Origin: a virus
Length of the DNA: 32,380 bases
Direction: 5' to 3' (one strand)
Virus record (IMG/VR): IMGVR_UViG_3300023174_005893
Span: 1-32,380 of that record
The notes beneath the pieces were generated by a model, which was not told the DNA's origin, did not search any database, and saw only the letters and a program-made list of their open reading frames with translations. Every line of letters begins with the position of its first letter. The stretch's first letter is position 1. The position numbers were made by a program, and so were the translations under genes. Below, piece by piece: positions 1 to 32,380 of this stretch.

Positions 1-201
1 ACACCCACCGTCATTCTCTCGCAGAGCGCCACTGCAAGAATCGTCAGCGCTGTCCAGATCGACTCTTCAACACAAACAATCAACTGGGCAAACGGTGTAA
101 CGCCCACAGGAACAGCCAACAAGCAGGATGTCTTCGGATTCAGCCTGATTCGCTCGGGTTCTGCGTGGAAGGTTCTTGGCCAGCTGAGCACATACGGATG
201 A
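1..201 (+). CDS. C-terminal end of a tail fibre/structural protein (5' truncated)
   Basis: Frame 1 is open from the first base to a TGA at 199-201 and encodes about 66 residues. The gene begins upstream of the window. The end reads INWANGVTPTGTANKQDVFG, followed by a serine/glycine-rich finish (WKVLGQLSTYG). From memory, this layout (a beta-rich repeat ending in a TGTANKxDVxxF-type motif) closes phage fibre or capsid-decorating proteins. The assignment rests on that resemblance plus the neighbouring adhesin-like gene 5 bases downstream. No catalytic motif is visible. It could equally be the end of another virion surface protein. Confidence 0.6.
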   Translation, partial: TPTVILSQSATARIVSAVQIDSSTQTINWANGVTPTGTANKQDVFGFSLIRSGSAWKVLGQLSTYG

Positions 202-205
202 TAAT

Positions 206-1237
206 ATGTTAGGAAGCACTTCATCATTCGCTGGTTCAATCGCCCCGCGAAACGTAACCAACCAGACGTTCCGCTACTTTAGGTTCGCGGTGACAAAAGT
301 ACGAGACATCACACAGGATCCAACCTACCCGGTCGGAATGATGCAGATGGCTGAGTTCCAGCTCATGTTCATGGGTACTCGTGTCGATTACACAGGGGCA
401 ACTGCAACCAACACAGGTGGTTATAATCCGTCTGGTCAAGATGCAAGTAAGGCCATCGACAATAACACAGCCACTGTCTTCCTTGACGTGTCCGGCAATG
501 GAACGATAGGCCCCGATGCGACAGGAGTTATAAAGTCCTGGGTCCTACAGATTGATTTTGGTTCCAGGAGGACAGTCGACGGCTTCAGATACATCACGGG
601 TGCTGACGTCAACGGTCGCGATCCAGTCCGCTGGGTTCTAGAGGGAAGCAACGACAGTACGACTTGGTCAACGATCCATGTCCAATCAACAGATGCTTCG
701 ATTACTACCAGCAGGACTACAGCGACACAGATCTTCTACATCACAAGAGGACAAAGCCCGTACATCGCTGGCCTCTACAGGACAAGGTACTCGGGTTACT
801 TTTCAGATGATGTTAACTTCTTTGCAACGGCAACAGCAACTGCGACCACTGTTCAAACAACAGTCATCGAAGAACCTATCACAGATGATGGCGAAAACTT
901 TAGCATGCAGTGGTTGGGATACTTCCTGCCCACAACTACAGAAACATATACTTTTTACCTCAGCTCAGATGATGCATCCTATATGTGGATAGGAAACAAT
1001 GCTGTCTCTGGATTCACGACAGCTAATGCAACAGTCAATAATGGCGGTCTTCACGGACCCGTAGAATTTTCAGGAACGGCAGCTTTGACAGCGGGTGTCT
1101 ATTATCCGATTAGGATCCAGTATGGTGAGTTAACCGGCGGCGACGTCTTAACATTCAATCACTCGACACCCACGATCGGAAAAACGACCAACGTCACAGG
1201 AAAAGTATTCTACCGACCAGCAACTAGGGGTTTCTAA
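206..1237 (+). CDS. Adhesin-like protein with discoidin (F5/8C) and PA14-like domains
   Basis: 343 residues with no signal peptide or membrane segment. Residues about 20-180 resemble an F5/8 type C (discoidin) carbohydrate-binding fold: a YFRF start, a MAEFQL strand, the ASKAIDNNTAT segment and a WVLQIDFG strand, then VRWVLEGSNDSTTW. Residues about 190-340 resemble a PA14/GLEYA-type module: GLYRTRYSGYFSDD, then a WLGYFLPTTTETYTFYLSSD segment that reaches DDASYMWIG, and VYYPIRIQYGE near the end. Both folds usually bind sugars or cell-surface ligands. The gene starts just after a fibre-like gene, and its stop overlaps the next start by one base (TAATG). I infer a receptor-binding or head/tail decoration protein. 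No strong Shine-Dalgarno precedes the ATG at 206. Confidence 0.7.
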   Translation: MLGSTSSFAGSIAPRNVTNQTFRYFRFAVTKVRDITQDPTYPVGMMQMAEFQLMFMGTRVDYTGATATNTGGYNPSGQDASKAIDNNTATVFLDVSGNGTIGPDATGVIKSWVLQIDFGSRRTVDGFRYITGADVNGRDPVRWVLEGSNDSTTWSTIHVQSTDASITTSRTTATQIFYITRGQSPYIAGLYRTRYSGYFSDDVNFFATATATATTVQTTVIEEPITDDGENFSMQWLGYFLPTTTETYTFYLSSDDASYMWIGNNAVSGFTTANATVNNGGLHGPVEFSGTAALTAGVYYPIRIQYGELTGGDVLTFNHSTPTIGKTTNVTGKVFYRPATRGF

Positions 1238-1437
1238 TGATTCAAGAACTTTTAAAAGACGAAGAGGGACAGTCCACCGTCGAGTACATGCTGCTCATCA
1301 GCGTGATCGTGATCGCGATCGTTGCCGCGGCTTACGTCTTCATCGAGCCGTTTAAGCAGGGCGTCCTTGACTTAGGAAAGGACATCAAGAAGATCCTATC
1401 TGATGGCAAGATAGGAAGAGTAGGAACAGCTCGTTAA
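1237..1437 (+). CDS. Flp/Tad-type pilin-like small membrane protein
   Basis: 66 residues. A short charged leader (MIQELLKDEEG) is followed by QSTVEYMLL and a hydrophobic helix at about residues 18-37. This matches the known processing site of Flp pilins: cleavage after Gly11 would leave a mature protein with Glu at position 5 and Tyr at position 6. The helix is followed by an amphipathic, lysine-rich tail, and the short total length is typical of Flp pilins. The start ATG overlaps the stop of the adhesin-like gene by one base, so the two are probably translated together. No prepilin peptidase or secretion ATPase is in the window, so processing would need a host Tad or type IV pilus system. 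A plain phage membrane protein is the alternative, but the G|xxxxEY signature argues against it. Confidence 0.72.
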   Translation: MIQELLKDEEGQSTVEYMLLISVIVIAIVAAAYVFIEPFKQGVLDLGKDIKKILSDGKIGRVGTAR

Positions 1438-1467
1438 CTACGACGAGGTCAGAAATACAATCTGTTC

Positions 1468-3339
1468 ATGGAAAAACAGATTATTTTTGTTGCAGATCTC
1501 TTCGCTGAACAGTATGCCGGCGGTGCTGAACTAACGTCAGATGCACTAATTGAAGCATCACCCGCACTTGTCAAGAAAGTTCACGCAAAGAACTTAACAG
1601 TTGAGTTCTTGCAACAGAACGTTGATGCTTTCTGGATCTTTGGTAATTTCTCATCTATTAACTGGTCGTTGATTCCAGTCATTGCAGCTAATCTCCGTTA
1701 TGCAGTGCTTGAGTATGACTATAAGTTCTGCCTCCATCGATCGATTGAGAAGCACTTGCATGAGACAGGACAAGAATGTGACTGTCATAAGCGCCAGCTA
1801 GGACAGCTTGTTGCAGGCTTCTATCAAGCAGCAGATGCAATCTTCTGGATGTCTGAGCAGCAGCGTGCAAGATACACAGAGAGGTTCCCAAATCTGTTAG
1901 GGCACAGGAATTCACACATTCTAAGCTCTGTATTTGATGCACGCTTCTTTGATAAGATAAATCATCTCAAGAGCAATACTACTGACAGAAGTGGTTGGAT
2001 CGTTCTTGGATCTAAGTCATGGATCAAGGGCTATGAAGATGCGGTGAAGTGGTGTGAGGACAATGGAAAGAAGTTCCAGAGCTACTGGGATGTCCCATAT
2101 GAGGATCTTCTTAATACTATGTCAAGATCTGAGGGATTCGTCTATCTTCCACGAGGTGGTGACACTTGTCCTCGCATGGTAATCGAAGCGAAGCTGCTTG
2201 GTTGTGACGTCGTCACCAACGATAATGTGCAGCATGCATCAGAAAAATGGTGGAATGCCAACCCAGATGATGTCTGTGATTATTTGATGGGTAGGCCTGA
2301 TGTGTTTTGGGCGGTCATAAATAATGTGATCCAGCAGCAACCGACGCTGTCCGGTTACAGCACAACCTACAACTGTGTTGATCAAAACTATCCATTCGTT
2401 GAGTCGATCACGTCTCTGCTTGATGTCTGCGACGAGGTGGTAGTTGTTGATGGAGGATCAACAGATGGAACTTGGGAAGTCCTCTCTGCGATGTCAAATG
2501 AGAACCCGAAACTCAAGATCAAGCAGATTGAACGCAACTGGAGTCATCCACGGCACTCTGTCTTTGACGGCATGCAGAAGGCAGCTGCACGAGATCTCTG
2601 CACGGGTGACTTCTGCTGGCAGCAGGATGTCGATGAGGTAATCCACCAGAATGATTACCAGAAGATTCGTAATTTGCTCACCTCTACACCTAAGAGCGTC
2701 AATCTCATCTGTCTACCTGTGACTGAGTTCTGGGGTAGTAAGGGCAAGATCCGAATCGATATTAATCCCTGGAAGTGGCGTCTGAGTAGAAACCACCCAG
2801 AGATCACACATGGCATTCCTGCAATCTTACGTCGACAAGATGAGAATGGTGACCTCTACTCTGCACCAGGATCAGACGGCTGTGATTACATCACACGGAG
2901 CACGGGAGATCTTGTTCCAAATGTCAACTTCCACACGCAGCAGACAGAGCAACTGCGTCAAGCTGCGACGAGAGATCCTGCAGCAAGGCAGCAGTACGTG
3001 CAGTGGTTTACTGCGGTAATCCAGAACTTGCCAGGTGTCTACCATTATTCATGGTTCAATCTTCCTCGCAAGATTAGAACTTACAAGAACTACTGGTCAC
3101 GTCATTGGCAGAGCATGTATAACATCAGTCAGGATGACACAGCAGAGAACAACATGTTCTTCAATAAGCCCTGGTCAGACGTAAGCGACGATGAGATCGA
3201 CCTACTTGCAGCCCGTCTTGAGCAAGAAATGGGTGGCTGGATCTTCCACCGCAAGATTGATTGGAACAATCCCACACCGAGTGTTATGGTTAATGAAGTA
3301 ACACATCCGGCTGTGATGGAAGATTATGTCAACGCCTAA
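1468..3339 (+). CDS. Two-domain glycosyltransferase (GT4-like + GT2)
   Basis: 623 residues. The first ~290 form a GT-B (GT4-like) glycosyltransferase. Near residues 190-270 are the strand WIVLGSKSWIKG and a donor-site segment LPRGGDTCPRMVIEAKLLG, where the usual EX7E motif appears as DX7E. From about residue 305 a GT-A (GT2) domain begins (YNCVDQNYPFVESI) with VVVVDGGSTDGTW near 323 and a metal-binding DVDE at 387-390. GT2 enzymes transfer sugars from nucleotide donors with inversion, and GT4 enzymes usually do so with retention. One chain could therefore add two different sugars in order. The ATG at 1468 lacks a close Shine-Dalgarno. The 3' end overlaps the next gene by 14 bases. Confidence 0.85.
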   Translation: MEKQIIFVADLFAEQYAGGAELTSDALIEASPALVKKVHAKNLTVEFLQQNVDAFWIFGNFSSINWSLIPVIAANLRYAVLEYDYKFCLHRSIEKHLHETGQECDCHKRQLGQLVAGFYQAADAIFWMSEQQRARYTERFPNLLGHRNSHILSSVFDARFFDKINHLKSNTTDRSGWIVLGSKSWIKGYEDAVKWCEDNGKKFQSYWDVPYEDLLNTMSRSEGFVYLPRGGDTCPRMVIEAKLLGCDVVTNDNVQHASEKWWNANPDDVCDYLMGRPDVFWAVINNVIQQQPTLSGYSTTYNCVDQNYPFVESITSLLDVCDEVVVVDGGSTDGTWEVLSAMSNENPKLKIKQIERNWSHPRHSVFDGMQKAAARDLCTGDFCWQQDVDEVIHQNDYQKIRNLLTSTPKSVNLICLPVTEFWGSKGKIRIDINPWKWRLSRNHPEITHGIPAILRRQDENGDLYSAPGSDGCDYITRSTGDLVPNVNFHTQQTEQLRQAATRDPAARQQYVQWFTAVIQNLPGVYHYSWFNLPRKIRTYKNYWSRHWQSMYNISQDDTAENNMFFNKPWSDVSDDEIDLLAARLEQEMGGWIFHRKIDWNNPTPSVMVNEVTHPAVMEDYVNA

Positions 3340-4057
3340 AGTACTGGTCACGATATGCTGCTACAATCACGGCAAGTATCTTGATGAAGCAGTTCAGAGT
3401 ATTATCGACCAGACATACACAAATTTGGATATCTGCATAGTTGACGATGGATCAGATGCAGATCAGAATATTGGCAGGATAACAAAAGATCTGCAGCAAA
3501 GAGACACTAGAATCCGCGTCATTACATTACCTAAAAATATTGGTAAGTGGCATGGCCTCAATGAGGCCATAAGGACGTCTGATGCAGTTCTTTGCACATC
3601 ACATGATGCAGATGACATCTCGCTTCCTGACAGGATTGAGAGACAAGTTACGTGCCTCATGAAGACACAAACACTTCACAACCTTTGTGGATTCCATCAT
3701 TGCTGGTCAGAAGATGATGTTGCCAGGATTAAAAAAGATTACACGTCCCCCACCGAACTCCAAGCAGTAGACCCAGAGATTGTCTCAAGAGCAGTTATGA
3801 CGGGTAGAAGCACTCCAGGAATAAACCATTACTTTACAGGACAATTTGAGACAGCAGGTGTTAGTGCTCTATTTTATAGACAGATTTGGGAGATGGGCAT
3901 AAGATTTAATCCGCCCAGTGTAGGAATTAGAACACTTGTTAGTGAAGATAGTGATTTTAATTTTAGAGTAACTGCTCTATTGAGCAGAACATCAATCCTA
4001 GCAGAGCAGCCTTACTGCTATAGAAGAAATACTAGCACAAATACGGAACTAAGATGA
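3326..4057 (+). CDS. GT2 family glycosyltransferase
   Basis: 243 residues with a classic GT-A start: VLVTICCYNHGKYLDEAV, then IVDDGSDAD, and a metal-binding DADD at residues 94-97 (SHDADDISLPDR). This is the inverting GT2 fold that uses nucleotide sugars. The protein has no transmembrane helices, so it is likely cytoplasmic and acts on a soluble or membrane-associated acceptor. The ATG lies inside the end of the preceding double glycosyltransferase gene (14-base overlap), and its own stop overlaps the next start as ATGA, which implies translational coupling. Donor and acceptor cannot be read from the sequence. Confidence 0.88.
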   Translation: MSTPKVLVTICCYNHGKYLDEAVQSIIDQTYTNLDICIVDDGSDADQNIGRITKDLQQRDTRIRVITLPKNIGKWHGLNEAIRTSDAVLCTSHDADDISLPDRIERQVTCLMKTQTLHNLCGFHHCWSEDDVARIKKDYTSPTELQAVDPEIVSRAVMTGRSTPGINHYFTGQFETAGVSALFYRQIWEMGIRFNPPSVGIRTLVSEDSDFNFRVTALLSRTSILAEQPYCYRRNTSTNTELR

Positions 4058-4770
4058 AGATTCTTTTTAAGTACCCAACAAGGGGTAGACCGCTTAAGTT
4101 CTTTAGAGCTCTAGATCGCTACTATGAGCTTATGACAGGGAGTAATTTTGAATTTGTAATATCAATTGACAGAGATGATGAAACCATGAACAACCATGAG
4201 GTAACATCACTCTTGTCAAGATATCAAAATCTATCATTTATTGTCGGTAACTCAAAAAATAAAATTGAAGCAATAAATGCTGATTTAATAGGAAAAGACT
4301 TTGATATTCTAGTGCTTGTAAGCGATGACATGATACCAGAGATAAACGGATTTGACGATATCATTCGCGCTGAAATGAAGAAAAACTACCCCGATCGAGA
4401 CGGTGTGTTGTGGTTCTTTGATGGATGGAGAAGAGATCTAAACACGCTCTGCATTCTCGGGAAGAAATACTACGATAGATTTGGCTACATCTATCATCCT
4501 GCCTACAAGAGCTTTTGGTGCGATACAGAGTTCACAGAAGTTGCTAATATGCTAAAAAAGCAGGTCTTCATAGACAATGTCATTATTAGACATCTTCACC
4601 CCGACGTAGTCATGCAAGATAAAAATGCTTTTACTAAGTTTAATGAAATTCTTCCCGAGTTTGTTGAGCACAAGAGCTTTGGTCACGATGCTACATGGCA
4701 AAAAAATAGCTTACAGGTGACCCTGATAGAGATGTCTACCAGACAAGAAAATCAAAAAATTTTGACATAA
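4054..4770 (+). CDS. GT-A-type glycosyltransferase-like protein
   Basis: 238 residues. It opens with ILFKYPTRGRPLKFFRALDRYY and a strand ending FVISIDRDDETMNN, a pattern seen in glycosyltransferase-like proteins of phages and bacteria. A candidate metal-binding SDDM follows at residues 90-93 (LVLVSDDMIPEI), then a FDGWRRDLNTLCILGKKYYD segment and an acidic/aromatic C-terminal half. It is coupled to the upstream GT2 gene through an ATGA overlap and is followed by a 59-base gap with a hairpin. The fold assignment is reasonable, but I cannot name a sugar. The gene is clearly more AT-rich than the double glycosyltransferase upstream. Confidence 0.68.
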   Translation: MKILFKYPTRGRPLKFFRALDRYYELMTGSNFEFVISIDRDDETMNNHEVTSLLSRYQNLSFIVGNSKNKIEAINADLIGKDFDILVLVSDDMIPEINGFDDIIRAEMKKNYPDRDGVLWFFDGWRRDLNTLCILGKKYYDRFGYIYHPAYKSFWCDTEFTEVANMLKKQVFIDNVIIRHLHPDVVMQDKNAFTKFNEILPEFVEHKSFGHDATWQKNSLQVTLIEMSTRQENQKILT

Positions 4771-4791
4771 ACTAGACTTTTTATAGATTAT

Positions 4792-4810
4792 TCTTCAAAA
4801 AGATTGAAGA
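4792..4810 (+). other. Small hairpin in the leader of the FkbM-type gene
   Basis: A perfect 7-base inverted repeat (TCTTCAA at 4792-4798, TTGAAGA at 4804-4810) flanks a 5-base AAAGA loop in one of the few intergenic gaps of the island. No T-tract follows, so it is not a typical intrinsic terminator. An AAGGAGA Shine-Dalgarno at 4814-4820, one of the best in the window, lies directly downstream. It may be an RNA-processing or translation-tuning element. Confidence 0.35.
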
Positions 4811-4829
4811 CACAAGGAGAAATTAATAA

Positions 4830-5447
4830 ATGGATTATTCCCAGTATGGTGAAGACCAATTAATAAGCAATTATTTTAATGGTAGAACTGGTTTTTTTAT
4901 AGACATTGGTGCAGCTGATGGCATTGAAAATTCTAATACAAGAAAACTAGCAGAATTGGGATGGACGGGTCTTTTAGTAGAGCCTTGTCGTCATTTTTTT
5001 GAACCTCTAAGCGCCCTTTATGCAAAAAATAATAATGTCAAGCTATACAATGGTGCAATCTCTGATTTTGATGGGAAAACAATGTTTTATGTGTATGAAA
5101 CAGGTTGTGATTCTCAAATATCAACTATTTCAATTGTTCAAAAAGAAAGCATAGAAAAGTCAACCTGGTTCGATGGGAATTTTACTGAGAGCTATGAGGT
5201 TGATGTAAAAACACCGCGCTCTTTAATGAGAGAATATGATGTTCCGCTTGACATTCAATTTATCGATATAGATGCAGAAGGTTCTGACATGAAGATATTA
5301 AAAGCATGGCCCTGGAATGACTTCAATGTTGAACTTTTTTGTATTGAACCTTCTATGGGTAGAGAAGTATTGGACTCATTTATGGCATCTAAAGGTTATG
5401 TGAACAACATGTCTACAGGCGGTAATATGTTCTTCATTAGAAGATGA
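4830..5447 (+). CDS. FkbM family methyltransferase
   Basis: 205 residues. The start YSQYGEDQLI leads to the SAM-binding loop FFIDIGAADGIENSNT, then GLLVEPCRHFF, the acidic strand end after the loop. Later come the strand IQFIDIDAEGSDMKIL and a closing NMFFIRR. These are the hallmarks of FkbM-type (Methyltransf_21) SAM-dependent methyltransferases, which often O-methylate sugars in glycan clusters. The length fits the family. A strong AAGGAGA Shine-Dalgarno sits 9 bases before the ATG, and the stop overlaps the next gene start (ATGA). I infer capping or decoration of the glycan made by the flanking transferases. Confidence 0.85.
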   Translation: MDYSQYGEDQLISNYFNGRTGFFIDIGAADGIENSNTRKLAELGWTGLLVEPCRHFFEPLSALYAKNNNVKLYNGAISDFDGKTMFYVYETGCDSQISTISIVQKESIEKSTWFDGNFTESYEVDVKTPRSLMREYDVPLDIQFIDIDAEGSDMKILKAWPWNDFNVELFCIEPSMGREVLDSFMASKGYVNNMSTGGNMFFIRR

Positions 5448-6349
5448 TTATGAAAAAAGCAATAGTTCTATTTCCGTATAAAGAGCGAGATCTATCTGAT
5501 CTAAGCAATACATCAACAGCTGTTTGCAGACAGCTTGTAAATCTAGGTTATGAAGTAAAAAGCATCTCTATGCTTTCTAGCCAGAATGGAGATTATAGAG
5601 ATGATGTTGAAAAAGATGCGTTTAATCTTTTAAATAGTGGATTTGATGCAAATTTTATACTTGCTTTAGATTACGGACCTTGGCCAGGTACATACTGGAA
5701 TAAGGCAAATTTTCCAAATGTTCATCTTGTGTATGAGTGCGGTGATGAGCCTCAATCATTTTATTCTCATTCAAGAAAAGCACACAACTCTGATCTGATC
5801 TTGACACCTGACTATCGGTGTCATTCTTTGTATAGTGAAGTTTTTAAAAAAAGATCAATGTGGTGGCCGCAATTCGCAATTGATGAAACATACCTAAAGG
5901 AATTTCATGATCCTTCTAGCATTTGTGTGTCTACATGCGGCGACCGCGGTCCAATAACACGACATGTGCAAGATGCACTCAAAGAAAAATTTATCAATAA
6001 AAGAGTCTGGGGAGACGATCATGCAAATTTTCTCGCCTCAGGAACTGTCATATTTCAAGAAAGTAAGAATAAAGAAATCACAAGAAGAGTTATTGAAGGC
6101 GCCTGTCTGGGACGATGTGTAGTATCTGACAGGCCAGCAGAATCTTCTAGATATTTTGATGTCCTTAAAGAAGGCGATGAAGTAATTTGGTATGACACAA
6201 AAGAAGAAGCAGTAGAAAAAATTACTTATTTACTTGATCATCCTGACAAAGCTAGAGAAATAGGTCACAGAGCAAAACTTAGAGTCGCCAAAGAGCACAC
6301 GTGCTCAACAAGGATAAAATCTTTGATTGAAAGGATAGAATCACTTTGA
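5444..6349 (+). CDS. GT-B glycosyltransferase-like protein (Glyco_trans_1_2 type)
   Basis: 301 residues. The N-terminal half has a Rossmann-like start (KAIVLFPYKERDL) and an acceptor-domain strand region (NVHLVYECGDEPQSF). The C-terminal half carries a donor-side pattern, RRVIEGACLGRCVVSDR, followed by EGDEVIWYDTKEEAVEKI and a LLDHPDKAREIG helix. This is the layout of the CgeB/DUF3880-like GT4 relatives. The first ATG (5444) overlaps the previous stop, and a second in-frame ATG at 5450 is a possible start. The product is probably cytoplasmic, and the sugar is unknown. Confidence 0.75.
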   Translation: MIMKKAIVLFPYKERDLSDLSNTSTAVCRQLVNLGYEVKSISMLSSQNGDYRDDVEKDAFNLLNSGFDANFILALDYGPWPGTYWNKANFPNVHLVYECGDEPQSFYSHSRKAHNSDLILTPDYRCHSLYSEVFKKRSMWWPQFAIDETYLKEFHDPSSICVSTCGDRGPITRHVQDALKEKFINKRVWGDDHANFLASGTVIFQESKNKEITRRVIEGACLGRCVVSDRPAESSRYFDVLKEGDEVIWYDTKEEAVEKITYLLDHPDKAREIGHRAKLRVAKEHTCSTRIKSLIERIESL

Positions 6350-7443
6350 AATCAAAAATAAAAATTGCTTTTTATTCTCATGTAATAGATTTTGCAGGCA
6401 CTTGGCGCTCACATGAAAGGATCGCAGAAGTCTTACAACACGATTCTTCATATGAAGTTTATGTTTTTTATTCCGATAATGTTGAACACAATCGTCTTGA
6501 GATTTCTAAAAACATCTTAAATAAGTGCAAATTTGTTAAATTTTATAGAACAGTTAAGAAGAACGGATCCGATACAGGATACGCTCCTATTGATACGAAT
6601 ATTTCAGATATCGCTAAAGAGCACAAGATAGATGTCTTTCATTTTGCTAGAAGTGGTTATTATGAATGGCCATTCACTTCTAGAATGTGTCCAATTCAAA
6701 TTGAAACAAATATCTTTGGCTATGTGGATAATAGTGACTTTCTTGATGGCTCTATAGTAATTTCAAAGTGTCTAAAGATTGAAGAGCGCGAATCAAAAAA
6801 AATCATTCCAAATGCAATACCTACGCCGCGCCTGAGCACAAAAGAAAATCTAAGGCAACAACTAGGAATAGATGAAGATGAAATAGTGTTTGGTAGAATA
6901 GGCAGACCTGATAATTTTACACCTATTTCGCTTGCAGCTTACAGAGAATTCATAAAATACTGCAAGATAAAATCAAAATATGTCATTATTGGTGCTTGCC
7001 AAGCAGCAAAAGACTATATTTCTTCAAATCATTTGTCTGACAACGTTATATTGATAGAATGCACTAATGATGATGATTACATAGAAAAATTCAATAATAC
7101 AATCGATGTTTTTGCACACTACAGGTCAGATGGAGAAATTTGCAGTACAGCAATAGCACAAGCCATGATGCATGGAAAGCCTGTTATTACACACTTTGCT
7201 GGACAAAATGGACAAGTTGAGAATATCGGTAATGGTGGTTTTTGTGTAAATTCTGTAGACGATTATCACAAGTGTATGCATTATCTAAGCAATAAAGACA
7301 ACTTGAAGATACTGTCAGACAATGCTAAAAAGTTTGCAATGGAAAATTATGAACAAAATTTTGTTGTAAGAGCAATCAAGAATTTTTATAATGAAATTAT
7401 TGAACAGAAAGGTATCTTCAATGAAAAAGATAATCGCTTTTAG
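6346..7443 (+). CDS. GT4 family glycosyltransferase (TTG start)
   Basis: 365 residues. The N-terminal domain has IAFYSHVIDFAGTWRSHERI. The C-terminal donor domain has FGRIGRPDNFTP, VIIGAC and the donor motif DGEICSTAIAQAMMHGKPVI. In this motif the second Glu of EX7E is replaced by Gln, which is unusual but does not rule out activity. The C-terminus has the usual LSDNAKKFAMENY helix. The start is a TTG at 6346 that overlaps the previous stop, with AAGGA about 10 bases upstream; no suitable ATG lies near. The 3' end overlaps the next gene by 23 bases. Confidence 0.85.
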   Translation: MKSKIKIAFYSHVIDFAGTWRSHERIAEVLQHDSSYEVYVFYSDNVEHNRLEISKNILNKCKFVKFYRTVKKNGSDTGYAPIDTNISDIAKEHKIDVFHFARSGYYEWPFTSRMCPIQIETNIFGYVDNSDFLDGSIVISKCLKIEERESKKIIPNAIPTPRLSTKENLRQQLGIDEDEIVFGRIGRPDNFTPISLAAYREFIKYCKIKSKYVIIGACQAAKDYISSNHLSDNVILIECTNDDDYIEKFNNTIDVFAHYRSDGEICSTAIAQAMMHGKPVITHFAGQNGQVENIGNGGFCVNSVDDYHKCMHYLSNKDNLKILSDNAKKFAMENYEQNFVVRAIKNFYNEIIEQKGIFNEKDNRF

Positions 7444-8077
7444 CCTGTGGGGCGACAATCCAAAATACACAATTGGTGCCATCAAAAACGCTATTCTAGC
7501 AAAAGAGTATTACCCAGGATGGGTGACAAGATTCTACGTAGGATCAGACGTTGACAATGCGATCTTAGCAGATCTTAAAGAAAATGATGCCGAAGTTATA
7601 GTCATGCCAGAAGAGGGTAATTGGACAGGAATGTTCTGGAGATTTTTACCTGCTGCAGATCCAGATGTTGAAGTTATGATAAGCAGAGATACAGATTCAC
7701 GGTTATCAAAGCGGGAGTCTGAGGCTGTCAATGAATGGATTCAATCTAGCAAGATGTTTCACATAATGAGAGATCATCCACATCATAACACACACATCCT
7801 GGGTGGTATGTGGGGCGTCAAATCTCCCTTACTAAGAAATATTGATAAAATGATAAATGATTACAACAAGGGAAACTTTTGGCAAGTAGATCAAAACTTT
7901 CTTAGAGAAGTCATTTATCCTATTGTAGCAAACACTTCTTGTGTCCACGATGAATTTTTTGAAATGAAAAAGTGGCCATCACCTAGAAATGGATTCGAAT
8001 TTGTAGGTCAAGTTTTTGATGAGAATGAAGTAACAGTTGCTGAGCATATTGAATCACTTAAGAGTCATCTTCGATGA
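7421..8077 (+). CDS. GT-A glycosyltransferase-like protein with DTD motif
   Basis: 218 residues from the ATG at 7421. An in-frame ATG at 7391 would add 10 residues, but the one at 7421 has AGAAAGG eight bases upstream and gives the expected MKKIIAFSLWGDNPKYTIGA start. Residues 84-95 read VEVMISRDTDSR, with a DTD metal site at 90-92 typical of GT-A enzymes. HILGGMWGVKSPLL and a late aromatic region (WQVDQNFLREVIYP) follow. The DQNFL pattern recalls family 8-type transferases. The gene overlaps its upstream neighbour and ends in an ATGA overlap with the next. The sugar is unknown. Confidence 0.72.
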   Translation: MKKIIAFSLWGDNPKYTIGAIKNAILAKEYYPGWVTRFYVGSDVDNAILADLKENDAEVIVMPEEGNWTGMFWRFLPAADPDVEVMISRDTDSRLSKRESEAVNEWIQSSKMFHIMRDHPHHNTHILGGMWGVKSPLLRNIDKMINDYNKGNFWQVDQNFLREVIYPIVANTSCVHDEFFEMKKWPSPRNGFEFVGQVFDENEVTVAEHIESLKSHLR

Positions 8078-8928
8078 AAGTTTTAATAATTCAAGAAAAT
8101 GGTCGACATGACGCAAATAGACACATGCGTGAGTGTTTTTCAATTCAAAAAGCTTTTAAAAGAGCAGGAATAGATGCAACCGTTTGGGGTTTGGGTCACG
8201 ATTCATACAGCGTACCGTTCTATGAAATTGTAGATTCTCATGATGTGATCATGACTTTGGAAAATTACGACACAGGTTGGATGCCTAATTTGTCAAGTTT
8301 AAGCAAACTAAAGATTTTCTGGAGTATAGACTCACATTGTGCGCTGCATTCACATAGACATTTTTGCCATTCAGCAAAGATTGACATCCTTCTGAATTCA
8401 ACTAGTCATTACATCAAATTTTTTGAAGGTTTGGCTAGAAAATTAGTCTGGTTTCCTAATGCGATAGATAGTGATCTATTTAAACCTCGACTAGATGTAT
8501 TAAAGCAGCATGATGTAGGATTTTGTGGAAGTATGATCGCTGATAGGGCTCAGTGGATTAGTACGATCTCAAACTATCTACCTGTTAGAGCGGCAACAAG
8601 CGTTCTAGGCGATGATATGTTGAATGAAATCTCATCATATCGCGTAGGTCTTAACAAGTCTATAGACATTGATATACCTTATCGCGTCTTTGAAATGACA
8701 TCTTGTGGAATTCCACTAGTAACCAATAATGTTCCTGATCTGGATAAGCTCTTTTCTATTGGAGAAGATCTACTAGTTTACAATAATATTGAAGAGCTAG
8801 TAAAAAATGTTCGATATCTTCTGGATGATGAAACAAAAAGATACGACATTGCATTGAATGGTTTTCAAAGGACACAACAGCTGCACACATACGACGAGAG
8901 AATTAAACAGTTGTTGAGTTTTATATGA
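8074..8928 (+). CDS. GT-B glycosyltransferase-like protein (CgeB/Glyco_trans_1_2 type)
   Basis: 284 residues. It begins KVLIIQENGRHDANRHMREC. The second half holds a typical donor-domain series: KLVWFPNAIDSDLF, then DVGFCGSMIADRAQWI, and IPYRVFEMTSCGIPLVTNNV with the Glu of the family's conserved RxFE position. GEDLLVYNNIEELVKNVRYL follows. This is the CgeB/YkvP-like branch of GT4-related proteins. Both ends overlap their neighbours as ATGA. Compared with the 5444 protein it belongs to the same broad group but has a clearer donor domain. Confidence 0.8.
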   Translation: MKVLIIQENGRHDANRHMRECFSIQKAFKRAGIDATVWGLGHDSYSVPFYEIVDSHDVIMTLENYDTGWMPNLSSLSKLKIFWSIDSHCALHSHRHFCHSAKIDILLNSTSHYIKFFEGLARKLVWFPNAIDSDLFKPRLDVLKQHDVGFCGSMIADRAQWISTISNYLPVRAATSVLGDDMLNEISSYRVGLNKSIDIDIPYRVFEMTSCGIPLVTNNVPDLDKLFSIGEDLLVYNNIEELVKNVRYLLDDETKRYDIALNGFQRTQQLHTYDERIKQLLSFI

Positions 8929-9605
8929 TATCTGTAATTATACCAGCTTATATCCCAACACATACGCACCACAAGCTGTTAATTCGTGCAATAAAGTCTC
9001 TGGAATCCCAGACATTTAAAGATTTTGAAGTTATTTGTGTTTTAAATGGCTGTTATACAGACACCACGGCAATTACAGACACAATCATCACACCACTAAA
9101 GATCAGTTTTTTAACTTTAGGTGGAAAAGCTTCAGGTGCTATCGCTAGAAACTTTGGAATCAAAAATGCAAAGTATAATCTTATAGCTCAACTTGATGTA
9201 GATGACTACTATCATCCGACTAAGTTAGAAAAACAAATAACATTCTTGAATCAAAATGCAGAATTTGACTTTGTTGGAACGCTTGCAAGTGATCACTATA
9301 CAGATGAAGACATCAGAGACTCATGTTATTCACCTGGTCAATATCAGACACATGAACAAATTGCACACGCAATTTTTAGTCAAAATGTGATGTGTCACGG
9401 TTCAATTATGTTTAGGAAAGATTCTTTCAATGAACTGGGCGGCTATAACGAAAAAAATAAGCCGGGTGATGTTTGGCCAGAATTAGGAACAAGAATGTGG
9501 GAAGATTGGGATCTTTGGCAGCGTGCAATCAAGCATGGCATGAAATTTTATAATCTTCCAGAAAGGCTGTATTATTGGTCAACTAATACTAGTGTTGCCA
9601 GATAG
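8925..9605 (+). CDS. GT2 family glycosyltransferase
   Basis: 226 residues. GT2 hallmarks are in order: ISVIIPAYIPTHTHHKLL, the AIKSLESQTFKDFEVICV strand-helix pair, LGGKASGAIARNFGIKNAKY, and a metal-binding DVDD at residues 91-94. The C-terminal acceptor-side stretch holds MWEDWDLWQRAIKHGMKFY, where the Glu-Asp pair fits the catalytic base position of inverting GT2 enzymes. Coupled to the upstream gene by an ATGA overlap. This is one of the most canonical transferases of the set. Confidence 0.9.
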   Translation: MISVIIPAYIPTHTHHKLLIRAIKSLESQTFKDFEVICVLNGCYTDTTAITDTIITPLKISFLTLGGKASGAIARNFGIKNAKYNLIAQLDVDDYYHPTKLEKQITFLNQNAEFDFVGTLASDHYTDEDIRDSCYSPGQYQTHEQIAHAIFSQNVMCHGSIMFRKDSFNELGGYNEKNKPGDVWPELGTRMWEDWDLWQRAIKHGMKFYNLPERLYYWSTNTSVAR

Positions 9606-9614
9606 GAGAATTTA

Positions 9615-10556
9615 GTGAAAAGAAGCAAAGTGCTTGTTACAGGCGGCTCAGGCCTAATTGGTTCAAAGTTTCCTGATGAAACCGACAACCACATCTTCAT
9701 TAAAGTTGGAAGCAAAGACTTTGATCTTACAAAAGAGACAGATTGTCATAAGATGTTTAAAATTACCTCTCCAGACGCTGTCATTCATCTTGCTGCAAAA
9801 GTTGGCGGGATCAAGTCTAATATGGATAAAGTTGCTGATTTCTTCGATGAAAATTCAAAGATTAACTTGAATGTTCTATCAACAGCAAAGAATTTTGGTG
9901 TAAAGAAGCTAGTCTCAGTTATGTCGACTTGCGTTTATCCTGATGCAGCGATTTATCCACTTACACCAGACCAGATTCACAATGGCCCACCCCATCCTTC
10001 AAATTTTGGATATGCTTACGCTAAGAGGATGCTTGAGGTTCAAACACGAGCTTATAGAAACCAATACGGTCTTTCGTGGAAGACAGCAATTCCTGGCAAT
10101 GCTTACGGCGAGCACGATAATTTTGATTTGCAGAACTCTCACGTAATACCTGCTATTATTAGAAAAATCTTTGAAGCAAAACAAAGCAGGAAGACACCTA
10201 TCTTCTGGGGCGATGGTTTAGCTTTGAGAGAATTTACGTATAGCGATGATGTTGCAAAGATTTTGACTTTTCTTCTCGACAATTATGATCGTGAAGAGCC
10301 AATTAATATTGGAAATACTCAAGAAGTTTCTATCAAGCATGTAGTTGAAGAAGTTTGTAGGACACTCGAGTACAATGGTCCAATCGCATGGAGCGATTCG
10401 GATCTTAAGGGACAGTTTAGGAAGCCTAGCAGCAACGAAAAGCTTCTTGAACTTGGTTGGAAGACTTCCGACTACACTCCGCTCGAAGTGGGTCTTAAGA
10501 AGACTTGTGACTGGTTCGTCCAGAATTACCCACATGTTAGAGGTTTCGAAAAGTGA
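9615..10556 (+). CDS. fcl: GDP-L-fucose synthase (GDP-4-keto-6-deoxymannose epimerase/reductase)
   Basis: 313 residues, the usual length. It converts GDP-4-keto-6-deoxy-D-mannose to GDP-L-fucose with NADPH. Visible are the nucleotide-binding GGSGLIG at 10-16, VIHLAAKVGGIKSNM, the STCVYP active-site segment, and the catalytic pair of YxxxK at Y133/K137 (YAYAKRM). AIPGNAYGEHDNF and WGDGLALREFTYSDD follow, both diagnostic of the Fcl/WcaG family. The start is GTG at 9615, chosen because AGGAG lies at 9604-9608. The stop overlaps the next start (GTGA). Its substrate is the product of the Gmd encoded at 13831. Confidence 0.93.
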   Translation: MKRSKVLVTGGSGLIGSKFPDETDNHIFIKVGSKDFDLTKETDCHKMFKITSPDAVIHLAAKVGGIKSNMDKVADFFDENSKINLNVLSTAKNFGVKKLVSVMSTCVYPDAAIYPLTPDQIHNGPPHPSNFGYAYAKRMLEVQTRAYRNQYGLSWKTAIPGNAYGEHDNFDLQNSHVIPAIIRKIFEAKQSRKTPIFWGDGLALREFTYSDDVAKILTFLLDNYDREEPINIGNTQEVSIKHVVEEVCRTLEYNGPIAWSDSDLKGQFRKPSSNEKLLELGWKTSDYTPLEVGLKKTCDWFVQNYPHVRGFEK

Positions 10557-10963
10557 TCTCTTTCTTTTCAAAGAAAAATCCAGATATACTTCTCCATCAG
10601 ATCCATAGACTGGACGACTTTTCTGGAAGAACAAACCTTTGCGCAAATGACCAATTTATTCAGTGCGCGTCGCTTAAGATGCAGCAAAATGATACTTTCA
10701 AGCCTCACTATCATGTTTGGAAGAGGCCAACATTTGACAAGATGATAGCACAAGAATCTTGGGTGGTCATTTCTGGAAGAGTCAAAGTGATCTTCTACGA
10801 TTTAGACAATTCGATTCTATCTGAAGAGATAATCGGTCCTGGCGATGCTTCATTTACTTTCCAGGGAGGTCATAACTACGTGGCACTTGATGAGAACACA
10901 CTTGTCTATGAATATAAGACAGGGCCTTACAATGGGATGCAAAATGACAAACAGCACATCTAA
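10553..10963 (+). CDS. Cupin-fold protein, probably acting on nucleotide sugars
   Basis: 136 residues with a GTG start that overlaps the fcl stop. A single cupin barrel is visible. Motif 1 has H52-x-H54 (PHYHVW), E68 and G75, and motif 2 has PGDASFTFQGGH with H107. These four residues are the standard cupin metal ligands. In sugar clusters, small cupins such as the WbuC and FdtA-like groups act on deoxysugar nucleotides or bind sugars. The place right after fcl suggests such a role, but the exact reaction is not readable. A plain metal-binding cupin of unknown function is the alternative. Confidence 0.72.
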   Translation: MISFFSKKNPDILLHQIHRLDDFSGRTNLCANDQFIQCASLKMQQNDTFKPHYHVWKRPTFDKMIAQESWVVISGRVKVIFYDLDNSILSEEIIGPGDASFTFQGGHNYVALDENTLVYEYKTGPYNGMQNDKQHI

Positions 10964-11750
10964 AGAACTTGGAATTTATGTAACAACGTGCGATGAAATG
11001 TCGTTTTGTCTAAAAACGTTTTGTTATCTTTTCAACAAATTCTGGCCATATGAAACGATAATCAACGTACTTGGTTATGAAGAACCCGACTTTGATTTAC
11101 CTAAAAATGTTAAGTTCCACAGCCTTGGTAGAGATTTGGGCGCAGAAAATTGGTCAAATGATATGATAAAGTTCTTTAGTGAGAATAAAGAACACGATTA
11201 TTTTATGATGGCACCGGAAGATGGATTCATAATCAAAGAAGTTGATGAAAAATTAATAAATTTTGCTCTCAACTTTTCGAAGCTTTTTTATGAATCAAGA
11301 GGGAAATTTTTAAGATTCGGTTTGACCGATTGTGTTTCAAGTAGAGAACATGACGTAATAGACCGCACACTTGAAGGTTCGCCAGTGATTCTTTCAGGAG
11401 AGTCTGTGGACTATAGGCATTCTCTGCAACATTCAATTTGGAATAGAGAAAGCTTCCTAAAGATGTTAAAGCCTAACATGAATCCTTGGCAGATAGAGCT
11501 CGATGAGTCGGCCCGATTTGATGGAACTGATGTATTAGCATTTCAAGGAAAGTGCCCAATTCATGTTGGTCATGGATACATGAAGGGAAAGAAGGTCACA
11601 AGATGGTATGCTGATGTCTGGCGCCACTTGAATGGAAATTCAGGACTAGATGATTCTGAGATTGCATTCATAGAATCTCAAAATTGGTTACCAGAAATAG
11701 ATCCTAAAATCAAAAGAGATGGTGGCGGTGTCATCATAAACGGGAGCTAA
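10944..11750 (+). CDS. Putative glycosyltransferase-like protein, family unassigned
   Basis: 268 residues from the ATG at 10944. The frame is open further upstream, but earlier starts would run deep into the cupin gene. The start reads LGIYVTTCDEMSFCLKTF. An acidic site, FMMAPEDGFIIKEVDEKLI, sits where transferases of the GT-A fold carry their DxD, and the later HSIWNRESFLKMLKPNMNPW resembles the acceptor-side helix of some phage and bacterial transferases. No firm family motif is present. It overlaps the cupin gene by 20 bases and is followed 2 bases later by the acyltransferase gene. Confidence 0.55.
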   Translation: MTNSTSKELGIYVTTCDEMSFCLKTFCYLFNKFWPYETIINVLGYEEPDFDLPKNVKFHSLGRDLGAENWSNDMIKFFSENKEHDYFMMAPEDGFIIKEVDEKLINFALNFSKLFYESRGKFLRFGLTDCVSSREHDVIDRTLEGSPVILSGESVDYRHSLQHSIWNRESFLKMLKPNMNPWQIELDESARFDGTDVLAFQGKCPIHVGHGYMKGKKVTRWYADVWRHLNGNSGLDDSEIAFIESQNWLPEIDPKIKRDGGGVIINGS

Positions 11751-11752
11751 TC

Positions 11753-12280
11753 ATGCAAACTGGGATTGACGTTTACATCAATGATGATGTCTTTATTAAA
11801 CATAAAAATTCAACGATAATTGGAAACCATGTTGCAATAGATAAAGGATTCTACTGTACAACATCTCTTTCCGTTGGTGATTATGTTCACATAGCACCTT
11901 ATGTCGTGACCATCGGCGGTGCTGATTCTAAAGTTATTTTAGAAGACTTCTCTTTTGTTGCAGCTGGAACTAAGATTGTTGCAGGAACAGAAGTATACTC
12001 TGCTGATGGTTTAATTGGTCCTACAATACCTTCGAAGTACAGGACGCTTGTCTTGGGCCAAGTTAAATTTGAAAGATTCGCTGGATGCGGTGTTAACTGC
12101 ACAATACTTCCAGGAGTTACTCTTGCGCAAGGATCCGTGATAGGATCAAATTCTGTTGTTACTAAAAGCACTGAACCGTGGACTGTCTATGTTGGAAATC
12201 CAGCAAAACCAATAAAGATAAGACCACATGAAAAAATATTAGAATATGCAAGAGAAATGGGTTTTCATTTTAATGAATGA
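11753..12280 (+). CDS. Left-handed beta-helix (hexapeptide) acyltransferase
   Basis: 175 residues. Hexapeptide repeats with an I/V/L every sixth position run through the chain: KNSTIIGNHVAIDKG, LSVGDYVHIAPYV, then FAGCGVNCTILPGVTLAQGS and VIGSNSVVTKST. It closes with the canonical VYVGNPAKPIKIRP turn of the O-acetyltransferase group. Such enzymes use acetyl-CoA (or a similar acyl-CoA) to acetylate sugar hydroxyl or amino groups as trimers. Next to transferases and sugar-nucleotide genes this fits decoration of the glycan. It could also act on a nucleotide amino sugar. Its stop overlaps the next gene start region. Confidence 0.85.
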   Translation: MQTGIDVYINDDVFIKHKNSTIIGNHVAIDKGFYCTTSLSVGDYVHIAPYVVTIGGADSKVILEDFSFVAAGTKIVAGTEVYSADGLIGPTIPSKYRTLVLGQVKFERFAGCGVNCTILPGVTLAQGSVIGSNSVVTKSTEPWTVYVGNPAKPIKIRPHEKILEYAREMGFHFNE

Positions 12281-13049
12281 GGAAACAAAGTTAGAAAACA
12301 TAAAACTCAACATTACAGCTGGTGGCATATTCTCTAAATTCATGTTTGGTATCCAAAATATAGAAAATATAAATCCAAATATGAATAACTTTTATTTCAA
12401 CAATGTAGACCCAAGAGCTGTATCACACAATAAAACTAATAATCCATTTGATTATGTGATACAACAAAAATTTGATGAAAGTTATGTGGATTTTAATACA
12501 ATTCATTTAGGAAATTATTCAAAATTTAATCCTATAGAAAATTGTAATAAAATTAATAATTTTAAAAACATAATATCAAAAATTGAATTTTCTGACAAAT
12601 TGAATAAAATGATAGAAAATTGTGAAAATCAAATAAAGTTTGATGAACACACAATAGGAATACACATAAGACTTTGTGATATGAATATTGTTCATGCCAG
12701 CGATTATGGCATCATTAGCTATGAAGACTTTGATAAATGTTTAGAAAAAGAAATTACAGAAAAAACAAACATATTTGTTGCTTCTGATAACAATGAGTCT
12801 ATTGACAAACTACGACAAAAATATGGTAATATTGTAAATTATGTTCCTAACTTAATGAGAGCTTCATCTGAGACTGAAAACACTGCTCATTTTCAAGAAA
12901 ATCATTTAGGAATTGAGGAATTCTGGTTAGAAAGTTTTCTAGAAATGTTCTTACTATCTAAATCAAGTTCGCTAATTTGTCGTTCAAGTAATGTAGCAAA
13001 TGCTTCTATAATATTTTCCAACAGCATAAAAAAAATAATAAGGTTGTAA
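12273..13049 (+). CDS. Fucosyltransferase-like protein (GT-B, HIR motif)
   Basis: 258 residues from the ATG at 12273, which overlaps the end of the acyltransferase gene; an in-frame ATG at 12246 is possible but overlaps it more. The donor-site motif IGIHIRLCDMN at residues 128-138 (His131, Arg133, Asp136) is the peptide seen in GDP-fucose transferases of the GT11/GT23 superfamily. It is followed by YGIISYEDF, IFVASDNNESIDKL and a late SSSLICRSSNVAN. This is the expected order. It would use the GDP-fucose made by Gmd and Fcl. The gene is strikingly AT-rich and Asn/Ile/Lys-rich compared with its neighbours, which suggests separate acquisition. The assignment to fucose rests on the motif and the neighbouring pathway. 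Confidence 0.68.
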   Translation: MNEETKLENIKLNITAGGIFSKFMFGIQNIENINPNMNNFYFNNVDPRAVSHNKTNNPFDYVIQQKFDESYVDFNTIHLGNYSKFNPIENCNKINNFKNIISKIEFSDKLNKMIENCENQIKFDEHTIGIHIRLCDMNIVHASDYGIISYEDFDKCLEKEITEKTNIFVASDNNESIDKLRQKYGNIVNYVPNLMRASSETENTAHFQENHLGIEEFWLESFLEMFLLSKSSSLICRSSNVANASIIFSNSIKKIIRL

Positions 13050-13105
13050 AATATTAGCTCTTGAAAATAAATTAAGTTATAGTGATTAACTAAGAGGGGT
13101 CTATA

Positions 13106-13828
13106 ATGGAAGAAACTAAATACAAATATAAAAGTTGGCCTCTTGGAAAGCTTCCTAAAGATTTTCAAAGACCTGAGCTTGATAATATCAGAGATCTTGG
13201 TTATCAATGGAATGATCCACGAGACGTTGTTTCCATATTTGAGAATAAGGTAGCTGAATTTGCTGGTGCGAAGTACGCAGTCGCCGTAGATTGTTGCTCT
13301 AACGGCATCTTTCTATGCCTGAAGTACCTTCAAACTACCGGCGAGATTAACTCAGACACTGTTATTACGATCCCAAATAGAACTTACGTATCAGTTCCAA
13401 TGCAGATAAAGCACGCCGGATGTGCTTTATCTTTTAGAGATTATGAGTGGTCAGGCCAATATAACTTGCAAGGTACGCGAATCTGGGATGCTGCAGTTAG
13501 GTGGAACAAGGGAATGTTTGTGGGCGAAGACGCACTTCAAGTTGTTTCATTCCAGCTAAAGAAAAGAGTCCCAATAGGTCGTGGGGGCATGGTCATAACT
13601 GATGATAAAGAAGCAGCAGACTGGATTAGGTTGGCTTCATATGATGGAAGAGATCTTACAACAGACTACACGGATCCTAACCACTTCAGGATGCTGGGTT
13701 ATCACATGTACATGACACCAGAAGATGCAGCTCGAGGTATTATTTTAATGGACAAAGTTCCTGAAGATAATGATGACTCTGGCAATCATTTGAGTTACAC
13801 AGACCTAACAACGCTGACTATATTTTGA
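13106..13828 (+). CDS. Short DegT/DnrJ/EryC1/StrS-type PLP protein
   Basis: 240 residues, where the family normally has about 370-400. The PLP-binding core is recognisable: the AVAVDCCSNGIFLCL phosphate-binding region, an Asp at 128 (RIWDAAVRW), and the SFQLKKRVPIGRGG loop whose Lys153 aligns with the catalytic lysine. The GYHMYMTPEDAARGI helix comes next, and the protein ends soon after. The C-terminal small domain that helps form the sugar-binding site is missing. There is no room for it, since gmd starts 2 bases after the stop. Full-length relatives aminate or dehydrate 4-keto sugars such as the Gmd product. A GAGGGG Shine-Dalgarno at 13095-13100 supports the start. Activity is uncertain. 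Confidence 0.72.
   Translation: MEETKYKYKSWPLGKLPKDFQRPELDNIRDLGYQWNDPRDVVSIFENKVAEFAGAKYAVAVDCCSNGIFLCLKYLQTTGEINSDTVITIPNRTYVSVPMQIKHAGCALSFRDYEWSGQYNLQGTRIWDAAVRWNKGMFVGEDALQVVSFQLKKRVPIGRGGMVITDDKEAADWIRLASYDGRDLTTDYTDPNHFRMLGYHMYMTPEDAARGIILMDKVPEDNDDSGNHLSYTDLTTLTIF
13404..13432 (+). other. 11-bp perfect hairpin inside the DegT-like gene
   Basis: AGATAAAGCAC at 13404-13414 pairs perfectly with GTGCTTTATCT at 13422-13432 around a 7-base loop (GCCGGAT). A short T-run (CTTTTAG) follows the right arm. The layout resembles an intrinsic terminator, but it lies within a well-conserved coding stretch, so the match may be constrained by the protein. Its role, if any, is unknown. Confidence 0.4.
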
Positions 13829-13830
13829 AT

Positions 13831-14802
13831 ATGAAAAAAAGAGCTCTCATAACAGGCATATCAGGACAAGATGGCAGCTATCTTTCTGAATATCTACTAT
13901 CTTTAGGATACGAAGTTCATGGAACCGTTCGACGTCATTCTGTAGCTGAAAATCAGAATGCAAGAATCGAGCACATCCAGGATCAAGTAATAACTCACTA
14001 TGCAGATCTCCTTGACTACACTTCTTTACTAAAAGTTATCATGGATGTTGACCCACATGAGATATACAACCTCGCTGCGATGAGCCATGTAGCTGTTAGT
14101 TTTAACATTCCTGTCTTTACAATTCAGACCAATGCAGTGGGAACGCTGAATATTCTTGAGATAATTCGGCAATTTAAACCTAATGTTAAGTTCTATCAAG
14201 CATCATCATCAGAGATGTTTGGTAATTCTGTCGATGAAGATGGTGTCCAGAGGCTAACAACGCCAATGAATCCTGTTAGTCCATATGGTTGTTCAAAGCT
14301 TCTAGCTTATGGCATCGTAAGAAATTATAGGAATGCCTATAAGCTTCATGCAGCTAACGGGATTTTATTTAATCATGAATCACCTCGCCGCGGATCAAAC
14401 TTTGTTACAAACAAAGTTGTCAAGACAGCCGTGGAAATCAAGCTAGGAAAGAGAGATTTCCTTGAGTTAGGAAATTTGGACTCTTATCGCGATTGGGGAC
14501 ATTCAAAAGATTATGTTCGTGCAATACATCAGATAACTAATCACGAGAAAGCAGACGATTTTATTGTCGCAACAGGCGAGACAAGAAGCGTCCGCGAGCT
14601 TTGCAAGCACGTATTTGAGAAGCTCGACATGAACTATGAAGACTATGTTAGAGTTAATCAAAAATTTGTTCGTCCTGAAGAGTTAAAGTATCTCAAGGGT
14701 GATGCTTCTAAAATGAAGAAAGTTCTCAATTGGGAACCTGAATATACGTTTGAGAGCATGTTAGACGAGATGATTAATAGCTGGATTAGAAAGTTATCAT
14801 AA
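13831..14802 (+). CDS. gmd: GDP-mannose 4,6-dehydratase
   Basis: 323 residues. It converts GDP-D-mannose to GDP-4-keto-6-deoxy-D-mannose. It shows KRALITGISGQDGSYL with the NAD(P) loop G9-x-x-G12-x-x-G15, the family's VRRHS segment, ASSSEMFG, and the catalytic YxxxK at Y152/K156 (PYGCSKL). FNHESPRRGSNFVTNK and DSYRDWGHSKDYV follow, both typical of Gmd. The ATG at 13831 is preferred over a TTG at 13825 because it restores the usual MKK(R)ALITG start. It supplies the substrate for Fcl (9615) and possibly for the DegT-like protein directly upstream. Confidence 0.95.
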   Translation: MKKRALITGISGQDGSYLSEYLLSLGYEVHGTVRRHSVAENQNARIEHIQDQVITHYADLLDYTSLLKVIMDVDPHEIYNLAAMSHVAVSFNIPVFTIQTNAVGTLNILEIIRQFKPNVKFYQASSSEMFGNSVDEDGVQRLTTPMNPVSPYGCSKLLAYGIVRNYRNAYKLHAANGILFNHESPRRGSNFVTNKVVKTAVEIKLGKRDFLELGNLDSYRDWGHSKDYVRAIHQITNHEKADDFIVATGETRSVRELCKHVFEKLDMNYEDYVRVNQKFVRPEELKYLKGDASKMKKVLNWEPEYTFESMLDEMINSWIRKLS

Positions 14803-14806
14803 ATAA
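14798..14806 (+). promoter_or_regulatory. Possible T4-type late promoter box (CATAAATAA)
   Basis: CATAAATAA matches NATAAATAN, the late-promoter pattern I recall for T4-like phages, at all fixed positions. It overlaps the gmd stop and lies about 52 bases before the ugd start in a real intergenic gap. A second, weaker TATAAACA at 14836-14843 is closer to the start. The gp55-like gene at 20241 makes such elements plausible, but the region is AT-rich. Confidence 0.3.
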
Positions 14807-14858
14807 ATCTAGATTTAAAAATGAAGTTTCTAACCTATAAACACAATTGGGTGTAATA

Positions 14859-15815
14859 ATGAGCATAGCTGTTATAGGACAAGGATTTGTGGGCGGGAGT
14901 CTCACTACAGTCTTTGTCGAGCGCGGGTTTGACGTCTATGCATACGATAAATCTGGAAGATATGCAAAAGGTGCGCTTCCTAGTCATGGTGACACTGCTG
15001 CTGGATATCCAAGCTCGGTCAAAGAGCTGGTACTAGATAATGAAGGTGGCAGCACACCAGGATTCTCAAATGTGTATTTTGTTTGCCTTCCTACACCCAT
15101 GTTCGAAGACGGTTCTGCAGATCTTAGCATTGTAGAGAGTGTCCTTGAAGAATTAGCTGCAATTCCAGGAGAAAGAATTGCAGTTGTTAAGTCCACAGTA
15201 CCTCCAGGATCTACGGATCTATGGAATGAAAAATTTGGCCCACAAGGACTTCATGTCATTTTTAATCCCGAATTTCTGACAGAAGCGAATGCATTGGAAG
15301 ATATGCGTAATCAAAATCGTATTATACTTGGTGGTCCACGTCCCTGGATCAACGAGGTAAAACAGATCTTCCAGACGGCATTTCCAAAAGTTCCTGTCAT
15401 TAAGACATCTTCCACAACAGCAGAGATGGTAAAGTATGTAACAAATTGCATGCTTGCTGTGAAGGTCTCTTTTGCAAATGAAGTAGCACAGATCTGTGAG
15501 GCTCTTGATAGAGACGGTTGTAACATTGATTATGACAAGGTCGTTGAATATGCTAAAGTTGATCATCGTCTCGGTGACTCGCACTGGTCGGTTCCTGGTC
15601 CGGTGCCCACTCACGACGGTCGGTATGTGAGAGGCTTCGGCGGTCACTGCTTCCCGAAAGATATCAACGCACTCATGAGCGTTGCAAGAGGGTACGGAGT
15701 GAATCCCGTTGTGATGCAGGCAGCGTGGGAAAAGAATCTAGAGGTTCGCCCTCCAGAAGACAGGGACTGGGAGAAGCAGATCGGACGTGCAGTTAGCAAG
15801 AGGAAACAGCAATGA
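14859..15815 (+). CDS. UDP-glucose/GDP-mannose dehydrogenase family protein
   Basis: 318 residues from the ATG at 14859. It oxidises a nucleotide hexose (UDP-glucose or GDP-mannose) to the uronic acid with two NAD. Evidence is IAVIGQGFVGGSLTTVF (NAD-binding GxGxxG at the N-terminus), VYFVCLPTPMFEDGSADL, VVKSTVPPGSTD, FNPEFLTEANALEDM, the central helix TAEMVKYVTNCMLAVKVSFA, and the catalytic cysteine C264 in GFGGHCFPKD. Typical members have about 390-430 residues. Here the C-terminal nucleotide-binding domain is largely absent, so this is a short form. It is coupled to the epimerase gene by an ATGA overlap, so UDP-glucose is the more likely substrate. Confidence 0.9.
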   Translation: MSIAVIGQGFVGGSLTTVFVERGFDVYAYDKSGRYAKGALPSHGDTAAGYPSSVKELVLDNEGGSTPGFSNVYFVCLPTPMFEDGSADLSIVESVLEELAAIPGERIAVVKSTVPPGSTDLWNEKFGPQGLHVIFNPEFLTEANALEDMRNQNRIILGGPRPWINEVKQIFQTAFPKVPVIKTSSTTAEMVKYVTNCMLAVKVSFANEVAQICEALDRDGCNIDYDKVVEYAKVDHRLGDSHWSVPGPVPTHDGRYVRGFGGHCFPKDINALMSVARGYGVNPVVMQAAWEKNLEVRPPEDRDWEKQIGRAVSKRKQQ

Positions 15816-16705
15816 AAGCGCTTGTGTCAGGCGCTGCAGGATTCATTGGTTCACACATCGTCGATGCACTAGTCGCACGAGGTGATGAAGTCATTTGTAT
15901 TGATGATGAATCTGCACCTCAAAATGAAACTTTCCATTGGAATCAGAATACGCTCAACATCATCAATGATATTAGAGATGTGCACTTAAGAAAGTACTAT
16001 GCTGACGTCGATGTTGTTTTCCATCTTGCAGCACGTTCTAGAATTCAGCCAACTGTGAACAATCCTTCTGAGTGCTTCTCTGTCAATGTATTGGGAACGC
16101 AAGAGGTCCTTGAGGCAAGTCGACTCGCAGGTGTAAAGAGAGTCGTATACTCAGCTTCTTCATCGTACTATGGACATGCCTCAAAGCCACCATTTCTTGA
16201 GTACGCTCCAAAGGGTTGCGCAACACCATACTCTCTTTCTAAGTGGCAAGGTGAGGAAGTTTGTGATCTCTACACAAAACTATACGGTCTTTCGACAGTC
16301 TCACTCAGATATTTCAATGTCTACGGGCCTCGTGAGCCGCTAAAGGGCGAGTATGCGCCAGTGATGGGATTGTTTCTCCGACAGAAAGCAGCAGGACAGC
16401 CAATGACTATTGTGGGAGATGGTCGACAACGCCGTGATTTCACACATATTAGTGATGTAGTTGCTGCGAACTTACAGGCAGCAGACAAGATTAGTGTGAC
16501 AGGCCCAGTGAACATCGGAACAGGGCGCAACTACTCGATCAATGAACTTGCTGACATGATTGGCGGCGACCGTGTCTATAAGCCAGAGAGAATCGGTGAG
16601 ACAAGAGAAACGCTTGCTAATAACATGAGAGCTCGAGAAGAGTTAAAGTGGCAACCTAGAATTTCTCTAAGCGATTATCTCAATGAAAAGGTTGAGAAAA
16701 TATAG
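15812..16705 (+). CDS. NAD-dependent nucleotide-sugar epimerase (GalE/UDP-glucuronate epimerase type)
   Basis: 297 residues of the extended short-chain dehydrogenase family. It shows VSGAAGFIGSHIVDAL with G7, G10 and G13 for NAD, VVFHLAARSRIQPTVNNP, YSASSSYYGH, and the catalytic YxxxK at Y140/K144 (YSLSKWQGE). LRYFNVYGPRE and VGDGRQRRDFTHISDVV follow. This set fits 4-epimerases of UDP sugars. Its coupling to the dehydrogenase suggests that it epimerises the uronic acid product (for example UDP-GlcA to UDP-GalA), but UDP-Glc/UDP-Gal is also possible. It is visibly less AT-rich than the genes at 4054-9605. Confidence 0.9.
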   Translation: MKALVSGAAGFIGSHIVDALVARGDEVICIDDESAPQNETFHWNQNTLNIINDIRDVHLRKYYADVDVVFHLAARSRIQPTVNNPSECFSVNVLGTQEVLEASRLAGVKRVVYSASSSYYGHASKPPFLEYAPKGCATPYSLSKWQGEEVCDLYTKLYGLSTVSLRYFNVYGPREPLKGEYAPVMGLFLRQKAAGQPMTIVGDGRQRRDFTHISDVVAANLQAADKISVTGPVNIGTGRNYSINELADMIGGDRVYKPERIGETRETLANNMRAREELKWQPRISLSDYLNEKVEKI

Positions 16706-16717
16706 TATTATTAGAAC

Positions 16718-17533
16718 GTGACTACGTTCCCAACTGGCAAACCACACGTATCCTACTCTGAAGTCAAGACATGGAAGGAGTGTCCATGGCGGCACAAGCT
16801 TGTTTATATCGATAAGATCGATATGTTCAAGCCAAGTCCAAACATTGACTTTGGAACAATTGTTCATGCTGAACTTGAGGAGTATCTAGAGCATAGAACT
16901 TTCAATCTTGACCGTGTACGTGAGTCTATCACGACAACATGGCAGCAGAAGGGCTTTGAGAAGCCAGAAAACTGGATTAAAGAAGCTGAGCAGATTTTAT
17001 CTGAAGTGCCAAAGTTTCTTGATGAAACTTTTCCAGACTGGAGCTTCATGGCATCTGAGCATGAACTCTACGAGGAAATTCCAGGTTCTGATGTTAAGTT
17101 TAAGGGTTTCGTTGACGCAATGTTTCGAGCAAAGAACTCGCGCGGCAAAGAGATCCTCTGGATTGCAGACTGGAAGACGACTTCTGCTCGCGGTTGGTCA
17201 ACTGACAAGAAACAGGATTTTATCTACCAGGCACAGATTGCACTATACAAGTACTTCTGTTCAAGGAAGTTTGATCTAGATGCAAAAGAGATCAAATGTG
17301 GATTTGTCCTTCTAAAGCGTGGAGCAAAGCCAGGTAAGGCATGTGAGCTCGTTGAAGTATCAGTAGGTCCAAAAGCCTTTGAGAAGGCGACCAAGATGGT
17401 CAATTCAATGATTGCTGGTGTTAAGGCAAACAAGCCGATTAAGAACAGAATGTCTTGCACTTACTGCGACTATAAAAATACTGAGCATTGTGGTGGCTCA
17501 AGTGAGTTTGCAGCGTTTACCTCGTATAAATAG
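16718..17533 (+). CDS. PD-(D/E)XK nuclease with probable 4Fe-4S cluster (Cas4/RecB-like)
   Basis: 271 residues with a GTG start at 16718; no ATG lies nearby in frame. The nuclease core is clear: SYSEVKTWKECPWRHKL, H50 in FGTIVHAELEEYL, D133 in FKGFVDAMF, D151-W-K153 (IADWKTTS), and Q171/Q173 in DFIYQAQIALYKYF. Cys22 at the N-terminus and Cys247, Cys250 and Cys258 (MSCTYCDYKNTEHC) match the Cas4/AddB-type Fe-S staple. Known relatives process DNA ends in recombination or repair. I infer a role in phage DNA recombination or processing. It is an outlier between sugar genes, and its stop codon overlaps a late-promoter-like box. Confidence 0.88.
   Translation: MTTFPTGKPHVSYSEVKTWKECPWRHKLVYIDKIDMFKPSPNIDFGTIVHAELEEYLEHRTFNLDRVRESITTTWQQKGFEKPENWIKEAEQILSEVPKFLDETFPDWSFMASEHELYEEIPGSDVKFKGFVDAMFRAKNSRGKEILWIADWKTTSARGWSTDKKQDFIYQAQIALYKYFCSRKFDLDAKEIKCGFVLLKRGAKPGKACELVEVSVGPKAFEKATKMVNSMIAGVKANKPIKNRMSCTYCDYKNTEHCGGSSEFAAFTSYK
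17525..17532 (+). promoter_or_regulatory. Exact T4-type late promoter box TATAAATA
   Basis: TATAAATA is the T4 late consensus. It spans the last codons and stop of the nuclease gene and lies 24 bases before the ATG of the GT4 gene at 17557. A gp55-like factor is encoded at 20241, so the context suits a late promoter for the downstream genes. The leader would be short. It also contains GTGG and CCAC arms (17534-17537, 17553-17556) that could fold close to the start codon. Confidence 0.45.
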
Positions 17534-17556
17534 GTGGTTATTATTCGAATATCCAC

Positions 17557-18801
17557 ATGCAGAAGAAAAAAATCATCGTCCTATCGGATCATGCACTTTC
17601 AACATCTGGCGTAGGAACGCAGACACGACACTTGCTTAATGGCCTTGTCAATAAGGGTGAGTGGACGTTCAGGCAGTTCGGCGCCGCCATGAAACACAAC
17701 GATTATCGAACGATTGTTGTGAATGAAGATCTCATTATCAAGCCAATCGATGGTTTTGGTAATAGAGATCTTATTCGTGTCACTCTGGCAACTGAGAAGC
17801 CTGATGCAATCTTGATTTTCACAGATCCTCGATTCTTCATCTGGCTTTTTGAGATGGAAGATGAAGTTCACCAGATGTGTCCCATCCTATGGTGGCATGT
17901 TTGGGATAATCATCCTTATCCAAAGTTTAATGAGACGCTTTATCAATCGACTGATCTTATCAACTGTCACTCACACATGACGTATGAGATGATTAAGGAT
18001 CACTTTCCTGATAGGACAAACTTCGTCCCACATGCAATTCCTGATGACATTTTCTTTCCATTAAATGAAACCGAGCGCGCAAATTACAAACGCAACCTGC
18101 TCGGTGTCAATAGGATGGATCACTTCACAGGTATCTGGGTTAATAGGAATGCAAGAAGAAAGCGACCATCAGATGTTCTAGCAGCATGGAAGCAAATGCT
18201 TGATAAGATGATGCTTAATGAGGGACACAAGAAGGCAACATTGATCATGCACACCGATCCGCTTGATCAAGAAGGGCCCAACCTATTTGCAGTTGCCGAA
18301 GAGCTTGGGATCATGGACAATGTATTCTTCTCAAAGGATCGCATTGAATTTGATAAGATGAATATCTTATACAACATCTCTGATTGTTGCATCAATATTT
18401 CCTATGCAGAAGGATTTGGATTGGGAACACTCGAGGCCATGCAAGCAGGAACGCCAATTGTTGCTGTTAAGACAGGTGGTCTAACCCGACAAGTTGTGGA
18501 CCACCGAGATGGATCAGAGAACGGCATTGCACTTCCTGTAGAGATGAAGACACTTGTAGGATCACAGATGGTCCCATACATCTACGAGGATTACGTCACA
18601 ATAGAAACAGCAGCTGAGGGTCTCTACCAACTCTTTAAAAAGTCACCAGATGAGAAGAATGAGTTGCGCAAGAAAGTGAGAGATTATGCACTATCTGAAT
18701 TCTCTTACCAGAAGACAGTTGATGACTGGCACCAGACAATGAAAGATACAATAGAAAATTGGAAAAACAACTACAAGCGCTGGGAAGTCAAGGAGATCTA
18801 A
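17557..18801 (+). CDS. GT4 family glycosyltransferase
   Basis: 414 residues, a normal GT-B length. The acceptor domain starts IIVLSDHALSTSGVGTQTRH, with the GVGT loop common in GT4. The donor domain has FTGIWVNRNARRKRPSDVL and the EX7E motif at Glu285/Glu293 (AEGFGLGTLEAMQAGTPIV). It continues with KTGGLTRQVVDHRDG. All standard retaining GT4 features are intact. No membrane segment is seen. A TATAAATA box lies just upstream, and no good Shine-Dalgarno precedes the ATG. The stop overlaps the next start as TAATG. Confidence 0.9.
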   Translation: MQKKKIIVLSDHALSTSGVGTQTRHLLNGLVNKGEWTFRQFGAAMKHNDYRTIVVNEDLIIKPIDGFGNRDLIRVTLATEKPDAILIFTDPRFFIWLFEMEDEVHQMCPILWWHVWDNHPYPKFNETLYQSTDLINCHSHMTYEMIKDHFPDRTNFVPHAIPDDIFFPLNETERANYKRNLLGVNRMDHFTGIWVNRNARRKRPSDVLAAWKQMLDKMMLNEGHKKATLIMHTDPLDQEGPNLFAVAEELGIMDNVFFSKDRIEFDKMNILYNISDCCINISYAEGFGLGTLEAMQAGTPIVAVKTGGLTRQVVDHRDGSENGIALPVEMKTLVGSQMVPYIYEDYVTIETAAEGLYQLFKKSPDEKNELRKKVRDYALSEFSYQKTVDDWHQTMKDTIENWKNNYKRWEVKEI

Positions 18802-19958
18802 TGAAGAAAGTAATCGTAAGAGCACCACTCCTCAGCGTCTCAGGTTATGGTGAGCATTCTAGGCAAGTTTTTCAGTGGGCCAAGTCTATTGATACATGGT
18901 CAGTTCAGACTCAAGTTTTGAACTGGGGAAACACGTCATGGTTAATCAATCCAGACGCTGAAGATGGTCTCATTAAAGAGATCATGTCATGCTCGACAAA
19001 TCAGCCAACAGGATTTGATATCTCTATCCAGGTCCAGCTTCCTAACGAGTGGGATCCCAAGATTGCAAGTTACAACATCGGTGTAACAGCTGCAGTTGAA
19101 ACAGATCGATGCAACCCAGAATGGATTGATGCAGTCAACAGGATGAACGTTGTTATAGTTCCTTCTGAGCATGTTAAGAAGACGCTAGTGTCATCAGGTA
19201 ACGTAACAACACCCATCCATGTGATTGGTGAATGGTATATGCCTGAGATCGACGACGCATCTTCTTTTGATCTACCGCTCACGACTAAATTTAATTTCTT
19301 GATTGTGTCTCAAATGACATCACAGAATAGTGCTGATGATCGCAAGAATATTCTAGACACTCTAAAGTGGATGTTTGACGTCTTTAAGGACAATAAGGAC
19401 GTAGGTATCATCTTGAAGACAAACTTTGGTCGAGGTACAAAGATCGATCGAAAGTTTACACAAGACAATATTGAAAGATTTGTCAATCAAAATAGGAAAG
19501 GCCTCTACCCGCGAATCCATGTTTTGCATGGAAATTTAACATCATCTGAGATTGCAGGTCTATACAGGAATCCTACTGTAAAGTGCCTAGTCAGCTTAAC
19601 GCGCGGTGAAGGATTTGGTCTACCACTACTTGAAGCTGCTGCATCAGGATTGCCTGTCATCACAACAAACTGGTCAGGTCACCTTGACTTTATGAAGTTA
19701 GGAAAGTTCATCCCAGTTGACTTTACACTTGTCGATATTCCACCAACACGCATTGACAATAACATCTTTATGCAAGGCACAAAGTGGGCTCAACCGATTG
19801 AGGCAGACTTCAAGAAGAGGCTATCAAAGTTTAAAGACAGCTATGTCACACCAAAGCAGTGGGCAGAAGAACTTTCTATAAAATGTCAAAAAACTTTTTC
19901 AAGGTCTGCAATACTTGATAATTATGCAAAGCTTACAGATGCTTTGGAGATTAGATAA
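18801..19958 (+). CDS. GT4 family glycosyltransferase
   Basis: 385 residues from the ATG at 18801. The frame is open 42 bases further upstream, but this ATG has AAGGAG at 18790-18795 with a 5-base gap and overlaps the preceding stop as TAATG. The chain starts VIVRAPLLSVSGYGEHSRQV, with a GYGEHS loop, and has FLIVSQMTSQNSADDRKNIL before the donor site. The EX7E motif lies at Glu270/Glu278 (GEGFGLPLLEAAASGLPVIT). Complete GT4 features suggest an active enzyme. It sits in tandem with the 17557 transferase, with different N-terminal domains, so the two probably add different residues. Confidence 0.9.
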   Translation: MKKVIVRAPLLSVSGYGEHSRQVFQWAKSIDTWSVQTQVLNWGNTSWLINPDAEDGLIKEIMSCSTNQPTGFDISIQVQLPNEWDPKIASYNIGVTAAVETDRCNPEWIDAVNRMNVVIVPSEHVKKTLVSSGNVTTPIHVIGEWYMPEIDDASSFDLPLTTKFNFLIVSQMTSQNSADDRKNILDTLKWMFDVFKDNKDVGIILKTNFGRGTKIDRKFTQDNIERFVNQNRKGLYPRIHVLHGNLTSSEIAGLYRNPTVKCLVSLTRGEGFGLPLLEAAASGLPVITTNWSGHLDFMKLGKFIPVDFTLVDIPPTRIDNNIFMQGTKWAQPIEADFKKRLSKFKDSYVTPKQWAEELSIKCQKTFSRSAILDNYAKLTDALEIR

Positions 19959-20269
19959 TGCTAATTGCGTTTCTGATCATGACTTGTTTGATTTTAGCAG
20001 TTCTACTGTCCATATCTGTCTACTACAATTACAAGTTTGGTAAGATAATCATCAATATTGAAGATACTCTTGAGAGTTCTCTTGATGAGCTTGATGCGGT
20101 CTATGGTCGAATCGCTAAGATCCTAGAGATACCAGTGTTTTTTGATTCTGTTGAAGTTAGGCAAGTAATTGCTGATATTGAAGTTGCGCAGCAAACTATA
20201 TTAAAGATTGCAGGTGCTTTAACACAAACCCTAAGGGACGATGATGACACACAAGAAAAAGACAGTTAA
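19958..20269 (+). CDS. Small N-terminally anchored membrane protein with helical tail
   Basis: 103 residues. A single hydrophobic helix at about residues 3-23 (LIAFLIMTCLILAVLLSISV) is followed by YYNYKFG and a charged, helical cytoplasmic region with a coiled-coil pattern (IEDTLESSLDELDAVYGRI). EVRQVIADIEVAQQTIL and an acidic end follow. I have a vague memory of similar short proteins in T4-like marine phages, but no function comes with it. The start overlaps the preceding stop as TAATG, and the 3' end overlaps the sigma-like gene by about 29 bases. Confidence 0.7.
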   Translation: MLIAFLIMTCLILAVLLSISVYYNYKFGKIIINIEDTLESSLDELDAVYGRIAKILEIPVFFDSVEVRQVIADIEVAQQTILKIAGALTQTLRDDDDTQEKDS

Positions 20270-20972
20270 ATCAGCGTCTCCAGGTGGAATGAAGATGTAT
20301 TTCCACGCAGGAACTCATGATGCAATTGTGAGATTTCAAAGCGAAGAAAGTGACAGTACAAGAGAAGACATCTATGTCCAAGAGATACTTCCTGCATTTG
20401 ATAAGTTAGTAGAAAATCTAATCTTCATACAGGGATTCAATGTGACTCATGGAAACTTTGACGACCTTAAGAACGATTGCATCACTTTCTTATTTGAGAC
20501 ACTGAAGAAATTTGATGCTACAAGGGGCACAAAAGCCTTCAGCTACTTCAATGTTGTTGCAAAAAATTGGCTCATTGTCAAAAGTCGCCAGCGTGCCAAA
20601 GCTGCCAAAAGAATGTGCAGCATTGACGATAAAGATGCCATCAGTGAGATTGATCTCATCGACCTTGAGAACTACTCAGTTGAGCACAATCAAGATGCAA
20701 ATCTAATTAAAGAAGACACAACTACAAACATCTTTGTTCTCCTTGAAGATATTAGATCAGATATGACATGTGACAATGAGATTAAGTGCATCGAAGCGAT
20801 CAAGAAGATCTTTAATGAGATCGACGATGTTGAAATCCTCAATAAACGAGCGATCTTTGTCTATGTTAGAGACATCACAGGATTGACACCAAAACAGCTC
20901 TCAATTTCAATGTCAAGCATTAGAAAGCGTTACAAAGACCTGATGGTAACGGGTGAATATGACATATTCTAG
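20241..20972 (+). CDS. gp55-like late-transcription sigma factor
   Basis: 243 residues. The central stretch at residues about 80-125 (DDLKNDCITFLFETLKKFD, then AFSYFNVVAKNWLIVKSRQR and a basic run) resembles the sigma region 2 core of T4 gp55-type late sigma factors. The C-terminal half has helical and acidic segments and ends VTGEYDIF. Such factors direct host RNA polymerase to TATAAATA late promoters together with a sliding clamp. Adjacent ATGs at 20241 and 20244 are possible; 20244 has the better spacing from AAGGGA at 20233-20238. An unrelated sigma-70-like regulator is the main alternative. Confidence 0.7.
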   Translation: MMTHKKKTVKSASPGGMKMYFHAGTHDAIVRFQSEESDSTREDIYVQEILPAFDKLVENLIFIQGFNVTHGNFDDLKNDCITFLFETLKKFDATRGTKAFSYFNVVAKNWLIVKSRQRAKAAKRMCSIDDKDAISEIDLIDLENYSVEHNQDANLIKEDTTTNIFVLLEDIRSDMTCDNEIKCIEAIKKIFNEIDDVEILNKRAIFVYVRDITGLTPKQLSISMSSIRKRYKDLMVTGEYDIF

Positions 20973-20981
20973 GAGTTTGTA

Positions 20982-21341
20982 ATGTCTTCAATAGATAAAT
21001 CTCTTGATTCTCTAAATGACAAAGAGAAAAAGATTAAGCAATTTTCAGATATACTCGACAGTTTAACATCAACTGAAGATAAGAAGAAGATGCTCTGGAA
21101 AGAAGTTTATGAGAATGCTGTCAATGACCGAGAGAATGCTGGCATTCTATTCACAGACACACTGATGCAGATAAGAGGCAATGCAGCTAACCACAACATC
21201 CTTGGCCCTGTTGTCGTCAAGTATATTGAGCGCATGTCTCGTGCAAATGATCAAATTCTTAAGCTTGCCGAGCTTATCGCCCAGGAAGAGAGCAAGGAGA
21301 TGAGCATGGATGCGATCTATGACAAGATCGGTGAGAGCTAA
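20982..21341 (+). CDS. Helical hypothetical protein of T4-like phage type
   Basis: 119 residues, mostly helical and charged, with no signal peptide. It has LNDKEKKIKQFSDIL and a DKKKMLWKEVYENAVNDREN segment, then VVVKYIERMSRANDQILKLA, a leucine/isoleucine heptad pattern that could pair as a coiled coil. It resembles conserved T4-like phage proteins of unknown role encoded near gp55 or baseplate genes, but I cannot name it. AGGAG at 20972-20976 supports the ATG. The stop overlaps the next start as TAATG. Confidence 0.7.
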   Translation: MSSIDKSLDSLNDKEKKIKQFSDILDSLTSTEDKKKMLWKEVYENAVNDRENAGILFTDTLMQIRGNAANHNILGPVVVKYIERMSRANDQILKLAELIAQEESKEMSMDAIYDKIGES

Positions 21342-22585
21342 TGTCTATTTTTGCTAGAGCTGCAGGGCCGTTTGTCATTCCTAGTGATAATAGAAGCGAT
21401 AAGCAGTCAAATACGCAGGCTGTAGGACCTGCATTTATTACTGCAAAAGTTATTGATTTTATATCAGATCCAAAGCTTCTTAGTCAAGAGAGAGCTGATT
21501 ACATTAAAGCTGCTGTTATCAATAGCGCAGCTGTTAATTTAATGCCCATTAACTCTATCTGGTGCCAGATAGTTGAAGGCAATCGACTTGACCAGCATAT
21601 AGCATATCCATTTTTCCCTGCACATCTTTGCTTCCCTATAAAGCCAGCAGAGCAAGTTTGGATTTTTTATTCTGCTGTAGATCAGACTTATTATTGGATG
21701 TGCAGAAAGTCTGGTGATTACATATCAGAAGATGCAAATTACACACATATTGACAGGATTGTCAATCAGCCAAATACGGTAGGTGTTGAAGGTAGTGAGC
21801 CCCAAATTGGTGCAAAAAATGCTTTTAATGGAACTATTCCAAATGCTGCTAGTTTCCCACAGGGAAAGACAGACAGTGTGTATGATAAAACGTCAGGATC
21901 TTCTCTAAGTGATGAGCAAATTATTGCTCAATCACAAGAGTATCAAGAAAAATTCATTCAAGAAGCTGTCCCAAGAATTGTTAGAAAACCCGGTGATCTT
22001 TTTGTGCAAGGTTCTAACAATTCTTCACTTTTATTAGGATCAACAATAGCAGAAGAGGGTAAAGGTATAGTTGATATTGTTGCAGGTCACAATCTATTAA
22101 CAAAAGAAGTCACAAATACACGCGGCAATAAAGAAGTTGATAAAACAATACCTGCAAGCAAAGATAGCACTACTAATTTTCTACTTGACAAGTCAAGACT
22201 ATATCTTGCAATGAGTGACAATGCTGATAGTAATTTTTTTATTAGCATTGATGGAATTGATGGAAGCGGCACAGGATCTTGCGCTGTCATTAAGAGCGAT
22301 CAAGTGAGGCTTGTTGCAAGGAACGACATAAAGATCTCTGTGGGTGATACAGGTGCAGGAATTGTTATAAAGAGTAATGGCGAGATTGTTATTGTTCCTG
22401 CATCATCTAGTGTTATAAAGTTAGGTGGTGATGATGCTGACAAAGCTATTCTATGCCAAACAGCAACTCAAGTCATACCAGGAAGTGTCACTGCTGCACC
22501 CGTAATATCGACAGCAGGTGGCATTATTGGTGCTAGTACGATAGAAGGAACTGGTCTTTTTGCATCTAAAATTTTGGTGAAATGA
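21341..22585 (+). CDS. Baseplate spike/hub-like protein (gpV/gp5-like)
   Basis: 414 residues. The N-terminal part (about 60-140) has a beta-rich, OB-fold-like layout: NSIWCQIVEGN, AYPFFPAHLCFPIKPAEQVW and FYSAVDQTYYWMCRKSGD. The C-terminal part (about 300-400) is a run of short beta repeats ending IVIVPASSSVIKLGGDDADK and then a PVISTAGGIIGA stretch. The xxLGGDDAxxA motif is one I associate with phage spike proteins such as Mu gp45/P2 gpV. These form the trimeric membrane-piercing needle under the baseplate. The gene is followed by baseplate genes, which fits. No lysozyme domain is seen, unlike T4 gp5. Confidence 0.68.
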   Translation: MSIFARAAGPFVIPSDNRSDKQSNTQAVGPAFITAKVIDFISDPKLLSQERADYIKAAVINSAAVNLMPINSIWCQIVEGNRLDQHIAYPFFPAHLCFPIKPAEQVWIFYSAVDQTYYWMCRKSGDYISEDANYTHIDRIVNQPNTVGVEGSEPQIGAKNAFNGTIPNAASFPQGKTDSVYDKTSGSSLSDEQIIAQSQEYQEKFIQEAVPRIVRKPGDLFVQGSNNSSLLLGSTIAEEGKGIVDIVAGHNLLTKEVTNTRGNKEVDKTIPASKDSTTNFLLDKSRLYLAMSDNADSNFFISIDGIDGSGTGSCAVIKSDQVRLVARNDIKISVGDTGAGIVIKSNGEIVIVPASSSVIKLGGDDADKAILCQTATQVIPGSVTAAPVISTAGGIIGASTIEGTGLFASKILVK

Positions 22586-23724
22586 TGGGTGCTTTAAAAG
22601 ATGTAGGTTTTTTAGATAGTAATGGATCTTTAAGTGATGGAGATCAACTTGCCATTATTAATGAAATAGTAGACTCAATTAGAACAGCATCAAAAGTAAA
22701 TTTAGTAGGAGCTGAACTATCATTGATAAGTGCACCAGTTCCTTTGGCAGCTGACAGCTTTTCTGCAGATAATGGTCTTGATGATCATAAAAGTCGACTG
22801 CCACAGTGGCATTCCATCAATATTGATACTTTTTTGAATGGTGTTGCATCCATGTTTGATGGAATTCCAACAACAGGTGTCGCAGCAAAAGCCATACCAA
22901 TTATTGATCCAACGCAGCCTATCATTGATATTCTCAATCTATTAAGAAATTTAATACCTGACTTGATTGATTTCGATATTATTGAGTTTTTAACATCAAT
23001 CTTGACGCCTTTATTTCTAAAGATACCTCTATTCCTCACAGAGCTTGCATCTCTAGCTCAAGATTTTATAAATGGTTCAAAAGATGCAATTAATTCTGCA
23101 ATAGAAAAGTTTATTAATTTTATAAAGACAAATGTAATTGAAAAACTCAACAAGGCAAGATCGGAGATTGATAGAATAAAGGATGAGATTGACAGAAGAC
23201 TTGAAGAAGTTGAAGAATTCAAAAACAAGATAATAGAATCAATCAAAAAAATTATCGAATCAATACTTGCATTTCCGTCTCTTCCATCATTAAACATTCC
23301 AATACCTGACTTCAATTTCAATATTTCACTGCCTAATATAACGCTCCCATCTTTACCATCTTTACCAATATTTCACATTTCACCACCATTTCCGCCAGGT
23401 ATTGCATTTTTCTTTTTAGAATTCATCAAGAAATTAATAGCAGGCATTATAGCAATACTATCTAATATAGCTGACTTAATAGCTGCAATTATACAAGGAA
23501 TAACATCATTTATTTCTTACATTGTTCAACAAATATTTAATTTGATTAAATCAATCATACAATCATTGATACCCAATATTGACAAGGCAATTACGCTTGC
23601 TGCTACAATTCTTGTCTTTGCAAAGAAGATTGCGCAGATGGCGGTTGTTTCTTTGTTAGGTTGGCTTGTCGGTCCAGGAATTATAATAAATGTTGCAGCA
23701 AGAGAAGTAGGTCTAGTATCGTGA
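22582..23724 (+). CDS. Hydrophobic baseplate-region protein with coiled coil and PSLP repeats
   Basis: 380 residues of unknown family. After an ordinary first ~110 residues comes an Ile/Leu-rich part, then a charged coiled coil at about residues 180-230 (RSEIDRIKDEIDRRLEEVEE). A proline-rich low-complexity stretch follows at about 232-270 with PSLPSL repeats, then a long strongly hydrophobic region at about 275-375 that could span a membrane several times. It lies between the spike-like and gp25-like genes and overlaps the spike gene by four bases (ATGA). I infer a hub-associated or ejected protein that interacts with the host membrane. The gene is AT-rich. Confidence 0.6.
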   Translation: MMGALKDVGFLDSNGSLSDGDQLAIINEIVDSIRTASKVNLVGAELSLISAPVPLAADSFSADNGLDDHKSRLPQWHSINIDTFLNGVASMFDGIPTTGVAAKAIPIIDPTQPIIDILNLLRNLIPDLIDFDIIEFLTSILTPLFLKIPLFLTELASLAQDFINGSKDAINSAIEKFINFIKTNVIEKLNKARSEIDRIKDEIDRRLEEVEEFKNKIIESIKKIIESILAFPSLPSLNIPIPDFNFNISLPNITLPSLPSLPIFHISPPFPPGIAFFFLEFIKKLIAGIIAILSNIADLIAAIIQGITSFISYIVQQIFNLIKSIIQSLIPNIDKAITLAATILVFAKKIAQMAVVSLLGWLVGPGIIINVAAREVGLVS

Positions 23725-23754
23725 GTAACTCTAGCTGCTCAATAGTTATTAGCA

Positions 23755-24225
23755 ATGGCAGAGCGTAGCTTCAAAAACATTGGTACAACAGTCACGCAGC
23801 TTAGCACAACTAAGCCTACTGTGCCTGTGCTTCCAGTCGGCATTAAGACGCCTATGACGCTGGGAGGCAATGGTAATCCGTACCAGATGCATACATCAGT
23901 TGCCGAACAAGTTCAAGATAACTTGCGTAACATGATTATGACTAATTGGGGTGAGAGATTGGGATTGTACGATTACGGAGGCAATCTCAGGCAAATCTTA
24001 GCAGATTATGCAACTAATACTGATCTTGAGACATCTGTAATGCAGTCAATTATGAGAACTGTTGAGAAGTATATGCCGTTCGTCACACTTGACACATTTG
24101 ACATGCAGAACCTCCCATCGACAAGAAATGGGCAAGCAAAATTTCAAATTATGGTAAACTACAGCGTCCCAAAGATCGGCGCAAACAATCAGAAAGTTAA
24201 GATCATACTAGAGGTGATGGGATAA
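23755..24225 (+). CDS. gp25-like baseplate wedge protein
   Basis: 156 residues, matching the short gp25/gpW (GPW_gp25) family. Recognisable parts are SVAEQVQDNLRNMIMTNWGE, the RLGLYDYGGNLRQIL core, and the sheet FQIMVNYSVPKIGANNQKVK that ends ILEVMG. In T4, gp25 together with gp6 and gp53 forms the inner baseplate wedge and nucleates the sheath. The ATG at 23755 has no clear Shine-Dalgarno, but TAGTTATTA lies just upstream. The next gene overlaps the stop by one base (TAATG) and is gp6-like, the usual order in T4-like phages. Confidence 0.88.
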   Translation: MAERSFKNIGTTVTQLSTTKPTVPVLPVGIKTPMTLGGNGNPYQMHTSVAEQVQDNLRNMIMTNWGERLGLYDYGGNLRQILADYATNTDLETSVMQSIMRTVEKYMPFVTLDTFDMQNLPSTRNGQAKFQIMVNYSVPKIGANNQKVKIILEVMG

Positions 24226-26069
24226 TGGCAACAATACAACAAAAACTCCGCCAACAGCGCCAGAGATCTTACCTTGGCAAAGATTTTGATGCTCTTAGAG
24301 ATAATCTTGCAACTTACGCAAAGAGTTACTACACAGACCAGATCAAAGATGTATCAGAAAGCTCTGTTGCAGGCATGTTCATTGACATGGCTGCATACAC
24401 AGGTGACGTCCTGTCATACTACCTTGACTACCAGTTTAATGAGCTGGATCTCTCATCTGCAACTGATGTTAACAATGTCGAACGTCTGATTAGAAGAACA
24501 GGCGTTAAGATCGGTGGCGCATCACCTGCCATCGTTAATGTCAACTTTTACGCAATAATTCCGGCACAAGTTTCTAATGGTATTTATCAGCCAAACACAC
24601 AGTATCTGCCAATCATTCAGTCAGGAACACAAGTAACATCAAATTCTGGAATCGTATTTGAGCTGGCAGAAGATGTTGATTTTGGTGCAGTTGATACTAC
24701 CGGAAAACTTACTACAGAATACAAGATCTTTTCACAAGATGCATCGGGAAATCCTACGCGATTTGTCATGAAACGCATTGGAATCTGCTCATCGGGAAGA
24801 GTTGCAACTGAGACTTTCACAATTGATGATAACTTTGTTCCCTTTAGAAGGATAACACTCACTAACATAAATGTGTCAGAGATTATTGGAGTTACAGATT
24901 CAGACGGGAACCAGTATTATGAAGTAGAATCACTCACACACGATGTTGTCTATAAAGCAACGACAAACACCAAGTATGATGCCGATGTTGTCGAGGATTC
25001 ACTTTCTGTTATTCCAGCGCCTAGACGTTTCACAACTAGCGGAAGTCGAGTGACAGGAAAGACAACTTTGACTTTTGGATCAGGAGACGCACAGTCACTC
25101 GATGATGACATCATACCCGACCCATCAGAGCTGGCACTGCCTCTATACGGATCGAAGAAGACGTTCAATAAGGCATCAATTGATCCTAATACACTACTGC
25201 AGACAAGGAGCTTGGGTATCTCACCTACAAGCACAACAATCACGGTGTCGTATCGTTATGGTGGTGGATTAAATAATAACGTGGGAGCAGGAACTATCAA
25301 TAGCATCACACGGCTTGTTCATCGTTTCCCGCCTTCTGCACCTACAAGTATTGCGTCTACAATTCGTGCAACTTTTGAAGTTGACAACACGGAAACAGCT
25401 GTAGGAGGTGAGGATGCATTGTCTCTTGAAGATCTAAGAGCTATTGCACTCAACTATGCAAATTCACAGAATAGAATCGTGACTAAACAAGACGCAGCAG
25501 CACGCATCTACACTATGCCATCTAATTTTGGTAGAGTTTACCGCGCAGGATTTCGCCCCAACCCAGTTAATCCACTGTCAACCTTAATGTACGTCATTAG
25601 TCGTAACTCTAGCGGCCAGCTTGTGCTATCAAGTGATACACTTAAGATTAACTTAAGTAAGTACCTCAATGAGTTTAGATTGATCTCTGATGCTATAGAC
25701 ATTGTTGATGCTGCAATTGTCAACATAAGAGTTAGATACACAGTGACACTTAATTCAACAGCTGTCAAGAACACAACACTACAGAAAATTAATCAGTCAC
25801 TTAAAGATTACTTTAACATCAAGAACTTCCAAATTGATCAAGGAATTCTAACATCTGATGTTATGAATATACTTCTGAACACAGATGGTGTCATAACAGT
25901 TGCCAATCTTACATTTGAAAGCGTTAATGGCGTTATCAATGGCACAGCATACAGCGATGTCATCTTCAATGTTACACAAAACACTTTAAATGGCGTGATA
26001 ATTCCACCACCCGGCGGTATATTTGAAGTTAGATATCCAGATTTTGATATTGTTGGTAACGTTAGCTAG
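24225..26069 (+). CDS. gp6-like baseplate wedge protein (Baseplate_J type)
   Basis: 614 residues, close to T4 gp6 in length. The start RSYLGKDFDALRDNLATYAK is followed by SSVAGMFIDMAAYTGDVLSY and VNNVERLIRRTGVKIGG, the typical gp6/gpJ N-terminal helix bundle. The middle is beta-rich, and from residue about 400 the sequence DLRAIALNYANSQNRIVTKQ leads to a domain that includes AAIVNIRVRYTVTL. In T4, gp6 dimers form the ring joining wedges. The gene directly follows gp25-like, as in T4 relatives. Confidence 0.9.
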   Translation: MATIQQKLRQQRQRSYLGKDFDALRDNLATYAKSYYTDQIKDVSESSVAGMFIDMAAYTGDVLSYYLDYQFNELDLSSATDVNNVERLIRRTGVKIGGASPAIVNVNFYAIIPAQVSNGIYQPNTQYLPIIQSGTQVTSNSGIVFELAEDVDFGAVDTTGKLTTEYKIFSQDASGNPTRFVMKRIGICSSGRVATETFTIDDNFVPFRRITLTNINVSEIIGVTDSDGNQYYEVESLTHDVVYKATTNTKYDADVVEDSLSVIPAPRRFTTSGSRVTGKTTLTFGSGDAQSLDDDIIPDPSELALPLYGSKKTFNKASIDPNTLLQTRSLGISPTSTTITVSYRYGGGLNNNVGAGTINSITRLVHRFPPSAPTSIASTIRATFEVDNTETAVGGEDALSLEDLRAIALNYANSQNRIVTKQDAAARIYTMPSNFGRVYRAGFRPNPVNPLSTLMYVISRNSSGQLVLSSDTLKINLSKYLNEFRLISDAIDIVDAAIVNIRVRYTVTLNSTAVKNTTLQKINQSLKDYFNIKNFQIDQGILTSDVMNILLNTDGVITVANLTFESVNGVINGTAYSDVIFNVTQNTLNGVIIPPPGGIFEVRYPDFDIVGNVS

Positions 26070-26077
26070 GAGATGAA

Positions 26078-27589
26078 ATGTATTTAGCACTATCGGCAAG
26101 TAAAGATACATACATTACCAATAAGATAATTGGTTCTTCCTTCCGTGCCACTGATGCAAATCTAGGACAGGCAGGGACGCTTGATCTATTTAAGCTTTAT
26201 GATGAGAATAGGATTGTAGGTGAGACAAATCCAATCGAGCTTTCTAGAATTCTCATTAAATTTGATTATACACCGCTCAGAAATCTACTTGCCACAAAGC
26301 TCAACACAAATGATAGCTCATTCAAATGCGAGCTAGTTTTAAAAGATGTCTACGGTGGTCAACCAACACCAACAAACTTTAAGATAATTGTCTTTCCACT
26401 ATCAAGAAGCTTTGATGAAGGTGTTGGAAGAGATGTTGTCGGTTATAGAGACATTGATGTCTGCAATTTTTTAACTGCATCTGTCTCAACAGGCCAAGTT
26501 GAGAAGTGGTATGTTACAGGAGCCGATAAACAAGGGTTGTTAGGTTCTTCTGATATTGACGTCATTTCAAGTGGCAATCTAAATGATGGAAATGGTGTTG
26601 TCAACCTGTGGAAAGAGCAAATCTTTACAACAGGTGAAGAGGATCTTAGAGTTGATATTACTGATATTGTGTCAGGAACTCTTGCAGGCTTATTGCCCGA
26701 TCATGGGTTTAGAGTGTCCTATTCGGGATCACAAGAAACAGATGAGTTTACACGTTTTGTAAAGCGATTTACGTCACGTAATGCAACAAATGTAGGTAAA
26801 CGTCCTAATATTGTTGTAACTTACAATGATCTTGTTCGTGATAATCACAATAATTTCTTTTTCAACGAAGTAGGGAAGCTTCTTCTATCAAATAATGTTA
26901 GAGGAATACCAAGAAACATCCTGTCTGGTACTTTGCTTACACCAATAACAGGAACAAATTGCATGATCTTGAAGTTATCAACAGGATCATTTTCAAAGCA
27001 ATTTAATGTTTCACAACTAAGCTATGGGCAGAATTTTGTTACAGGTGTCTACACAGCTGATGTTATTTTAAACAGCTTTGAGAATTCATCTATCTACAAT
27101 CATTTAATAGGTACGGGATCAGTTGAATTTACCGAGGTGTGGGGTTCTATTGACGGAAAAGTAGGTTTCCAGACAGGATCACTCACTGTTTACAGACCTG
27201 ATACAGAGCAGTATCATGTTGATCTTGAAAGATTGACAATTAGCATGACAAATATGAGGACATCATATCAGCAGAATGAGCAATATCGATTTAGAATTTT
27301 CATAGAAGACATCACAAGACAGTTTATATCTAAGAAACTTCCTTATGAGAACAAAGGAATATTTGTTGAGGACATCTACTACCAAGTTCGCGACACAGAT
27401 TTAAATGAGGTGATTGTGCCATTTCACAATCCAGGAACGGCTGTGTCAAATGACACGTCAAGTCACTACTTTGACTTTAATATGACATCACTTCCTCGTG
27501 GTCGCACATATACATTTGACTTCAAGATCTTAAGAGAGGGTTCAGAAGTTGTCTTCAAGGACGTTGCAGCAAAATTTAGGGTGGATTAA
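26078..27589 (+). CDS. Baseplate-region structural protein with DNRLRE/CBM96-like N-terminus
   Basis: 503 residues. Residues about 5-80 read LSASKDTYITNKIIG, then ATDANLGQAGTLDLFKLYD and SRILIKFDYTPL. This DTYI-NxG-LIKF pattern is that of DNRLRE/CBM96-like beta-sandwich modules. The middle includes FVKRFTSRNATNVGKRPNIV, and the rest is beta-rich. It sits between gp6-like and the large gpI/gp7-like gene with AGGAGA four bases before the ATG, so it is probably a wedge or peripheral baseplate component. The function within the baseplate is inferred from position only. Confidence 0.72.
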   Translation: MYLALSASKDTYITNKIIGSSFRATDANLGQAGTLDLFKLYDENRIVGETNPIELSRILIKFDYTPLRNLLATKLNTNDSSFKCELVLKDVYGGQPTPTNFKIIVFPLSRSFDEGVGRDVVGYRDIDVCNFLTASVSTGQVEKWYVTGADKQGLLGSSDIDVISSGNLNDGNGVVNLWKEQIFTTGEEDLRVDITDIVSGTLAGLLPDHGFRVSYSGSQETDEFTRFVKRFTSRNATNVGKRPNIVVTYNDLVRDNHNNFFFNEVGKLLLSNNVRGIPRNILSGTLLTPITGTNCMILKLSTGSFSKQFNVSQLSYGQNFVTGVYTADVILNSFENSSIYNHLIGTGSVEFTEVWGSIDGKVGFQTGSLTVYRPDTEQYHVDLERLTISMTNMRTSYQQNEQYRFRIFIEDITRQFISKKLPYENKGIFVEDIYYQVRDTDLNEVIVPFHNPGTAVSNDTSSHYFDFNMTSLPRGRTYTFDFKILREGSEVVFKDVAAKFRVD

Positions 27590-27591
27590 TC

Positions 27592-30500
27592 ATGGCATCA
27601 AGTGTTGTTAGAACCAATCGCCCAGCAGTTTTCACTTCAAACTTAAAGCTTGCGTCGCTGTCTAATCGTTATGATGGTGTCACAATTAGCAACCAGGAAT
27701 CATCAAATATCGGCAATACAGGCTCTTTTAGATATGATCAAATTGGTGCTGCGTTAAAGTCCACACAAGAGCTCAATATTGACTACACACAGTTTGAAAA
27801 TCACACTTTTTTCAACTCTGCAGTCGCAAAAGTTAATGTTGCATTTGATAGAATAATCAATAACTACCCATTCGATGGAAGCATCCAAGAGATACAAGAT
27901 TTTGAAGATAGCTTGACAGGATACGAGAAGTATATTCTCTCCCAGTTTTCTAAAAGTAGAAATTTCTTACTTTTTAATGGGACAAATCACATCGCAGTTA
28001 TCGATGCAGCAGGTATTAATTTTCCAACTGTATCAAAGAATGACACGGGAATGGGCGTCCTTGATCCAGGTACAAATAGCTTCTCATTTGAGTTATTTTG
28101 CTATCCTGCAGCACAAACAAATAGCAACCAGATTATCTTGCAGAAAAGAAAAGATGAGACAACTGCAATTACGCTTGCGCTATCGCAGTCTTCGTCGACG
28201 GGATCCTGCGACGCGCTCTTCATTGTCTCGCTAGGTAGCACGTACGCAACAGCATCAGCGCCTGTTGTAAAGGGACAATTTAACCACCTGTATTTTGAAT
28301 ACAACGCACAGGCATCATCGTCATCACTTGCCATCTACCGCGATCTTGAACTTGCATCACCCCCAACAGACTTTGTCATTTTTGATGACTTAAATTTTAG
28401 CGCTGCTGATCTTTTAATAGGTTCTGGTTCGTCTCACACAGCAGGCACTTACACGTTTGTGCCACAGCAGCAGTTGTCGGGTGCATTAGACGAACTGAGA
28501 TTTTTTCATGACACAAGATCAACGGCAGATCTTGATTACAATTGGAAAAAAGAGATTTACACAACATCGCCCTTAAAGCTGTATTTTAAGTTTAATGAGC
28601 CTACAGGCGCTTATGCAGCAAGCGATGTTGTCCTTGATTATTCAGGAAATTCACTACACTCGTACATTACAAGCTACAATAACACACTAAGAGCGGGCGC
28701 AGGAATAAAAAATCCGATGATCGCCGAAGATCCAGAGCGGTGCCCTGTTCTATTTGCAGATTATCCTGCGACACTAACATACAATCAAGATCTTCTGGCA
28801 GATGCGCGTGACTTCGACGCTGCTAATCCTAATTTGATCACTAAGATCATACCTGCACATTATCTTAGAGAGGGCTTAGTAAGTCAAGGATTTGCAGATG
28901 AAGATGGAACAATTGGCAATGACTTCACAGGAACGTCAATTCCAGGAACAGGTGAGATAGGATCACCCCAGATTATAACAGCGATGCTGCTCGTCTATGC
29001 AAAGTTCTTTGATGAGCTGAAGATGTTTGTGGATCATTTCTCAAATCTGGTCCATGTTGATTATGATCAAGATATATCAGTTAGTGATAAATTTCTACCA
29101 TTTCTTGCAAATTATTATGGTTTTGAGGTGCCGTCTTTCTTTAAGACAGCTCTCGGCGAGCAGTTTTACGATGGAAGAAATGTCACGCAGAATGATGAGA
29201 AATTAGCACAAAATCTTGACTATGTGAGAAAGCAGCTGTGGCGTCGCCTATTAATAAACATGTCAAGCATAATGAGAGAAAAAGGAACCAATTCATCGGT
29301 TCGTTCTCTTTTCAATGCAGCAGGTATTATTCCCGAGAACTTCTTTACAATTAGAGAGTTTGGCGGCCCTAAAAAGGACTTTCTTACTGGGCGCAGAGAG
29401 AATAAGACAGAAGTTGCTACAATGCTTGACTTCTCAGGTAGTTTAAATCTAACACCAGGAACACTTAATTCACAAGGATTTTCGTCTGTAAAGCCAAGAA
29501 TTATCGGAAGCTTCCTCTCAGGATCACGTGTTGAACCAGGTTACCCAGCCATTGCAGGAACACCATCTGATGGTCTGTTTACATCAGGATCTTTCACACT
29601 TGAGGGTATCTACAAGTATTCAGAACGTCAAGTGCACTTTGCGTCAGAGAGCCTGATGAGGCTTCACGTTACAGGAACAGCATCGCCTTCTAGCGAGCAC
29701 GGCGTTCTTTTTAATGTCATTGCATCATCAGGGAGCAGAGAAGGCGATTATTCACTAACGCTTTACGGGCGCCCACTTCAAGGTATTTCAACAAATGTTA
29801 TTACCTTACAGCTGACAGACGTCAATGTCTTTGATGGTGACAAGTGGAACATTGCTTTTGGGCGTCAGAGAAGCGACCAGATAGACCATGTATCTTCATC
29901 TTACTTTCTGCGCGCCGGTAAGAATATCGATACTGAGACAATTGTTACTTTCCAGACGTCATCTTACTTTTATGATGTAGATACATTCGGAACGACCAAC
30001 GTCCTCCAGAATGTAAGTAGTAATTACAATGCATCTGGAGCTTTTATTGTCATTGGTTCACAGAGCATGGCGTCAGGAGCGTCGTTCTTGAACAGCTACA
30101 CAACCGATGCCAAGGTTACCAACTTTACGGGACGTGTTGCTCAACTAAGAACGTGGTCGAAGACACTGACAGATGCAGAATTTAGTGAGCATGTTCGAAA
30201 CTTTAAGTCGTTAGGCGTCGTTGATCCTAAAATCAATTTCTCATTTGACACTGAGACAACAGGCACATTTGAGCGCTTGCGAGTTGATACTAGCACAGAC
30301 CAGTTTGTGACAGGAGCCGACAATAGCGGTGAAATTCAGATCTTCGACTTCAGTCAGAACAACTTAGTATTGTCAGGTTTTGGATTTGAAGCAGGTGCAA
30401 GAGTTATCAAACCAGAAACATTCTACTACTCACATTTGGCACCCAACTTTGACCAGAGTACAACGACTAATAAAGTACGTGTGAGGAGTTTGCAGCGACC

Positions 30501-30987
30501 CGAAGAATATGACGTTGACACGGCCAGAATTGCACCCGTCTATGACGTCATTAGGAGTGAAGAGCCTGAGGACGATCGTCGTTTCCTTATCGAGTACTCT
30601 GTTGTTAAAGCACTTAACGAAGATATTGTTAGACTTTTAGCAGACCTGGATTTCTTCAATAACGGACTTGGAAAACCTTCCTATCTCTATGATGAGTACT
30701 ACCCAGATGTTGAGCAGCTTCGAAAGATCTACTTTAATCGTCTAACTGATAAACTTAACTACAAAGTCTTCTTCGATCTCTTTAAGTGGTTTGACACATC
30801 TTATACTGATCTTATAAGCTCTTTGATGCCCAAGAAGACACAATTCTTAGGCATTAACTACACGATTGAATCACACATGCTTGAGCGACACAGGATGCGT
30901 TATCTCTACGACCAGCAGTATACATTAGGCACAGTCGCTGTCCAGAATGAGACAGGTGTTAGCTTTGAAACTGGCATTATCACATAG
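27592..30987 (+). CDS. Large baseplate protein (gpI/gp7-like) with two LamG-type domains
   Basis: 1131 residues, the largest gene here. Residues about 123-345 look like a concanavalin/LamG module (NFLLFNGTNHIAV; GALDELRFFHDTRSTADLDY; LKLYFKFNEPTG). At about 550-600, MREKGTNSSVRSLFNAAGI with IREFGG is the pattern of tail protein I-type and gp7-like baseplate proteins. A second LamG-like module lies at about 655-870 (LFTSGSFTLEGIYKY; VAQLRTWSKTLTDAEFSEHV). The C-terminus (TQFLGINYTIESHMLERHRM) also recalls large baseplate proteins of T4-like phages. The LamG modules would bind sugars. This looks like a wedge protein that gained receptor- or glycan-binding inserts. Confidence 0.82.
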   Translation: MASSVVRTNRPAVFTSNLKLASLSNRYDGVTISNQESSNIGNTGSFRYDQIGAALKSTQELNIDYTQFENHTFFNSAVAKVNVAFDRIINNYPFDGSIQEIQDFEDSLTGYEKYILSQFSKSRNFLLFNGTNHIAVIDAAGINFPTVSKNDTGMGVLDPGTNSFSFELFCYPAAQTNSNQIILQKRKDETTAITLALSQSSSTGSCDALFIVSLGSTYATASAPVVKGQFNHLYFEYNAQASSSSLAIYRDLELASPPTDFVIFDDLNFSAADLLIGSGSSHTAGTYTFVPQQQLSGALDELRFFHDTRSTADLDYNWKKEIYTTSPLKLYFKFNEPTGAYAASDVVLDYSGNSLHSYITSYNNTLRAGAGIKNPMIAEDPERCPVLFADYPATLTYNQDLLADARDFDAANPNLITKIIPAHYLREGLVSQGFADEDGTIGNDFTGTSIPGTGEIGSPQIITAMLLVYAKFFDELKMFVDHFSNLVHVDYDQDISVSDKFLPFLANYYGFEVPSFFKTALGEQFYDGRNVTQNDEKLAQNLDYVRKQLWRRLLINMSSIMREKGTNSSVRSLFNAAGIIPENFFTIREFGGPKKDFLTGRRENKTEVATMLDFSGSLNLTPGTLNSQGFSSVKPRIIGSFLSGSRVEPGYPAIAGTPSDGLFTSGSFTLEGIYKYSERQVHFASESLMRLHVTGTASPSSEHGVLFNVIASSGSREGDYSLTLYGRPLQGISTNVITLQLTDVNVFDGDKWNIAFGRQRSDQIDHVSSSYFLRAGKNIDTETIVTFQTSSYFYDVDTFGTTNVLQNVSSNYNASGAFIVIGSQSMASGASFLNSYTTDAKVTNFTGRVAQLRTWSKTLTDAEFSEHVRNFKSLGVVDPKINFSFDTETTGTFERLRVDTSTDQFVTGADNSGEIQIFDFSQNNLVLSGFGFEAGARVIKPETFYYSHLAPNFDQSTTTNKVRVRSLQRPEEYDVDTARIAPVYDVIRSEEPEDDRRFLIEYSVVKALNEDIVRLLADLDFFNNGLGKPSYLYDEYYPDVEQLRKIYFNRLTDKLNYKVFFDLFKWFDTSYTDLISSLMPKKTQFLGINYTIESHMLERHRMRYLYDQQYTLGTVAVQNETGVSFETGIIT

Positions 30988-30995
30988 TTATTATC

Positions 30996-31724
30996 ATGTC
31001 ATACACACCATTCAACGAGAGCCTGCACGTCATTAGAGGCAATTCTAATCAAGATGGAATAGACATAACTCCTGTAAGTCAGCTACTTCAGGGGAATGAG
31101 ATCAGAGATCCTCTACGACTGAGAAAAGGTGTTCTACCATATATGGGGCTGCGCTCGATTAGAGTTGATGAGCAAGGCCTAATAGACAAATCAATAGAGA
31201 TCAACGACCTTGGGCAGGATGTTAAATCATCAACAACGGCGTATGTGGACACAACAGAGCGATGGACACCCACACAGATCATCCAGGGAGATCTGGCGGA
31301 GAGTTTTCTCAGTGAGCTTGTGACACAGCAAGTGATTGATGAGAAAAATGACGGTCAAATTAGTGTTTTTGAGCCAGACGGAATTGAAGTTCCCTATGCA
31401 TTGCGCGGATTTAAAGGAAGCCTCAATGGAGAAAATGAGTATATAGGGGCTCAATTACTTGATAGCAAGTATCAACTTCTTGATGGCCTTGATGACTTTC
31501 TAGATGGTCAAGAAGAGATCTTGGGGATAGCAGTTCCTGCAATTCAATCTATGAATGATCAACTTTTAAAGCCCTTTGAAGATCTTAGACACGACGACAC
31601 AGATCGTTTTGGCATCAATATTTTAAACCAGAATGTAAATCTGTATGATCGATATGCGGCAGGAGGTTTTGTGTATGCAGGCAATGACCGCGACTCAATC
31701 GCCTTCGCTGGACTCAAAGGCTAA
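30996..31724 (+). CDS. Structural protein of unknown family in the baseplate module
   Basis: 242 residues with no recognised domain. It has LRKGVLPYMGLRSIRVDEQG and VDTTERWTPTQIIQGDLAES, then an acidic helical stretch LLDGLDDFLDGQEEILGIAV. The finish RYAAGGFVYAGNDRDSIAFA is glycine-rich. It starts 8 bases after the large baseplate gene and is followed 2 bases later by another structural gene, so it is probably part of the tail. A connector or short fibre-attachment protein is possible, but nothing in the sequence shows this. The ATG lacks a clear Shine-Dalgarno and is preceded by the TAGTTATTA box. Confidence 0.65.
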   Translation: MSYTPFNESLHVIRGNSNQDGIDITPVSQLLQGNEIRDPLRLRKGVLPYMGLRSIRVDEQGLIDKSIEINDLGQDVKSSTTAYVDTTERWTPTQIIQGDLAESFLSELVTQQVIDEKNDGQISVFEPDGIEVPYALRGFKGSLNGENEYIGAQLLDSKYQLLDGLDDFLDGQEEILGIAVPAIQSMNDQLLKPFEDLRHDDTDRFGINILNQNVNLYDRYAAGGFVYAGNDRDSIAFAGLKG

Positions 31725-31726
31725 TA

Positions 31727-32380
31727 ATGTCAACTAAATTTCTTAGAAAAACTGTTCGGCGCCTGATAAGAGATTATGACCAGTTCCAGGATGCCTATCC
31801 ACAGCTTATTAGATCATCTGATCCACTTGATAACGGTGTTGATAGCAACGCACAGTTTGCAGATGATAGGTCAATTGTGTTCTCGACAAATAACACATCA
31901 TTTCCTGCAATGGTCCCTGTGGGTTCGACAACATTGCCATCGAGCTCAATTAGTGTCGCTGTAGCTGTCACACCTTCTTCGGTCGAACAGCGTCCGAAGT
32001 TGCCGGGGAGCAGTGAGACACTCAAGCCATTTGATGAAAGTCTGTTCTATCTTCCTGCAGCATATGAAAATACAGCATCAATTGCACTAGCCCCTGGATT
32101 CAATATTCCCACCAGGAATAAAATTGGCATCCCAATTGATATTACATCGCAGCAAGAAAAATTCCTATTTAGATTGGGAAGAACAGATACTAATGCAGAT
32201 TCTGGCGGGCTTTTTTATGGACAAGCAAGTACAGGATTTTGTTACTACAATTTTGACCTAAAAAGATGGGAAGATATTGGTCTAAATAACAATAGTTACG
32301 TTGGCTATATGGGTAATGTAACACCTGCCAATGAGACCACTTTTAGTGGTCAGAATTACTTTATGGCACAATTTGTTGGC
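31727..32380 (+). CDS. Structural protein, 3' end cut by the window (partial)
   Basis: An open frame runs from ATG 31727 to the last base without a stop (218 codons), so the gene continues beyond the window. The start MSTKFLRKTVRRLIRDYDQF is basic and helical. The rest is Ser/Thr- and Pro-rich and then beta-rich, with FLFRLGRTDTNADSGGLFYG and FCYYNFDLKRWEDIGL, which could be the start of a LamG-like or fibre-type fold. Position in the baseplate module suggests a tail or fibre protein. No firm family is visible. Confidence 0.75.
   Translation, partial: MSTKFLRKTVRRLIRDYDQFQDAYPQLIRSSDPLDNGVDSNAQFADDRSIVFSTNNTSFPAMVPVGSTTLPSSSISVAVAVTPSSVEQRPKLPGSSETLKPFDESLFYLPAAYENTASIALAPGFNIPTRNKIGIPIDITSQQEKFLFRLGRTDTNADSGGLFYGQASTGFCYYNFDLKRWEDIGLNNNSYVGYMGNVTPANETTFSGQNYFMAQFVG

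Follow-up and report, generated by a model that had tools for sequence, protein, structure and literature searches.

Why should a tailed phage carry the gene for a subunit of a bacterial pilus, and what could the phage do with it? This question is raised by a small gene at the beginning of the window, i.e. the whole stretch of DNA analysed here, a 32,380-base IMG/VR virus record. Genes for gp25-like baseplate wedge and J/gp6-like proteins (23755..26069, + strand), which lie outside the pilin unit and provide its context, mark a myovirus-type phage. That phages block or exploit the pili of their hosts is well established; a pilus subunit that the phage itself supplies, and that strong selection maintains in several lineages, would be a different way of controlling the host surface.

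The prepilin and its gene

The gene (1237..1437, + strand) starts with the ATG of a TAATG, overlapping the stop codon of the preceding gene, and encodes a Flp/Tad-type prepilin of 66 residues, composed of an 11-residue leader and a mature protein of 55 residues. The full prepilin reads MIQELLKDEEG followed by QSTVEYMLLISVIVIAIVAAAYVFIEPFKQGVLDLGKDIKKILSDGKIGRVGTAR, the first part being a class III leader (1237..1269, + strand) with cleavage by a prepilin peptidase predicted after Gly11. Gly11 is followed by QSTVEY and then, without interruption, by a hydrophobic helix, and the mature protein would carry Glu5-Tyr6; on all these points, and on the exact reading frame, a sequence-only reading of this DNA had been correct. 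The N-terminal half of the mature pilin, the packing helix QSTVEYMLLISVIVIAIVAAAYVF (1270..1341, + strand), is near-invariant in phages and bacteria, and the C-terminal half (1342..1434, + strand), consisting of a second helix and a tail, contains most of the phage-specific residues. In an AlphaFold2 model (mean pLDDT 82.7) the helices span residues 2-35 and 37-55, the first reaching a pLDDT of about 97 in its middle. The pilin is short, entirely α-helical in this prediction and within the range of about 50-80 residues expected of Flp/Tad (type IVc) pilins, whose major pilins it also resembles in its class III leader and the G↓xxxxEY processing site.

All matches in a Pfam scan were below cut-off (Flp1_like, E=0.003; Class_IIIsignal, 0.005; Flp_Fap, 0.04), the Flp profiles PF04964 and PF16982 scoring 14.1 bits (cut-off 32.2) and 17.3 bits (cut-off 33.5), respectively. 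There was no PHROG match, no protein match among INPHARED phages and, when the pilin was queried by sequence and by fold, no useful match in the PDB. Given the sub-cut-off Pfam matches and the lack of a PHROG, automatic annotation probably misses this pilin. As the cut-offs of the Flp profiles are not reached, we speak of a 'Flp-type pilin' and not of a 'member of Pfam Flp_Fap', the threshold being a matter of the profile rather than a biological feature. The sub-cut-off Flp_Fap and Flp1_like matches nevertheless set the phage copy apart from the Flp/Tad major pilins, as does its carriage by a phage without the machinery. Judged from its sequence, the gene is of the Flp/Tad (type IVc) major-pilin type with an intact processing site, and both cleavage and assembly of its product are predicted.

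The preceding gene (206..1237, + strand) codes for an adhesin or tail-fibre-type protein with a PA14/GLEYA domain (E 4e-17 / 6.5e-20) and, below threshold, a match of the F5/8 discoidin type, in agreement with the discoidin/PA14-type adhesin proposed before. Directly downstream of the pilin lies a glycosyltransferase gene with a family 2 C-terminal domain (1468..3339, + strand).

A conserved, separable gene and its partners

The same pilin is encoded by 16 further IMG/VR viral contigs (identity 83-97%), and a profile scan of viral contigs returned these 16 loci and added none, i.e. the phage-carried prepilin recognized in the sequence-only reading is conserved across phage lineages. Nor is the gene an open reading frame due to chance: a six-frame scan of about 55 viral loci for the motif G/A-x4-E-[hydrophobic, Y, S or T], with 17 residues without charge or proline and a short tail, found the pilin once per pilin-bearing contig and one other, chance match. 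All 17 phage copies have a mature pilin of 55 residues without any indel. Across 27 aligned phage and bacterial sequences the segment G11-A27 does not vary; it includes G11, Q12, E16 and Y17 and thus the G↓xxxxEY site. The packing helix is almost identical in phages and bacteria. Residues specific for the phage copies (E/D37-P38, K/R40, D56, R61, V/I62) are concentrated outside this helix, in the C-terminal half. In pairwise comparisons of the phage pilins the median pN/pS is 0.086 at a median pS of 0.66, with pS values of up to 0.94 relative to the window; so low a pN/pS at near-saturated synonymous sites argues for strong purifying selection over a long separation. In a tree the phage pilins form one clade (support 95/98), which is nested inside the bacterial pilins beside L032. 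The gene hence combines host origin, phage context and purifying selection, as is characteristic of a host-derived auxiliary phage gene.

The pilin-bearing records, with GC contents from 0.37 to 0.57, fall into at least three phage groups that differ in gene content and, according to shared-gene counts, have few genes in common. A T4-like group comprises the window, G194, G195, G196, G199, G201, G202, which encodes major head, portal, tail sheath and baseplate proteins, and G205; a second group consists of G198, G200, G206, G207 and G208, a third of G197 and G203, and G204 is unassigned. Two GroEL-type chaperonins and sigma factors were seen among the pooled proteins of G203 and G200, two of these pilin phages.

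The gene occurs in two layouts. In the first, an adhesin or other tail-fibre-type gene is followed by the pilin and an adjoining glycosyltransferase (window, L002, L003, L004, L007, L013); in the second, which lacks the adjoining glycosyltransferase, the pilin lies close to the gene of a small exported protein (L005, L006, L008-L011, L014-L017). The order adhesin-pilin is repeated in L003, L004, L006, L007 and L008, and L006 and L008 mix both layouts, having adhesin and pilin together with the small exported partner. In G202, whose adhesin is 82% identical to that of the window, adhesin and glycosyltransferase genes are adjacent with no pilin between them (L184:9608-9774), i.e. the site is empty and the pilin sits elsewhere. 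The two layouts and this pilin-free junction show a gene that can be separated from its neighbours. For the G202 junction the possibility of a decayed pilin, suggested by eye from the sequence EKLLQDEK, was rejected since the local alignment scores were not clearly above those of shuffles (depending on the reference pilin, between 74 and 890 of 1000 shuffles scored at least as high). Likewise, we do not follow the earlier suggestion that the pilin may be the acceptor of a glycan, since it lies outside a glycan island in 11 of the 17 loci and the G202 adhesin-glycosyltransferase pair does without it.

The small exported partner matches the NCBIfam model NF033764 (adventurous gliding motility protein CglF; E about 1e-15). 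It thus shares a family model with CglF/GltF of the Agl-Glt machinery, yet the phage proteins score 53-60 bits, under the curated cut-off of 90, as do the best copies of the related bacteria (51-59 bits). In M. xanthus, CglF (GltF) co-localises with the gliding machinery (PMC4488436). Ten of the 17 pilin phages have a CglF-like gene, always no more than about 5 kb from the pilin and, in L005, L011, L014, L016 and L017, immediately upstream of it; it is absent from the window-type phages within their available sequence. In the related bacteria cglF is part of the glt gliding locus (GltC, TPR, GltE, CglF, GltG, CglE in L123), and the phage proteins are 66-75% identical to these copies over about 65 residues. 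Whereas CglF and pilin lie close to each other in the phages, the related bacteria have them on different contigs. Carriage of the gliding gene cglF by phages is wider than that of the pilin, as it occurs in 36 more viral contigs without a nearby pilin (L133, L140-L174), of up to 289 kb (L150), and a six-frame motif scan detected no class III pilins near CglF in these pilin-free contigs. In a CglF tree the copies of the pilin-group phages, joined by four pilin-free viral copies, cluster apart from the bacterial ones; few columns resolve the rest. The sequence-only reading missed both this recurrent partner and the link to gliding, myxobacteria-like hosts.

Related bacteria and known Tad systems

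The nearest bacterial pilins (61-80% identical) are chromosomal and stem from MAGs labelled Deltaproteobacteria or Proteobacteria, which we call Myxococcota-like because their glt locus includes a CglE that exceeds its cut-off. L026 and L031 come from MAGs titled Klebsiella pneumoniae and have the pilin in the Deltaproteobacteria-MAG neighbourhood; these titles are almost certainly wrong. The neighbourhoods of the bacterial pilins are conserved, contain metallophosphatase, TPR and sulfatase genes and lie outside the Tad loci, which are on other contigs. T2SSE ATPases are present in 12/12 related genomes tested, Tad loci were identified in several, and the related bacteria have two A24 prepilin peptidases each. 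The Tad locus of G008, of which G006 and G007 have close copies, encodes a TadA with a MinD/ParA-like N-terminal part, the secretin RcpA, RcpC and a 44-residue Flp, and A24 peptidases adjoin the local Flps. In G185 a 55-residue pilin of the phage-pilin family is located within the Tad locus, between a 44-residue Flp and RcpC-RcpA-TadA, which ties the family to the Tad machine; association with a Tad locus and A24 peptidases is a feature that it shares with the Flp/Tad major pilins. In the 17 pilin phage records, mostly fragments of about 0.94 Mb in total, neither a T2SSE assembly ATPase nor an A24 peptidase was detected. As the pilin is found in phage records without an assembly machinery of their own, and the related bacteria have Tad machinery, entry into the host Tad system, already proposed in the sequence-only reading, would be the natural interpretation. 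Assigned by gene homology, the hosts of the pilin phages are probably gliding, myxobacteria-like bacteria, and they are possibly predatory.

A second small Flp type with a mature length of 44 residues, most copies ending in PYP, PFP or PIP, was observed in L077-L082, L217 (G185), L067, L070, L074 and L075. It is found repeatedly both within Tad loci and outside them in the Myxococcota-like phylum and could be an adapter pilin, comparable to KilO (59 residues).

A close described parallel in organization is KilP of Myxococcus xanthus (MXAN_5121, 97 residues), an orphan Flp encoded outside the kil clusters that is the major pilin of the Kil/Tad prey-killing pilus and whose C-terminal part, in models, lies over the surface of the pilus (PMC12075869). 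The bacterial relatives of the phage pilin are likewise orphan Flp genes, and their genomes contain a separate Tad locus, which holds small Flps of its own, and a glt gliding locus. With 97 residues KilP is longer than the phage prepilin (66 residues), and the comparison with it is one of length and description. Moreover, the Tad ATPase of the related bacteria has the MinD/ParA-like N-terminal part, whereas for KilF an FHA domain is described (PMC8460266).

The assumption in the sequence-only reading that no phage example had been described was wrong, as Flp-family pilins are reported for the Vibrio harveyi prophages phi345 and phiGANI1709, where they are listed as virulence-factor homologues (PMC12482185). 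These are also Flp-family genes in tailed phages; however, they belong to Vibrio prophages, and the accessible part of that report does not address selection or partner genes, whereas the pilin analysed here is found in IMG/VR contigs linked to Myxococcota-like hosts, in several phage groups and often together with CglF. A literature search, with most subscription literature and preprints outside its range, found no paper that deals with a pilin carried by phages of myxobacteria-like hosts or with a CglF encoded by phages. What appears to be new is the pairing with CglF, together with the connection to gliding and possibly predatory hosts.

Possible roles of the phage pilin

With moderate confidence we regard the pilin as a Tad pilin of host origin that, by way of the host's own machinery, changes the Tad pilus of the infected cell, a purpose that we infer. 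The gene would have been captured from a gliding, myxobacteria-like host and then retained by several phage lineages. During infection, by analogy with KilP, a host peptidase would cleave the phage prepilin and the host Tad machine would build the pilin into the host pilus, either alone or mixed with the host pilin. The outcome would be a working pilus with a changed surface, as the unchanged packing helix together with differences in the part expected to be exposed suggests a functional pilus with a different surface. The most likely benefit would be an altered contact apparatus of the host, either shielding the infected cell from other phages or maintaining and steering its contact and motility functions while the phage grows. 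Where the phage also carries CglF, the gliding machine may be altered likewise. This suggests that several unrelated phages remodel the contact and predation apparatus of their hosts during infection. More tentatively, the Tad major pilin and CglF may form a movable 'contact apparatus' set, carried by phages of gliding, predatory myxobacteria-like bacteria, that replaces host subunits during infection and thereby adjusts how the host meets its prey, how it moves and which phage receptors it presents. A point against the captured-pilin reading is the location of the pilin among tail-fibre genes in the window-type phages, which may reflect late expression; others are the greater length of KilP and the Pfam Flp scores below cut-off.

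Several other explanations have to be weighed. Pilin and CglF might sustain contact-dependent killing and gliding in infected cells, either feeding the infection or spreading the phage. We consider such an auxiliary role in predation and motility somewhat unlikely: a Tad and a gliding gene are carried close together by the phages while the bacteria have them on separate contigs, CglF is carried by the 36 further viral contigs, and contact killing by Kil is coupled to A-motility in M. xanthus (PMC8460266), but the window-type phages, with the pilin among their tail fibres, have no CglF in the available sequence, and predation by the related uncultured bacteria is putative. Alternatively, the phage pilin may be inserted into the host Tad filament only to jam or weaken it, so that superinfection is excluded by the loss of a pilus which serves other phages as receptor, or pilus function is stopped. 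A pilin without its own machinery can act only through that of the host, fixed phage residues such as Pro38 and Asp56 separate it from nearly all bacterial copies, and the single-residue KilP variant A96C joins filaments beside the wild type although it does not complement alone (PMC12075869); a dominant-negative pilin would be expected to look similar to a co-assembling one. Yet all family-conserved sites, including the C-terminal ones, are retained under strong purifying selection and the adjacent CglF suggests support or remodelling over simple destruction, making poisoning of the pilus unlikely.

Very improbable, in our view, is a role in the virion, with the small helical protein either belonging to the adhesin or acting as its chaperone. 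Although the two genes overlap in the window and the pilin directly follows the adhesin in five other loci, it has other upstream neighbours in L005, L009-L012 and L014-L017, adhesin and glycosyltransferase stand together without it in G202, and its greatest similarity is to bacterial Tad pilins. Finally, we reject contamination with host DNA or a functionless passenger gene as scarcely credible. The GC3 of the pilin in the window (0.61) is above that of most window genes, fitting acquisition from GC-rich bacteria; in L005, L011 and L012, however, it is 0.20-0.27, AT-adapted like the respective phage, and the phage neighbours in 17 contigs, the single phage-only clade and the low pN/pS also speak against it. 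Neither of the two outcomes that the sequence-only reading had named as refuting it, ordinary bacterial pilins alone in a segment of host DNA or an unconserved G↓xxxxEY site, was observed.

The link to CglF points to the machines of myxobacterial movement and contact killing, and phages may thus influence bacterial predation. M. xanthus allows direct testing, as its Tad (Kil) pilus and gliding can be observed in single cells.

Phages with both pilin and CglF also encode a large exported protein with a C-terminal OmpA domain (L010:10840-14622, L016:11133-14708 and, in G206, L190:9006-12656), which may be another host-surface gene; the protein from L010 additionally contains thrombospondin type 3 repeats and a MYXO-CTERM-like hydrophobic segment.
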